Translations under genes and position numbers: made by a program
The notes under the pieces: model-generated
Databases searched by the model: none
What the model saw: the letters and a program-made list of their open reading frames with translations, nothing else
What the model was told of the DNA's origin: nothing
DNA from: Pannonibacter indicus
GTDB lineage: Bacteria > Pseudomonadota > Alphaproteobacteria > Rhizobiales > Stappiaceae
Direction: 5' to 3'
Length of the DNA: 48,844 nucleotides
Assembly (NCBI RefSeq): GCF_001418225.1
Contig: NZ_LIPT01000019.1
Coordinates: forward strand, 1-48,844
Shown: positions 1 to 48,844 of the stretch, one piece after another
Numbering within the stretch: position 1 is the first letter of the stretch
Layout: each line of letters begins with the position of its first letter

Positions 1-460
1 GCCGTGGGCGTGCCGCTGATGTCACCGGTGTTGGTGTTGAGCGTGAGGCCAGCAGGCAGGGCGCCGCTGGTGACGGCATAGGTGTAAGGCCCGGTGCCGC
101 CGGATGCGGAGACGGACTGGCTGTAGGCGGTGCCGGCCTGTCCGGCCGTGAGGCTGCCTGCTGCGGGCGACAGGGTGATGGTGACCGGGGCTGCATTGAT
201 CAGCAGGGAATAGGCTGCGCTGCCCGTGTCGTTGTTTCCATCTGTCGCGGTGATGGTGAAGTTCGCGGTGCCTGCGGTTGTGGGTGTGCCGGTCAACTGG
301 CCGTTGCCGGCGTTGAGGCTGAGGCCTGCAGGCAGGGCGCCGCTGGTGACGGCATAGGTGTAGGACCCTGACCCGCCGGATGCGGTGAAGGTCTGGCTGT
401 AGGCGGTGCTCACCTGTCCGGCTGTGAGGCTGCCTGCTGCGGGCGACAGGGTGATGGTGA
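1..460 (-). repeat. 276-bp tandem repeat coding for Ig-like units
   Basis: Bases 1-184 match bases 277-460 closely at an offset of 276 bp, which is 92 codons. The copies share long near-identical blocks, for example around 55-85 versus 331-361. This is an in-frame coding repeat of the He_PIG protein, and further copies probably lie to the left. High DNA identity suggests recent unit duplication or gene conversion, and such arrays can change length by recombination. Confidence 0.8.
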
Positions 461-1064
461 CTGCTGTCGGGTCCGAACACGTGACGGTTAGTGTTCCCGT
501 TGCGCCAGAACCACCTTGGCCAGTGAGTTCAATGAAAATATCCTGGGCCCCGGGAGAGAAAGTATGGCTACCAGAGACGCTTCCCGTGCCAATTATATTT
601 GTGCCGGAATCATATTCTGCTCCGGAGAAATCTTCAATATAATATGTCACTAAGTTAGTGTCGTCGCCTTGTGTGCCGTTTGCTGTAAATGTCCAATCAA
701 TCCTTTCGCCTGCAGATAGATTATTGTAGGCTCCGTTATTTGAAGACGGTCCAATAACTTGTGGGATGCCGCTTGCTGATGTGAGAGTTAGTCCCGCCCC
801 ACCCCAATCCGAATTGATCGCCTGACAGGCTGCAGACAGCGCGGCTTCCGAGCGTGTGGCGGTGACGAGAAGGCTTGCCAGAGCAAGGCAGAGGAACAGG
901 CTAAGACGGGACAGGAGAGACAACGGCGAGAAACGGCCTTCGGCGGTGATGATACTCTCAGCTGGCCCGCCCGGCCGGAGTTGCGCGTTCTTGAACCCAG
1001 CCCACTCCGGACGCGAGAATCCATTTACTGCCGGCGTGCCGCCCATCGTCACCTGCATGCTCAT
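1..1064 (-). CDS. Surface protein with tandem putative-Ig (He_PIG) repeats, 5' part only
   Basis: The gene runs off the left edge, so only the N-terminal part is visible (about 354 codons). Candidate ATG starts lie at 1064, 1058 and 1046; a GGGGGA lies 6-7 nt before 1058, which fits best. The N-terminal stretch of about 30 residues is followed by a hydrophobic segment (SLFLCLALASLLV) and a likely Sec cleavage near SEA. A Thr/Ser/Gly-rich domain follows (about residues 75-195), then repeats containing SGALPAGLSLN and TGTPTTAGTANFTITATD, which are hallmarks of the putative-Ig He_PIG family found in large surface and adhesin-like proteins. The repeat period is 92 residues. Inference: an exported, probably very long, extracellular protein; any autotransporter or type-I secretion signal would lie outside the window. 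It lies downstream of the tail-collar gene on the same strand, 253 nt away. Confidence 0.8.
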   Translation of the reverse strand, partial: MSMQVTMGGTPAVNGFSRPEWAGFKNAQLRPGGPAESIITAEGRFSPLSLLSRLSLFLCLALASLLVTATRSEAALSAACQAINSDWGGAGLTLTSASGIPQVIGPSSNNGAYNNLSAGERIDWTFTANGTQGDDTNLVTYYIEDFSGAEYDSGTNIIGTGSVSGSHTFSPGAQDIFIELTGQGGSGATGTLTVTCSDPTAVTITLSPAAGSLTAGQVSTAYSQTFTASGGSGSYTYAVTSGALPAGLSLNAGNGQLTGTPTTAGTANFTITATDGNNDTGSAAYSLLINAAPVTITLSPAAGSLTAGQAGTAYSQSVSASGGTGPYTYAVTSGALPAGLTLNTNTGDISGTPT

Positions 1065-1264
1065 TCCCCCATGGCCGGGACAAGTCTGAGTCCCGGAAAC
1101 GCTTCAGCAACGGACACACTGCACCCGGTGCTTCCGGATGGAGCGCCGGTCCCGCCGGTGCGAGCCTGCGCCGGCAAAAGCCGCCCTGGCTTCTATGCCG
1201 TACCTTGCGGCAGCGCGCGCAATCTCTGGATGCTGCCGTTAAAGTTTCTTGCCATGCTTCGCGT

Positions 1265-1297
1265 GTGCGGGCAACGCTTTTGCAATGCTGCCCGCAC
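1265..1297. terminator. Inverted repeat, possible terminator of the tail-collar gene
   Basis: Perfect 9-bp arms GTGCGGGCA (1265-1273) and TGCCCGCAC (1289-1297) flank a 15-nt loop. It begins 20 nt past the stop of the minus-strand tail-collar gene. There is no T-run on either side, so a simple intrinsic terminator is uncertain; it could instead protect an mRNA 3' end or sit in the leader of the He_PIG gene. The rest of 1065-1317 shows nothing else I recognise. Confidence 0.45.
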
Positions 1298-1317
1298 AAT
1301 TTATGGGGGAGTTTCCG

Positions 1318-2148
1318 TTACGGCCTGTCAGGGTAAAGGCCGTTGATCATGATGCAATAGCTCATCGCCAGCGACGGCGACTGGTTGGAGAAGGCGAGGC
1401 CATTGCCAGTATTACCGATCGTCACCGCGCCGCCGGTAATGCCGGACTGGTAAGTGAAGCTGATAGGGCCGTTACCGGCGGTGCCTGTCAACTGCACGTC
1501 GAGGCCGCTCAGTTCCACGTCGGGTGCTGTGCTGGTAGAGGGAACATAGATGGTTGCACCGCCGCCGCCCGATGCGGCACCCTTGCCGATATAGGAATTG
1601 GGGAGGAGCGCCGCGTCGCCGATCGTGTCTTTCGCATTGAGTTTGGCTGAAACGCCCAGGGTGCCGGCGGAGGCCGGGACATTCACTGTCTGCTGTCCGC
1701 CGCCAGTGCCGGTAAATGTGGCGCCATGATTATGCGGCGGCAGATTGGCCACGGTGAGGGTGGTGGTCGCCACGCCGGATTGTGTGGCGAAGACCTGATT
1801 GGGCAATCCGGGGCCCGTGCCGTAGTTCAGAATCGCCCGGCCGCGCAGGTCCGGCAGTGCGAACTGGCCGCTCTGCACGGAGCCGCCATACTGGGTGCCG
1901 ATCAGGCTGTAGAGCGCCTGATTGCCGTTGATCGCAATCTGCCGCCCGTCTGCCGGCAGCCAGTTCCGCGGGCACCAGTTGAAGGCAAAGGCGCAGACGC
2001 TGCCGATGTAGGACTCCATGTTGCAGGCCTGTGCCGGAGCCGAGCTGCCGATCACGAGGGCGGTGCTGCCGGCGCCCAGCATGGCGAGGGCGCCGAGGGT
2101 GGATAGTCCTTGGCCGAAGATTCGGGCGGGTTTGAGCTGCTTTCTCAT
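1318..2148 (-). CDS. Secreted phage-tail-collar domain protein (MdpB-like)
   Basis: 276 aa. The start is the ATG at 2148 with GGAG 8-9 nt upstream; an upstream in-frame ATG at 2211 lacks this. Residues 1-41 form a long Sec signal peptide ending APAQA, with Cys directly after it. The mature part begins with a tail-collar domain (GNQALYSLIGTQYGG, then LPDLRGRAILNYGTGPG, then LPPHNHG), the order seen in microcystin-dependent-protein (MdpB)-type collar proteins and phage tail fibres. A Gly/Thr-rich C-terminal region ends with a conserved-looking YCIMINGLYPDRP. The signal peptide and the absence of phage genes argue for a cellular exported protein rather than a prophage remnant. Known for the family: collar domains trimerise. 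The extracellular role is unknown. Confidence 0.8.
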   Translation of the reverse strand: MRKQLKPARIFGQGLSTLGALAMLGAGSTALVIGSSAPAQACNMESYIGSVCAFAFNWCPRNWLPADGRQIAINGNQALYSLIGTQYGGSVQSGQFALPDLRGRAILNYGTGPGLPNQVFATQSGVATTTLTVANLPPHNHGATFTGTGGGQQTVNVPASAGTLGVSAKLNAKDTIGDAALLPNSYIGKGAASGGGGATIYVPSTSTAPDVELSGLDVQLTGTAGNGPISFTYQSGITGGAVTIGNTGNGLAFSNQSPSLAMSYCIMINGLYPDRP

Positions 2149-2557
2149 CCTGAACTCCAGTTTGGTTTCATGCGGTCTGGCGCGCACGGCTGGCGTGTGC
2201 GTCTGCCGCACATTGATGGAGATGAATGAGTGGATTTATTGTGAAGTGCCGTTGCTGTATTTTTCTTGATATAGATTATTATTATTGATTTAACTTTGTT
2301 TCTATCGGATTTTTGCTGAAGCTTGGGCTTGCCGTCGCAATTTTTTTGTGAGCCGTTTGACCTGCATGTGCAGGTTGAGTTGGGTCCGTCTGGCAAAGTG
2401 GCCAGCTTTCTGCTGGCCCGCCAGGTGTTCCGGTGTGCAGGGACGGCGTCAAAGGGGGGGCGAATTGCGTTGCGGGAAATGCCTGACTGCTGGGCCTGAC
2501 GGCTGGCCGCGCCGGCTTGATCAAATCCGGAGAAGGCAGGCGGCATCAGGGCTGGTG
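2149..2557. other. AT-rich intergenic region with two inverted repeats
   Basis: 409 bp without a gene. The part nearest the tail-collar gene (about 2230-2350) is markedly AT-rich with ATT repeats and a T7 tract, as expected for its promoter and 5' UTR. Two inverted repeats lie further right: ACCTGCA-TG-TGCAGGT at 2360-2375, and the hairpin listed separately at 2400-2418. No credible ORF was seen. Confidence 0.5.
2400..2418 (-). terminator. Hairpin, possible terminator of the lrp-type gene
   Basis: Perfect 7-bp arms GGCCAGC (2400-2406) and GCTGGCC (2412-2418) flank a 5-nt loop. It lies about 140 nt downstream of the stop of the minus-strand Lrp-type gene. Only a short ACTTTG follows, so it is a weak candidate. 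Confidence 0.35.
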
Positions 2558-3037
2558 TTACCGCTCGCGCAAGGGCAGGGCGACGGTGTCCTTGACCGTG
2601 TTGACGACAATGCGGGACTGCACGTCGGAGACCAGCGTGTTGTCGAGCAGCTTCAGCCGCAGGAAGTTGTCATAGGCCTTGATGTCCTCGGTGACCACCT
2701 TGATCAGATAGTCGACGGCGCCGGTGATGCGCTCGCAGGTGACGACTTCCTGCCAGTGATGCACCAGCTTGTCGAATGTCTCCATGTTCTCGCGGCTGGG
2801 CACGGTCAGCTTGACGAAGGCATAGGCGACAAAGCCGAGGCCGACGGCTTCCCGGTCGACAATGGCGGCCACCTGCCGGATGACGCCCATCTCCTTCAGC
2901 TTCTTGATACGGCGCCAGCAGGGCGTCTGGCTCATGCCGGCCGCGCGGGCAATCTCGGCGATGGATTGGGAAGCGTCCCTCTGGAGAACACGCAGGACGC
3001 GGATATCGGAGGGATCAAGAAGAAAATTCTCTGTCAT
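2558..3037 (-). CDS. Lrp/AsnC-family transcriptional regulator
   Basis: 159 aa, the family's usual length. The start is the ATG at 3037 (MTENFLLDPSD); upstream in-frame sequence lacks family similarity. Residues about 6-65 are the AsnC helix-turn-helix (IAEIARAAGMSQTPCWRRIKK). Residues about 70-150 form the RAM/ligand-binding domain with the typical ITGAVDYLIKVVTEDIKAYD stretch. It is divergent from the indolepyruvate oxidoreductase gene, 152 nt apart. Known: Lrp/AsnC proteins sense amino acids and often regulate an adjacent catabolic gene. Inference: it controls the oxidoreductase in response to an aromatic or branched-chain amino acid, and probably itself. Confidence 0.92.
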   Translation of the reverse strand: MTENFLLDPSDIRVLRVLQRDASQSIAEIARAAGMSQTPCWRRIKKLKEMGVIRQVAAIVDREAVGLGFVAYAFVKLTVPSRENMETFDKLVHHWQEVVTCERITGAVDYLIKVVTEDIKAYDNFLRLKLLDNTLVSDVQSRIVVNTVKDTVALPLRER

Positions 3038-3189
3038 GGGCCTGTCGGGGAAGAAAATCACGGCCAAGGGCTTGTCTGGCGGCACAATAGCACAGAAATC
3101 ATCCGCGAAAAGGAGGATATTGGTGTTTGAGAAACCGCACTGGCACCCGGGAGTAGAAGGCGGGCGTCGGGCGGCGGAGGAGGGAACCG
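3038..3189. promoter_or_regulatory. Divergent promoter region between lrp-type gene and indolepyruvate oxidoreductase
   Basis: 152 bp between opposing starts must hold promoters for both genes and is the likely Lrp operator. A strong ribosome-binding site (GGAGGAGGG, about 3175-3183) precedes the rightward start. I see no clear palindromic Lrp site. Confidence 0.5.
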
Positions 3190-6100
3190 ATGAACGCTTA
3201 CGCGCCCGTGGTGTCGCTGGACGACAAATATACCGCAACAGGCGGCCGGATCTATCTGACCGGCATTCAGGCGCTGGTGCGCCTTGCCCTCGACCGGCAG
3301 CGGCTTGATCATCTTGCTGGCCTGAAGACCGGCGGGTTCATCTCCGGCTACCGCGGCTCGCCTCTGGCTGGCTATGACACGGAACTGACGCGTGCCCGCA
3401 AGCATATTGCAGCCCACGACGTGGTGTTCAAGCCCGGGATCAACGAGGAACTGGGCGCGACGGCCGTCTGGGGCTCACAGAAGCTGCGGCTGCATGGCAA
3501 GGGCTCCGATTTCGACGGCGTTTTCGGCATCTGGTACGGCAAGGCGCCGGGCGTTGACCGGGCCGGTGACGTTCTGAAACAGGCCAATGCCTCGGGCGTG
3601 GACCGCAACGGCGGCGTGCTGGCGCTGGCGGGCGATGATCATCTGGCCAAGTCCTCAATCCTTCCCGCGCAGAGTGAATTCTTTTTCGAGCATGCGGAAA
3701 TTCCGGTGCTCAATCCTTCCGACATTCAGGATGTGCTCGACTTCGGCCTGCATGGCTTCGAAATGTCGCGCTTTGCCGGGCTGTGGTCGGCACTGATCTG
3801 CCTTGCCGATACGATGGATGCTTCGGCGACCATTTCCGTCGATGCCGGCCGGCTGCATTTCGCCCGTCCCGAGCAGGACCCCTGGCTGCTGCATGACCTG
3901 AACCGTGTGCTGCTCCTCGGCAACCGGCTGGAAACAGAGCGCCTCCTGCGCGACGTGCGGCTTCCGGCGGCTCAGGCCTATGTGCGGGCAAACCGGCTGG
4001 ACCGGGTGGCCTTCGGTGCCAGCCGCCCCCGTCTTGGCCTCGTGGCCACAGGCAAGGCTTACCGTGACCTCTTGCAGGCGCTGGATCTTCTGGGCATCAA
4101 CGAACAGCGTGCGAAGGAAATCGGCCTTGCTGTGTACAAGGTGGCGCTGGCCTGGCCGCTGGAGCCTTCAGGCCTTGCCGAGTTTGCGCGCGGCCTCAAC
4201 AAGCTGATGGTGGTGGAGCACAAGCGCGCCTTCCTGGAGCCGCAGATCAAGGAAATCTCCTATCATTGGCCGGCTGATGCCCGCCCGCGCATCTGGGGCA
4301 AGCGCACCCCGGAGGGTGAGCCGCTGCTGTCTGATGTGCTGGAGCTTTCGGTCTCGGAAATCATCCGGGCGCTGCTCGGTTATCTGCCGGAAGATGTGGT
4401 GACCGATGAGATGCGGGATGTGAGTGCCCGCATGAACAATCAGGTGATGTGGGCGCAGGGGCATGCGGAGCGTGCGGTGCGCATTCCCTATTTCTGCTCC
4501 GGCTGCCCGCATTCCTCTTCCACCGTTGTTCCGGAAGGCGCCCGCTCGCTCCCCGGCATCGGCTGTCACGCCATGACCGAACAGGCGGGCCGTACCACTG
4601 ACGGGCAGATCGCCATGGGCGGCGAGGGGGTGCTGTGGGTGGGGCAGAAGGACTTTGCCCGCGACACCCACGTCTTTGCCAATCTGGGCGACGGCACCTA
4701 TTTCCACTCCGGCATTCTGGCGATCCGCCAGGCGGTGTCCTCCAAGGTGCCGATCACCTACAAGATCCTCTACAACGACGCGGTCGCCATGACTGGCGGC
4801 CAGCCGCATGACGGCCCGCTGACAGTGCCGCAGATGACGCGCCAGCTGGAAGCCGAAGGTGTGGCACGTATTGCCGTCGTCAGCGAGCGGCCTGAAACCT
4901 ATACTGGCCGCAAGGATCTGGCGCCTCTGGTGGAGGTGCTGCACCGGGACCATCTGATGGAGGTGCAGCGCGAGTTCCAGAAAGTCGATGGCGTTACCGT
5001 CATCATCTATGATCAGACCTGCGCCGCCGAAAAGCGCCGCCGCCGCAAGAAGGGCGCCTATCCGGATCCGGACCTGCGGCTCTTCATCAACGACCGGGTG
5101 TGCGAGGGCTGCGGCGATTGCTCGGTCCAGTCCAACTGCCTGTCGGTGGAGCCGGTGAAGACCCGCTACGGCGAAAAGCGCCAGATCAACCAGTCCAGCT
5201 GCAACAAGGATTTCTCCTGCGTGAAGGGGTTCTGCCCCTCTTTCGTGGAAATCGAGGGCGCGGCGCTGCGTAAGGCGGAAACCCACGGCGTGGACGTGGA
5301 CGGCCTTCTGGCCGGTCTGCCGCCGGTGGAGCTGCCCGGTCTGGAGCGGACGCTGAACCTGCTTATCGCCGGTATCGGCGGCATGGGTGTGACGACGATC
5401 TCCGCCGTGCTGGCCATGGCTGCGCATCTGGATGGCAAGCAGGCCTCGACGCTGGACATGACGGGGCTGGCGCAGAAGGGCGGGCCGGTGACCTCGCATG
5501 TGCGTTTTGCCTCGCTGGCCCGCTCCATCGAGGGGCCGCGCGTTCCCACCGCCAGTCTTGATGTGCTGATTGCCTCCGACATGGTGGTGGCCACCAATGC
5601 CGAGCAGCTGGCCCTGACCAACCGCTCCGCCACCCGCGTCTTTGCCAACACCCGCGTGGCGCCGACGGCGGAATTCGTGCTGAAGCAGACGCTTTCCTTC
5701 GACGAGGCGCGGATGCTCAAGTCGCTGGAGGCCGCCTCCATCCTGTGCAAGGCAGCGGATGCGGCGACGATTGCCGAGCAGCTGCTGGGCGATGCCATCT
5801 ATGCCAACATGATGCTGGTGGGTATGGCCTTCCAGAGCGGCGCCCTGCCGGTGAGCGCGGAAGCCATCGAAACGGCGCTGCATCTCAATGGTGCGCAGGT
5901 GAAGGCTAATGTGAAGGCCTTCCGCGCTGGCCGCGTGCTGGCGGCGGCCCCTGAGAAGATCCTCGCCGCCCTGCCGCAGCCGGACAAGCTGGAGCCGGAA
6001 ACGCTGGACGCGCGCATTGCCCGGCAGGAGCGCGAGCTGACGCTCTATCAGGATGCCGCCTATGCCGCCCGGTTCCGCAAGCTGATCGATGCGGTGCGGG

Positions 6101-6666
6101 CAGCCGATACAGCGCACGGTCCCGGCACCTTCCGCCTGACTGAAACGGCGGCGGACATGCTCTACAAGGTCATGGCCTACAAGGACGAGTATGAGGTGGC
6201 GCGGCTTTACGCCGATCCGGCTTTTGCCGGGAAGCTGAAGGCGCAGTTCGAGGACCCGAAGAAGGTGAAGGTGATGCTAGCCCCGCCGCTGCTGTCGCGG
6301 GGCAAGGACCCGAAGACCGGGCGGCCGGCCAAGATGGGGTTCGGCCCCTGGGTGTTCACCGCCTTCCGCCTGATGTCGAAATTGAAGGGCCTGCGTGGCA
6401 CCGCCTTCGATCCCTTTGGCCGCACGGCGGAGCGCCGGGCCGAGCGGGCGCTGGTGGCAAGCTATTCAGCAGATCTCCAGACCATCATCGCGGCGCTGCC
6501 CAAGGCCAGCTACGGCCTGCTGGTGGAACTGGCCCGCGTGCCGGATCTGGTGCGTGGCTATGGTCCGGTGAAGGAGGAGAACCTGAAGAAGGCAGAAGCC
6601 AAGCGCGAGCAACTGCTCGGCCGGCTCAAGGGAGACACGCCGGAGTTTGCAGCGGCGGCTGAGTAA
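3190..6666 (+). CDS. Indolepyruvate:ferredoxin oxidoreductase, fused alpha-gamma type
   Basis: 1158 aa. It catalyses ferredoxin-dependent oxidative decarboxylation of aryl- or branched 2-oxo acids to acyl-CoA after transamination of Phe/Tyr/Trp or branched amino acids. The N-terminal alpha part carries the pyrimidine-binding region (GFISGYRGSPLAGYD) and TPP-binding regions (CSGCPHSSS near 435, FANLGDGTYFHSG near 500). A ferredoxin-like cluster site follows near residue 637 (CEGCGDCSVQSNC), then SCNKDFSCVKGFCP. From about 724 comes the gamma domain (GIGGMGVTTISAVL, GLAQKGGPVTSHVRFA). The full-length fused form is typical of proteobacteria. It is divergent from an Lrp-type regulator. The start is the ATG with a near-perfect ribosome-binding site. 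No damage seen. Confidence 0.95.
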   Translation: MNAYAPVVSLDDKYTATGGRIYLTGIQALVRLALDRQRLDHLAGLKTGGFISGYRGSPLAGYDTELTRARKHIAAHDVVFKPGINEELGATAVWGSQKLRLHGKGSDFDGVFGIWYGKAPGVDRAGDVLKQANASGVDRNGGVLALAGDDHLAKSSILPAQSEFFFEHAEIPVLNPSDIQDVLDFGLHGFEMSRFAGLWSALICLADTMDASATISVDAGRLHFARPEQDPWLLHDLNRVLLLGNRLETERLLRDVRLPAAQAYVRANRLDRVAFGASRPRLGLVATGKAYRDLLQALDLLGINEQRAKEIGLAVYKVALAWPLEPSGLAEFARGLNKLMVVEHKRAFLEPQIKEISYHWPADARPRIWGKRTPEGEPLLSDVLELSVSEIIRALLGYLPEDVVTDEMRDVSARMNNQVMWAQGHAERAVRIPYFCSGCPHSSSTVVPEGARSLPGIGCHAMTEQAGRTTDGQIAMGGEGVLWVGQKDFARDTHVFANLGDGTYFHSGILAIRQAVSSKVPITYKILYNDAVAMTGGQPHDGPLTVPQMTRQLEAEGVARIAVVSERPETYTGRKDLAPLVEVLHRDHLMEVQREFQKVDGVTVIIYDQTCAAEKRRRRKKGAYPDPDLRLFINDRVCEGCGDCSVQSNCLSVEPVKTRYGEKRQINQSSCNKDFSCVKGFCPSFVEIEGAALRKAETHGVDVDGLLAGLPPVELPGLERTLNLLIAGIGGMGVTTISAVLAMAAHLDGKQASTLDMTGLAQKGGPVTSHVRFASLARSIEGPRVPTASLDVLIASDMVVATNAEQLALTNRSATRVFANTRVAPTAEFVLKQTLSFDEARMLKSLEAASILCKAADAATIAEQLLGDAIYANMMLVGMAFQSGALPVSAEAIETALHLNGAQVKANVKAFRAGRVLAAAPEKILAALPQPDKLEPETLDARIARQERELTLYQDAAYAARFRKLIDAVRAADTAHGPGTFRLTETAADMLYKVMAYKDEYEVARLYADPAFAGKLKAQFEDPKKVKVMLAPPLLSRGKDPKTGRPAKMGFGPWVFTAFRLMSKLKGLRGTAFDPFGRTAERRAERALVASYSADLQTIIAALPKASYGLLVELARVPDLVRGYGPVKEENLKKAEAKREQLLGRLKGDTPEFAAAAE

Positions 6667-6678
6667 TACCGGCTCCTG

Positions 6679-7011
6679 GTGAGCCAGGCGCTGCACTGCC
6701 GGAATGAACCCCTGTTTCAGCCATGCCCGCTTGAAGAGTTCCACGGCGCAGGGCTGTTCTATTTTGCCGAGTTTCTGGCAGCGGCAGTGCGGGCCTTCTG
6801 GCAGTGGGAAGGGGCAGAGACTGCAGCTTTGCGCTTCGAGAGGCCACATGTGGTGCTGTTCACGGGCAATATCGACCAGGGCGAAACCCTGTGCATCCGT
6901 CTGAGTTCGGTGCTGGGCACCGAGCCGGCGAACCTTTGCACGGCCGGACGCATGGATGGCTCCGTGACCGCATCTGTCCTGTTCGGTCATGGGGAGGATG
7001 ATGGCGGATAA
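6679..7011 (+). CDS. Small hotdog-like protein, possibly an N-terminally short copy
   Basis: 110 aa from a GTG, in the same frame as the oxidoreductase and only 12 nt after its stop; no good ribosome-binding site, so the start is uncertain. Visible pattern: a helix-like LFYFAEFLAAAVRAFW, then strands HVVLFTGNIDQGETLCIRLSSV and GRMDGSVTASVLFG. This helix plus GN-x-D-x-GE-x-L layout resembles hotdog-fold thioesterase-like or LnmK/Pnap_2097-type proteins, but I cannot assign a family firmly. A 16-bp perfect hairpin begins 11 nt after the stop, which supports this being a real expressed 3' end. An overlapping minus-strand reading frame is less convincing. It may act with the oxidoreductase on acyl-CoA products (inference). 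Confidence 0.5.
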   Translation: MSQALHCRNEPLFQPCPLEEFHGAGLFYFAEFLAAAVRAFWQWEGAETAALRFERPHVVLFTGNIDQGETLCIRLSSVLGTEPANLCTAGRMDGSVTASVLFGHGEDDGG

Positions 7012-7021
7012 ATCCGCAATA

Positions 7022-7057
7022 ACCAAACCCCGATGAGCTGCCTCATCGGGGTTTGGT
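7022..7057. terminator. Strong hairpin terminator
   Basis: A 16-bp perfect stem (7022-7037 with 7042-7057) has a 4-nt loop, CTGC. The 5' arm starts ACCAAACCCCG. It lies directly after the small hotdog-like ORF and before the phosphonate operon. No T-run follows on the plus strand, but the stem is the strongest in the window and insulates the two units. Confidence 0.75.
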
Positions 7058-7195
7058 CAAGCCATGCGGTATTTGAGCATTTCGAGGCGTGATGCACCAG
7101 CATCTCAGAGCCTTGGTATAAGCCGGTAAGCGTATCCTGAAAATCCATCCTGAATTCGGCCAGTTTGGGCTCCGGAAAAGCCAGCGCCGAAGCAA

Positions 7196-7234
7196 TGTCA
7201 TCTGTCTGAAATGTACGTGTCACAAACCTGTAAT
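7196..7234 (+). promoter_or_regulatory. Tandem PhoB-box-like repeats upstream of phnD
   Basis: Four hexamers lie at exact 11-bp spacing: TGTCAT (7196), TGAAAT (7207), TGTCAC (7218), TGTAAT (7229). Known: the Pho box is built of direct repeats of CTGTCAT at 11-bp period, each dimer binding two. This gives two adjacent boxes, ending 43 nt before the phnD start. Inference: the operon is induced by phosphate limitation through PhoB. Confidence 0.7.
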
Positions 7235-7277
7235 ACCCCGAACGTACAGGTGGCCAGACGTCAGGAAAGGATGATAC

Positions 7278-8222
7278 ATGAAACATCTTCTGCTCTCCGC
7301 CGCAATGATCCTTGCTGCCACGGCTGCTCAGGCCGAGTTCAAGCTGGACGCCCGCTACACCGACGCTGATGGTGACATGGTTGCAGATATTCCGTCTGAC
7401 CCTGCACAGCTTGTCGATCCGGCGCAGCTGATCTTCGCCTATACCCCTGTCGAGGATCCGGCAGTCTACGCCGAAGCCTGGTCGGATTTCCTGGCGCATA
7501 TGGAAGCGGTCACCGGCAAGCCGGTGCAGTTCTTCCCGGTACAGTCCAATGCAGCCCAGATCGAGGCAATGCGCGCCGGCCGCCTGCATGTCGCAGGCTT
7601 CAACACCGGCTCCAACCCGCTGGCGATTGCCTGCGCAGGCTTCCGTCCCTTTGCCATGATGGCCAAGGCCGACGGCTCCTTCGGCTACGAGATGGAATTC
7701 ATCACCTATCCGGGTTCGGGTATCGAGAAGGTGGAAGACATCAAGGGCCGCACGATGGCTTTCACGGCTGAAACCTCGAACTCCGGCTTCAAGGCGCCTT
7801 CCGCCCTGATGAAGGCGCAATATGGCATGGAAGCTGGCCGTGATTTCACGCCCGCCTTCTCCGGCGCCCATGACAACTCGATCCTCGGTGTGGCGAACAA
7901 GGACTATGACGCTGCTGCGATCGCAAACTCGGTCATGTCCCGCATGATCCAGCGCGAAGTGATCAAGCCCGAGCAGATTGTCACGATCTACAAGTCCGAC
8001 ACGTTCCCGACCACCGGTTACGGCACGGCGCATAACCTGACGCCGGAGTTGCAGGAGAAGATCCGCGAAGCCTTCTTCAGCTTCAACTGGGCCGGCTCTT
8101 CGCTGGAAAAGGAATTCTCCAAGTCTGGTGAAGCACAGTTCATCCCCATCACCTTCAAGGAATACTGGTCGGTGGTGCGTGAAATCGATGCGGCCATGGG
8201 CGTTCAGTACACCTGCAACTGA
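7278..8222 (+). CDS. phnD: Phosphonate/phosphite ABC transporter substrate-binding protein
   Basis: 314 aa. The start is the ATG preceded by AGGAAAGGATGATAC. A Sec signal peptide covers residues 1-19 (LLSAAMILAATAAQA). The mature protein is a PhnD-type periplasmic binding protein with VQSNAAQIEAMRAGRLHVAG, SGIEKVEDIKGRTMAFT and the SNSGFKAPSALM region, the last matching the phosphate-group-binding S/T motif of the family. It captures phosphonates or phosphite for the PhnC/PhnE importer. It is first in the operon, behind PhoB-like boxes, and followed by a hairpin that should raise its level over the membrane genes. No C-P lyase or phosphonatase lies in the window, so the exact ligand cannot be deduced. 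Confidence 0.9.
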   Translation: MKHLLLSAAMILAATAAQAEFKLDARYTDADGDMVADIPSDPAQLVDPAQLIFAYTPVEDPAVYAEAWSDFLAHMEAVTGKPVQFFPVQSNAAQIEAMRAGRLHVAGFNTGSNPLAIACAGFRPFAMMAKADGSFGYEMEFITYPGSGIEKVEDIKGRTMAFTAETSNSGFKAPSALMKAQYGMEAGRDFTPAFSGAHDNSILGVANKDYDAAAIANSVMSRMIQREVIKPEQIVTIYKSDTFPTTGYGTAHNLTPELQEKIREAFFSFNWAGSSLEKEFSKSGEAQFIPITFKEYWSVVREIDAAMGVQYTCN

Positions 8223-8241
8223 TCTTTCCTGAAATGCACAA

Positions 8242-8273
8242 GACAGGCGGGGATGACCCCGCCTGTCCGTTTT
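8242..8273 (+). terminator. Attenuating terminator between phnD and phnC
   Basis: Perfect 11-bp stem GACAGGCGGGG (8242-8252) and CCCCGCCTGTC (8257-8267), ATGA loop, followed by CGTTTT. It sits between the binding-protein gene and the ATPase gene, where partial termination commonly makes the binding protein more abundant than the membrane components. Confidence 0.8.
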
Positions 8274-8286
8274 GAGAAGGCCACCC

Positions 8287-9114
8287 ATGCTGCACATTCA
8301 GTCGCTGACCAAAACCTACAAGACCGGCGACAAGGCCCTGACGGATGTCTCCTTCGATTTGCCAAAGGGACAGGTTGCCGGGTTGATCGGACCGTCAGGG
8401 GCTGGAAAGTCCACCTTGATCCGCTGCATCAACCGGCTGGTCCAGCCGACCTCGGGCAAGGTGCTGCTGAACGGGCTCGATATTACGGCCCTTGGGGCGG
8501 GTGATCTGCGCCGGGCGCGGCGGCGGATCGGCATGATCTTTCAGGAATACGCGCTGGTGGAGCGCCTGACGGTGATGGAAAACGTACTGTCGGGACGGCT
8601 GGGCTACGTGCCCTTCTGGCGCTCCTTCACGCGCCGCTTTCCGCCCGAGGACATCCAGCGCGCCTTCCGGCTGCTGGACCGGGTCGGCCTTTCTGCCCAT
8701 GTGAACAAGCGTGCCGATGCCCTGTCGGGCGGCCAGCGCCAGCGCGTCGGCATTGCCCGGGCGCTTGAACAAGAGCCTGAACTGCTGCTGATCGATGAGC
8801 CGACGGCGAGCCTAGACCCCAAGACGAGCCGCCAGATCATGCGGCTCATCGTCGAGATTTGCCGCGAGAGCGGCCTTCCGGCCATCATCAACATCCACGA
8901 CGTGGTACTGGCGCAGCAATTTACGGACCGCATCATCGGCCTGCAGGCTGGGCGCGTGGTGTTTGATGGCCCTCCGGCTGGTCTGACAGAAGAGGTTCTG
9001 ACGCGGATCTACGGCGCCGAAGACTGGACAGCCATGCGCAAGGGCGCGGCCGAGGATGCTCAGGCCGAGGCTGACGAGCGTGTGAAAACCGAAAAAATGC
9101 TGGGGGCGCTCTAG
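8287..9114 (+). CDS. phnC: Phosphonate ABC transporter ATP-binding protein
   Basis: 275 aa. I take the ATG at 8287 ([12 protein letters not shown]) because AGAAGG lies 8 nt upstream; an in-frame ATG-less extension to 8272 is not needed. ABC ATPase motifs in order: Walker [10 protein letters not shown] (about residues 36-44), Q-loop [17 protein letters not shown], signature [15 protein letters not shown] (about 147), Walker [13 protein letters not shown], switch His in [11 protein letters not shown]. The family-typical [12 protein letters not shown] segment supports PhnC over other importers. It powers import of phosphonate or phosphite with the two PhnE permeases. Its stop overlaps the following GTG start by one base (TAGTG), suggesting translational coupling. 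Confidence 0.93.
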
Positions 9115-9932
9115 TGTCCGGTGCCCGTGATATGACCAGCTATCCCACGAGCTGGCGGCGCCCGCCCCAGATGATCACGTCGCGCCACTGGCGCGTGTTG
9201 CTGGCGGTTGGGGCAGTTGCCTATCTGGTGCTTGCCATCGGCAGTGTCGATGTGAACTGGACCCGCATTGCCGAAGGCTGGGAGCGCGGCCTGCGGTTCA
9301 TCGGCGGCTTCCTGCAGCCGGATTTCACCTCCCGCTGGCGCGATATCTCGGCCGGGCTGATGGAAAGCCTGACGATGACCCTCACCTCGACCGTGATGGG
9401 CATTCTCATTTCCGTTCCCATCGGGATTGGAGCCGCGCGCAATGTTTCACCTGCCTGGATCTACACGATCTGCCGCAGCATCATTGCTGCAAGCCGCGCC
9501 TTGCAGGAGATCATCGTGGCGATCTTCTTCGTCGCCCTGTTCGGGTTCGGCGCTTTTGCCGGTTTTCTGACGCTGACCTTTGCGACGATCGGCTTCATCG
9601 CCAAGCTTCTCGCCGAGGACATCGAGGATATCGATGAGGCGCAGGCCGAAGCCATCCGCGCGACCGGTGCAAGCTGGTTGCAACTGATCAATTACGCGAT
9701 CCAGCCGCAGGTGATGCCGCGCCTCATCGGGCTCAGCCTATACCGCTTCGATATCAATTTCCGCGAAAGCGCGGTGATCGGGATCGTCGGCGCAGGGGGG
9801 ATCGGCGGAACGCTGAACACGGCGCTCAACCGCTATGAATATGACAGCGCCGGTGCGATCCTGCTCATCATCATCGCCATTGTGATGGTGGCTGAATATG
9901 GCTCCGGCCATCTGCGGAGGCTGCTGAAATGA
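9114..9932 (+). CDS. phnE: Phosphonate ABC transporter permease, first copy
   Basis: 272 aa from the GTG at 9114, chosen because GGGGGCG lies 8 nt upstream; the ATG at 9132 would give 266 aa. Inner-membrane permease with about six hydrophobic segments and the cytoplasmic EAA coupling loop (DEAQAEAIRATGASWLQLINYA, shown here in two parts of the family pattern EAIRATGAS and QPQVMPRLIG) near residues 180-205. The C-terminal SAVIGIVGAGGIGGTL is characteristic of PhnE. It pairs with the next gene as the two transmembrane halves of the importer. The stop overlaps the next start by 4 nt (ATGA). Confidence 0.92.
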   Translation: MSGARDMTSYPTSWRRPPQMITSRHWRVLLAVGAVAYLVLAIGSVDVNWTRIAEGWERGLRFIGGFLQPDFTSRWRDISAGLMESLTMTLTSTVMGILISVPIGIGAARNVSPAWIYTICRSIIAASRALQEIIVAIFFVALFGFGAFAGFLTLTFATIGFIAKLLAEDIEDIDEAQAEAIRATGASWLQLINYAIQPQVMPRLIGLSLYRFDINFRESAVIGIVGAGGIGGTLNTALNRYEYDSAGAILLIIIAIVMVAEYGSGHLRRLLK

Positions 9933-10729
9933 CCGGCACGCAGATCTGGCGTCACCGCACGCCAAAGACCCGACTCGCCCTGTGGGTGTTCTGGGTTTTC
10001 GTCGTGGCGCTGTTTGTCTGGTGCTGGAACACCATGACAGCGCGCACCATGTGGCTGTTTGTCTATGATGCGCCCAATGCGGCCGGGGACCTGATCGGCC
10101 GCGCCCTGCCGCCGCGCTGGTCCTATATGGAGAAGTTGTGGGCACCACTCTGGGACACGATCAATATTGCGACGCTGGGCACGCTTCTGGGCATCTTGAT
10201 TGCCGTGCCGCTTGCCTTCCTGGCCGCGCACAACACCACGCCGTCGCGCCTGCTGCTCAGGCCTTTCGCTTTGTTCTGCATTGTAGCGTCCCGCTCCATC
10301 AACTCCCTGATCTGGGCACTTCTGCTGGTCTCCATCCTCGGGCCGGGCCTGCTGGCCGGGATCCTCGCCATCGCCTTCCGCTCGGTCGGCTTCATTGGCA
10401 AGCTGCTTTATGAAGCGATTGAGGAAACGGATCAGGCGCAGATCGAGGCTATCACTGCCACCGGGGCCAGCCAGGCACAAATCCTCAATTACGGGATCGT
10501 GCCGCAGGTCCTGCCGGCTTTTTATGGCATTTCCGTCTTCCGCTGGGACATCAACATCCGAGAAAGTGCGATCCTCGGCCTGGTCGGGGCGGGGGGCATC
10601 GGTGCTCAGCTTCAGGCCAGCCTGAATGTTCTCGCCTGGCCTCAGGTCATGCTCATCATTCTCGTGATCCTGGCGACCGTTGTGGTCTCCGAATGGGTCT
10701 CTGCCAGGGTGAGGCACGCGATCATCTGA
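9929..10729 (+). CDS. phnE: Phosphonate ABC transporter permease, second copy
   Basis: 266 aa. A second PhnE-type permease, clearly homologous to the one before it: IEAITATGASQAQIL in the EAA loop and SAILGLVGAGGIGAQL near the C-terminus. It starts inside the stop of the first copy (ATGA). Two PhnE genes in series (often called phnE1/phnE2) are known in many rhizobia-like genomes and form a heterodimeric membrane channel. It is the last gene of the phn operon; a perfect 11-bp hairpin follows at 10804. Confidence 0.92.
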   Translation: MTGTQIWRHRTPKTRLALWVFWVFVVALFVWCWNTMTARTMWLFVYDAPNAAGDLIGRALPPRWSYMEKLWAPLWDTINIATLGTLLGILIAVPLAFLAAHNTTPSRLLLRPFALFCIVASRSINSLIWALLLVSILGPGLLAGILAIAFRSVGFIGKLLYEAIEETDQAQIEAITATGASQAQILNYGIVPQVLPAFYGISVFRWDINIRESAILGLVGAGGIGAQLQASLNVLAWPQVMLIILVILATVVVSEWVSARVRHAII

Positions 10730-10803
10730 TGCAGTTGCCCCTGTCACGCAGCGGCATAGGTGTCTTTCCGGCTGCACGTGAGTCCAATCTCCGGATATGG
10801 CAA

Positions 10804-10833
10804 TGTCATGCTTCGTCATACAGAAGCATGACA
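10804..10833. terminator. Hairpin after the phn operon
   Basis: Perfect 11-bp arms TGTCATGCTTC (10804-10814) and GAAGCATGACA (10823-10833) flank an 8-nt loop. No T-run follows. It may end the phn transcript or serve as a palindromic operator for the Na/Pi gene. It contains TGTCAT followed by GTCAT, but at 10-bp rather than 11-bp spacing, so it is not a convincing Pho box. Confidence 0.5.
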
Positions 10834-10921
10834 GGAGGATCGTCATCATCCGTAATCAAAGGCTCTTCCCTGCGGCCGGGGGGCGTGCTCACGCGGGCTG
10901 CTTTCGTCGCGGTTATTCATC

Positions 10922-12574
10922 ATGATCGCGCTGCTGCTCGGCGGAACCGGCCTGTTTCTCGCCGGTATGTGGATGATGACCGACGGCCTCAAGCTGGCGG
11001 CCGGAAAGGCGCTTGAGGGGCTGTTGCGCAGCGCCACCGGCGCACCCTGGCGGGGCGTTCTTGCCGGCATTGCCGTGACGGCGGTTGTTCAGTCGTCCAG
11101 TGCGGTGACGGTGGCGACCATCGGCTTCGTCAACGCCGGCCTCCTGTCGCTGGCCCAGTCTGTCTGGGTCATCTTCGGCACCAACATCGGCACCACCATG
11201 ACCGGCTGGCTGGTGGCAACGCTTGGCTTCAAGCTGGATATCGTCAGTCTGGCCCTGCCGCTGCTGGGGGAGGGGATGATCATCCGGGTTGCGGCCGGCT
11301 CACGCGGCCGGCTCTCCGGGCTTGGTCAGGCGGTGGCCGGTTTCGGGGCCTTTTTCCTCGGTGTCGGTTTCTTGCAGCAGGCCTTTGGTGACGTGGCCGT
11401 GCCTGCAGCCTTGTCCAGCCTTGCCCAGACGCCGCTGCTCGGAATTCCCGTGTTTGTGGCCGTGGGCATTGGCCTCACACTTCTGACCCAATCTTCGAGT
11501 GCCGCCATGGCGCTTGTGCTGACGTCGAGCGCGGGCGCGGGACTGCCGGTGTTCCTCGGGGCTGCCGCCGTCATCGGCACCAATATCGGCACCACATCCA
11601 CGGCCGGATTTGCAGCCCTCTCGGCAACGCCGCCTGCCCGCCGGGTGGCTGCCGCCCATATTGCCTTCAACGGCCTGACGGCCTGCGCTGCATTGGTTCT
11701 GCTATATCCATTATTGCAGCTGGCTCAATGGCTTGCGGCGGAAGTGTCAGGAAGCGATTCTGGTGCTGCCGATATCGCCCTGGTGCTGGCTGTCTTTCAT
11801 ACCCTTTTCAACTGCATGGGCCTGATCCTGATCTGGCCCATGACCGGCAAACTGGTGAACTGGCTGGAGCACCGTTTCGTCAATGCGCAGGAGAAGATCG
11901 GCCGTCCGGAGTTTCTCGACCCGACCTTGCGTCCGGTTCCCCAACTGGCCTTGCGCGGACTGCTGCTGGAGACGGACAGGCTGTCCGGTATCACGCATGC
12001 CTTCGCACGCGATTGTCTGGCTGAACCGCGCGTGGCCACCGGCGAGCTTGACGCACGCCTGACCGGCAGTCTCGCGCTTGGCCGGGCCATCCGCAGCTTT
12101 ATCGAGCACATGAACAAGGAGGCTATGCCGCAAGCGGTCTCCGAGGCCATTCCCGATATCATCCGCGGGGTGCAGCATCTGGAGGAGGTTGCGCAGTTCT
12201 CGGCGGCAGCCGTCTCTGTTGCCGCGCTGGAGCCGGAGGGAGAGGCCCGTCAGGACGTGGAGCGCATGCGCCAGTCTGCACTGAAAGCCCTAACCGCAGG
12301 ACAGCCGTCCCGGAAGAACCCGCTCCCGCCCGACATGGTTGAAGCGGCGATGACTGAAACCGAGACACTTTACCAGTTGACGAAGGCTTCTCTCCTGTCC
12401 CGCGCAAGCCTGGCAGGCGAACATGTCGAGACGATCGAACGCAGTCTGCTGCAGATCCAGCACATGCGCCGTTGCGTCCGGGCCTCCTGGAAGGCGCACC
12501 GGCGTTTGGACCGCTGGTTTATGACGTTAGATCGGGATGGTGTTCAGCAGGATATGGGAAAGCCAGTAGATTAA
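10922..12574 (+). CDS. Na/Pi-cotransporter family protein with PhoU-like tail
   Basis: 550 aa. The N-terminal 330 residues hold two Na/Pi-cotransporter repeats with the diagnostic QSSSAVTVATIGFVNAG (about residue 58) and TQSSSAAMALVLT (about 188), each followed by a GTNIGTT motif. The C-terminal 200 residues are helical and PhoU-like (LALGRAIRSFIEHMNKEA, HLEEVAQFSAAAV). Known: NptA/YjbB-like proteins move phosphate across the inner membrane. The start ATG has no clear ribosome-binding site. The gene follows the phn operon by 192 nt and fits a phosphorus-handling block, although YjbB-type members can export phosphate. The AT-rich 178 bp after it show no gene. Confidence 0.9.
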   Translation: MIALLLGGTGLFLAGMWMMTDGLKLAAGKALEGLLRSATGAPWRGVLAGIAVTAVVQSSSAVTVATIGFVNAGLLSLAQSVWVIFGTNIGTTMTGWLVATLGFKLDIVSLALPLLGEGMIIRVAAGSRGRLSGLGQAVAGFGAFFLGVGFLQQAFGDVAVPAALSSLAQTPLLGIPVFVAVGIGLTLLTQSSSAAMALVLTSSAGAGLPVFLGAAAVIGTNIGTTSTAGFAALSATPPARRVAAAHIAFNGLTACAALVLLYPLLQLAQWLAAEVSGSDSGAADIALVLAVFHTLFNCMGLILIWPMTGKLVNWLEHRFVNAQEKIGRPEFLDPTLRPVPQLALRGLLLETDRLSGITHAFARDCLAEPRVATGELDARLTGSLALGRAIRSFIEHMNKEAMPQAVSEAIPDIIRGVQHLEEVAQFSAAAVSVAALEPEGEARQDVERMRQSALKALTAGQPSRKNPLPPDMVEAAMTETETLYQLTKASLLSRASLAGEHVETIERSLLQIQHMRRCVRASWKAHRRLDRWFMTLDRDGVQQDMGKPVD

Positions 12575-12752
12575 ATAAGGTATTTGACGTTGCAATTCTT
12601 GATTGTTTTCTTTTGGATGACCTAACGTTCGTATTAGTGAATTTTCTGGTTTGGTATTGATTTATTCTTTCCTTGTGTGATTTTTCCTGTATTAATTTGA
12701 GTTTAAGTCCTTTGCTTCAATGTGCTTTCAAAGGTTTTCGTAGGGTTGTTAA

Positions 12753-14846
12753 ATGAACCTCGGCCAGTGGAGTGTCAGGAACAAGGTTCTTCTGCCTGTC
12801 TGGATCATGGCAGCTTTCATCGTTCTCGTGGTGACCATCAATCTGGTCATCCTGCGGGGTGAATTGGAGCGCGGCCACGTGGAAAAGGTGCGCGCGCTTG
12901 TCGAGGCCGCCCGCTCCATTACGGAAGAAAGCTACCGGCTGGCGCAGGATGGGACGTTGAGCGAGGATGCTGCCAAGGACAAGGCACGCGATGCCATCCG
13001 GGCGATGATCTTCAATGGCGGTGCGCGCGTCTTCGTCTTTGATGAGACCGGAAACCGGGTGGTCAGCAATACAGTGGCGGAAGAAGGTACCAGCGCCTGG
13101 GGCTCCCGCCACACCCGGGATATGATCCGCAACGGCCTGAACGGGGGCGGCGTCACCTATTACAAGGGCGCAAGAACGCTGGATGGAGTCACCACCCGCG
13201 GCAGGCCTAAGGCCGCGTGGTCTGAGCATTTTGCCCCGTGGGGATGGGTCATTTCCTCTGCGGTCTATCTGGACGACGTGAACACCTCCTTCTGGAACCA
13301 TCTTCTGCGCTTCGCCTTGATTTTCGGGGCGGTTGGAGTGTTCCTGCTGATCTGGGTCAATGCCATCGTCGGCAGTATCACCGGTCCGGTGCTGCGATTG
13401 ACAGCCAATATGAAGCAGCTGGCGGACGGCGACACACATGTGACTGTTGAGGACACCGGACGCGCCGACGAAATCGGCCAGATGGCCGCGGCCATGCGAA
13501 CCTTCGTGTCCTATGAGCAGGAGCGCCACGCGCTGCACGGAAAGCTGCAGGAACTGGCCTTCTCCGACAGTCTGACCGGCCTTGCCAATCGCGCCTCCTT
13601 TCAGGACCGGCTGCAGTGCGAACTGGACCGCGCAGCGGCAGATGGCAGCCATTGTGCCCTGATCGTGGTGGATCTTGACCGGTTCAAGACGATCAACGAC
13701 ACCATGGGCCATGCGGCAGGAGATGCGGTCCTGATCCAGACGGCGCGGCGGATCGAGAGTGCGGTCTGTGCGCGCGCCTTCATCGGACGGCTCGCCGGCG
13801 ATGAGTTCTTCGTGGTTCTGCCTGACCTGCCAGGCGTTGACGAGGCAATGGTTCAGGCAAACCGGCTTGTTGAGGCCATGCGCCAGCCCATGATGGTTGA
13901 GGACGCGGTGCTTCAGGTGTCTGTCAGCACCGGCGTGGCCGCCGGTCCCGGCGACAGTGCCAGTGCTCCGGCGCTGTTCCGCTTTGCCGATCTTGCCCTT
14001 TACGATGCGAAGCAGGCCGGCGGCAATTGCGCGCGCGCTTACAGGACACAGATGGGCGAAACCATCGAGAAGCGGTTCAAGCTTGAGACCATGATGAATG
14101 GCGCGCTCAAGCGCGGTGAGTTCAAAGCTGCCTTTCAATTGAAGATGGATTTGGCCACTGGTTATCCGGCAGGTGCGGAGGCGCTGTGCCGATGGGTTCA
14201 TCCGTGTTTTGGCAACATCAACCCGGCTGAGTTCATTCCGGTGGCTGAGGAAACCGGCCAGATCATTGCTATCGGCAACATGATGCTGCGCGAGGCCTGC
14301 AAGTTCGCAGTTCAGGTCAATCATGCGTCTGCGCGGGCCATGGTCATCGCAGTCAACGTGTCGCCGCGCCAGCTGATGAATGGCGACTTTCTGATCCGGC
14401 TGCGCGACTGCCTTGCCGCCACCGGCTGTCAGCCGGAATGGCTGGAACTGGAGATCACCGAAAGCCTGCTGCTGAGCGAGGGCGGCGGTGTACATGAGAC
14501 GCTGGAGCAGATCGCGGCCATGGGCATCGGCATTGCCATCGATGATTTCGGCACGGGCTATTCCGCACTCAGCTATCTGCACCGCTTCCCGATCACGGCC
14601 CTCAAGATTGACCGCTCCTTCATGAACGGCATTTGCAGTGACCCGCAGCAGGAAATCCTGGTGCGGACCATTCTGGCCATGGCCCATGGTCTTGGCCTGG
14701 AGACCACTGCCGAAGGCATCGAGACCGAGGACGTGGCCCGCAAGCTCGCTTCCATGAACTGCCGCTTCGGTCAGGGCTATCTCTGGCACCGCCCCGCTGG
14801 GGCAGAGGAAACCTCCGGCATCATGTGCGGACTGGCCGTGGCCTGA
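12753..14846 (+). CDS. Membrane c-di-GMP enzyme: cache-HAMP-GGDEF-EAL
   Basis: 697 aa. TM1 lies at about residues 13-35; a periplasmic cache-like domain follows (RVFVFDETGNRVVSN, HFAPWGWVISSAVYLDDV), then TM2 at about 186-208, HAMP to about 262, GGDEF from about 268 and EAL from about 445 to the end. The GGDEF site reads AGDEF near 348, a variant that can still be active. EAL-domain catalytic positions are present: EAL near 475, N in VNVSPRQL, E in LEITES, DD in IDDFGTGYS, K in ALKIDRSF, E in AEGIET. It probably both makes and degrades c-di-GMP, or one domain regulates the other, in response to a periplasmic signal. It is transcribed alone from an AT-rich upstream region and converges with the P1 peptidase. 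Confidence 0.93.
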   Translation: MNLGQWSVRNKVLLPVWIMAAFIVLVVTINLVILRGELERGHVEKVRALVEAARSITEESYRLAQDGTLSEDAAKDKARDAIRAMIFNGGARVFVFDETGNRVVSNTVAEEGTSAWGSRHTRDMIRNGLNGGGVTYYKGARTLDGVTTRGRPKAAWSEHFAPWGWVISSAVYLDDVNTSFWNHLLRFALIFGAVGVFLLIWVNAIVGSITGPVLRLTANMKQLADGDTHVTVEDTGRADEIGQMAAAMRTFVSYEQERHALHGKLQELAFSDSLTGLANRASFQDRLQCELDRAAADGSHCALIVVDLDRFKTINDTMGHAAGDAVLIQTARRIESAVCARAFIGRLAGDEFFVVLPDLPGVDEAMVQANRLVEAMRQPMMVEDAVLQVSVSTGVAAGPGDSASAPALFRFADLALYDAKQAGGNCARAYRTQMGETIEKRFKLETMMNGALKRGEFKAAFQLKMDLATGYPAGAEALCRWVHPCFGNINPAEFIPVAEETGQIIAIGNMMLREACKFAVQVNHASARAMVIAVNVSPRQLMNGDFLIRLRDCLAATGCQPEWLELEITESLLLSEGGGVHETLEQIAAMGIGIAIDDFGTGYSALSYLHRFPITALKIDRSFMNGICSDPQQEILVRTILAMAHGLGLETTAEGIETEDVARKLASMNCRFGQGYLWHRPAGAEETSGIMCGLAVA

Positions 14847-14867
14847 GCCTGGCCAGCCTCCCGGGCG

Positions 14868-15869
14868 TCATTTTCCCTTGCCGTAAAGCTCCCGCCAGGC
14901 GGGCAGCGTATCGCCCTTGGCCGGGGTGGCATGATAGACGCCGCGGGCAATGGCACGGGCGAGGCTGGAAGCAGCGGCGGCGCCCAGTTCGATCATGTCC
15001 GCCAATGGCTCTGCCAGCCTGTGGCGGCCGGTGGAGAGCGCAAAGACGAGATCTCCGTCCATGGGCGTGTGCGCAGGCCAGAGGGCGCGGGCAAGGCCGT
15101 CATGCGCCATGACAGCCAGCCGTTTGGCTTCTGCCTTGGTCAGGATGGCATCGGTAGCCACAATGGCGATCGTCGTGTTGGCACCGGCGCGCAGGGCATC
15201 GAATTTGGTGCGCGGCACGGCTGTGTCTGCGGGGAGGGGGGACGGCAGTCCGAGGCCGCCGAATTCATCGCCCCGCTCGAAAGGCGCTGCCCAGAAATGC
15301 GGGCCATCGCCCATGGTGGCCCGGCCAAGCGCATTGACGGCCACCAGCGCGCCGGCGGTGGCGCCGCTGGACAGGCGCGAGGACGCGGAGCCGAGTCCGC
15401 CCTTGAGATTTGCGGTGGTGGCACCGCATCCGGCGCCATGGCTGCCGAGTGCGAAGTCCAGCCCCGCTGCCTCAAGGGCGGCGCGGCCAAGCTCGCGGTA
15501 GGGAGCGTAATCTCCCCAGCTCTTGTCCCCGCCATTCATCAGGTCAAACAGGATGGCGCCGGGCACGATCGGCACGCGCACGGGGCCGACCTGAAAGCCG
15601 CGGCCCATGGCGGCAAGCCCGGCCTGCACACCGGCTCCCGCATCAAGTCCGAAAGCCGATCCGCCGGAAAGCACCAGCGCATCGACTTTCTCCACCGTCT
15701 GGTCCGGCTCCAGCAGGGCCGTATCACGTGTGCCCGGCGCGCCGCCGTGAATGGCAACGGAAGCCACCGCCGGTTCATCCGGCAGCAGCACCGTCACGCC
15801 GGACTTCAGCGTCATATCTTCTGCCGATCCAACGCTTAGGCCCGGGACATCCGTGATCAGATTGCGCAA
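14868..15869 (-). CDS. P1-family (DmpA/BapA-type) aminopeptidase
   Basis: 333 aa. I choose the TTG at 15869 because GGAAGGAA lies a few bases upstream and the product then begins at the conserved ITDVPGLSVG; an ATG at 15989 would add 40 residues without family features. Motifs: GGAPGTRDTALL, LSGGSAFGLDA, GSHGAGCGATTANLKGGLGSAS and NTTIAIVATDA. Known: DmpA-like proteins are N-terminal-nucleophile hydrolases that self-cleave into two chains before a Ser/Thr; here the N-Thr boundary in NTTIAIVATDA is the likely cleavage point. They remove D- or beta-amino residues from peptides. The gene converges with the GGDEF/EAL gene (21 nt) and diverges from the binding protein. The substrate is unknown. 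Confidence 0.88.
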   Translation of the reverse strand: MRNLITDVPGLSVGSAEDMTLKSGVTVLLPDEPAVASVAIHGGAPGTRDTALLEPDQTVEKVDALVLSGGSAFGLDAGAGVQAGLAAMGRGFQVGPVRVPIVPGAILFDLMNGGDKSWGDYAPYRELGRAALEAAGLDFALGSHGAGCGATTANLKGGLGSASSRLSSGATAGALVAVNALGRATMGDGPHFWAAPFERGDEFGGLGLPSPLPADTAVPRTKFDALRAGANTTIAIVATDAILTKAEAKRLAVMAHDGLARALWPAHTPMDGDLVFALSTGRHRLAEPLADMIELGAAAASSLARAIARGVYHATPAKGDTLPAWRELYGKGK

Positions 15870-16062
15870 GATCTTATTCCTTCCGGTGCTTGCATTGTGT
15901 TGCAGCAGCCGTTGGCCGCCCGGGACATCTTCCGAGCTTAGGGGCCTTTGCTGCCGGTTGAAAAGGGGCATGCCTGTGGCGTGGTTCAAGGTGGCATCCG
16001 CTTGCGGCCTTGGCTAGGATGCGGGCAGAAACGGAAGCCAATATTTGATGAGGCGTTGATTC

Positions 16063-17202
16063 ATGCGGCAGTTCAAGAGCTTGGCGCCATTTGCTGCGGG
16101 ACTGGTGATGGCCGGTATGCTGACCGGCGTGCTGGCCGCTCCCGCACAGGCTGACATTCGCATTGCCGTTGCCGCTGCCTTTTCCGGCCAGTTTGCGCCA
16201 TTGGGGGATCAGATCCTGGCCGGGGCGCGGCTGGCGGTTGAAGACATCAACGCCAGCGGCGGCCTGCGCGGGGAAAAGCTGGTGCTGGAGGAAGCCGATG
16301 ACCGCTGCGACCCGGAGCGGGCCACGGCGGTTGCCAATCAGCTCACCGGCAAGGGCGTGCAGCTTGTCATCGGGCACCTGTGCTCCAGCGCCACATTGGC
16401 GGCAGCGCCCGTCTATGCGGAGGCGGGGCGCATCCAGATCACGGTGGCTTCCGCGCTGCCGCAACTGACCGAAGCACGGCCGGGGCCGGGTTTCTTCCGG
16501 CTTGGGCCGCGCGAAGATGCCACCGCGCCTTTCATCGCGGAGCGTCTTGCCCGGGAGTTTGCCGGCAAGCGCATCGGCCTCGTCACCGACCGCAGCGCCT
16601 ATGGCAAGGATTTCGCTGCCCGTGTGAAGGCTGCGATGCAGGCAAAGGGGCTTTCTCTTGCGCTGGAGCGGGAATTTGATGCGGGTGTACGGGACCTGAA
16701 GCCTCTGGCCTCTGTGCTCAAGGGGGAGCGGCTGGATGTAGTGGTGCTGGGCTCCTATGCCGGGGATGCTGGCCATCTCGCCGCCGCCCTCAGCGCCTTG
16801 GACATGCAGGTGCCCGTGCTGGCTGGCGATGCGGCCATGGGGATGGAGTTTGGCGCGGCGGCAGGCGAGGCGGCAAGCCGTGTCGAGGTCGCCTTCATGG
16901 CCGATCCGGCTGCCGTTCCGGACAGTCCTGCCCGTGAGATTGCCAGCCGCATGCGGGCTGCGGGCATGGTGCCTTCTCCTTATGCCACGGATGGCTACGC
17001 CGCCGTCCAGCTCTTCTCAGCCGCTGTGGACGCCTCTGGCAGCTTCGACTTTGCGCCCGTGGCCGCAGCGCTTCAGTCCGGCAGATTTGACACCGTCAGC
17101 AGCACAGTCTCGTTCTTGCCCGACGGGGACCGGGAAGGCGCGGGCCTTTCCTGGTACCGCTGGCAGGATGGCCGGTTCCGTCCCTCGGATCTGCCGCGTT
17201 AA
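16063..17202 (+). CDS. Branched-chain amino acid-type ABC substrate-binding protein
   Basis: 379 aa. ATG start with GAGG about 9 nt upstream. Residues 1-29 are a Sec signal peptide (AGVLAAPAQA type end). The mature protein is a type-I periplasmic binding protein (Peripla_BP_6/LivK-like): FSGQFAPLGDQILAGARLAVEDIN, DDRCDPERATAVANQL, VIGHLCSSATLAA, and RIGLVTDRSAYGKDFA. The DRCDP motif resembles the LivJ/LivK binding-site region. No Liv permease or ATPase genes are near, so it is an orphan binding protein or supplies a transporter elsewhere. It is followed by a hairpin and the L,D-transpeptidase gene. Confidence 0.88.
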   Translation: MRQFKSLAPFAAGLVMAGMLTGVLAAPAQADIRIAVAAAFSGQFAPLGDQILAGARLAVEDINASGGLRGEKLVLEEADDRCDPERATAVANQLTGKGVQLVIGHLCSSATLAAAPVYAEAGRIQITVASALPQLTEARPGPGFFRLGPREDATAPFIAERLAREFAGKRIGLVTDRSAYGKDFAARVKAAMQAKGLSLALEREFDAGVRDLKPLASVLKGERLDVVVLGSYAGDAGHLAAALSALDMQVPVLAGDAAMGMEFGAAAGEAASRVEVAFMADPAAVPDSPAREIASRMRAAGMVPSPYATDGYAAVQLFSAAVDASGSFDFAPVAAALQSGRFDTVSSTVSFLPDGDREGAGLSWYRWQDGRFRPSDLPR

Positions 17203-17265
17203 CGTTCTTTTCAGAATGCACCTCCGGGCAATGCCCTCTGACCGGCACCTGCGCTAGATTGGCCG

Positions 17266-17294
17266 GGTGAGGCCGTGCGGCGTCCGGCCTCACC
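17266..17294 (+). terminator. Hairpin after the binding-protein gene
   Basis: Perfect 10-bp arms GGTGAGGCCG (17266-17275) and CGGCCTCACC (17285-17294), 9-nt loop. It lies 63 nt after the binding-protein stop and 35 nt before the L,D-transpeptidase start. No T-run. Confidence 0.55.
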
Positions 17295-17329
17295 AACGTC
17301 TGCGCTTGTCTGATGTACCGGGGGAAATC

Positions 17330-17863
17330 ATGCGCCCTATTGCCGTGATCATGCGTTCGCTTGCCCTTTTGGCGGTCTGTGGCGGCCTGCTGGGTCTTGC
17401 CCTTGCCGCGCCGGTGCAGGCCCGTGCAGAGCGCGTGGCCTTTGCATCGCAGGGGCTTGCTCCGGGCACGATCGTCATCCGCAACAGCGAGCGGCGGCTT
17501 TATCTGGTGCTGGGAGAAGGGCAGGCGCTGGCCTATCCGGTGGCGGTCGGCAAGAAGGGCAAGGCCTGGACCGGCCGCACCTATGTGACGGGCCGCTATC
17601 TGCGCCCTGCCTGGATTCCGCCAGCGGTGGTGAAACGCGATTTTCCGGACATGCCGGACCGGATCGAAGGCGGTGCGCCCAACAACCCGATGGGCGTTGC
17701 CGCCATGACGCTGGCCGGCGGTGAGTTCGCCATCCATGGCACCAACCGCCCCGGCAGCATCGGCCGCCCTGTCTCCTATGGCTGCATCCGCATGCACAAT
17801 GAACATATCGCCGACCTGATCCAGCGCGTGCGTGAAAACACCCCTGTGATCGCGCTGCCGTGA
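17330..17863 (+). CDS. L,D-transpeptidase (YkuD/ErfK family)
   Basis: 177 aa. The start is the ATG at 17330 behind GGGGGAAATC; the longer frame from 17267 lacks a signal. Residues 1-29 form a signal peptide (LLGLALAAPVQA). The catalytic domain carries IHGTNRPGSIGRPVSYGCIRM, with the nucleophile Cys in SYGCIRM near residue 159 and the conserved His upstream, matching the YkuD signature HxxxxxxxxG...SxGCxRM. It cross-links peptidoglycan 3-3 or attaches proteins in the periplasm. The substrate-lid segment WIPPAVVKRDFPDMPDRI is typical of the alphaproteobacterial branch. Its 3' end faces the vWA gene with 11 nt between. Confidence 0.92.
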   Translation: MRPIAVIMRSLALLAVCGGLLGLALAAPVQARAERVAFASQGLAPGTIVIRNSERRLYLVLGEGQALAYPVAVGKKGKAWTGRTYVTGRYLRPAWIPPAVVKRDFPDMPDRIEGGAPNNPMGVAAMTLAGGEFAIHGTNRPGSIGRPVSYGCIRMHNEHIADLIQRVRENTPVIALP

Positions 17864-17874
17864 GGCTGTGTAAA

Positions 17875-19128
17875 TTAGCCGTCCGCCTTGCGCAGCCAGT
17901 GGCGCGGGTCGGTGGAGGCCGCTGATGGCCCGGCGCTTTCGCCTGACAGCGTGCGCACGAGATCGGCGACGGCATCCAGCGAATGCGCGGCGCGGAACTC
18001 GTCCACATGCGGCAGCATGGTCCGGATGCCCTTGGCCTTGGCTTCGAACCCGTCAAACCGCAGCAGCGGATTGAGCCAGATCAGCCGCCGGCAGGAGCGG
18101 TGCAGGCGGGAGATTTCCCGCGCCAGATCCTCGTCCGTGTCCCGCTCCAGCCCGTCGGTGATCAGCAGCACCGTTGGCCCGCCCGACAGCACGCGGCGGG
18201 ACCAGAGGCGGTTGAACTCGTGCAGCGCAGTGGCAATGCGGGTGCCGCCGGACCAGTCGGCCACTCCGGCGGAACAGGCCGCCAGAGCTTCGTCCGGGTC
18301 CTTCATCCGCAGCTGCCGGGTGACGTTGGTGAGGCGCGTGCCGAACAGGAAGGTGTGCACGGCGGGCCGGGTTTCCGTCAGTGCATGCATGAAATGCAGG
18401 AGCAGGCGGGAATACTGGCTCATGGAGCCGGAGATATCGCACAGGGCGATGAGCGGCGGGCGCTTTTCCTGCGGCTTGCGGTGCTTCAGATCGATGATGG
18501 CTCCGCCTGCGCGCAAGGTTGCACCCAGTGTGCGGCGCGGGTCGATGCGCCCGCGCGCGGCAGGGGCGAGACGGCGGCGGCGGATCGTGTCCTTCGGCAT
18601 CGCCATGGCGCGCAGCGCCGCTTTCGCGGTCTCGATCTCGTCAGCCGTCATCTGGGCAAAGTCCCGCGATTGCAGCAGCTCGCGGCCGGATACGGTGAAG
18701 CGGGCATCCACCTCCACCTCGGGCTGCTCCTCGCGCGGCTCGCGCTCGCGGGCGGCCTTGAAGGCCTGGGAGACGCGGGTCTGTCCGGCCTTGGGCTTTT
18801 CCGGCGAGCCGCGCGGCGGGGCAACGGGGGAGAGGATGGCCAGCATCTTCTCGATGAGCCCGCGGCTCTGCCAGTAGATGCGGAAAGCCTCGTCAAACAG
18901 CACCCTCTGCTCGCGTTTGTGAACGAAGACGGCGTGCAGCGTCCAGTAGAAGTCCTCGCGGCTGGCAATGCCGCTCACCTCCACCGCGCGCACCGCGTCG
19001 ATGATGGAAGCCGGGCCGGCCGGAAGGCCTGCCTTGCGCAGGGTGCGGGCGAAATGCACGATATTTGCCACCATGCGGCCATCGAGGCTGGACGCCTGTT
19101 CTGCTTGCGGGGCGGCGGGTGTGATCAT
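17875..19128 (-). CDS. vWA-domain protein, CoxE-like
   Basis: 417 aa. The N-terminal half is a helical CoxE-type region (FARTLRKAGLPAGPASIIDAVRAV, VFVHKREQRVLFDEAFRIYW). Residues about 225-390 form the von Willebrand A domain with the MIDAS motif DISGSMSQYS and later DWSGGTRI and TDGLERD. A charged linker (residues 108-140) separates them. Known: CoxE/VWA proteins work with a MoxR-family AAA ATPase as a metal-dependent chaperone pair, for example inserting the active site of CO dehydrogenase or activating other metalloenzymes. The MoxR gene lies 10 nt upstream in the same operon. No molybdenum hydroxylase is in the window, so the client is unknown. Confidence 0.9.
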   Translation of the reverse strand: MITPAAPQAEQASSLDGRMVANIVHFARTLRKAGLPAGPASIIDAVRAVEVSGIASREDFYWTLHAVFVHKREQRVLFDEAFRIYWQSRGLIEKMLAILSPVAPPRGSPEKPKAGQTRVSQAFKAAREREPREEQPEVEVDARFTVSGRELLQSRDFAQMTADEIETAKAALRAMAMPKDTIRRRRLAPAARGRIDPRRTLGATLRAGGAIIDLKHRKPQEKRPPLIALCDISGSMSQYSRLLLHFMHALTETRPAVHTFLFGTRLTNVTRQLRMKDPDEALAACSAGVADWSGGTRIATALHEFNRLWSRRVLSGGPTVLLITDGLERDTDEDLAREISRLHRSCRRLIWLNPLLRFDGFEAKAKGIRTMLPHVDEFRAAHSLDAVADLVRTLSGESAGPSAASTDPRHWLRKADG

Positions 19129-19138
19129 CGCGCGGGGC

Positions 19139-20086
19139 TCAGACGTTCGGCATGGCGGCTGCGGTGGATGGCAGTGTGCTGCGGATTTCCTCCACCATCT
19201 GACGCAGCTTCGAGCCGCGCACCCGCTCGATATCGTCCTGATACTTCAGCAGGACGCCAAGCGTGTCACTGGCCATGTCCGGGTCCAATGCCAGTTCGTT
19301 CAGTTCGGTCAGTGCGGTTGCCCAGTCGAGGGTTTCGGCAACGCCCGGCTGCTTGAACAGGTCTTCCGTTGCGCGCAGGCGCTGGACGAAGGCGACGATT
19401 TCCGCCGTCAGCCGTTCGGGTGCGCCCGGCACCTTGCGCCGCACGATGGCCAGCTCCCGCTCTGCGTCCGGATAATCGACCCAGTGATAGAGACAGCGGC
19501 GTTTGAGAGCGTCGTGAATTTCGCGGGTGCGGTTGGTGGTGATGATCACCACAGGCGGCTCCTCCGCCCGGATGGTGCCCAGTTCCGGCACGGTCACCTG
19601 ATTGTCGGCCAGCACCTCCAGCAGGAAGGCCTCGAAGGCCTCGTCGGCGCGGTCCAGCTCGTCGATCAGGAACACCGGCGGGCCGGAGAGCGAGGGCTCC
19701 AGCGCCTGCAGCACCGGGCGCTTAATGAGGAAACGCTCGCTGAAGATGGAGCGGGAGAGGTCCGCATGGTCCGTGTCTCCAGCCGCTTCCGCAATGCGGA
19801 TCTCCACCATTTGCGCGGCATAGTTCCATTCATAGACGGCCGAGGCGATGTCGAGGCCTTCGTAACATTGCAGGCGGATGAGGTTGCGGCCCAGCGTGGC
19901 GGCCAGAACCTTGGCAATCTCCGTCTTGCCGACGCCGGCCTCGCCTTCCAGAAACAGCGGCCGCTTCATGCGCAGCGCCAGATGCAGCACGGTTGCCAGA
20001 TCACGGCCGGCGACATAGCCGCCCTGATCCAGCAGCGCGAGCGTGCCGTCGATGCTTTCGGGAAGGGGCGTGCGGGCGGTGGTCAT
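19139..20086 (-). CDS. MoxR-family AAA+ ATPase
   Basis: 315 aa. Walker A GEAGVGKTEI near residue 50, Walker B VFLIDELDRADEAF near 140, sensor TTNRTREIHDALKRRCLYHW, and a C-terminal lid. This matches the MoxR/CoxD group that pairs with a vWA partner. It is the first gene of a two-gene operon with the CoxE-like gene. It is transcribed away from the cytochrome c gene across a 270-bp region that contains CCGGCC-TGAA-GGCCGG at 20113-20128 and a CATATA-like promoter element near 20150. Role inferred: maturation of a metalloenzyme or membrane complex, possibly one using the cytochrome. Confidence 0.92.
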   Translation of the reverse strand: MTTARTPLPESIDGTLALLDQGGYVAGRDLATVLHLALRMKRPLFLEGEAGVGKTEIAKVLAATLGRNLIRLQCYEGLDIASAVYEWNYAAQMVEIRIAEAAGDTDHADLSRSIFSERFLIKRPVLQALEPSLSGPPVFLIDELDRADEAFEAFLLEVLADNQVTVPELGTIRAEEPPVVIITTNRTREIHDALKRRCLYHWVDYPDAERELAIVRRKVPGAPERLTAEIVAFVQRLRATEDLFKQPGVAETLDWATALTELNELALDPDMASDTLGVLLKYQDDIERVRGSKLRQMVEEIRSTLPSTAAAMPNV

Positions 20087-20356
20087 GCGGAAGGGCTCCC
20101 GGAACGTGCGGCCCGGCCTGAAGGCCGGAACTCTTGTCTTTAGTCCCTAACATATAGGCGCCAGCGGCAAGGCACAGCCCCTTTGCCGCAATTCATGGCC
20201 AGAATGGATCATGCTGAAGCAGCATTTCTCCGGAGGCTGAGGGTTTTGACGGACTTGCGAAGCAGAAGGGGGGCTGGCACGCAAAAGGAAGGCTGAGGGT
20301 GGACGGTCTGCGGGGCATGCGGCGGCGGACTTGCAGAAATCTTGAGGGAGAGGGAC

Positions 20357-20740
20357 ATGACAATGCTTTTCAGGCGAGGGCTGCGCGCTGCGGCCGTGGC
20401 AGTGATTCTGTTCGCTGCACCGGGCGCTGGTGCGGTGCTGGCGCAGGGTACACTTGCAGAGGCGGCGCAGGTGGAGCGCGGCAAGCTGATCGCAAAAGAG
20501 GCCTGTGCGGCTTGCCACGCCATCGGCCGTGATGATGCTTCGCCCAATGCGGATGCTCCGGCCTTCCGGGATCTGGGGCAGCGCTATCCAGTCGAGGATC
20601 TGGCGGAAAGCCTGGCCGAGGGCATCGTCACAGGCCATCCGGACATGCCGGAAGTGGCGCTGGAAGGGCAGGATGTGACATCCTTCATCGCCTATCTGAA
20701 GAGCATTCAGAGCAAAGGCGGCGCTGGCAGCACTCACTAA
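20357..20740 (+). CDS. Small periplasmic c-type cytochrome
   Basis: 127 aa. The start is the ATG at 20357 behind GAGGGAGAGGG; the in-frame TTG at 20342 would overlap that site. A signal peptide spans residues 1-30 (AGAVLAQG end). A single haem site CAACH lies near residue 54 and the distal Met is probably the one in PDMPEVALE, followed by VTSFIAYLKSIQ, the usual C-terminal helix of class I cytochrome c. It acts as an electron carrier in the periplasm. It is divergent from the MoxR-vWA operon; conserved proximity might mean a shared pathway, which I cannot show here. Confidence 0.9.
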   Translation: MTMLFRRGLRAAAVAVILFAAPGAGAVLAQGTLAEAAQVERGKLIAKEACAACHAIGRDDASPNADAPAFRDLGQRYPVEDLAESLAEGIVTGHPDMPEVALEGQDVTSFIAYLKSIQSKGGAGSTH

Positions 20741-20851
20741 AGTCTGCTGCTAACATATTGAAAAATATAGCGAAGATTCATTTTTTAATTGCGCGTTTAC
20801 TTCGCTGGCGCGACACTTATGCCGTGGTTTCGTCAAGGCATGAGGTGTTCC

Positions 20852-21124
20852 ATGGGCACAAGCGAAGACTTCCGCAAGCAGATGGCAGGCTACGGGCTGC
20901 TGACGGCTGAAATCCTGTACAGAATGCCGGATCATCCCGCCCTTCTGCAGAGTTTTCTCTGGCAGACAGAAGACAAGGCCCCGACCTTTCCGGAACTGCG
21001 CCGGTTTCTGGCGTTCTGGGAGCGGGAGATTCAGGCCTTCATCCACACGGTGCGTCTGGCTCATCAGGATCTGATCGGCCCGCGTGATGTGCGCTATGCC
21101 AAGGGCGAGTTCCTGATTCATTGA
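20852..21124 (+). CDS. usg: Usg family protein
   Basis: 90 aa. The ATG at 20852 has GAGGTG a few bases upstream and gives the family's length; a longer frame from 20789 adds unrelated residues. It contains the conserved GYGLLTAEILYRMPDHPALLQ, FLWQTEDKAPTFPELRRFL and VRLAHQDLI. Usg proteins are small, widespread in alphaproteobacteria and of unknown function (named from association with trpF). The upstream 110 bp are AT-rich and probably carry the promoter. It converges with the NHLP precursor genes. Confidence 0.88.
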   Translation: MGTSEDFRKQMAGYGLLTAEILYRMPDHPALLQSFLWQTEDKAPTFPELRRFLAFWEREIQAFIHTVRLAHQDLIGPRDVRYAKGEFLIH

Positions 21125-21141
21125 CGCGGTTGTCTCTGGAG

Positions 21142-21169
21142 CCAGCGGCTGGCAGCTGCCCGCCGCTGG
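21142..21169. terminator. Hairpin between convergent usg and precursor-peptide genes
   Basis: 8-bp arms CCAGCGGC (21142-21149) and GCCGCTGG (21162-21169). The loop itself contains the palindrome GGCAGCTGCC. It lies 17 nt past the usg stop and 48 nt past the stop of the first precursor gene, as expected of a bidirectional terminator. No T-run. Confidence 0.55.
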
Positions 21170-21217
21170 TCCTCAGCCGTCGCTGTCTTGGCTTGGAGTG
21201 CTCTACGCCGCAGGGCG

Positions 21218-21550
21218 TTACTTGCACATTGACCCGCCGATCGGCCGGCCGTCCTTGCCGTACTCTAGGAAGGTAGAGAACTTCGTTCCGCCGGAAGCAA
21301 AGTCCAAGAGCTCATCCGGCAGCTCGTCCTGCGCAATGCTGCGCGGCAGAACCAGCACGGCTTCGCCCGGAGCTTCTTCCACAACGGTGATTTTCATGGC
21401 CGGAATAGGGTCGGTGCCAAGCAGGGCCTTGAGAGCCGCGTGCGGATTGGCCTTCAGGTCCTCGCGAAACGCGCTGTCAGCGATAGCCTTTTCAATCAGC
21501 GCCTTTTCAATGTGCTGGCGCGCCTGTGCAATCGGATCATGGGCCGGCAT
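21218..21550 (-). CDS. NHLP-family RiPP precursor peptide, downstream copy
   Basis: 110 aa. The leader (about residues 1-88) resembles the nitrile hydratase alpha-subunit-like leader: RQHIEKALIEKAIADSAFRE, LKANPHAALKALLG, ITVVEEAPGEAVLVLPRS, DELPDELLDFASGG. The double-Gly after LLDFAS is the expected cleavage point. The remaining 22-residue core is Thr, Lys, FSTFLEYGKDGRPIGGSMCK: aromatic-rich at its N-terminal side, Gly-rich then a single Cys one residue before the end. Known: NHLP leaders guide ribosomal natural-product modification by LanM, YcaO/cyclodehydratase or radical SAM enzymes, and export by a C39-peptidase ABC transporter. None lies in this window. It follows the upstream copy by 72 nt, with a hairpin between. 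Confidence 0.82.
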   Translation of the reverse strand: MPAHDPIAQARQHIEKALIEKAIADSAFREDLKANPHAALKALLGTDPIPAMKITVVEEAPGEAVLVLPRSIAQDELPDELLDFASGGTKFSTFLEYGKDGRPIGGSMCK

Positions 21551-21582
21551 GTAAATGGGTCCCCGGAATGCTCTCTGAAAAG

Positions 21583-21607
21583 GGAGGGCGTGACCATCAC
21601 ACCCTCC
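21583..21607 (-). terminator. Attenuator/terminator between the two precursor genes
   Basis: Read on the minus strand: GGAGGGTGTGA (21607-21597), TGG loop, TCACGCCCTCC (21593-21583), then CTTTTC. The arms pair fully if one G-U is allowed (11 pairs). It begins 16 nt after the stop of the upstream precursor gene. Partial termination here would make more of the upstream peptide than the downstream one. Confidence 0.75.
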
Positions 21608-21622
21608 GGTGACTGTCAGCAG

Positions 21623-21955
21623 TTACTTCTTCTTGCAGCCGCCGCCATCCGGATACGGCGGGCCGTAGAGAATGAAGGACGAGAAGCTGGTGCCACCGGA
21701 GGCAAAGTCCAGCAGATCGTCCGGCAATTCGTCCTGCCCGATGGAGCGCGGCAGCACGAGGACGACTTCCCCCGGGGCCTCTTCAACCACTGTGATCTTG
21801 TAGGAGGGGATCGGGTCATTGCCGATCAGCTCCTTGATGGCCGCATGCGGGTTGCTCTTCAGCAGCTCGCGGAAGGCGGCATCGGACGAGGCCCTCAGGA
21901 TGAGGTGCTTCTCGATGTGCTGGCGGGCCTGGGTAAGCGGATCAAGTTCAGACAT
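21623..21955 (-). CDS. NHLP-family RiPP precursor peptide, upstream copy
   Basis: 110 aa, the same length as the downstream copy. ATG with GGGAG about 10 nt upstream. The leader is strongly similar to the other copy (RQHIEKHLILRASSDAAFRE, LKSNPHAAIKELIG, ITVVEEAPGEVVLVLPRS, DELPDDLLDFASGG), and the ITVVEEAPGE and LVLPRS blocks are nearly identical. After the GG the 22-residue core begins TSFSSFILYG, continues PPYPDGGGC and ends in three Lys. Core and leader thus diverge at different rates, as in true leader/core precursors. It is the first of the pair; its promoter must lie in 21956-22099 or upstream of the methyltransferase gene. No modifying enzyme is seen within 20 kb on either side. Confidence 0.82.
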   Translation of the reverse strand: MSELDPLTQARQHIEKHLILRASSDAAFRELLKSNPHAAIKELIGNDPIPSYKITVVEEAPGEVVLVLPRSIGQDELPDDLLDFASGGTSFSSFILYGPPYPDGGGCKKK

Positions 21956-22044
21956 GAGCTTCTACTCCCTGGTATTCTCATGAACTCCGGTCTGCTTCGC
22001 CATCCCTGCCGGGCGCTGGTGAAGCATCCTTGTCACGAGATCTA

Positions 22045-22058
22045 CCGGGAGTTCCCGG
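22045..22058. promoter_or_regulatory. Short palindrome upstream of the precursor genes
   Basis: CCGGGA (22045-22050) and TCCCGG (22053-22058) are separated by GT. It sits 90 nt upstream of the first precursor gene, in the 144-bp gap after the methyltransferase gene. It could be an operator or the methyltransferase terminator. Confidence 0.3.
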
Positions 22059-22099
22059 CGGACGGAGAACTTGACCCCAAATCTGCCGGTCAGGGCGTT

Positions 22100-22933
22100 T
22101 CAGGGCCTTGGCTGTATCCCGAGCCCCTTGCCGTCGCGCATGACGGCGCGCGCTTCGGGCAGAAAGTCCGAGCCATCGCCCTCATGCAGGACAAAGCCCG
22201 GCATCAGCCGCAGCGGCGCCTTGCTGGCGCGGATGGCGCGCAGCAGGATGCGGGTGGCGGCAGCATCGGCACGCGGGCGCAGGGGGATGATGTCGATGGC
22301 ACCGAACCGGCCCTGAAACACATCCAGCAGTTCCTGCAGGCCATCGGCACGGAAGATGACGGTAAGCGTGCCGCCTTCACGCAGGATATCCGTTGCGGTC
22401 TTCGCCCATGGCTCCAGCCCGCGCTCGTCCAGCACATGGGCGCTGGCCCGCTCGCCCGAGGGCGAGGCCCGGAACTGGCCGGGCTGATAATAGGGCGGGT
22501 TCATGATCACGTGATCGGCCATGCAAGGGGTGAGGCCCGCCGCATGGCGCTGGGAACCCTTGGCGGTGATATCGGCCTCCAGCACGCTCACGCGGGGTGC
22601 AAAGGCACCATTGAGGGAATCAGCCAGTGCGCGCCGGGCCAGAAGGGCGGCCAGCGGATCGATCTCCACCAGGGTGACGCGAATATCCGGCAGGCGCGCT
22701 GCCGCGCAGAATCCTGCTGTGCCAACACCTGCGCCCAGATCCACCACATGACCCTTTGTGCCATCGGGCAGGGCAGCTGCCAGATAGACCGCATCAAGGC
22801 CCGCACGGTGGAACCCCTTTGCGGGTTGCTCGACGGTGACAAGCCCGCCCAGAAAGGCATCGCGTGTGGTGGCAACGCCTTCCGGCAGCGCTTCAGAAGC
22901 AAGGTCAGAGGCAGAATGGACGGGGCTCGTCAT
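22100..22933 (-). CDS. tRNA1(Val) N6-adenine methyltransferase-like protein
   Basis: 277 aa. Class I SAM-dependent methyltransferase: motif I DLGAGVGTAGFCAA near residue 68, acidic motif TLVEIDPLAALLARRA, and catalytic NPPY (VIMNPPYYQPG) near 143, which indicates N6-adenine methylation. The N-terminal DAFLGGLVTVEQPAKGFHRAGLDAVYLA matches the TrmN6/YfiC group (PF05175-like). It probably modifies A37 of a valine tRNA. Its ATG begins one base after the stop of the DUF2007 gene, so the two form an operon. Confidence 0.88.
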   Translation of the reverse strand: MTSPVHSASDLASEALPEGVATTRDAFLGGLVTVEQPAKGFHRAGLDAVYLAAALPDGTKGHVVDLGAGVGTAGFCAAARLPDIRVTLVEIDPLAALLARRALADSLNGAFAPRVSVLEADITAKGSQRHAAGLTPCMADHVIMNPPYYQPGQFRASPSGERASAHVLDERGLEPWAKTATDILREGGTLTVIFRADGLQELLDVFQGRFGAIDIIPLRPRADAAATRILLRAIRASKAPLRLMPGFVLHEGDGSDFLPEARAVMRDGKGLGIQPRP

Positions 22934-22934
22934 G

Positions 22935-23168
22935 TCAGTGCCCTTCTTCCGGCGTCAGCTCATGGCCAAGGCCCGCGTCGCGCATCAGGCGGCGTGCGGC
23001 GGTGATCTGATCGGCAGGGACAAGGATTCGCCGGGGAATCATGGCGAGCGAACCTTCCAGAATGCTCATGTTGGCATCCGCGACAAAATGCGCGATCCCG
23101 GCTTCGTCAAACATCGCTCCCACAGCTGAAATGAGAACCAGATCATTGGTCTTCAGCAGTTCTTCCAT
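22935..23168 (-). CDS. DUF2007 family small protein
   Basis: 77 aa. MEELLKTNDLVLISAVGAMF, then IAHFVADANMSILEGSLAMIPRRILV and the C-terminal ADQITAARRLMRDAGL match the DUF2007 (putative signal transducing protein) pattern, a small ACT-like alpha/beta fold of unknown function. It is the first gene of an operon with the methyltransferase and divergent from the polyprenyl synthase gene, an arrangement I associate with many Hyphomicrobiales. Confidence 0.88.
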   Translation of the reverse strand: MEELLKTNDLVLISAVGAMFDEAGIAHFVADANMSILEGSLAMIPRRILVPADQITAARRLMRDAGLGHELTPEEGH

Positions 23169-23331
23169 GATCCCGGTTTCCCTCTCTGAATAGAGCGCAG
23201 TGCAGACACATGGTTTATGCGTCTTTTCCGGTGGTGAACAACACTGTTCACTGCCTTGTCAAACGATTGATCCCTTGCGGGGGGGCGCTCGGCGACCTAT
23301 TGTCCGCCAAAACCAGCCTTGGGAGAGTGTT

Positions 23332-24351
23332 TTGGCAGCCGTCGCCGCTTCCGCACCCGAATTGAAGAAAGCCAAGCCCGCAATCCAGCCGCTCGTCGAT
23401 CTGACGGCAGGCGGCATGGGGCAGGTCAACGATCTGATCCTGTCCAAGGCGGGCTCGAATGTCGAGCTTATCCCCGAGATTGCCAAGCATCTGATCGACT
23501 CGGGCGGCAAGCGTCTGCGGCCAATGCTGACCCTCGCCATGGCGGACATGTTCGGCTACCGCGGCACGGGCCATGTCATCCTCGCGGCCAGCGTCGAGTT
23601 CATGCACACGGCGACGCTGCTGCACGATGATGTGGTGGACGAGAGCGACATGCGCCGGGGCAAGCTGGCGGCGCGCAAGCTCTGGGGCAACCAGGCCAGC
23701 GTTCTCGTCGGCGACTATCTGCTCGGCCAGGCCTTCAAGATGATGGTGGACGTGGGTTCGCTGGAGGCCCTGCGCATTCTCGCCGAAGCCTCTGCCATCA
23801 TCGCCGAGGGCGAGGTGATGCAGCTGGGGGCGGCCAAGGACATTTCTACCAATGAGGCGCAGTATCTCAAGGTGATCGAGGCGAAGACCGCTGCGCTCTT
23901 TGCCGCTGCTGCCGAGGTCGGGCCTGTGATCGCCGGTGTCGAGGGGGCCAAGCGTGCGGCTGCCCGCCGCTATGGCATGGATCTCGGCCTTGCCTTCCAG
24001 CTCGTGGATGATGCGCTGGATTACGGCGGGTCCAGTGCGGATCTCGGCAAGCAGGTTGGCGATGATTTCCGTGAGGGCAAGATTACGCTGCCGGTCGTCG
24101 TATCGCTCGAGCGCGGCACGGACAGTGAGCGCGCCTTCTGGAAGCGTTGCCTTGAAGAGGGCAACATCCGCGACGGCGATCTTGAGGAAGCCATTGCCCT
24201 GATGCGCCGTCACGGCGCCATCGAGGAAACCATTGTCCGCGCCCGCCAGTATGGCGCCAGCGCCATGGCCGCCCTTGATGAACTGCCGCAGGGCCCGCTG
24301 ACGGACGCCCTGCGCGAGGCCGTCGAATTCTGCATCGCCCGGGTGAGCTGA
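23332..24351 (+). CDS. ispB: Long-chain polyprenyl (octaprenyl/decaprenyl) diphosphate synthase
   Basis: 339 aa from the TTG at 23332, which has GGGAGAG just upstream; a frame open to 23200 adds residues without similarity. It elongates farnesyl diphosphate to the ubiquinone side chain. First Asp-rich motif LLHDDVVDESDMRRG near residue 98, second QLVDDALDYGG near 225, GGKRLRPMLTLA near 60, and DDFREGKITLPVV near 245. All catalytic elements are present. It is divergent from the DUF2007 gene across about 160 bp and ends 3 nt from the convergent ispE. Chain length cannot be read from sequence by eye; octa- or decaprenyl is likely in this group. Confidence 0.93.
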   Translation: MAAVAASAPELKKAKPAIQPLVDLTAGGMGQVNDLILSKAGSNVELIPEIAKHLIDSGGKRLRPMLTLAMADMFGYRGTGHVILAASVEFMHTATLLHDDVVDESDMRRGKLAARKLWGNQASVLVGDYLLGQAFKMMVDVGSLEALRILAEASAIIAEGEVMQLGAAKDISTNEAQYLKVIEAKTAALFAAAAEVGPVIAGVEGAKRAAARRYGMDLGLAFQLVDDALDYGGSSADLGKQVGDDFREGKITLPVVVSLERGTDSERAFWKRCLEEGNIRDGDLEEAIALMRRHGAIEETIVRARQYGASAMAALDELPQGPLTDALREAVEFCIARVS

Positions 24352-24354
24352 GGC

Positions 24355-25266
24355 TTACCCGGCGCTCACTTCGCTGGCTGCAATCCACCAGCCGGGGTGC
24401 CGCTGGCGCAGGTCATCTGCAAGTGCGCCCGCTGCCTCCGGCGCGCAGAGGGCAAAGCAGGTGGCGCCGGAGCCGGACATGCGGCAGAACTCCGCTGCCG
24501 GGTGAGCTTCCAGCGCAGCCAGCACTTCCGCAATGACCGGTGACAGGGCGATGGCTGCGGCCTGCATGTCGTTGCGGGTGCCGTCCAGCCAGCGGATGAG
24601 ATCTTCGCGGCAGGTGAACTCTTCGGGCAGTGCGGGCAGGGGCGCATTGTTGCGGCGTTGAAGCGCGCGGAACACGGCAGGCGTGCTCACCGCCATGCCC
24701 GGATTGACCAGCACCAGGCCGCAGCGGGGCAGGGGGGGCAGCGGAGCAAGGGTTTCGCCGATGCCGGACATGCGGGCCGGCCGCCCGGCGAGGCAAACAG
24801 GCACGTCCGCCCCGAGATCCAGCGCGATGGATTGCAGCGCATCCGTAGGCACCGCGAGGCCTGTGGCCTCCAGGACCAGTGTCAGGGCGGCAGCCGCATC
24901 CGCCGATCCGCCGCCGATACCGGAGGCGACCGGCAGGTTCTTTTCCAGATGCACGGCAAAGGGTGGCAGAGACTGGCCGGACGCGTTCTGCAGCGCGGCG
25001 ATGGCGCGCAATACGAGATTGCTGTCCGCCGGGCCGCCGCCTTCCAGCGCGGCGGCAAAGGGGCCGGAGACGGTGAAGGAAGAGCTTGCCGCGGTCCGGA
25101 GGCTCAGCTGGTCGCCCGTTTCAGCGAAGATGGTGAAGCTGTCCAGCAGGTGATAGCCGTCTTCCCGCCGCCCCGTAATGTGCAGGGCCAGATTGATCTT
25201 GGCTCTGGCAAGGCAGGAAAAAACCGGCGCGGTGTCCGCGCCGGATGATGTTCCGTTCCCCCTCAT
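24355..25266 (-). CDS. ispE: 4-diphosphocytidyl-2-C-methyl-D-erythritol kinase
   Basis: 303 aa with the ATG at 25266; the frame is open further upstream but that part overlaps the TPR gene. GHMP kinase of the MEP isoprenoid pathway: ARAKINLALHITGRREDGYH at the N-terminus, the ATP-binding LPVASGIGGGSADAAAAL near residue 100, and the C-terminal MSGSGATCFAL. It phosphorylates CDP-methylerythritol. It starts 8 nt after the TPR gene stop, so the two are co-transcribed, and converges with the polyprenyl synthase, linking isoprenoid precursor supply with chain elongation at one locus. Confidence 0.93.
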   Translation of the reverse strand: MRGNGTSSGADTAPVFSCLARAKINLALHITGRREDGYHLLDSFTIFAETGDQLSLRTAASSSFTVSGPFAAALEGGGPADSNLVLRAIAALQNASGQSLPPFAVHLEKNLPVASGIGGGSADAAAALTLVLEATGLAVPTDALQSIALDLGADVPVCLAGRPARMSGIGETLAPLPPLPRCGLVLVNPGMAVSTPAVFRALQRRNNAPLPALPEEFTCREDLIRWLDGTRNDMQAAAIALSPVIAEVLAALEAHPAAEFCRMSGSGATCFALCAPEAAGALADDLRQRHPGWWIAASEVSAG

Positions 25267-25273
25267 GGCCGGA

Positions 25274-27067
25274 TCAGCCGCCGTTCTTCGGCGGAGCGCT
25301 GGCTTCAACGGCCGCAGGCGTATCGGGCAGGCCGTTGTCGATCTTGTCGAGGATCTTCGCCAGATCTTCCGGAGTCGGGTTGAGATCACGGGCATGGTTC
25401 CACTGGAACCGTGCCTCGAGACGGCGCCCCACCTTCCAGTAGGCATCGCCCAGATGGTCGTTGATCACCGGATCGGCCGGGCGCAGCTGGACCGCACGCT
25501 CCAGTTCCCGCGTCGCTTCCTCGTAGCGGCCGAGCCTGTAATAGGCCCAGCCCAGGCTGTCGACGATATAGCCGTCGCTCGGGCGCAGGCGGACGGCCGT
25601 CTGGATCATCTGCATCGCTTCATCGAGCTTCATGCCCTGATCGACGAGCGAATAACCCAGATAATTGAGCACCTGCGGCTGGTCCGGGTAAAGCTCCAGC
25701 GCCGTGCGCAGATCCACCTCCGCCTCGTTCCACTTCTTCAGCCGCTCGCGGCAAATGCCGCGGTTGTAATAAAGGCCCCAATGCTCCGGCTGAGGCTTGT
25801 CCACCGTGTCGATGCCCTTGGTATAGACCACCTCGGCCTCTGCAAACATCTCGCGGGACCGCAGAACATTGCCAAGCGCAATGATCGCCTCAAGATCAGC
25901 CGGGTCCTTGTCGATGAGGGCCTGAAGATGCTGGCGGGACTCATCCACCTTTTCGAGGGCGTTGAAGTTGAGACCGATCTGGATCTCCGCGTCCCGCTTC
26001 AACGGTGAACTCTCCGGGACACGCTCCAGAGCGGTGATGGCCCGGTCCGGTGCATTCAGCCGGTTATAAAGCCCGCCAAGGGCAAGAGCGGCAAAATCGC
26101 CATCTCCGTTGAGATCCAGTGACAGGTTGAGCAGGGCAGCGCCCAGCTCTTCTGCGCCATCATTGCCGATAGCCGAGCCGAGGCCACTTAGAAGCTCGGC
26201 AATTCCCATCAGAGGGTCTGCGACAACCGGGCCAAACTTCTCACCCTTCTCGATCCGGGCGCGGGTCTGGGAGAGGATGGGATGGCTGGGGATCAGCTGA
26301 TCATACTGGTCCAGAACGGCGATGGCCTCTTTCTTCTTGCCGGCCGAGGCAAGCAGAATGGCATAAGTGTCGGCAACCTTCAGCGCTCCGCGGTCGGCTT
26401 CATAGGCTTGCTTGATCCGCGTCAGGGCGATGTCCATGCGTCCGGCCTGCTGGGCCATCAGGGCGGCATGGTTGTGCTTGAACACATTGAACCAGTCAGG
26501 GCCCTTCAGCGCATCAAGACCTGCAAGAGCCTTTTTCAGGTCGCCGGCTCCAAGGTCGAACCAGGCCTTGGAAATGCCGGCGGTGAGATCTGAAAGCGGA
26601 CCGCCGCCATCGCTTTCGAGCGTCTGGGAGGCTTCACGGAAGCTGCCGCCGCGCGCCAGATCAAGGCTTTTCAGGAGGCTTGCCATGAAGTTGCGGATCT
26701 TGAGGGCCTGCATGTCCTCGGCAAGAATGCGTGCGTCCTCAAAGTCGCCACTGGCCATGCGTAGCATGAAAGCGCGTTCCACCAGGAGGCCGTTTTCCGG
26801 ATCGGTGCCGAGCGCCTCTTCAAAAAAGGCGGCAGCCGAGGGAAAATCGTTCCAGCGGGCGGCAAGGCGCGCTGCCAGATAGCTGCCTGCCTGGGTGACG
26901 GGAAGATCCTGAGGGGTGCCATATTGCGGCTGTGTTGCTACCGGCTCGCCGGAAGAGGCCTGCACCTGCACCGGGACCATCAGAAGCGCCACGCCAAGCA
27001 GCAGGCGGCTGCAACGGCTCGCGGAAATCTTGCGCTTCTGCGCCGGAACGTCGGTCAACGTCGTCAT
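25274..27067 (-). CDS. Exported tetratricopeptide-repeat protein
   Basis: 597 aa from the ATG at 27067 behind AGAGGTAAG. A positively charged N-terminus and hydrophobic stretch (LLLGVALLMVPVQVQA) give a signal peptide ending near residue 37. The rest is TPR-like: for example PADLEAIIALGNVLRSREMF, WGLYYNRGICRERLKKWNEA, PQVLNYLGYSLVDQGMKLDEA, GYIVDSLGWAYYRLGRYEEA and PVINDHLGDAYWKVGRRLEA, with the best repeats after residue 400. The C-terminal tail ends in Pro/Ala-rich sequence. This TPR-ispE pairing is common in alphaproteobacteria. Role unknown; probably a periplasmic scaffold. Confidence 0.88.
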   Translation of the reverse strand: MTTLTDVPAQKRKISASRCSRLLLGVALLMVPVQVQASSGEPVATQPQYGTPQDLPVTQAGSYLAARLAARWNDFPSAAAFFEEALGTDPENGLLVERAFMLRMASGDFEDARILAEDMQALKIRNFMASLLKSLDLARGGSFREASQTLESDGGGPLSDLTAGISKAWFDLGAGDLKKALAGLDALKGPDWFNVFKHNHAALMAQQAGRMDIALTRIKQAYEADRGALKVADTYAILLASAGKKKEAIAVLDQYDQLIPSHPILSQTRARIEKGEKFGPVVADPLMGIAELLSGLGSAIGNDGAEELGAALLNLSLDLNGDGDFAALALGGLYNRLNAPDRAITALERVPESSPLKRDAEIQIGLNFNALEKVDESRQHLQALIDKDPADLEAIIALGNVLRSREMFAEAEVVYTKGIDTVDKPQPEHWGLYYNRGICRERLKKWNEAEVDLRTALELYPDQPQVLNYLGYSLVDQGMKLDEAMQMIQTAVRLRPSDGYIVDSLGWAYYRLGRYEEATRELERAVQLRPADPVINDHLGDAYWKVGRRLEARFQWNHARDLNPTPEDLAKILDKIDNGLPDTPAAVEASAPPKNGG

Positions 27068-27422
27068 CTTACCTCTCAGGACCGATGGTATGTGCCATCG
27101 TGATTCCATGTGAACCCACATCTTCATGATACGATGGCGGCTTTGTGGCGCCGGGGCAAGCCGGAGCCCCGGCTTTGGTGGTACCACCTGATCACATTTA
27201 TCACAAAGCTTCGCGATGCCTGCCTGATGGTTGTCAGACGTGTTGCCGCATTCGACCTTCGGCCAATTGCCAAGCCCTGTTCAACTGGTGCTTTGCGTTG
27301 CGGTGCAAAAAAGCCTTGTGCGCTCCGGTCCGGCATTGCAGGAATAACGGGCGCGAGGTCAGCGTTCAGCTTTCCGCCGGAGGAGGCAGCCCGGTAGCGG
27401 GACGCGTAACGGGAGATGCAGC

Positions 27423-30086
27423 ATGACCAAGTGGGTGTATGGCTTCGGCAATGGAACTGCGGAAGGAAATGCGGGTCTGAAGACCCTGCTCGGCGGCAAG
27501 GGGGCCAATCTTGCCGAAATGAGCAATCTGGGCCTTCCCGTGCCGCCTGGCTTTACCATCACCACAGAGGTCTGCACCTGGTATTACGACAAGGGCAAGA
27601 CCTATCCAGACGATCTGGCGCAGCAGGTGGAGATGGCCCTTGCCGCAGCCGGGGAACTGACCGGCCGCCGCTTCGGCGATGCGCAGAACCCGCTGCTGGT
27701 GTCGGTCCGCTCCGGTGCAAGAGTGTCCATGCCCGGCATGATGGACACGGTGCTCAACCTGGGTCTCAACGATGTGACGGTCGAAGCCATCGGGCGGGCC
27801 GCAGGTGACCGCCGCTTTGCCTATGACAGCTACCGCCGCTTCATCCAGATGTATGGCGATGTGGTGATGGGCCTTGATCACCACGCCTTCGAGGAAATCC
27901 TCGATGAGGTGAAGGATGAGGCCGGGCACTCGCTGGATACGGATCTGTCCACCGAAGAACTGATCAGCATTGTCGAGCGCTACAAGGCGCTGGTGGAAGA
28001 CGAGCTGGAGCGGCCGTTCCCGCAGGATCCGATGGATCAGCTGTGGGGGGCGATCGGTGCTGTGTTCGAGTCCTGGATGACCGCCCGCGCCCAGACCTAC
28101 CGCCGCCTGCATGACATTCCGGCCGACTGGGGCACGGCGGTGAATGTGCAGGCCATGGTCTTCGGCAACATGGGTGAAACCTCCGCCACGGGCGTTGCCT
28201 TCACCCGCAACCCGTCCACGGGCGAGAAGGCGCTTTATGGCGAGTTCCTCGTCAATGCACAGGGTGAGGACGTGGTGGCCGGCATCCGCACGCCCCAGGA
28301 CATCACCGAGAAGGCAAGGCTTGAGGCAGGGTCCGAACGGCCCTCCCTGGAGGTGCTGATGCCGGAGGCCTTTGCCGAATTCCAGACCATCTGCGACCGG
28401 CTGGAAGCCCACTACCGGGACATGCAGGATCTGGAATTCACCATCGAGCGCGGCAAGCTGTGGATGCTGCAGACCCGTTCGGGCAAGCGCACGGCCAAGG
28501 CGGCGCTGAAGATTGCCGTCGACATGGCGGACGAAGGGCTGCTGAGCCGCGAGGAAGCGGTGCTGCGCGTCGAGCCGCAGGCGCTGGACCAGCTGCTGCA
28601 TCCGGCGATCGACCCGGCGGCAAAGCGCGACATCCTCGTTACCGGTCTTCCGGCATCCCCGGGGGCGGCCAGCGGGGCCATTGTCTTTACCTCGGAAGAG
28701 GCAGAAGAGGCCAAGGCTGCCGGCCACAAGGTCATTCTGGTGCGCGTTGAGACCAGCCCGGAAGACATCCACGGCATGCATGCGGCGGAAGGCATTCTGA
28801 CCAGCCGGGGCGGCATGACAAGCCACGCGGCGGTGGTAGCGCGCGGCATGGGCAAGCCCTGCGTCTCCGGCGCCGGTGCGCTCCGCATCGATTACCGCAA
28901 TGGCACCCTCACGGCGGGCGGACGTTCGCTTGCCAAGGGCGATGTGATCACCATTGACGGGGCAACCGGACAGGTACTGGTGGGCGAGGTGGCTATGTTG
29001 CAGCCTGCGCTCTCCGGCGATTTTGCCACGCTGATGGGCTGGGCAGACGAGGTGCGGCGCATGAAGGTGCGCACCAATGCCGAAACGCCGGCGGATGCTC
29101 GCGCCGCACGGCAGTTCGGGGCCGAAGGCATCGGCCTTTGCCGCACCGAACACATGTTCTTCGACGGCGACCGCATCATTGCCGTGCGCGAGATGATCCT
29201 TGCCTCCACGGAGGAGGGCCGCCGCGCGGCGCTGGGCAAGCTTTTGCCGATGCAGCGGGATGACTTCGTGCAGCTGTTCGAGATTATGCATGGCCTGCCG
29301 GTGACGATCCGCCTGCTGGATCCGCCGCTGCACGAGTTCCTGCCGAAGTCCGATGAAGAGATTGCGGAAGTCGCCGCTGCCATGGGCATTGACGCGGGGA
29401 AGCTGCGCGAACGGGCGCTGGACCTCGAAGAGTTCAACCCAATGCTCGGCCATCGCGGCTGCCGCCTGCTGGTCTCCTATCCGGAGATCGCTGAGATGCA
29501 GGCCCGCGCTATCTTCGAGGCGGCTGTCGAGGCAGGCAGGCAGACCGGTGCGCCGGTGGTGCCGGAGATCATGGTGCCGCTCGTGGGCCTGAAGGCGGAG
29601 CTGGACCTCGTGCGCGGGCGCATCGACGCCATGGCGGAGGCCGTGGCGAAGGAAACCGGCGTTGCCGTGTCCTATCAGGTCGGCACCATGGTGGAACTGC
29701 CGCGCGCTGCCCTGCGCGCTGGCGACATTGCCGCCACGGCGGAGTTTTTCTCCTTCGGCACCAATGACCTGACGCAGACCACCTTCGGCATTTCCCGTGA
29801 TGATGCGGCGTCCTTCCTCGGCACGTATCAGCTCAAGGGCATCATCGAGCAGGATCCGTTTGTTTCCATTGACAGGGATGGTGTCGGCGAGCTGATCTCC
29901 ATCGCAGCCGAACGGGGCAGGGCGGTGCGGCCGGACATCAAGCTCGGCATTTGCGGCGAGCACGGCGGTGACCCGGCGTCGATCGCCTTCTGCGAAAGCG
30001 TCGGCCTCGACTATGTGTCCTGCTCGCCCTTCCGCGTGCCCATTGCCCGGCTTGCGGCAGCGCAGTCCTATCTGCGCCGGACATGA
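27423..30086 (+). CDS. ppdK: Pyruvate, phosphate dikinase
   Basis: 887 aa, full length. It interconverts pyruvate, ATP and Pi with PEP, AMP and PPi. N-terminal ATP-grasp region (GGKGANLAEMSNLGLPVPPGF, VRSGARVSMPGMMDTVLNLGLN), central phosphohistidine domain with the catalytic His in GGMTSHAAVVARGMG (about residue 468), and C-terminal PEP/pyruvate barrel ending with FGTNDLTQTTFG and GICGEHGGDPAS with the catalytic Cys in DYVSCSPFR. ATG behind GGGAGATG. It is first of a run ppdK-meaB-cueR-like with gaps of 3 and 1 nt. The upstream 355 nt (from the divergent TPR start at 27067) hold its promoter. Confidence 0.96.
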   Translation: MTKWVYGFGNGTAEGNAGLKTLLGGKGANLAEMSNLGLPVPPGFTITTEVCTWYYDKGKTYPDDLAQQVEMALAAAGELTGRRFGDAQNPLLVSVRSGARVSMPGMMDTVLNLGLNDVTVEAIGRAAGDRRFAYDSYRRFIQMYGDVVMGLDHHAFEEILDEVKDEAGHSLDTDLSTEELISIVERYKALVEDELERPFPQDPMDQLWGAIGAVFESWMTARAQTYRRLHDIPADWGTAVNVQAMVFGNMGETSATGVAFTRNPSTGEKALYGEFLVNAQGEDVVAGIRTPQDITEKARLEAGSERPSLEVLMPEAFAEFQTICDRLEAHYRDMQDLEFTIERGKLWMLQTRSGKRTAKAALKIAVDMADEGLLSREEAVLRVEPQALDQLLHPAIDPAAKRDILVTGLPASPGAASGAIVFTSEEAEEAKAAGHKVILVRVETSPEDIHGMHAAEGILTSRGGMTSHAAVVARGMGKPCVSGAGALRIDYRNGTLTAGGRSLAKGDVITIDGATGQVLVGEVAMLQPALSGDFATLMGWADEVRRMKVRTNAETPADARAARQFGAEGIGLCRTEHMFFDGDRIIAVREMILASTEEGRRAALGKLLPMQRDDFVQLFEIMHGLPVTIRLLDPPLHEFLPKSDEEIAEVAAAMGIDAGKLRERALDLEEFNPMLGHRGCRLLVSYPEIAEMQARAIFEAAVEAGRQTGAPVVPEIMVPLVGLKAELDLVRGRIDAMAEAVAKETGVAVSYQVGTMVELPRAALRAGDIAATAEFFSFGTNDLTQTTFGISRDDAASFLGTYQLKGIIEQDPFVSIDRDGVGELISIAAERGRAVRPDIKLGICGEHGGDPASIAFCESVGLDYVSCSPFRVPIARLAAAQSYLRRT

Positions 30087-30089
30087 GGC

Positions 30090-31052
30090 ATGAAGGGTAG
30101 TGAGGCCATCGCTGCGCTCAAGGCCGGGGGCAAGCTCGCCCTTGCCCGGGCGTTGACCCGGATCGAGACCGGCCACGGGCAGGCGGAGGTGGATGCCTTT
30201 CTGGATGCGGCCTGCCGGGAGGGGGCGGGCCATGTGCTGGGTCTGACCGGCCCGCCGGGTGCGGGCAAATCGACGCTCACCAACAGCCTGCTGAAGGCGC
30301 TGCGGGGCGCGGGCAAGACCACCGGTGTCATTGCCGTGGACCCTTCTTCCCGCCGCTCGGGCGGGGCGCTGCTGGGCGACCGGACACGGCTGACGGCAGA
30401 CCCTGAGGATGCGGGCATCTTCATCCGCTCCATGGCAGCGCGGGACCGGCTTGGCGGGCTCTCCGATCATGCACTGGCGGCCATTGCTGTCATGCGGGCG
30501 GCGCGCGAGGCGGTGCTCGTGGAATCCGTAGGCATCGGCCAGTCGGAAGCGGATGTGGCGATTGCGGTCGATACGCTCGTTCTATGCATCCAGCCGGGCT
30601 CCGGCGACAGCCTGCAGTTCATGAAGGCCGGCGTCATGGAGCTGCCCGACATCATCGTCGTGACCAAAGCCGATATGGGCCCCTATGCGGCCCGTGCGGT
30701 GGCGGATGTGAAGGGTGCTCTGTCCCTGAGCGACCGGGAGCGCGAGGGCTGGCAGGTGCCGGTGCTGCCGGTCAGTGCGCAGGATGGCAGCGGCCTTGAG
30801 GCACTGCATGAGGCGATTGAAGCGCACCGGGTGTTTCTGGAGGCTGGCGGGCTTGCGGCGCGGCGTTTTGCCCAGCGTCAGGAGGCCTGGGTGGCGGACT
30901 ATCTGAAGACCCGTTATGGTCAGGCTGGAAGTCATCTTCTCGCCCCGGCGGCGCTGATCCGTGCTGCGGGGGGGCCCTTCGCGGCCATGCGGCTGGCGGA
31001 CCGCCGTCTGGTGGTCAAGGTGGTGCCGGACGAGGCTGCAACGGAGACCTGA
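30090..31052 (+). CDS. meaB: MeaB/ArgK-type G-protein chaperone of methylmalonyl-CoA mutase
   Basis: 320 aa. GTPase with Walker A GPPGAGKST near residue 55, VDPSSRRSGGALLGDRTRL, FIRSMAARDRLGGLS, the switch-region VESVGIGQSEADVA, and VVTKADMGPYAARA as the NKxD equivalent. Known: MeaB protects and reloads B12-dependent methylmalonyl-CoA mutase. The gene starts 3 nt after ppdK, suggesting co-expression of PEP/pyruvate balance with propionyl-CoA disposal into succinyl-CoA. The mutase genes are outside the window. Confidence 0.93.
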   Translation: MKGSEAIAALKAGGKLALARALTRIETGHGQAEVDAFLDAACREGAGHVLGLTGPPGAGKSTLTNSLLKALRGAGKTTGVIAVDPSSRRSGGALLGDRTRLTADPEDAGIFIRSMAARDRLGGLSDHALAAIAVMRAAREAVLVESVGIGQSEADVAIAVDTLVLCIQPGSGDSLQFMKAGVMELPDIIVVTKADMGPYAARAVADVKGALSLSDREREGWQVPVLPVSAQDGSGLEALHEAIEAHRVFLEAGGLAARRFAQRQEAWVADYLKTRYGQAGSHLLAPAALIRAAGGPFAAMRLADRRLVVKVVPDEAATET

Positions 31053-31053
31053 C

Positions 31054-31455
31054 ATGAAAAAGGCCGGCAGCAGCATTGGCGAAGTCTCGGAACTGACGGG
31101 ATTTCCGGCCAAGACACTGCGCTATTACGAGGACATCGGGCTGGTGCGCCCGCTGCGGCAGGACAACGGCTACCGTGCTTATTCGCCGGCGGATGTGGAG
31201 CGGCTGCAGTTTCTCAAGCGGGCCCGCAGCCTGGGATTTTCGATCGAGGATTGCCGCAGCCTGCTGGAGCTGCGCCAGAACCCGCACCGGAGCAGCGCCC
31301 GTGTGAAGGCTGTGGCCGAGGCGCATCTGGCGGAACTGGAAACCAAGATCCGTCAGCTCATGGACCTGCGCGACGATCTCACTGCGATGATTGAGGCCTG
31401 CCGGGGCGACAGTTGTCCGGACTGCGCCATCATTGACGGGCTGTCAGGACACTGA
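31054..31455 (+). CDS. MerR-family regulator, CueR-like
   Basis: 133 aa. The ATG lies one base after the meaB stop. The N-terminal MerR HTH reads IGEVSELTGFPAKTLRYYEDIGLV, followed by YRAYSPADVERLQFLKRARSLGFS and a coiled dimerisation helix. The C-terminal loop CRGDSCPDCAIIDGL places two Cys nine positions apart, as the Cu(I)-binding Cys112/Cys120 pair of CueR, with an extra Cys between them. This indicates sensing of Cu(I), Ag(I) or Au(I). No copper ATPase or chaperone is adjacent, so its targets are remote. The extra Cys could alter metal choice. Confidence 0.85.
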   Translation: MKKAGSSIGEVSELTGFPAKTLRYYEDIGLVRPLRQDNGYRAYSPADVERLQFLKRARSLGFSIEDCRSLLELRQNPHRSSARVKAVAEAHLAELETKIRQLMDLRDDLTAMIEACRGDSCPDCAIIDGLSGH

Positions 31456-31533
31456 ACGTGCCGGGGGGCTGTTATGCCAAGGCATTCGATGCTGACGCAT
31501 CAAGCCTTGAAAATGCTTCAGCGCCGCACGGTC

Positions 31534-33804
31534 TTACCCAGCGAGGCGGTTGGCCGGACGCAGGATCACCGGGTCAAGGCTGATGCTCTGGATGAGGGCG
31601 GAGACGGTTTGGACCGGGGCAGGGCGGCCCATGTAATAGCCCTGCATGCGCTCGCAGCCGGCGCTGGTGAGGAACTGCACCTGCGGTGCGGTTTCGATGC
31701 CCTCGGCCACCACGGTCATGCCGAGGGCCGCGCCAAGATCGATGATGGTGCGCACGATCGCCTGCGCCTGCGGGCTCTCATCCACCGGGGAGATGAAGTC
31801 CCGGTCGATCTTCAGAATGTCGAAGGGGAAGCGGCGCAGGTAGCTGAGGCTGGAATAGCCCGAGCCGAAGTCATCCAGCGCGATCTTGAGGCCCAGTTCC
31901 TTCAGCCGCTTCATGGCGGTCAGCACGGTGTCATCCTTGCCGGCGAAGACGGACTCCGTCACCTCGATTTCAAGGCGCGAGGGCGCAACGTCAAAGGCGG
32001 AGAGGGTCTCGATCACCTGATCGATGAAGCGCGGATGGCGGAACTGGGTCGGTGAAATATTGACCGAAACGGTGATGTCCGGCCAGTTATGGGCATCCCG
32101 GCAGGCACGGCGCAGCACCCAGAGCCCCAGATCGTTGATCAGGCCCGTTTCTTCGGCAATGGGCACGAAGATGGACGGGCTGATCGGCCCATGGTCCGGC
32201 TGGGTCCACCGCACCAGCGTTTCCACAGCGGCAACGCGGCCGGTGCGGCTGTCCAGCTGCGGCTGATAGGCGACCGAAAGCAGGTCATTGTCGATGGCAC
32301 GGCGCAGGTCACGGGCGATCTTGTCGCGGGTGTGGACATGCTCTTCCATGGCCGGATCGAAGAAGGACCAGCGGCGGCGGCCATTGGCCTTGGCATCGTA
32401 GAGTGCGATGTCCGCCTTGCGCAGCAGCTCCCCTGCGGTGGTGCCGTCCTGCGGAGCAATGGCTGCTCCCATGGACAGGCTGACATACAACTCGTTTCCG
32501 GCAACCCGCAGCGGGCGGCTCAGTTCGTCCTGAATATGGCTCAGCTGATATTCGATGAGGGAGCGCGAGCGGCAGCCCGACAGGATCATGGCGAATTCAT
32601 CGCCTGAAATACGCGCCAGCATGCCCGTGGGCGGAACGATGGTGCGCAGGCGCGCTGTCACGGCCTTGATGACTTCATCGCCGGCCGCATGGCCCAGCGT
32701 GTCGTTGATGTCCTTGAAGTGATCGAGATCGATGTAGATGACAGCCGTCAGATCTTTACCATTGCGCTCGTCGTGAGCATTTGCGAGCGCTTCCACCAGC
32801 ATACGGTTGAAATAGTCGCGGTTCGGCAAGCCGGACAGGCTGTCATGTTGGGCGGCGTAGATGGCGCGGGCTTCGCTGTTGGCGAGCTTGCGTGTCGACT
32901 GCCTTGCATAGTTCAGCAGAAGGGCGGTCATGGCGGCAATGGCCAGGACGAGCAGGACCAGCACCGGCAGAATGCGCATGAGCATCAGAGATCCCGGGCG
33001 GGACGAGCGCCAGCTGAGGCGCGTTACCGGCTCGCCCGAAGGGTCCAGCACAAGGATGGAGGCGAGGTCTCTTCTGCCCTTTTGAACAGGTCCTGCTTCA
33101 ATCCCGGAAATCCCCGCCATTCCGGAGAGGCGGCCGAGCACCGAAGGGGTCATGGCGACGAAACTCAGAAGCACGGCTGGCGCATCCCGATCTGCGCCGA
33201 TGTTGTGGGTTTGCGGAGAGATTGCGGTTACGCTGAAGTAATGCGGGCGCCCGCCTGCCAGGACGACGCCATTCTCGAAGATGGTGCGGTGATTGGCCCG
33301 GTAGTCCGGCTGAAAGCGATAGGCGCCGGAGGGTGTCTTTTTGAAGCTTGCGATGTAGCTGGCCCTGACCCGGGCTACCGGTCCGCTAAGGGCGTTGAGC
33401 AGTGTCTCGTCAAGCCAGTTGGCTGCACCATCGTCATCATAGGCGACGATGGCCTCCAGATCGCGGTTCAGGATCACCGTCTTCGTATGGCCATGCACGT
33501 TCGCAAGTGAAATGGCGATCTGGTGCAGCAGCCACGCGGCTTCTTCCGAGCCGCGCTTTGCCCGGAAATAGGCATCATCCCAGACCGCGGCAGCTTCCTG
33601 CTGGCTGCTCAGCTGATCCAGTTGCATCGTCAGAGACCCCTCGATCAGACTGCGCTCGCTGTCTTCTGCGGCAGTATCGGTCAGGGCCGAAGACCAGATG
33701 AGAATTGCGAAAACAAACAGGACCGCAAGCAGCATGACGCCAATCACCGGAATGATGATTGTGTTTGCTATCTTCCCTCCCTGCGTCCCTATGCCTTGAT
33801 CCAT
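31534..33804 (-). CDS. Membrane c-di-GMP enzyme: CHASE4-like sensor-GGDEF-EAL
   Basis: 756 aa from the ATG at 33804 (GGGAG upstream). TM1 at about 13-35; periplasmic CHASE4-like domain (QQEAAAVWDDAYF, NRDLEAIVAYDDDG, GRPHYFSVTAIS); TM2 near 265-290; GGDEF with ARISGDEFAMIL near 395; EAL domain from about 490. In the EAL domain the first motif reads ETL rather than EAL, keeping the metal-binding Glu. The others are present: VNISPTQF, LEIEVTES, LDDFGSGYSSL, ILKIDRDF, AEGIET. Both domains look competent. It is the second GGDEF/EAL protein in the window; its sensor differs from the one at 12753. Confidence 0.92.
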   Translation of the reverse strand: MDQGIGTQGGKIANTIIIPVIGVMLLAVLFVFAILIWSSALTDTAAEDSERSLIEGSLTMQLDQLSSQQEAAAVWDDAYFRAKRGSEEAAWLLHQIAISLANVHGHTKTVILNRDLEAIVAYDDDGAANWLDETLLNALSGPVARVRASYIASFKKTPSGAYRFQPDYRANHRTIFENGVVLAGGRPHYFSVTAISPQTHNIGADRDAPAVLLSFVAMTPSVLGRLSGMAGISGIEAGPVQKGRRDLASILVLDPSGEPVTRLSWRSSRPGSLMLMRILPVLVLLVLAIAAMTALLLNYARQSTRKLANSEARAIYAAQHDSLSGLPNRDYFNRMLVEALANAHDERNGKDLTAVIYIDLDHFKDINDTLGHAAGDEVIKAVTARLRTIVPPTGMLARISGDEFAMILSGCRSRSLIEYQLSHIQDELSRPLRVAGNELYVSLSMGAAIAPQDGTTAGELLRKADIALYDAKANGRRRWSFFDPAMEEHVHTRDKIARDLRRAIDNDLLSVAYQPQLDSRTGRVAAVETLVRWTQPDHGPISPSIFVPIAEETGLINDLGLWVLRRACRDAHNWPDITVSVNISPTQFRHPRFIDQVIETLSAFDVAPSRLEIEVTESVFAGKDDTVLTAMKRLKELGLKIALDDFGSGYSSLSYLRRFPFDILKIDRDFISPVDESPQAQAIVRTIIDLGAALGMTVVAEGIETAPQVQFLTSAGCERMQGYYMGRPAPVQTVSALIQSISLDPVILRPANRLAG

Positions 33805-34110
33805 GCGATCTGCTCCCGGCTTCTGACAATTAATCTCCGGGAAAAGACTTAAGGAATGGCGGATGGATTTGGTTAAGACCAGTTCATGAATAGACAAATT
33901 GTAATGCTGCATTGAAGAATGGGCCTGTTGGAGAGGTCCCCGGCTGTTTTGCTATGGCGGCAGGAAGCGATGATTGCGTGACGTCATTTTCTGGCGTTTA
34001 AGCATTTGAAGATTCAAACAATCTCAGGCACGGCCGGGCCGCCGCAGATGCATTCGGGATCTTTTCCTGGAAGCTGGAACTGGTATTGTGCCGCTGAAAC
34101 GGGAGGCCGC

Positions 34111-34983
34111 ATGGATCAGGTTGCGCAAACACGCGGGAACTGGCCGCAGCATATGGATGAAGATGCCTATGCGGCCGCAATCTTGCGCTGCGCGGAGAAC
34201 ATCCTGCCCATGCACATGGGCGAGCGGCTGATCAACAAGATCTTCGGCAAGAGCCTGCAGTCCCATGCGGCGGGCTTGCTGGCGATCCTTCATTGCCGGG
34301 CGCAGCTTGGGGAAGGGGAGGCCGCCACGCTGTCCGTCCTGCAGCAGCAGATGGGCCGCAGCCGCACGCTGGCGAGCTTCATTGGCCTGCTGAAGCTGGC
34401 CGGTTATGTGCGGGCGGTTGAGGCCTCCGGCAACCGGCGCGAAAAGCGGCTGGAGCCAACGGAGCTGATGCTGAACGGTCTCAAGACCTGGCTGTCCCAC
34501 CATCTGGCCTGTGCCGAAGTGGCCGGGCTGCCGCTGCCGGGGCCGGACCTTCATCAGCGTCTGCAGACCGATCCCGTCTATGGCCTGCGCCTTGTGGCCG
34601 AGACCCATGACATGGTGCGCCTGACCCGGGAATTGCTGGCGGGGGAAGGTGCCTGGCCCTGGTTCGACCGGTTCGACTGTGGCGACCGGCTGGCGCTGAT
34701 CCTGCTGAAGGGCCATTACGGCGCGCCGGAACAAGCTCCCTGGCGGCCCTTCGCCGCACGGCAGGCCGCTGCACAGCTGGGCATCTCCCATTCCCATGTG
34801 CGCAATGTCATCAACAAGGCGGAGGCAGCCGGGTGGCTGGCGCAGCGCCGCGAACAGGGGGAGCTGCAGCTGACGCCTGCCTTCCTCGCCGGCGTGCGCG
34901 ACTGGTATCTGATGTTCTGGGGCTGGCTGTGCGAAGCCGCGCACCGGGCGCATGAACGTGGAGCCGGTCCGGCCTCAATGTGA
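34111..34983 (+). CDS. Unrecognised protein with two winged-helix-like regions
   Basis: 290 aa from the ATG at 34111, which has GGGAGG just upstream (a TTG-started frame from 34006 lacks one). I do not recognise a named family. The N-terminal half (about 60-120) reads like a MarR-type wHTH: AATLSVLQQQMGRSRTLASFIGLLKLAGYV followed by a wing with REKRLEPTELM. The C-terminal half (about 225-265) repeats the theme: FAARQAAAQLGISHSHVRNVINKAEAAGWL and a wing. It is predicted to be cytoplasmic and DNA-binding. It faces radC tail to tail (6 nt) and is divergent from the CHASE4-like c-di-GMP gene, about 300 nt apart, which it might regulate. Confidence 0.7.
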   Translation: MDQVAQTRGNWPQHMDEDAYAAAILRCAENILPMHMGERLINKIFGKSLQSHAAGLLAILHCRAQLGEGEAATLSVLQQQMGRSRTLASFIGLLKLAGYVRAVEASGNRREKRLEPTELMLNGLKTWLSHHLACAEVAGLPLPGPDLHQRLQTDPVYGLRLVAETHDMVRLTRELLAGEGAWPWFDRFDCGDRLALILLKGHYGAPEQAPWRPFAARQAAAQLGISHSHVRNVINKAEAAGWLAQRREQGELQLTPAFLAGVRDWYLMFWGWLCEAAHRAHERGAGPASM

Positions 34984-34989
34984 CAGCCC

Positions 34990-35727
34990 TCAGATCAGCT
35001 GCAGGCCCCGGAAGCTGATTTCCGCGCCGCGCGCCACGATGATGTGATCATGGACCTCGATGCCCAGAGGCCTGGCGATGTCGATGATCTGCTTCGTCAT
35101 CTGGATGTCGGCGCGTGAGGGCGTCGGATCACCGCTTGGGTGATTGTGAACCAGAATGATGGCCGTGGCCGAAAGCTCCAGCGCCCGGCGGATCACCTCG
35201 CGCGGATAGACCGGCGTATGGTCCACGGTGCCGCGCTGCTGCACCTCGTCGGCGATGAGGCCGTTCTTCTTGTCGAGGAACAGGATGCGGAACTCTTCCC
35301 GGTCCGCATGGCCGCTGGCGGCGCGCACATAGGTGACGACCTTGGACCAGGAGGACAGCGGTTCGCGGTCGACGATCTCGCCTCTAGCATAGCGGGTGGC
35401 GCAGGCCTGCAGCAGCTTCAGCGCATCGGCCACCTTCTCCCCGGCGCCCTTGACCTCCTGAATGCGGGCCGGTGAGGCAGCCAGCACATTGGTGAAGGAG
35501 CCGAAACGCTGCAGCAGGGCTTTCGCCAGCGGCTTGGTGTCGCCGCGCGGAATGGCGAGAAACAGGCACAGTTCCAGCAGCTCGTAATCGGCAAAGCCAT
35601 CCGCCCCGTGCTGGCGGAACCGGTCGCGCAGCCGCTCCCGGTGGCCGGTATAATGCGGCGCGGGGGCGCGCTCCGAAAGGCCGCCCTGCGCCTCAACCGT
35701 CTTGTCGCCCGTGTCGTCCTTCGGCAT
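34990..35727 (-). CDS. radC: RadC family protein (JAB/MPN domain)
   Basis: 245 aa. The N-terminal helix-hairpin-helix region ([43 protein letters not shown]) is followed by the RadC/JAB domain with the metal site [13 protein letters not shown] and [16 protein letters not shown], where HNHPSGDP-x4-D is the JAMM signature. Despite its name the family's role in DNA repair is doubtful and the function remains open. It lies downstream of map on the same strand, 73 nt away, a common alphaproteobacterial pair. Confidence 0.93.
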
Positions 35728-35800
35728 GCCGCGTTCCGTGGTCTGAAGAGCTGAAGAGAGGTATGCGGGAGGTCAGGCTGCTCCGGACAGTCTCTCCTGC

Positions 35801-36634
35801 TCAGGCGGCCTTGTCGAAGCCGGGCCGGTGCAGGCCCTTGGGCGAGAGCGTGAAGATCTCGCAGCCCGTGTCGGTGATGCCGATTGCATGCTCGAACTGG
35901 GCCGAGAGCGAGCGGTCGCGGGTGACGGCGGTCCAGCCGTCGCTCAGCACCTTCACCTGCGGCTTGCCGAGGTTCACCATCGGCTCAATGGTGAAGATCA
36001 TGCCCGGCTTCAGCTCGATGCCTTCGCCTTTGCGGCCATAGTGCAGGATGTTGGGCGTGTCGTGGAACAGGCGGCCGACGCCGTGGCCGCAGAAATCGCG
36101 CACCACTGAGCAGCGCTCCTTTTCCACGAAGGTCTGGATGGCATAGCCGATATCGCCCGTGGTGTTGCCGGGGCGGGCGGCCTCGATGCCCAGCAGCAGC
36201 GACTCGTAGGTTACTTCGATCAGCCGCTCGGCCGAGCGCTTCAGTTCGCCCACCGGATACATGCGGCTGCTGTCACCATACCAGCCATCGACGACGAAGG
36301 TCACGTCGATGTTGACGATATCGCCCTCGCGCAGCGGCTTGTCATTGGGGATGCCGTGGCAGACCACATGGTTGATCGAGGTGCAGCTCGACTTGGTGTA
36401 GCCCCGGTAATAGAGCGTTGCCGGCAGCACGCCCTTGTCGCGGCCGAAGCGGTAGACGAAATCATCCAGCTCCTGGGTGGTCACACCCGGCTTCACCAGA
36501 TCCGCAAGGCCGTCGAGGCATTCGGCCGTCACCTGGCCGGCCTTGTGCATGGCCTTGAAGTCTTCCGGCGAATAGAGCCGCACCTGGCCGGTGTTCTTGA
36601 GCGGGGCGGTGGCTGCGTCGATATAAGTGACCAT
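35801..36634 (-). CDS. map: Methionine aminopeptidase, type I
   Basis: 277 aa from the ATG at 36634 (GGAAC upstream); a frame open to 36829 adds a basic stretch unlike the family. It removes initiator Met from new proteins using two metal ions. The metal ligands are visible: VNIDVTFVVDGWYGDSSRM (two Asp), FCGHGVGRLFHD (His), FTIEPMVN (Glu), and the final Glu in SAQFEHAIGIT. The substrate His lies in VVCHGIPND. It is in series with radC. Confidence 0.95.
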   Translation of the reverse strand: MVTYIDAATAPLKNTGQVRLYSPEDFKAMHKAGQVTAECLDGLADLVKPGVTTQELDDFVYRFGRDKGVLPATLYYRGYTKSSCTSINHVVCHGIPNDKPLREGDIVNIDVTFVVDGWYGDSSRMYPVGELKRSAERLIEVTYESLLLGIEAARPGNTTGDIGYAIQTFVEKERCSVVRDFCGHGVGRLFHDTPNILHYGRKGEGIELKPGMIFTIEPMVNLGKPQVKVLSDGWTAVTRDRSLSAQFEHAIGITDTGCEIFTLSPKGLHRPGFDKAA

Positions 36635-37184
36635 AGGTTCCGTTCTGATCCGATTCGTCTCCGCCCTGTGCCTAAGGTCCAGAACCCGCTGCGCATGGGA
36701 CTTTGGGGCCCTGGCGCGCAAGGCCGTGGTGCTCTGGCGCGGGGCACCTGACCGGGGCGGCATGCTGCCTGTTGTCATGGGGCTCGCCTGTCTGTTCTGT
36801 CGCCTAATATGAGCGGCCCCGGCTTGCAAGGAAAGATGTGTCAGCCCCCGCAGGAGAATTTTCCTGCCATGGGGTGGAGAGGCGGGGGGAAAGGGCAGTG
36901 GCAGGCCGTTTCAGCAGCCGGAGATGAGCCGGAAACCGCCCTTGGCCCGGCCAGCACGCAGAACCGCGACCGACCTTGCCGGCCCGGAAACGGCCTGCCG
37001 CCGGCCCGGCAAGGGCCCGCCCGTCCGCACCAATTTGCACTTGCAGACTGACGCGGCTGCCGCTACCTCATACCCCGCGCAGGAGACAGCCTCCCCGGCC
37101 ACCGGCCAGTGCCCTTTTATCGGGGGCCTGACGACTGCCGGACAGGACCCATCAAAGGGCCCGCCTTTGCTCCGGCTCTGACAT
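36635..37184. other. Gene-free interval between map and tRNA-Leu
   Basis: 550 bp without a credible ORF; frames open here have poor composition. It contains an imperfect GC-rich inverted repeat (36975-36987 with 37001-37013, 12 of 13 pairs, 13-nt loop) and an 11-base copy of the tRNA 3' end, CGTCCGCACCA at 37022-37032. The tRNA promoter should lie just before 37185. Confidence 0.5.
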
Positions 37185-37272
37185 GCGGACGTGGTGAAAC
37201 TGGTAGCCACAGCGGACTTAAAATCCGCCGCCCTCAAACGGCTTACGGGTTCGAGTCCCGTCGTCCGCACCA
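37185..37272 (+). tRNA. tRNA-Leu (anticodon UAA)
   Basis: The 7-bp acceptor GCGGACG (37185-37191) pairs with CGTCCGC (37262-37268), discriminator A, encoded CCA (37270-37272). The anticodon loop is CTTAAAA with TAA; a long variable arm and the T-arm GGTTCGAGTCC are present. The long variable arm and UAA anticodon identify leucine. Confidence 0.97.
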
Positions 37273-37544
37273 GACTGCATCAGCCCTCATCATCCGCATA
37301 CCGCCGCCAGTTCTCCGCCCCGATCCGTATGCCCGCCCGGCCGGTTATTGGCCGCGGGCGCCGGCATATCTGCTGCAAGTGGACCTGAACCCGCGGATGC
37401 CGGTTAAGGCTCTGCGGTGCTTGGGCCTTTGGGGGCTGGAGGTGCGGGCCGTCCGGAGCCTTGGCTTGAACGCCCCTTGACAAACTTTCATGCAGCCGTT
37501 TTGGTAAGATGTCAGACCAATTTAGATGCAGGGGACGGGGCGGC

Positions 37545-38270
37545 ATGAGGGGTAGCGGGGAGAGCAGCAGACCGGTGATCGCGCCGCTGGCGCCCATGGA
37601 CCGGGTGCGCCAGGTGACGGAAGCGCTGGCAGCTTATGTCTCGCAGGCCGGGCTGAAGGCCGGTGACCGGCTGCCGGCCGAGCGGGAGCTGATGGATGCG
37701 CTGGCGGTCGGCCGCTCGACCATCCGCGAGGTGATCCGTCACTTTCAGGCGCTGGGCGTGCTGGAAACCCGCAAGGGCAGCGGCACCTATCTGATCAAGC
37801 CGGTGACTTCCGCCACGATCCATATGCCGCTGTCGCTGGACACGGCGAACCTGCGCGATGTGCTGCTGAAGACGCTGGAGGTCCGGCGCGGCCTCGAAGC
37901 GGAAGCCAGCATTGTCGCGGCGCGGCAGCGGACCAGCGAAGACCTTGCCATCATCGAGCTGAAGCTCATGGAGATGGAGCGGGTGCATCTGGAGCAGGGC
38001 ACCTCCGGTCCGGAGGACCTGGCCTTTCACCTGTCCATCTATGATGCCACGCACAATCCGCTGTTCCGGCAGCTTCTGGAGCAGATGCGCGAGGCTTTCG
38101 AGCGCTTCTGGGACCGGCCTTTCAACCGGGCGGATTTTGCCCGCCGCTCCTTTCCCTATCACCGCACCCTGTTCAACGCGATTGCCGCACAGGACACGGA
38201 GGCGGCGCGGCGCGAAACCTTGAAAATTCTCGATGTGGTCGAGGAAGATATTAAGGAAATGTCCAAATGA
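37545..38270 (+). CDS. GntR-family regulator, FadR/FCD type
   Basis: 241 aa from the ATG at 37545 behind GGGGCGGC (an ATG at 37509 would add 12 residues). The N-terminal winged helix shows GLKAGDRLPAERELMDALAVGRSTIREV and GVLETRKGSGTYLI, standard for GntR. The C-terminal FCD domain (about 95-235) has LEVRRGLEAEASIVAA, DLAFHLSIYDATHNPLF and YHRTLFNAIAAQDTEAAR, including the metal/ligand His positions. It is first in a six-gene operon and its stop overlaps the PLP enzyme start by 4 nt (ATGA). Inference: it senses the imported compound or its breakdown product and represses the operon. Confidence 0.92.
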   Translation: MRGSGESSRPVIAPLAPMDRVRQVTEALAAYVSQAGLKAGDRLPAERELMDALAVGRSTIREVIRHFQALGVLETRKGSGTYLIKPVTSATIHMPLSLDTANLRDVLLKTLEVRRGLEAEASIVAARQRTSEDLAIIELKLMEMERVHLEQGTSGPEDLAFHLSIYDATHNPLFRQLLEQMREAFERFWDRPFNRADFARRSFPYHRTLFNAIAAQDTEAARRETLKILDVVEEDIKEMSK

Positions 38271-39439
38271 ATGACGGTCCCAGCCCGTTGGATCCCTTTT
38301 CCCTGATCGCGGCTCACGATGAGGCCCATGCTTATGGCGCCGTGGTGCCGCCCATCGTGCAGACGTCGCTTTTTACATTCGCAAGCTATGAGGAAATGCT
38401 GGAGACCTACCGCGGCGAGAAAGTCCGCCCGGTTTATTCGCGCGGCCTAAACCCCACCGTCCGGCTCTTCGAGGAAATGCTGGCAAAGCTTGAGGGCGGC
38501 GAGGATGCGCTCGGGTTCGCGAGCGGGATGGCCGCCATTGCCTCTTCCATCCTGACTTTCGTTGAGCCGGGAGACCGGATCGTCGCCGTGCGGCATGTCT
38601 ATCCCGATGCCTTCCGCCTGTTCGGCACGATCCTGAAGCGTATGCGTGTCGAGGTGACCTATGTGGACGGCCACGATGAGGATGCGGTCGCCAGGGCTCT
38701 TCCCGGTGCCAGGATCCTTTATCTCGAAAGCCCGGTGAGCTGGGTCATGGAAGCCCATGATGTCGGGGCGCTGGCGGCACTGGCGCGCAAGGAAGGCGTC
38801 ATCTCGATCATCGACAACAGCTGGGCGACACCGGTCTTTCAGCGTCCCCTGGCGCTGGGCACCGATCTGGTGCTGCATTCGGCCTCCAAATATCTGGGCG
38901 GGCACAGCGACGTTGTGGCCGGGGTTGTTGCAGGCTCGGCAGAGCTGATCGGCCGCATCCGCAGCGAAGCTCTGCCTTATCTCGGCGGCAAGCTGTCGCC
39001 CTTCGATGCCTGGCTGCTCATCCGCGGCCTGCGCACGCTTCCGGTCCGCATGAAGGCGCATGAGGCTTCGGCGCTGGAAATCGCGCGGCGTCTGCAAGCC
39101 CATGAAAAGGTCGGCGAGGTGTTCCATCCCGCGCTTGCGAACCGGCTGCCGCCGGGCCTTGAGGGAACCTCCGGACTGTTCTCTTTCACTTTGCGCGAGG
39201 GCACGGACATCGCCGGTTTCTGCAATCACCTGAAGCTGTTTCAGCTCGGGGTCAGCTGGGGCGGCCACGAAAGCCTGATCGTCCCCGGCGAGGCCGTCCT
39301 GCAGCAGAAGGCGCAGCCCAATTCGGCACAGGCCTTCGGCATCGACCCCCGGTCCGTGCGCATCCATGTGGGCCTGGAGGGAACCACGGCCCTGTGGCGC
39401 GATCTGGAGGCTGCGTTTGCTGCCTCCCAAAACCAATAA
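38267..39439 (+). CDS. Transsulfuration-family PLP enzyme (cystathionine/methionine lyase-like)
   Basis: 390 aa. Fold-type I PLP enzyme of the Cys/Met metabolism family: YSRGLNPTVRLFEEMLAKLEG, GFASGMAAIASSIL, DNSWATPVFQRPLALG and the PLP Lys in HSASKYLGGHSDV near residue 208. Known members cleave or form C-S bonds (cystathionine beta- or gamma-lyase, methionine gamma-lyase, O-acetylhomoserine sulfhydrylase). Which reaction is used cannot be read by eye. It is translationally coupled to the regulator before it and lies 32 nt before the binding-protein gene, so it is expected to process what the transporter imports, perhaps a thioether or a sulfur-containing amino compound (inference). Confidence 0.88.
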   Translation: MNDGPSPLDPFSLIAAHDEAHAYGAVVPPIVQTSLFTFASYEEMLETYRGEKVRPVYSRGLNPTVRLFEEMLAKLEGGEDALGFASGMAAIASSILTFVEPGDRIVAVRHVYPDAFRLFGTILKRMRVEVTYVDGHDEDAVARALPGARILYLESPVSWVMEAHDVGALAALARKEGVISIIDNSWATPVFQRPLALGTDLVLHSASKYLGGHSDVVAGVVAGSAELIGRIRSEALPYLGGKLSPFDAWLLIRGLRTLPVRMKAHEASALEIARRLQAHEKVGEVFHPALANRLPPGLEGTSGLFSFTLREGTDIAGFCNHLKLFQLGVSWGGHESLIVPGEAVLQQKAQPNSAQAFGIDPRSVRIHVGLEGTTALWRDLEAAFAASQNQ

Positions 39440-39471
39440 AAATCAATGTCTTCAAAAAGAGGGGAAGTACA

Positions 39472-40734
39472 ATGATGAAAAGAATGCTGACAGTGGGCCT
39501 GCTGGCCTCGATGATGTCCGGTACGGCACTGGCCGATACGACGCTGAAGCTGGTTGAAGTCATTACCAGCCCGGCCCGGACGGAGACCTTGAAATCCATC
39601 GTCGCGCAATTCGAGGAAGCAAATCCGGGAAAGAAGGTCGAGATCATCTCCCTGCCGTGGGGCGAGGCGTTCCAGAAATTCGCCACAATGGTTTCCGCCG
39701 GCGAGATTCCCGATGTGATGGAAATGCCGGACACCTGGCTCTCGCTCTATGCCAATAACGGCATGCTGGAGAGCCTGGAGCCCTATCTGAGCGACTGGGA
39801 AGTCACCGCAGATCTGTCCGACCGGGCTCTGGAGCTTGGCCGCGACATCGGCAACACGGCCTATATGCTGCCCTATGGCTTCTATCTGCGGGCCATGTTC
39901 TACAACAAGAAGCTGCTGGCGGAAGCCGGCGTTTCCGAACCGCCCGTGACCATGGACGAGTTTGCCGAAGCCGCCCGCAAGGTCTCCGCCCTGCCGGGCA
40001 AATACGGCTACTGCCTGCGCGGCGGTCCGGGTGGCCTGAATGGCTGGGTGATGTTCGGCGCGACAATGGCCGGGTCCAATGCCTTCTTCAATGAAGACGG
40101 CACGTCGACATTCGACAGCGAGGGCTGGCAGAAGGGCATCAGCTGGCTGATCGATCTCTACAAGAATGGCTATGCGCCGAAGGATTCCATCAACTGGGGC
40201 TTCAACGAGATCGTCGCCGGCTTCTACAGTGGCACCTGCGCGTTCCTGGACCAGGACCCCGATGCGCTGATTGCCATTGCCGAGCACATGAAGCCGGAGG
40301 ATTTCGGCGTCACGACCATGCCGAAGGGACCGTCGGGCAAGACCTTCCCGACCATCGGCTATGCCGGCTGGTCGATGATGGCCAAGAGCCAGAACAAGGA
40401 TCTCGCCTGGAAGCTGATCGCGACGCTTGAAGGACCGGAAGGCAACCTGACCTGGAACAAGCGCACCGGGGCGCTGCCTGCCCTGAAATCTGCGTCCGAT
40501 GATCCGTTCTATGCCAGCGAGCAGTTCAAGGGCTGGTTCAAGGTTCTGGAGGATCCGGACGCGATCCCGACCACCATGCCGACCTATCTGGAAGAGTTCG
40601 CCTATTTCAAGGATTCCCTGGCGATCCAGACATCGCAGGAAGCCCTGCTCGGCGACATCACGCCGGAAGAGCTGGCCGCCAAGTGGGCCGAATACATGAC
40701 CAAGGCGCAGCAGAAGTTTCTCGCCAAGAAATAA
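39472..40734 (+). CDS. CUT1-type ABC transporter substrate-binding protein
   Basis: 420 aa from ATG 39472 behind GAGGGGAAG. Signal peptide residues 1-22 (MMSGTALA). It is a family-1 extracellular solute-binding protein as used for oligosaccharides or glycerol phosphates: IVAQFEEANPGKKVEII, WGEAFQKFATMVSAGEIPDV, YGFYLRAMFYNKKLLAEAGV, GYAGWSMMAKSQNKDLAWKL. The aromatic-rich binding segments (TWLSLYANNG, NWGFNEIVAGFYSG) are typical of sugar-type ligands. It is followed by a hairpin that probably lowers expression of the permeases. The ligand is unknown; genomic pairing with a PLP lyase makes an ordinary sugar less certain. Confidence 0.9.
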   Translation: MMKRMLTVGLLASMMSGTALADTTLKLVEVITSPARTETLKSIVAQFEEANPGKKVEIISLPWGEAFQKFATMVSAGEIPDVMEMPDTWLSLYANNGMLESLEPYLSDWEVTADLSDRALELGRDIGNTAYMLPYGFYLRAMFYNKKLLAEAGVSEPPVTMDEFAEAARKVSALPGKYGYCLRGGPGGLNGWVMFGATMAGSNAFFNEDGTSTFDSEGWQKGISWLIDLYKNGYAPKDSINWGFNEIVAGFYSGTCAFLDQDPDALIAIAEHMKPEDFGVTTMPKGPSGKTFPTIGYAGWSMMAKSQNKDLAWKLIATLEGPEGNLTWNKRTGALPALKSASDDPFYASEQFKGWFKVLEDPDAIPTTMPTYLEEFAYFKDSLAIQTSQEALLGDITPEELAAKWAEYMTKAQQKFLAKK

Positions 40735-40756
40735 CTGCCCTTTCCCGTCAGCCTTA

Positions 40757-40783
40757 CCCTGGCGGCGTTCTGCGCCGTCAGGG
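40757..40783 (+). terminator. Intra-operon hairpin after the binding-protein gene
   Basis: CCCTGGCGGCG (40757-40767) pairs with CGCCGTCAGGG (40773-40783) with one G-U, 5-nt loop. It lies 23 nt after the binding-protein stop. No T-run; it probably stabilises the upstream mRNA segment or attenuates. Confidence 0.6.
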
Positions 40784-40819
40784 CCTCACGCCATCCCGAC
40801 GCGAGAGAAGCGCAGAACG

Positions 40820-41743
40820 ATGACACGCCTTGTTCAGTCCCGGGGCAGGCCGCCCTTGCTGCGGCGTATTGCCCTTGATGCGGAACCCTATCTCTACAGC
40901 GCCCCGGCGCTGTTCCTGATCGCCGCGGTCATGTTGGTGCCGCTGGTTCTCGGCATCTCCTATGCCTTCCGTGATATTCAGCTGCTCAACCCCTTTTCCG
41001 GCGGCTTCGTCGGGCTGGAGCATTTCCAGACTCTCGCCCGCGACAGAGCCTTCTACCGGGCGCTTTCGAACACGCTGTGGTGGACCGGTGCTTCCGTCTT
41101 TCTGCAGTTCGGCCTCGGGCTGATCCTGGCATTGCTGCTCAACAAGCCTTTCCGCGGGCGCGGTCTCGTGCAGGCTCTCGTCTTTCTGCCATGGGCGGTG
41201 CCAACATTCCTTGCCGGCCTGAACTGGGCCTGGCTGTTCAACCCGGTCATCGGCCCCTTGCCGCACTGGCTTTTCGCCCTCGGCCTGCGCAGTGAGGCGA
41301 ACAATATCCTGTCCGATCCGCACCTGGCCATGTGGGGGCCGATCACCGCCAATGTCTGGTGGGGCATTCCGTTCTTTGCCATCACCCTGCTTGCCGCGCT
41401 TCAGTCCATTCCGCGTGATCTCTATGAGGCTGCGGCCATCGACGGCGCCGGCCCCATCAAGCGGTTCCTCTCCATCACGCTGCCTTTCCTCGCCCCGGCC
41501 ATCGCCATTACCGTGCTGCTGCGCACTGTATGGATCGCCAATTTTGCTGATCTGATCGTGGTGATGACCAATGGCGGGCCGGCGGACCGGACCCAGATCG
41601 TCGCCAGCTATATTTTCACCCAGGCTTTCAGGCGTCTCGATTTTGGCTATGCCTCAGCCATCGCGCTGGTGCTGCTGATCCTGTTGCTAGTCTATTCGAT
41701 GCTGATCGTCTTCCTCCGCCAGACGCTTCTGAAGGAGGATTGA
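40820..41743 (+). CDS. CUT1 ABC transporter permease (MalF/UgpA type)
   Basis: 307 aa. Inner-membrane permease with about six hydrophobic segments and a first-segment SAPALFLIAAVMLVPLVLGISYAF typical of UgpA-type proteins. The EAA coupling loop reads IPRDLYEAAAIDGAGPIKRFLSITLP near residue 205. It forms the membrane channel with the next gene. It follows the binding protein by 85 nt with a hairpin between, and precedes the second permease by 3 nt. Confidence 0.92.
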   Translation: MTRLVQSRGRPPLLRRIALDAEPYLYSAPALFLIAAVMLVPLVLGISYAFRDIQLLNPFSGGFVGLEHFQTLARDRAFYRALSNTLWWTGASVFLQFGLGLILALLLNKPFRGRGLVQALVFLPWAVPTFLAGLNWAWLFNPVIGPLPHWLFALGLRSEANNILSDPHLAMWGPITANVWWGIPFFAITLLAALQSIPRDLYEAAAIDGAGPIKRFLSITLPFLAPAIAITVLLRTVWIANFADLIVVMTNGGPADRTQIVASYIFTQAFRRLDFGYASAIALVLLILLLVYSMLIVFLRQTLLKED

Positions 41744-41746
41744 AAC

Positions 41747-42580
41747 ATGCATGTCCGCAAATTCTCTCTCGTCGCGGCCCATCGCCTGGCCATTCTCTGC
41801 TATGTGGTCTTTGCCCTGTTTCCGCTGTACTGGCTGCTCAAGGTCGCCGTTACACCCAATGATCTGCTCTACAGCGAAGGGGTGCGGATGTGGCCGTCGA
41901 GGACGACCTACGAGCATTTCGACTTCGTGCTCCGGCACAGCGCCTTCCCGACCTTCTTCCGCAACTCGGTGATTGTCGCGGGCTCGACCGCGCTGGTGGT
42001 AACGCTGATCGCCTCGCTGTCCGGCTATGCCCTGTCGCGGTTTTCGTTCCGGGCGAAATACTGGCTGATCGCCCTGATGCTGATCACCCAGATGTTTCCG
42101 CTGGTGATGCTGGTCGCCCCGATCTTCAAGATCCTCTCGCCGCTCGGCCTGACCAACAGCCTGACCGGGCTGGTGATCGTTTACTCCGCCTTCAACGTGC
42201 CCTTCGCGACCTTCCTGATGCAGTCGTTCTTCGATGGTATTCCGAAGGATCTGGAGGAGGCGGCGATGATCGACGGTGCGACCCAGTTCAAGGCGTTCCG
42301 CCAGATCATCCTGCCGCTCACCCTGCCGGGGATCGCGGCGACCCTTGGCTTCGTCTTCACCGCAGCCTGGAGTGAACTCCTGTTCGCCCTGATGCTGATC
42401 TCCGGCACGGACGCAGCGACTTTCCCGGTCGGACTGCTGACCTTCGTTTCCAAATTCTCCGTTGATTTCGGACAGATGATGGCTGCCGGCGTGCTCGCGC
42501 TGATCCCGGCCTGCCTCTTCTTCCTGATGATCCAGCGCTATCTCGTGCAGGGCCTGACGGCCGGCGCGGTCAAAGGCTGA
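41747..42580 (+). CDS. CUT1 ABC transporter permease (MalG/UgpE type)
   Basis: 277 aa. ATG behind GGAGG that overlaps the end of the preceding gene. MalG-type permease: [21 protein letters not shown] near the N-terminus, and the EAA loop [26 protein letters not shown] near residue 170, followed by [18 protein letters not shown]. It is the second half of the membrane channel. Intact and tightly packed between its partner and the ATPase gene. Confidence 0.92.
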
Positions 42581-42591
42581 AAGGTGTTCTC

Positions 42592-43656
42592 ATGGCCTCA
42601 ATCGAAATTCGGGACGTCCGGAAAAACTACGGCATGGTCGAGGTTCTGCACGGTGTCGATCTCGACATCCAGGACGGTGAATTCATCGTTCTCGTCGGTC
42701 CGTCCGGCTGCGGCAAGTCCACGCTTCTGCGCATGATTGCCGGGCTGGAGGACGTCAGTTCGGGCGGCATTCATATCGCCGGAAAGCGGGTCAATGATCT
42801 GCCGCCGAAGGACCGGGACATCGCCATGGTGTTCCAGTCCTATGCACTTTACCCGCATATGACCGTCGCTGGAAACATGAGCTACAGCCTGCGCCTGCGC
42901 AAAACGCCGAAGGAACTGATCGCTGAAATGATCGGGGAGGCTGCCGGCAAACTTGGCCTCGAGCCTCTGATGGAACGGCGGCCGAAGGCGCTTTCCGGGG
43001 GGCAGCGCCAGCGGGTCGCGATGGGCCGGGCCATTGTCCGCAAGCCGAAAGCCTTTCTGTTCGATGAACCCTTGTCCAATCTGGATGCCCGCCTGCGCGA
43101 ACAGATGCGCGCCGAAATCAAGAAAATGCACGCGGACCTGGGCGCCACCTCGATCTATGTCACCCACGACCAGATCGAGGCCATGACCCTGGCCGACCGG
43201 ATCGTCGCCATGCATGGCGGCATTGTGCAGCAGGTCGGAACGCCGCTCGATCTTTACGACCGGCCGGCCAACCTCTTCGTTGCCGGCTTCATCGGGTCGC
43301 CGGGCATGAATTTTCTTGAAGGGCGGTACCATACCGGCAGTGGCGGTGCGGAGTTCCGCCTTGCCGATGGAACAGCCATTCCCCTGTCCCAGCGCGGGGG
43401 GCTGGCAGATGGCGCACCGGCGACGCTTGGCATCCGGCCCGAGCATGTCAGCCTCTCTGACGAGGGGCGCTGGGAGGCCGGTGTCGATCTGGTGGAACCC
43501 ACGGGCTTCGGCATCATCCTGCATCTGGCCTTGCATGGCCAGGCGTTCAAGGCCTTCACCCTTGACCGCTCCGTCCTCACACCTGCAGCAGGCCTGCGGG
43601 TCAGCTTTCCGGCCGAACATCTGCATCTGTTCGACGAAGACGGCAACCGCGTCTGA
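42592..43656 (+). CDS. CUT1 ABC transporter ATP-binding protein (UgpC/MsmK type)
   Basis: 354 aa. Walker [10 protein letters not shown] near residue 37, signature [19 protein letters not shown] near 134, Walker [14 protein letters not shown], switch [15 protein letters not shown], then the TOBE/OB regulatory domain with [10 protein letters not shown] near 280. Such MalK-like ATPases power CUT1 importers and sometimes serve several of them. It is the last gene of the operon; its stop is followed by 119 bp and then the convergent ssuB remnant. Confidence 0.93.
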
Positions 43657-43775
43657 AGGCGCCAGGGGCGTCATCACGCTGTTGCCGTCTGCCGCCGGCG
43701 CCGCCACGGACTGCGCTGCAGAGAGGCCGGAGTCCGGGCGGGCTGAAGGAAAGGGCTTCGTCCTCATTTACGCCA

Positions 43776-44420
43776 TCACCCGAAAATCGCCGCCAGGATC
43801 TGCGCCTCGATCCGGGCGGCATCGGTGCCGGCCTTGGGGCGCGGGTGAGGGAGGGGACGGGGACGGGGGATTCGGCCTTGATGCGGCCTTCGTCGAGCAC
43901 GATCACCCGGTCGGCGGGGGGCCACGGCTTCGGCCACGTCATGGGTGACGAGGATGGCGGTGAAGCCGGTCTGCTGTTTCACCTTGAGGATCAGTTCCTG
44001 CATCACCAGCCGTATCAGCGCATCGAGGGCGCCCAGGGGCTCGTCGAAGGCGAGCAGGCGCGGGTGGCCGACGAGGGGGCGGGCAAGGGCGGCGCGCTGC
44101 TTCTGGCTGCCGGACAGGGTGGAGGGCCAGACATGGGACTTGTCCGAAAGCTGCACAGCCTCCAGCGCTTCGGCCACGGGATGGGGCAGGGCGGCGGTGC
44201 GCGTTGCGGCTGCGCCTGTTGCGGCGGACTGGCCGGTGTTTCCGGCCACCCGCTCCCATGGCGGGTGCAGCGGCTCCTGAAACATGAGGCGGATGTCGTC
44301 CGAGCCCTTCTGCGGTACCTTTCCGTCAATGGCGATGCTGCCGCCGGTCGCGGTGCCGAGGCCGGTCAGAAGCCGCAGAAGGGTGCTCTTGCGGCAGCCG
44401 CTCTTGCCGGTGATGCGGTG
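43776..44420 (-). pseudogene. ssuB: ssuB-like sulfonate transporter ATPase remnant
   Basis: The reading frame resembles SsuB/TauB ATPases (LSGSQKQRAALARPLVGHPRL, FDEPLGALDALIRLVMQELI, ILVTHDVAEAV, and the C-terminal IPRPRP plus RIEAQILAAI) but is damaged. Its start and first part are missing. Walker A reads GKSGCRKST, with Arg for the essential Gly. The signature is LSGSQ instead of LSGGQ. After DVAEAVA an extra C in a six-C run (near 43915-43920) throws it out of frame, hiding ADRVIVLDEGRIKA in another frame; a second indel near 43870 restores the frame. It joins an ssuD fragment at its 5' end. Inactive. Confidence 0.85.
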
Positions 44421-44422
44421 CA

Positions 44423-44509
44423 GGGGCGGATGGCGATGAGGACGCGCAGCTTTTCCGTATAGGCGGCGAGATCGGCAGCCGTGATGAAGCTTTCCTCGCA
44501 GAAGTGGCC
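44423..44509 (-). pseudogene. ssuD: Internal fragment of ssuD-like alkanesulfonate monooxygenase
   Basis: In one minus frame, 29 codons read GHFCEESFITAADLAAYTEK then LRVLIAIRP. This matches the region after GRSCED in SsuD (CED-x-WLVAASMIP-x-TQRLKFLVALRP in E. coli, from memory). No start or downstream SsuD sequence exists: the segment is fused directly to the ssuB remnant on one side and to the FAD protein remnant on the other. A deletion of the rest of ssuD and of ssuC is the simplest explanation, since these genes are normally adjacent. Confidence 0.65.
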
Positions 44510-44511
44510 AA

Positions 44512-44736
44512 CTATTCGCCGAAATGATCCGGCGCATCGGCATAGGCGCTCATGTTGCGCACGCGGGTGTTGAGAAGATGGCCCCGGTCAACGGGCGCGT
44601 AGGCGATGCCGCGGGCAATGCGGTCTGCCTGTTCGATCAGCGAGATGCGGATGCGGCCCGCGGTCAGTCTGCCCAGATTGGCTGCCAGCAGCCTTCCACT
44701 GGCACCAGCCCCGATGATGGCGATGTGATGCGTCAT
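44512..44736 (-). pseudogene. Truncated FAD/NAD(P)-binding protein
   Basis: Only 74 codons remain. ATG at 44736 with GGGAG 10 nt upstream, so the start is genuine. The product begins HIAIIGAGASGRLLAANL, a Rossmann dinucleotide-binding motif, then GIAYAPVDRGHLLNTRVRNMSAYADAPDHF, typical of the N-terminus of 450-500 aa FAD-NAD(P)-binding proteins. It then hits a TAG at the join to the ssuD fragment. The remaining 80 percent of the protein is missing. It lies 49 nt downstream of the Rrf2 gene, same strand. Confidence 0.8.
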
Positions 44737-44785
44737 GCTGCGTTCTCCCGGTTTCCGGCGGCCGGGGCGCGGCATCTGCTTCGCA

Positions 44786-45244
44786 TCAGGACACGTGGAG
44801 GGCTGCGATCTTCCCGCTCTCCCCGGTCTCGGCCATCTGTCGCATGGATGCGATGGATCTGGTGTCCAGAACCGAGGCGATTGCCTCGCGGACATCCAGC
44901 ATGGTCAGCCGCACGGAACAGGCGTTCTCGTCCGGGCAGTCGTGACAGCGGTGATAGGCGGTGCGGCTGGCGCAGTGGATCGGGGCGAGCGGTCCGTCGA
45001 GGACGCGCAGCACATGCCCCACCATGATGTCTTCCGCCGGGCGTGTCAGGCAGTAGCCGCCGCCGCGCCCCTTGCGGGCATGGACGAAACCCGCGTGGCG
45101 CAGGTCCGCCAGAATGGCATCGAGAAACTTCTTGGAAATCGAATTGGCGTCGGCAATTTCCGACGACTGGACAACCTGTCCCTCGGGCAGGCCTGCCAGA
45201 TGGCACATGGCCTTCAACCCGTATTTGCCTTTCATGGACAGCAT
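44786..45244 (-). CDS. Rrf2-family regulator with four-Cys motif, copy 1
   Basis: 152 aa. N-terminal winged helix (MKGKYGLKAMCHLAGLPEGQ, ISKKFLDAILADLRHAGFVHARKGRGGGY). The C-terminal part has Cys in the order CASRTAYHRCHDCPDENAC: C-x8-C-x2-C-x5-C, which could bind an Fe-S cluster or act as a thiol switch; it differs from the three-Cys pattern of IscR. Known relatives include CymR (cysteine metabolism) and IscR. It lies just upstream of the truncated FAD/ssu remnants and probably once controlled them. A palindrome lies in its upstream region at 45340. Confidence 0.88.
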   Translation of the reverse strand: MLSMKGKYGLKAMCHLAGLPEGQVVQSSEIADANSISKKFLDAILADLRHAGFVHARKGRGGGYCLTRPAEDIMVGHVLRVLDGPLAPIHCASRTAYHRCHDCPDENACSVRLTMLDVREAIASVLDTRSIASMRQMAETGESGKIAALHVS

Positions 45245-45336
45245 GGAAACCGGACTCCGCAGGACAATGGACCCTATTCATCCATTTTGTTGATCGTCCA
45301 TATAGACCGGTTTGCTCTTTCTGGCCAGAACCAAAG

Positions 45337-45358
45337 GCTTTCCGCCATGGCGGAAGGC
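45337..45358. promoter_or_regulatory. Palindrome upstream of the Rrf2 gene
   Basis: TTCCGCCATGGCGGAA (45340-45355) is a perfect 16-bp palindrome, extended outward by near-matches to 45337-45358. It sits about 96 nt upstream of the Rrf2 start and 54 nt past the stop of the 94-aa gene. It may be an operator or the end hairpin of the upstream transcript. Confidence 0.45.
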
Positions 45359-45411
45359 TGCGCGGCCGGGGAACCGGCGGCGCGAAGAGGTGCAGCACTG
45401 CCCGGTGAGGC

Positions 45412-45696
45412 TCAGTGCTGATGGCCATTGGCGGAACCAGCTGCAAAACCGGCCAGCGCCAGTGTGCGCGGCAGGTTGCCATCTGTCCGGGGGGCGGCTG
45501 CCTGCGCGGTAACGGTGGCTGGGGCTGTCTGTACCCCGCTGCTGCTGCCCGCCATCGCTCCGCGCGGGGAGGCGAGCACGGCAACGACAAGTGCATAGGC
45601 CGCAACGAAGGCAATCCAGGCGGCGAGGCGCATGATGTCCTTGCGCGTTGTGGTGCCGTTGGCCGGGCTGGTGGCCGTGATGCGTGGTCCGGTCAT
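45412..45696 (-). CDS. Small hypothetical membrane or exported protein
   Basis: 94 aa. I do not recognise it. A single hydrophobic segment (LAAWIAFVAAYALVVAVLA, about residues 23-41) is followed by an Ala/Thr/Ser-rich tail ending in Gly-His-Gln-His. The ATG overlaps the stop of the hydrolase gene by 4 nt (ATGA), arguing for coupled translation and a real gene, although the upstream gene is frameshifted. An internal start at MRLAAW is possible. Probably inner-membrane anchored with a periplasmic tail. Confidence 0.55.
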   Translation of the reverse strand: MTGPRITATSPANGTTTRKDIMRLAAWIAFVAAYALVVAVLASPRGAMAGSSSGVQTAPATVTAQAAAPRTDGNLPRTLALAGFAAGSANGHQH

Positions 45697-46314
45697 GTTC
45701 CGTGCCTCCTCTGGTTGGATGTGACGGTGTGTCCGTCATCTGTGCGGCGGCGCAGGCTTGCGCTGCGGCCGCCGGGATAGCGGGGGATCAGCGACAGGTC
45801 GGTCAGCAGCGTCTTGCCAACCGGCCACGGGCCGAAACCGGCGTCCGGATTGATATGGCCTGAAGCCCCGAGATCGATCAGCCGTGCGCCCCAGTCATCG
45901 GCGAGCCGGCCGGCCTGGTCGAAGGTCATCCAGGGATCGTTGCGGCTTGCCACAACTGCGGCATTGAACTCGAACCGCTCGCGCGGCAGCGGGCCGAAAT
46001 GGCCGAGGCGCTGGGCGCCGATGCCGCGTTCCACATCAGCAGGGGCGACCAGCAGGGCGGTGCCGATTTCCACCGAAGGCCAGCGTGCCGCCACCCGGGC
46101 AATCGCCGTGGCACCAAGGCTGTGCGCCACGATGTTTGCGCCGGGATGCTCGCGCAGATGCCGCACGATGGTCACGTCCCATTGATCGGGATCAGCCGCG
46201 CTCCAGTCGTCCTGGCCCACCCAGATGGCCGACGGATCCGTCTTCAGCCACCAGGTCTGCCAGTGATTGCTGCAGGAGCCGCCAAGGCCCGGAATGATCA
46301 GGGGTGACAGTCAT
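45693..46314 (-). pseudogene. RBBP9/YdeN-type alpha/beta-hydrolase, frameshifted near the start
   Basis: The body reads GLGGSCSNHWQTWW, then VGQDDWSAADPDQWD, the nucleophile elbow VAHSLGATAI, the acid DPWMTF and HINPDAGFGPWP, matching RBBP9/YdeN serine hydrolases (about 205 aa). The expected start is the ATG at 46314, preceded by GGAG. Translated from there it gives M-T-V-T and then leaves frame at a run of four C (GGGG on plus, 46301-46304). Removing one base would restore M-T-V-T-LIIPGLGG. The only in-frame start left for the body is a GTG near 46220, which lacks the first strand. Probably inactive, or a sequencing error in a real gene. Confidence 0.75.
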
Positions 46315-46441
46315 TGCCATCTCCATATGGCTGCTGTTGATATTGTGCTGATCATCTACTGGTTCGCTGTACTTTTGAATTCCAAAGGCAGTGCTCCGAA
46401 GAGCATGGGTGTTCTCCGCCGGTCCCGTCCGGCGGGCAAAC

Positions 46442-46912
46442 TCATCTCCGCGACACGTCGACCGGATAGGCGGTGGTGGCTTTGATCCGCTCCATCGCAA
46501 AGCGGGAGGTGACATTCTTCAGCGGCACGCTTTCCGTCAGCCGCTTGTAGAAGGCGTCGAAGGCGGCCATGTCTTCCACGGCGCCCCTGAGCAGATAGCC
46601 GGCGTCCCCCGCCATGCGGTGGATCTCCATGACTTCGGGCATGGCGCCGGTGATGCGGGCAAAGCTGCCGCGCCATTCCGGCGTGTGGTCCGCTGCTTCG
46701 ATCTCGACGAAGACGGTGAGACCCAGCCCGATCCGCTCCTGCGCGACGAGCGCGACGCGCCCAAAGATGATGCCGGTCTGCTCCAGCTTCTGGATGCGCT
46801 TCCAGCAAAGCGTGGGGGAGAGGCCTGCCCGGCCGGCGAGCTGGGCAATCGGCAAGGTGGCATCCGCCTGCAATGCGGCGATGATCTTGCGGTCGATGAG
46901 GTCCAGAGACAC
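46442..46912 (-). CDS. Lrp/AsnC-family transcriptional regulator, second
   Basis: 156 aa. HTH region LIDRKIIAALQADATLPIAQ and AGLSPTLCWKRIQKLEQTGI, then the RAM domain (VFVEIEAADHTPEWRGSFARI, MAGDAGYLLRGAVEDMAAFDAFY). The ATG lies 16 nt from a near-perfect AT-rich inverted repeat that is a likely operator. It is divergent from the second Rrf2 gene, 250 nt apart. It shares organisation with, but is clearly distinct from, the Lrp protein at 2558. Targets unknown; candidates are the hydrolase gene downstream and the Rrf2/sulfate gene across the gap. Confidence 0.92.
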   Translation of the reverse strand: MSLDLIDRKIIAALQADATLPIAQLAGRAGLSPTLCWKRIQKLEQTGIIFGRVALVAQERIGLGLTVFVEIEAADHTPEWRGSFARITGAMPEVMEIHRMAGDAGYLLRGAVEDMAAFDAFYKRLTESVPLKNVTSRFAMERIKATTAYPVDVSRR

Positions 46913-46927
46913 GCCTTCTCCAATATG

Positions 46928-46948
46928 TATATCGAATTAGTAGATATA
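46928..46948. promoter_or_regulatory. Candidate Lrp operator
   Basis: TATATC (46928-46933) and GATATA (46943-46948) are separated by 9 nt, in a locally AT-rich patch directly upstream of the Lrp-type gene start. AT-rich imperfect palindromes are usual Lrp/AsnC sites, so autoregulation is likely. Confidence 0.5.
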
Positions 46949-47162
46949 TTCGCCAGGAAGCTTCTCCTGTCAAGCTGGCTCCATTCTGCGCCCTTGCGCT
47001 GCGGAGCATTGCAAATTCCCCGAAAGGGCTGTGCGGGAGAAAAGTGTTCCTGTTTCCCTCCGCAGCCGGATGCCCTACAATGCAGGCAGCCCCTTCGTGG
47101 CTCCTGCCGGATGGTCCGGCGGCCGGTTGCCTTGCAGCCCTAACCGGGGAACAGAGACGCAC

Positions 47163-47615
47163 GTGTTATCTCTCAAGGCACAATATGCATTGAAGGCCGT
47201 CATCGCGCTCGCCCGCAACGGGACGGACGAGGTGCAGCTGACGGCGGATATTGCCGAAACCCAGGCGATTCCGAAGAAATTCCTTGAGCAGATCCTGCTG
47301 GATCTCAAGCACAGCGGGGTGGTCGTCAGCCGGCGCGGCAAGGCGGGCGGCTACATGCTGCGCAAGTCGCCCGACCTCATCACCTTCGGCGAAATCCTGC
47401 GCATCGTGGAGGGGCCGCTGGCGCCGCTTCCCTGCCTCAGCCGCACGGCCTACCGGCGCTGCGACACCTGCCGGGACGAGGCTGCCTGCGAGATCCGCCG
47501 GGTCTTTGCGAAGGTTGCCGAAGCCAACCGCGCCATCCTCGATAACACCACGATTGCCGACTGCCTGAAGGGTCAGGGGCTGCCGGAATCCAATCCAGCC
47601 CGCCTTGTTGGATAA
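47163..47615 (+). CDS. Rrf2-family regulator with four-Cys motif, copy 2
   Basis: 150 aa from the GTG at 47163 (product begins [19 protein letters not shown]); a longer frame from 47031 has no similarity there. Winged helix with [20 protein letters not shown] and [11 protein letters not shown]. The Cys motif [19 protein letters not shown] has the same spacing (C-x8-C-x2-C-x5-C) as the Rrf2 protein at 44786, showing they are paralogues. It lies 98 nt upstream of the sulfate-binding protein gene on the same strand and is its likely regulator, in keeping with CymR-like control of sulfur uptake (inference). Confidence 0.88.
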
Positions 47616-47713
47616 ATTTTCTACGATTTCGGCTTTATTGCAGTGGCGGTTTGTTTTTAAACTCGACAAAATCGATAGAGATTAAATGCGTTGATGGCAG
47701 GGAGGTTCCCCAT

Positions 47714-48498
47714 ATGACACGCATCAGGTTTCTGAAATCCGCCGCCGCCGTTACCCTCGCGCTCGCCTTTGCGGCGCCAGCCCCGGCCTTTGCCGCAGAC
47801 GTGACGCTGCTGAATGTCAGCTACGATCCGACCCGCGAGCTCTACAAGGAATTCAATCCCGCCTTCGCCGCCTTCTGGAAGGAGAAGACGGGAGACAACG
47901 TGACCGTGCAGATGTCGCATGGCGGCTCGGGCAAGCAGGCCCGCTCGGTTATCGACGGGCTGGAAGCCGATGTTGTGACGCTGGCACTTGAGGCTGACAT
48001 CAACGAGATCGCCTCGGCCACCGGCAAGATTCCCGAAAACTGGCGCAGCCTGCTGCCGAACAACAGCGCGCCTTACGTTTCCACCATCGTCTTCCTTGTC
48101 CGCAAGGGCAATCCGAAGGAGATCAAGGATTGGCCGGATCTGGTCCGCGATGGCATCGAGGTGATCACCCCGAACCCGAAGACTTCCGGCGGCGCGCGCT
48201 GGAACTTCCTGGCCGCCTGGGGCTGGGCGCAGAAGACCTATGGCGGCGATGAAGCCAAGACGCGCGACTATGTGGCCGAGCTTCTGCGCCATGTGCCTGT
48301 GCTTGACACCGGTGCACGCGGCTCCACCACTACCTTCGTCCAGCGCGGCATTGGCGACGTGCTGCTGGCCTGGGAGAACGAAGCGTTCCTGGCTCTGGCA
48401 GAGCTGGGGCCGGATCAATTCGAGATCATCGTTCCGTCCATCTCGATCAAGGCCGAGCCGCCGGTGGCGCTGGTGGAAGGCAATGCCAAGACAAAGGG
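47714..48498 (+). pseudogene. Sulfate ABC transporter substrate-binding protein, cut by an insertion sequence
   Basis: ATG at 47714 behind GGGAGG. Signal peptide residues 1-27 (FAAPAPAFA). The product follows the Sbp/CysP family: [94 protein letters not shown]. After about 261 codons (NAKTKG) the frame passes into the insertion sequence and ends at 48682 as a nonsense tail. The missing C-terminal 75-80 residues complete the second lobe, so the protein should be inactive. It sits behind an Rrf2 gene. Confidence 0.9.
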
Positions 48499-48561
48499 TG
48501 ATCCACCCCCATTGAACGGGTCCACCTTGAAGTATGGTTTTGACCCTGAAGGAGGACCACA

Positions 48562-48840
48562 ATGGCAAACAAGCGACACAAGCCCGACGAGATCGTCACG
48601 AAGCTTCGGCAGGTTGAGGTTTTGCGCGGCCAAGGCATGGCGATGGCGGATGCCGTTCGCCAGATCGGCGTTTCCGAGCTGACGTTCTACCGGTGGCGTA
48701 AGCAATATGGCGGCATGAGCCGTGACCAGCTTCGGCAGTTGAAGGATCTCCAGAAGGAGAACGAACGGCTTCGCAAGGCGGTGGCGGATCTGACGCTGGA
48801 CAAGCTGATCCTGACGGAGGCTGCGCGGGGAAACTTCTGA
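48562..48840 (+). CDS. IS3-family transposase OrfA
   Basis: 92 aa. ATG behind GGAGG. Helix-turn-helix of the transposase_8 type ([41 protein letters not shown]) followed by a leucine-zipper-like coiled coil ([20 protein letters not shown]). The ending [14 protein letters not shown] is typical of IS407/IS511-type elements. It binds the IS ends and, after a -1 frameshift, forms the N-terminus of OrfAB. Transcribed in the same direction as the gene it interrupts. Confidence 0.95.
48828..48834 (+). other. Candidate -1 frameshift site in the IS3 element
   Basis: The heptamer G GGA AAC lies in the correct phase (X XXY YYZ) two codons before the OrfA stop. IS3 elements make OrfAB transposase by -1 slippage at such sites. 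The downstream stimulatory structure would lie beyond the window. Confidence 0.55.
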
Positions 48841-48844
48841 GCCC

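Follow-up and report, generated by a model that had tools for sequence, protein, structure and literature searches.

Which enzymes, if any, mature a ribosomal peptide whose precursor gene stands alone? The question is raised by two neighbouring genes on a 48,844-nucleotide stretch of DNA (the window), which is the whole of contig C19 in a 36-contig, 4.17 Mb Pannonibacter genome. Both lie on the minus strand and encode 110 amino acids, w1 at 21623-21955 and w2 at 21218-21550, as the original prediction had described. Its division of each protein into a common leader ending in FASGG and a different 22-residue core was also borne out, with leaders of 88 residues. The w1 leader (residues 1-88; 21692-21955, minus strand) ends DELPDDLLDFASGG and precedes the core TSFSSFILYGPPYPDGGGCKKK (residues 89-110; 21626-21691, minus strand), the N-terminal half of which is common to other genera, while its tail is genus-specific and holds one cysteine. 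The w2 leader (residues 1-88; 21287-21550, minus strand) ends DELPDELLDFASGG, and the w2 core (residues 89-110; 21221-21286, minus strand) is TKFSTFLEYGKDGRPIGGSMCK, again with one cysteine. Three lysines are present in each core. An HMM search with the NHLP leader model TIGR03793 agreed with the predicted family, w2 scoring 52.7 bits (E 2.9e-14), above the cut-off of 50.9, and w1 46.9 bits (E 1.8e-12), below it, over residues 11-88; a w1-type relative in Shinella carries the public annotation 'NHLP leader RiPP precursor'. Judged by these sequence features, w1 and w2 are NHLP-type RiPP precursors. An AlphaFold2 model of the precursor was poor (mean pLDDT 50.8).

The pair had been described as lacking any maturation enzyme or C39 exporter within 20 kb, which left two options, enzymes acting in trans or peptides that work unmodified. 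In genome-wide profile searches, none of the matches to C39, YcaO, LanC-like, radical SAM or GNAT profiles fell on C19, and the local statement is therefore right. It does not extend to the genome, where contig C20 holds a pair of GNAT genes and a C39-containing NHLM exporter together with a precursor of the same family.

A GNAT and export cassette on a second contig

Both predicted precursors are on the window contig, and the genome holds ten of NHLP type in total: two on C19, four in a row on C4, one on C20 and three on C17. The w1 leader is 67% identical to that of the C20 precursor, which matches TIGR03793 at 63.9 bits, and 58-71% identical to those of the four C4 precursors. The three C17 precursors are consecutive (L011, 9339-10808) and have long cores of 42-56 aa without cysteine, one of which is rich in Gly, Ser and Asn and ends WW.

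The order of genes on C20 is hybrid histidine kinase, response regulator, GNATa, GNATb, then (divergent) the precursor, one further gene, an outer-membrane factor of NodT type, HlyD, ABC1 and ABC2. All three models that together identify an NHLM export system find their counterpart here, the third falling marginally short: HlyD matched TIGR03794 at 304.4 bits (cut-off 156.2), ABC1 matched TIGR03796 at 972 bits (cut-off 853.3) and ABC2 scored 707.4 bits against TIGR03797, 2 bits below the cut-off of 709.4. ABC1 contains a C39 peptidase domain (131 bits), and it was a genome-wide search for C39-peptidase ABC genes, as the original prediction had proposed, that was answered by this exporter. The sole other C39 match in the genome belongs to a weaker NHLM-like ABC pair on C23, which by sequence could be an alternative exporter of w1 and w2. 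This diverged pair (L026, 1806-7555) scored 213 and 180 bits, far below the cut-offs, and is adjoined by its own GNAT and by two small Gly-Gly ORFs with the leader SELDLVAGG, for which no NCBIfam model matched.

We scanned a genome collection of 84,980 species with a profile of seven paralogues and two leader patterns, the core not being used, and obtained 23 loci. Three of these (L056-L058) are orthologues of the window site and the other 20 were counted for GNAT neighbours. In 13 of the 20 (L059, L060, L062-L066, L068, L069, L071-L073 and L077) the precursor has a GNAT homologue as its neighbour; in the other seven there is none. Three of the seven (L067, L070 and L074) have a w1-type precursor, and GNATs are found elsewhere in each of their host genomes; L061 and L075 are from P. 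phragmitetus, of which genome G002 holds four GNATs; L076 and L062 come from one MAG, and L078 is a 4 kb contig. At E<=1e-15, all 12 host genomes searched contain at least one GNAT. In the ten loci measured the two genes are divergent, with 147-409 bp between the GNAT start and the first match to, or start of, a precursor; in L065, L068 and L069 they are co-directional. The order GNATa-GNATb followed by precursor is kept in all six GNAT-pair loci examined, a count that leaves out the seventh known pair (G001). By annotation, a Shinella plasmid carries in one stretch a GNAT, an NHLP precursor, a radical SAM gene, a Nif11 precursor, a second GNAT and an NHLM exporter; an Ensifer plasmid carries a Nif11 precursor together with GNATs and genes of an NHLP exporter; and a Rhizobium plasmid with a more distant precursor (38%) is annotated without any of these genes within 10 kb. 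An orphan NHLP precursor on a Rhizobium plasmid (L127, 7486-10321) lies near a methyl-accepting chemotaxis protein.

Co-occurrence was assessed in 61 genomes, comprising the genome itself, four of the same genus, 32 of the same family and 24 of the same order. The precursor search matched six of them, the five genus members and, weakly, G034. Among up to 36 candidates scored per genome, a GNAT at E<=1e-10 was present in all five genus members and in none of the 56 others, and the TIGR03796 cut-off was exceeded in all five genus members and one of the 56 (G050).

GNATb is predicted to adopt a tandem GNAT fold: its model is of good confidence (mean pLDDT 90.1, pTM 0.75), and the top PDB matches include the tandem GNATs 2wpw of the clavulanic-acid pathway (TM 0.60-0.64) and VipF (0.50-0.55). 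Among 24 aligned GNATs, 23 carry the N-terminal P-loop motif, the exception being GNATa of this genome, where a histidine replaces glycine. The substitution is seen in GNATa of this genome (L010, 7610-8626) and in that of P. phragmitetus (L066, 6758-7765), whose frame has an early stop with a methionine directly after it, probably a matter of the start site. In a tree of 32 GNATs, which omits six of the homologues from hosts without a GNAT pair, GNATa (six rows) and GNATb (seven rows) form sister clades with a joint group support of 100/97, which fits one duplication.

Since a GNAT lies beside the precursor in most loci outside the window site, selidamide-type acylation in trans is our best reading, and we consider it probable that w1 and w2 are satellite precursors that are GNAT-acylated and exported in trans by the C20 cassette. 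The analysis shows the precursors and the genes for GNATs and exporter, which are associated in other loci and co-occur across genomes, and a predicted GNAT fold; from these we infer that the GNATs act on w1 and w2, which residue receives which acyl group, and that cleavage takes place. The leader would serve as a recognition handle, and a tandem-fold GNAT of C20, most likely GNATb and possibly with GNATa, would acylate a side chain of the core, probably that of lysine. The C39 domain of the NHLM exporter would then cut after Gly-Gly, and the 22-aa peptide would leave through ABC1/ABC2, HlyD and the outer-membrane factor. Several points count against acylation in trans: no GNAT is found in the vicinity of w1 or w2, seven of the 20 loci have no GNAT neighbour, GNATa of this genome departs from the P-loop motif, and the C23 pair could provide export instead. 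Between the two options left by the original prediction, the evidence favours action in trans, and unmodified peptides are less supported.

The closest known systems are the selidamides, the GNAT-acylated RiPPs phaeornamide, kamptornamide and the nostolysamides (PMC9505594, PMC13060382). NpuN acylates Lys1 of nostolysamide precursors with double-Gly leaders, is a tandem GNAT by prediction with a clear P-loop in its N-terminal domain, and belongs to a similarity cluster in which NHLP precursors, and gene clusters with no lanthionine synthetase, are also found (PMC13060382). The likenesses are an NHLP or Nif11 double-Gly leader, a GNAT with the precursor, a peptidase-containing exporter and, for phaeornamide, a host that is also an alphaproteobacterium (PMC9505594, PMC13060382). 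Unlike the selidamides, this Pannonibacter genome has no lanthionine synthetase among the profile matches found, its GNAT is duplicated, its GNAT-pair cores hold one cysteine each, its precursors are scattered over four contigs and half of the w1 core is common between classes. A GNAT pair stands with the precursor on C20, and membership of w1 and w2 in that pathway would be in trans; the likeness of the C20 GNATs to NpuN and PhaN is one of predicted fold class and gene context. The leader model and the terminal Gly-Gly are shared with the NHLP/NHLM families of Haft et al. 2010, and so are the three export models, two of them scoring above cut-off and the third 2 bits short of it. Prochlorosin precursor genes are dispersed. 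In the prochlorosins many precursors are likewise served by one enzyme set, that of ProcM (PMC10783134), but there the leaders are of Nif11 type and the enzyme is a lanthionine synthetase in cyanobacteria, whereas this Pannonibacter genome has NHLP leaders and GNATs, and a LanC-like gene was not found. The arrangement of w1 and w2 appears, by sequence and gene context, to be an unusual layout of NHLP precursors and a variant of the selidamide type in which acylation is presumed. RiPP mining generally seeks the enzyme in the immediate surroundings of the precursor. A cluster-based method could therefore overlook a case like this one, where the precursors are isolated and a different contig encodes enzymes and exporter. 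If the acylation is true, this would be a multi-peptide form of the recent class of GNAT-lipidated RiPPs without a lanthionine synthetase.

Single-cysteine cores and an adjacent sensor kinase

Exactly one cysteine, at varying positions, is present in all 48 distinct DELPD-type cores from the seven GNAT-pair genomes (five Pannonibacter, two Rhizobium), and none in the 11 cores from ten loci in ten genomes without a GNAT pair; because the cores of related genomes are not independent, this is a pattern and not a probability. The hosts classed as without a pair mostly hold GNATs, nine of the ten having two or three homologues, none adjacent as GNATa and GNATb are. The 48 exclude cores in which no GG could be read or which are truncated at the end of a locus. 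When the four complete and distinct rows among those dropped are added, the count becomes 50 of 52, two having one cysteine (L059 486 and L059 7603) and two none (L059 1295 and L047 1048, core VGVSDNL...). Also excluded were the C17 and C23 precursors, whose hinge or leader is of a different type; these include the three cysteine-free cores of C17. Lysine is present in 45 of the 48 GNAT-pair cores and in all 11 cores from genomes without the pair, and is therefore not a universal acceptor in GNAT-pair genomes, three of the 48 lacking it. As a pattern, the one-cysteine rule would link the duplication of the GNAT to a requirement for cysteine, and it makes a sharp chemical prediction; the degenerate P-loop of GNATa in this genome warns against assuming that GNATa acylates the cysteine.

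Genes for a histidine kinase and a response regulator precede GNATa-GNATb in all six GNAT-pair loci examined. At its N-terminus the kinase is hydrophobic, six or seven windows there being membrane-like, and no Pfam sensor domain was matched at E<=0.001; HisKA, HATPase, receiver and Hpt domains follow. Peptide-pheromone systems of the Agr/Com type use polytopic histidine kinases. These systems resemble the GNAT-pair loci in the exported peptide, the double-Gly site and the multi-pass kinase with a response regulator beside the GNAT pair; they differ in that the present hosts are Gram-negative, the kinase is hybrid, each array encodes several peptides, and the system is known here from its gene neighbourhood. 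Sensing of an exported peptide by the adjacent kinase is plausible, and the peptides of GNAT-pair loci might as a whole be an extracellular signal read by this hybrid kinase and response regulator, a view compatible with acylation and export in trans that we advance tentatively, as unlikely. The constant position of the two genes, a multi-window N-terminus of this kind and the sharing of one core across classes all speak for it. In four loci residues 1-230 of the kinase are also better conserved than the whole protein (50-63% against 44-52% identity), but in a fifth, L066, the N-terminus is the less conserved (80% against 85%). Moreover, the kinase and regulator found no match in ten w1-type loci of other genera, and the great diversity of cores within arrays is more easily reconciled with bacteriocins or a peptide library than with a single signal. 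A bacteriocin or surface-active role for the peptides is possible.

Downstream of the arrays in L059 (9636-15881), L060 (11915-18269) and L063 (11797-18154) there are homologues of three further proteins, one with CheW repeats, one a receiver-cyclase and one a CheA-like kinase, with domains read in L063; the cyclase protein combines a receiver with a guanylate-cyclase-like domain.

A more speculative proposal, which we think improbable as a whole, would unite these features: GNAT-pair loci would form a Gram-negative lipopeptide signalling or peptide-library system, laid out in a new way as arrays and satellites of NHLP precursors, in which a single cysteine became fixed with the GNAT duplication, each mature peptide thereby offering two distinct sites of modification, one on an acylated side chain and the other cysteine-based, the products being read by the adjacent multi-pass hybrid kinase and the w1 segment SFSAFILYGPPYP being the conserved member common across classes.

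A core half common to distant genera

The core opening x[SG]FS[AS]F[IV]L[YF] is found in 13 of the 23 loci (L056-L058, L064, L065 and L067-L074), from Pannonibacter, Magnetospirillum, Pleomorphomonas, Azospirillum, Shinella, Novispirillum, Rhizobium, a member of the Rhizobiales and the betaproteobacterium Azonexus. The cores of Novispirillum (TSFSAFILYGPPYPDKKPKKR) and Azonexus (TSFSAFILYGPPYPERKPKK) may be compared with that of w1. For the 93 pairs that span two genera, identity averages 47% in the leader (1-74), 92% at 75-88, 75% in the core (89-101) and 33% in the tail, figures that describe a set selected by core type, with the 75-88 hinge being one of the scan patterns and the second Azospirillum copy left out. 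The original prediction had taken the core for the fast-changing part, and between genera this does not hold for w1, where in the core-type-selected set the core outscores the leader. In Haft et al. 2010, NHLP conservation ends at Gly-Gly and the core is hypervariable (PMC2887384); w1-type conservation, unlike this, continues for about 13 residues into the core. The cores of w2 and of the arrays do vary.

A class-wide search with w1, scoring up to 12 candidates per genome, gave some match in at least 29 of 385 genomes; outside the genome itself the best had E 7.3e-18 and none extended beyond position 93 of 109, so that no shared core was seen in that search. Four core strings had no occurrence in the open-licence literature searched, in which, by title, there was no paper on Pannonibacter RiPPs, the nearest being a selidamide review and a nostolysamide preprint.

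The sharing of the w1 core across classes suggests a job that depends on its sequence. Following acylation and export in trans, the w1 core would act outside the cell on a sequence-specific target, which may be why the part SFSAFILYGPPYP is common across classes. Such near-constancy of half a core between alpha- and betaproteobacteria, alongside a drifting leader, departs from what is usual for NHLP precursors; it points to a fixed target or receptor, and the function could be tested with one synthetic peptide.

A conserved core such as this could also work by sequence alone, and w1 and w2 would then leave the cell unmodified, with the NHLM/C39 system providing export and cleavage in trans and the GNATs acting on the neighbouring precursor only or serving self-protection. 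We judge this unlikely. It accords with the lack of an adjoining GNAT at w1 in all five genus genomes and with the degenerate P-loop of GNATa here, but among w1-type loci outside Pannonibacter a GNAT adjoins in seven of ten (L064, L065, L068, L069, L071, L072 and L073), and the w1 core type is therefore GNAT-linked elsewhere; the leader identity of w1 to the C20 and C4 precursors also speaks against it.

Other enzymes, and the origin of the pair

The enzyme classes originally named as partners, LanM, YcaO and radical SAM, did not prove to be the answer. LanC-like proteins (PF05147) had no match in the whole genome. Radical SAM (PF04055) gave ten rows representing nine genes, of the MoaA, MiaB, MtaB, HemW, HemN, LipA, RlmN, QueE and PA0069 families, with no RiPP-type enzyme among them. 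The single YcaO of the genome is on C14, at 107 bits and below the SagD-family cut-off, and is possibly, from its sequence context, part of a separate RiPP-like locus. That region (L025: 9482-10954, 11188-11460 and 11542-11850) contains the YcaO gene with two small ORFs and a BTAD-type regulator, one of the small ORFs matching TIGR03793 at 26 bits without a Gly-Gly core. The single DUF692/MNIO gene, on C7, matches the BufB bufferin maturase model at 386 bits (cut-off 310) and was set aside as a partner on that identification; with its small secreted-type upstream ORF (L148, 1005-2334) it is a probable bufferin locus.

Modification of w1 and w2 by the C14 YcaO, or by the C7 MNIO acting on the single cysteine, is very unlikely. 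The weak NHLP match beside YcaO and the one cysteine per core would suit it, but YcaO sits with its own small ORFs and not with DELPD-type precursors, it had no tblastn match in the 23 precursor loci, and the MNIO is BufB with a small ORF of its own. That the genes are phage or plasmid cargo was also considered and rejected: there was no match in 50,697 phage records, and five plasmid records matched, none more than 57% identical.

Each of the other four genomes of the genus that were searched has a counterpart of w1, which aligns over residues 1-109 or 1-110 with 86-95% identity, and the leader dN/dS is 0.02-0.19 across the ten orthologue pairs of the five genomes. Within these pairs, pN in the first 14 core codons is higher than in the leader in five and lower in five; within the genus, core and leader of w1 change at similar rates and the core is not more constrained. 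Between w1 and w2, pN is 0.18 in the leader, with a dN/dS of 0.13, against 0.44 in the core. Because of the four counterparts and this leader dN/dS, the pair is more than a chance occurrence; a rate difference between leader and core was found for w1 and w2, and RiPP-type genes are present in the genome, so the outcome that was to refute the original prediction did not arise. That the two genes are inactive relics of a former cluster, as a contig without system genes and the presence of w2 in one genome of five might hint, is the least credible account, given the retention of w1 in all five and the low leader dN/dS.

The tandem arrangement holds for the window genome and not for its four genus relatives, which have a single copy at the site, with w2 mapping to the same stretch as w1. 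The leader tree places w2 beside the w1 orthologues (support 95/75). From the shared site, the contrast between leader and core divergence and this tree, w2 is, on sequence comparison, an old or fast-diverged tandem copy, its leader kept under purifying selection and its core new. Elsewhere in the window are two GGDEF-EAL proteins (12753-14846 and 31534-33912); a Cache and HAMP region is present in one of them and CHASE4 in the other.
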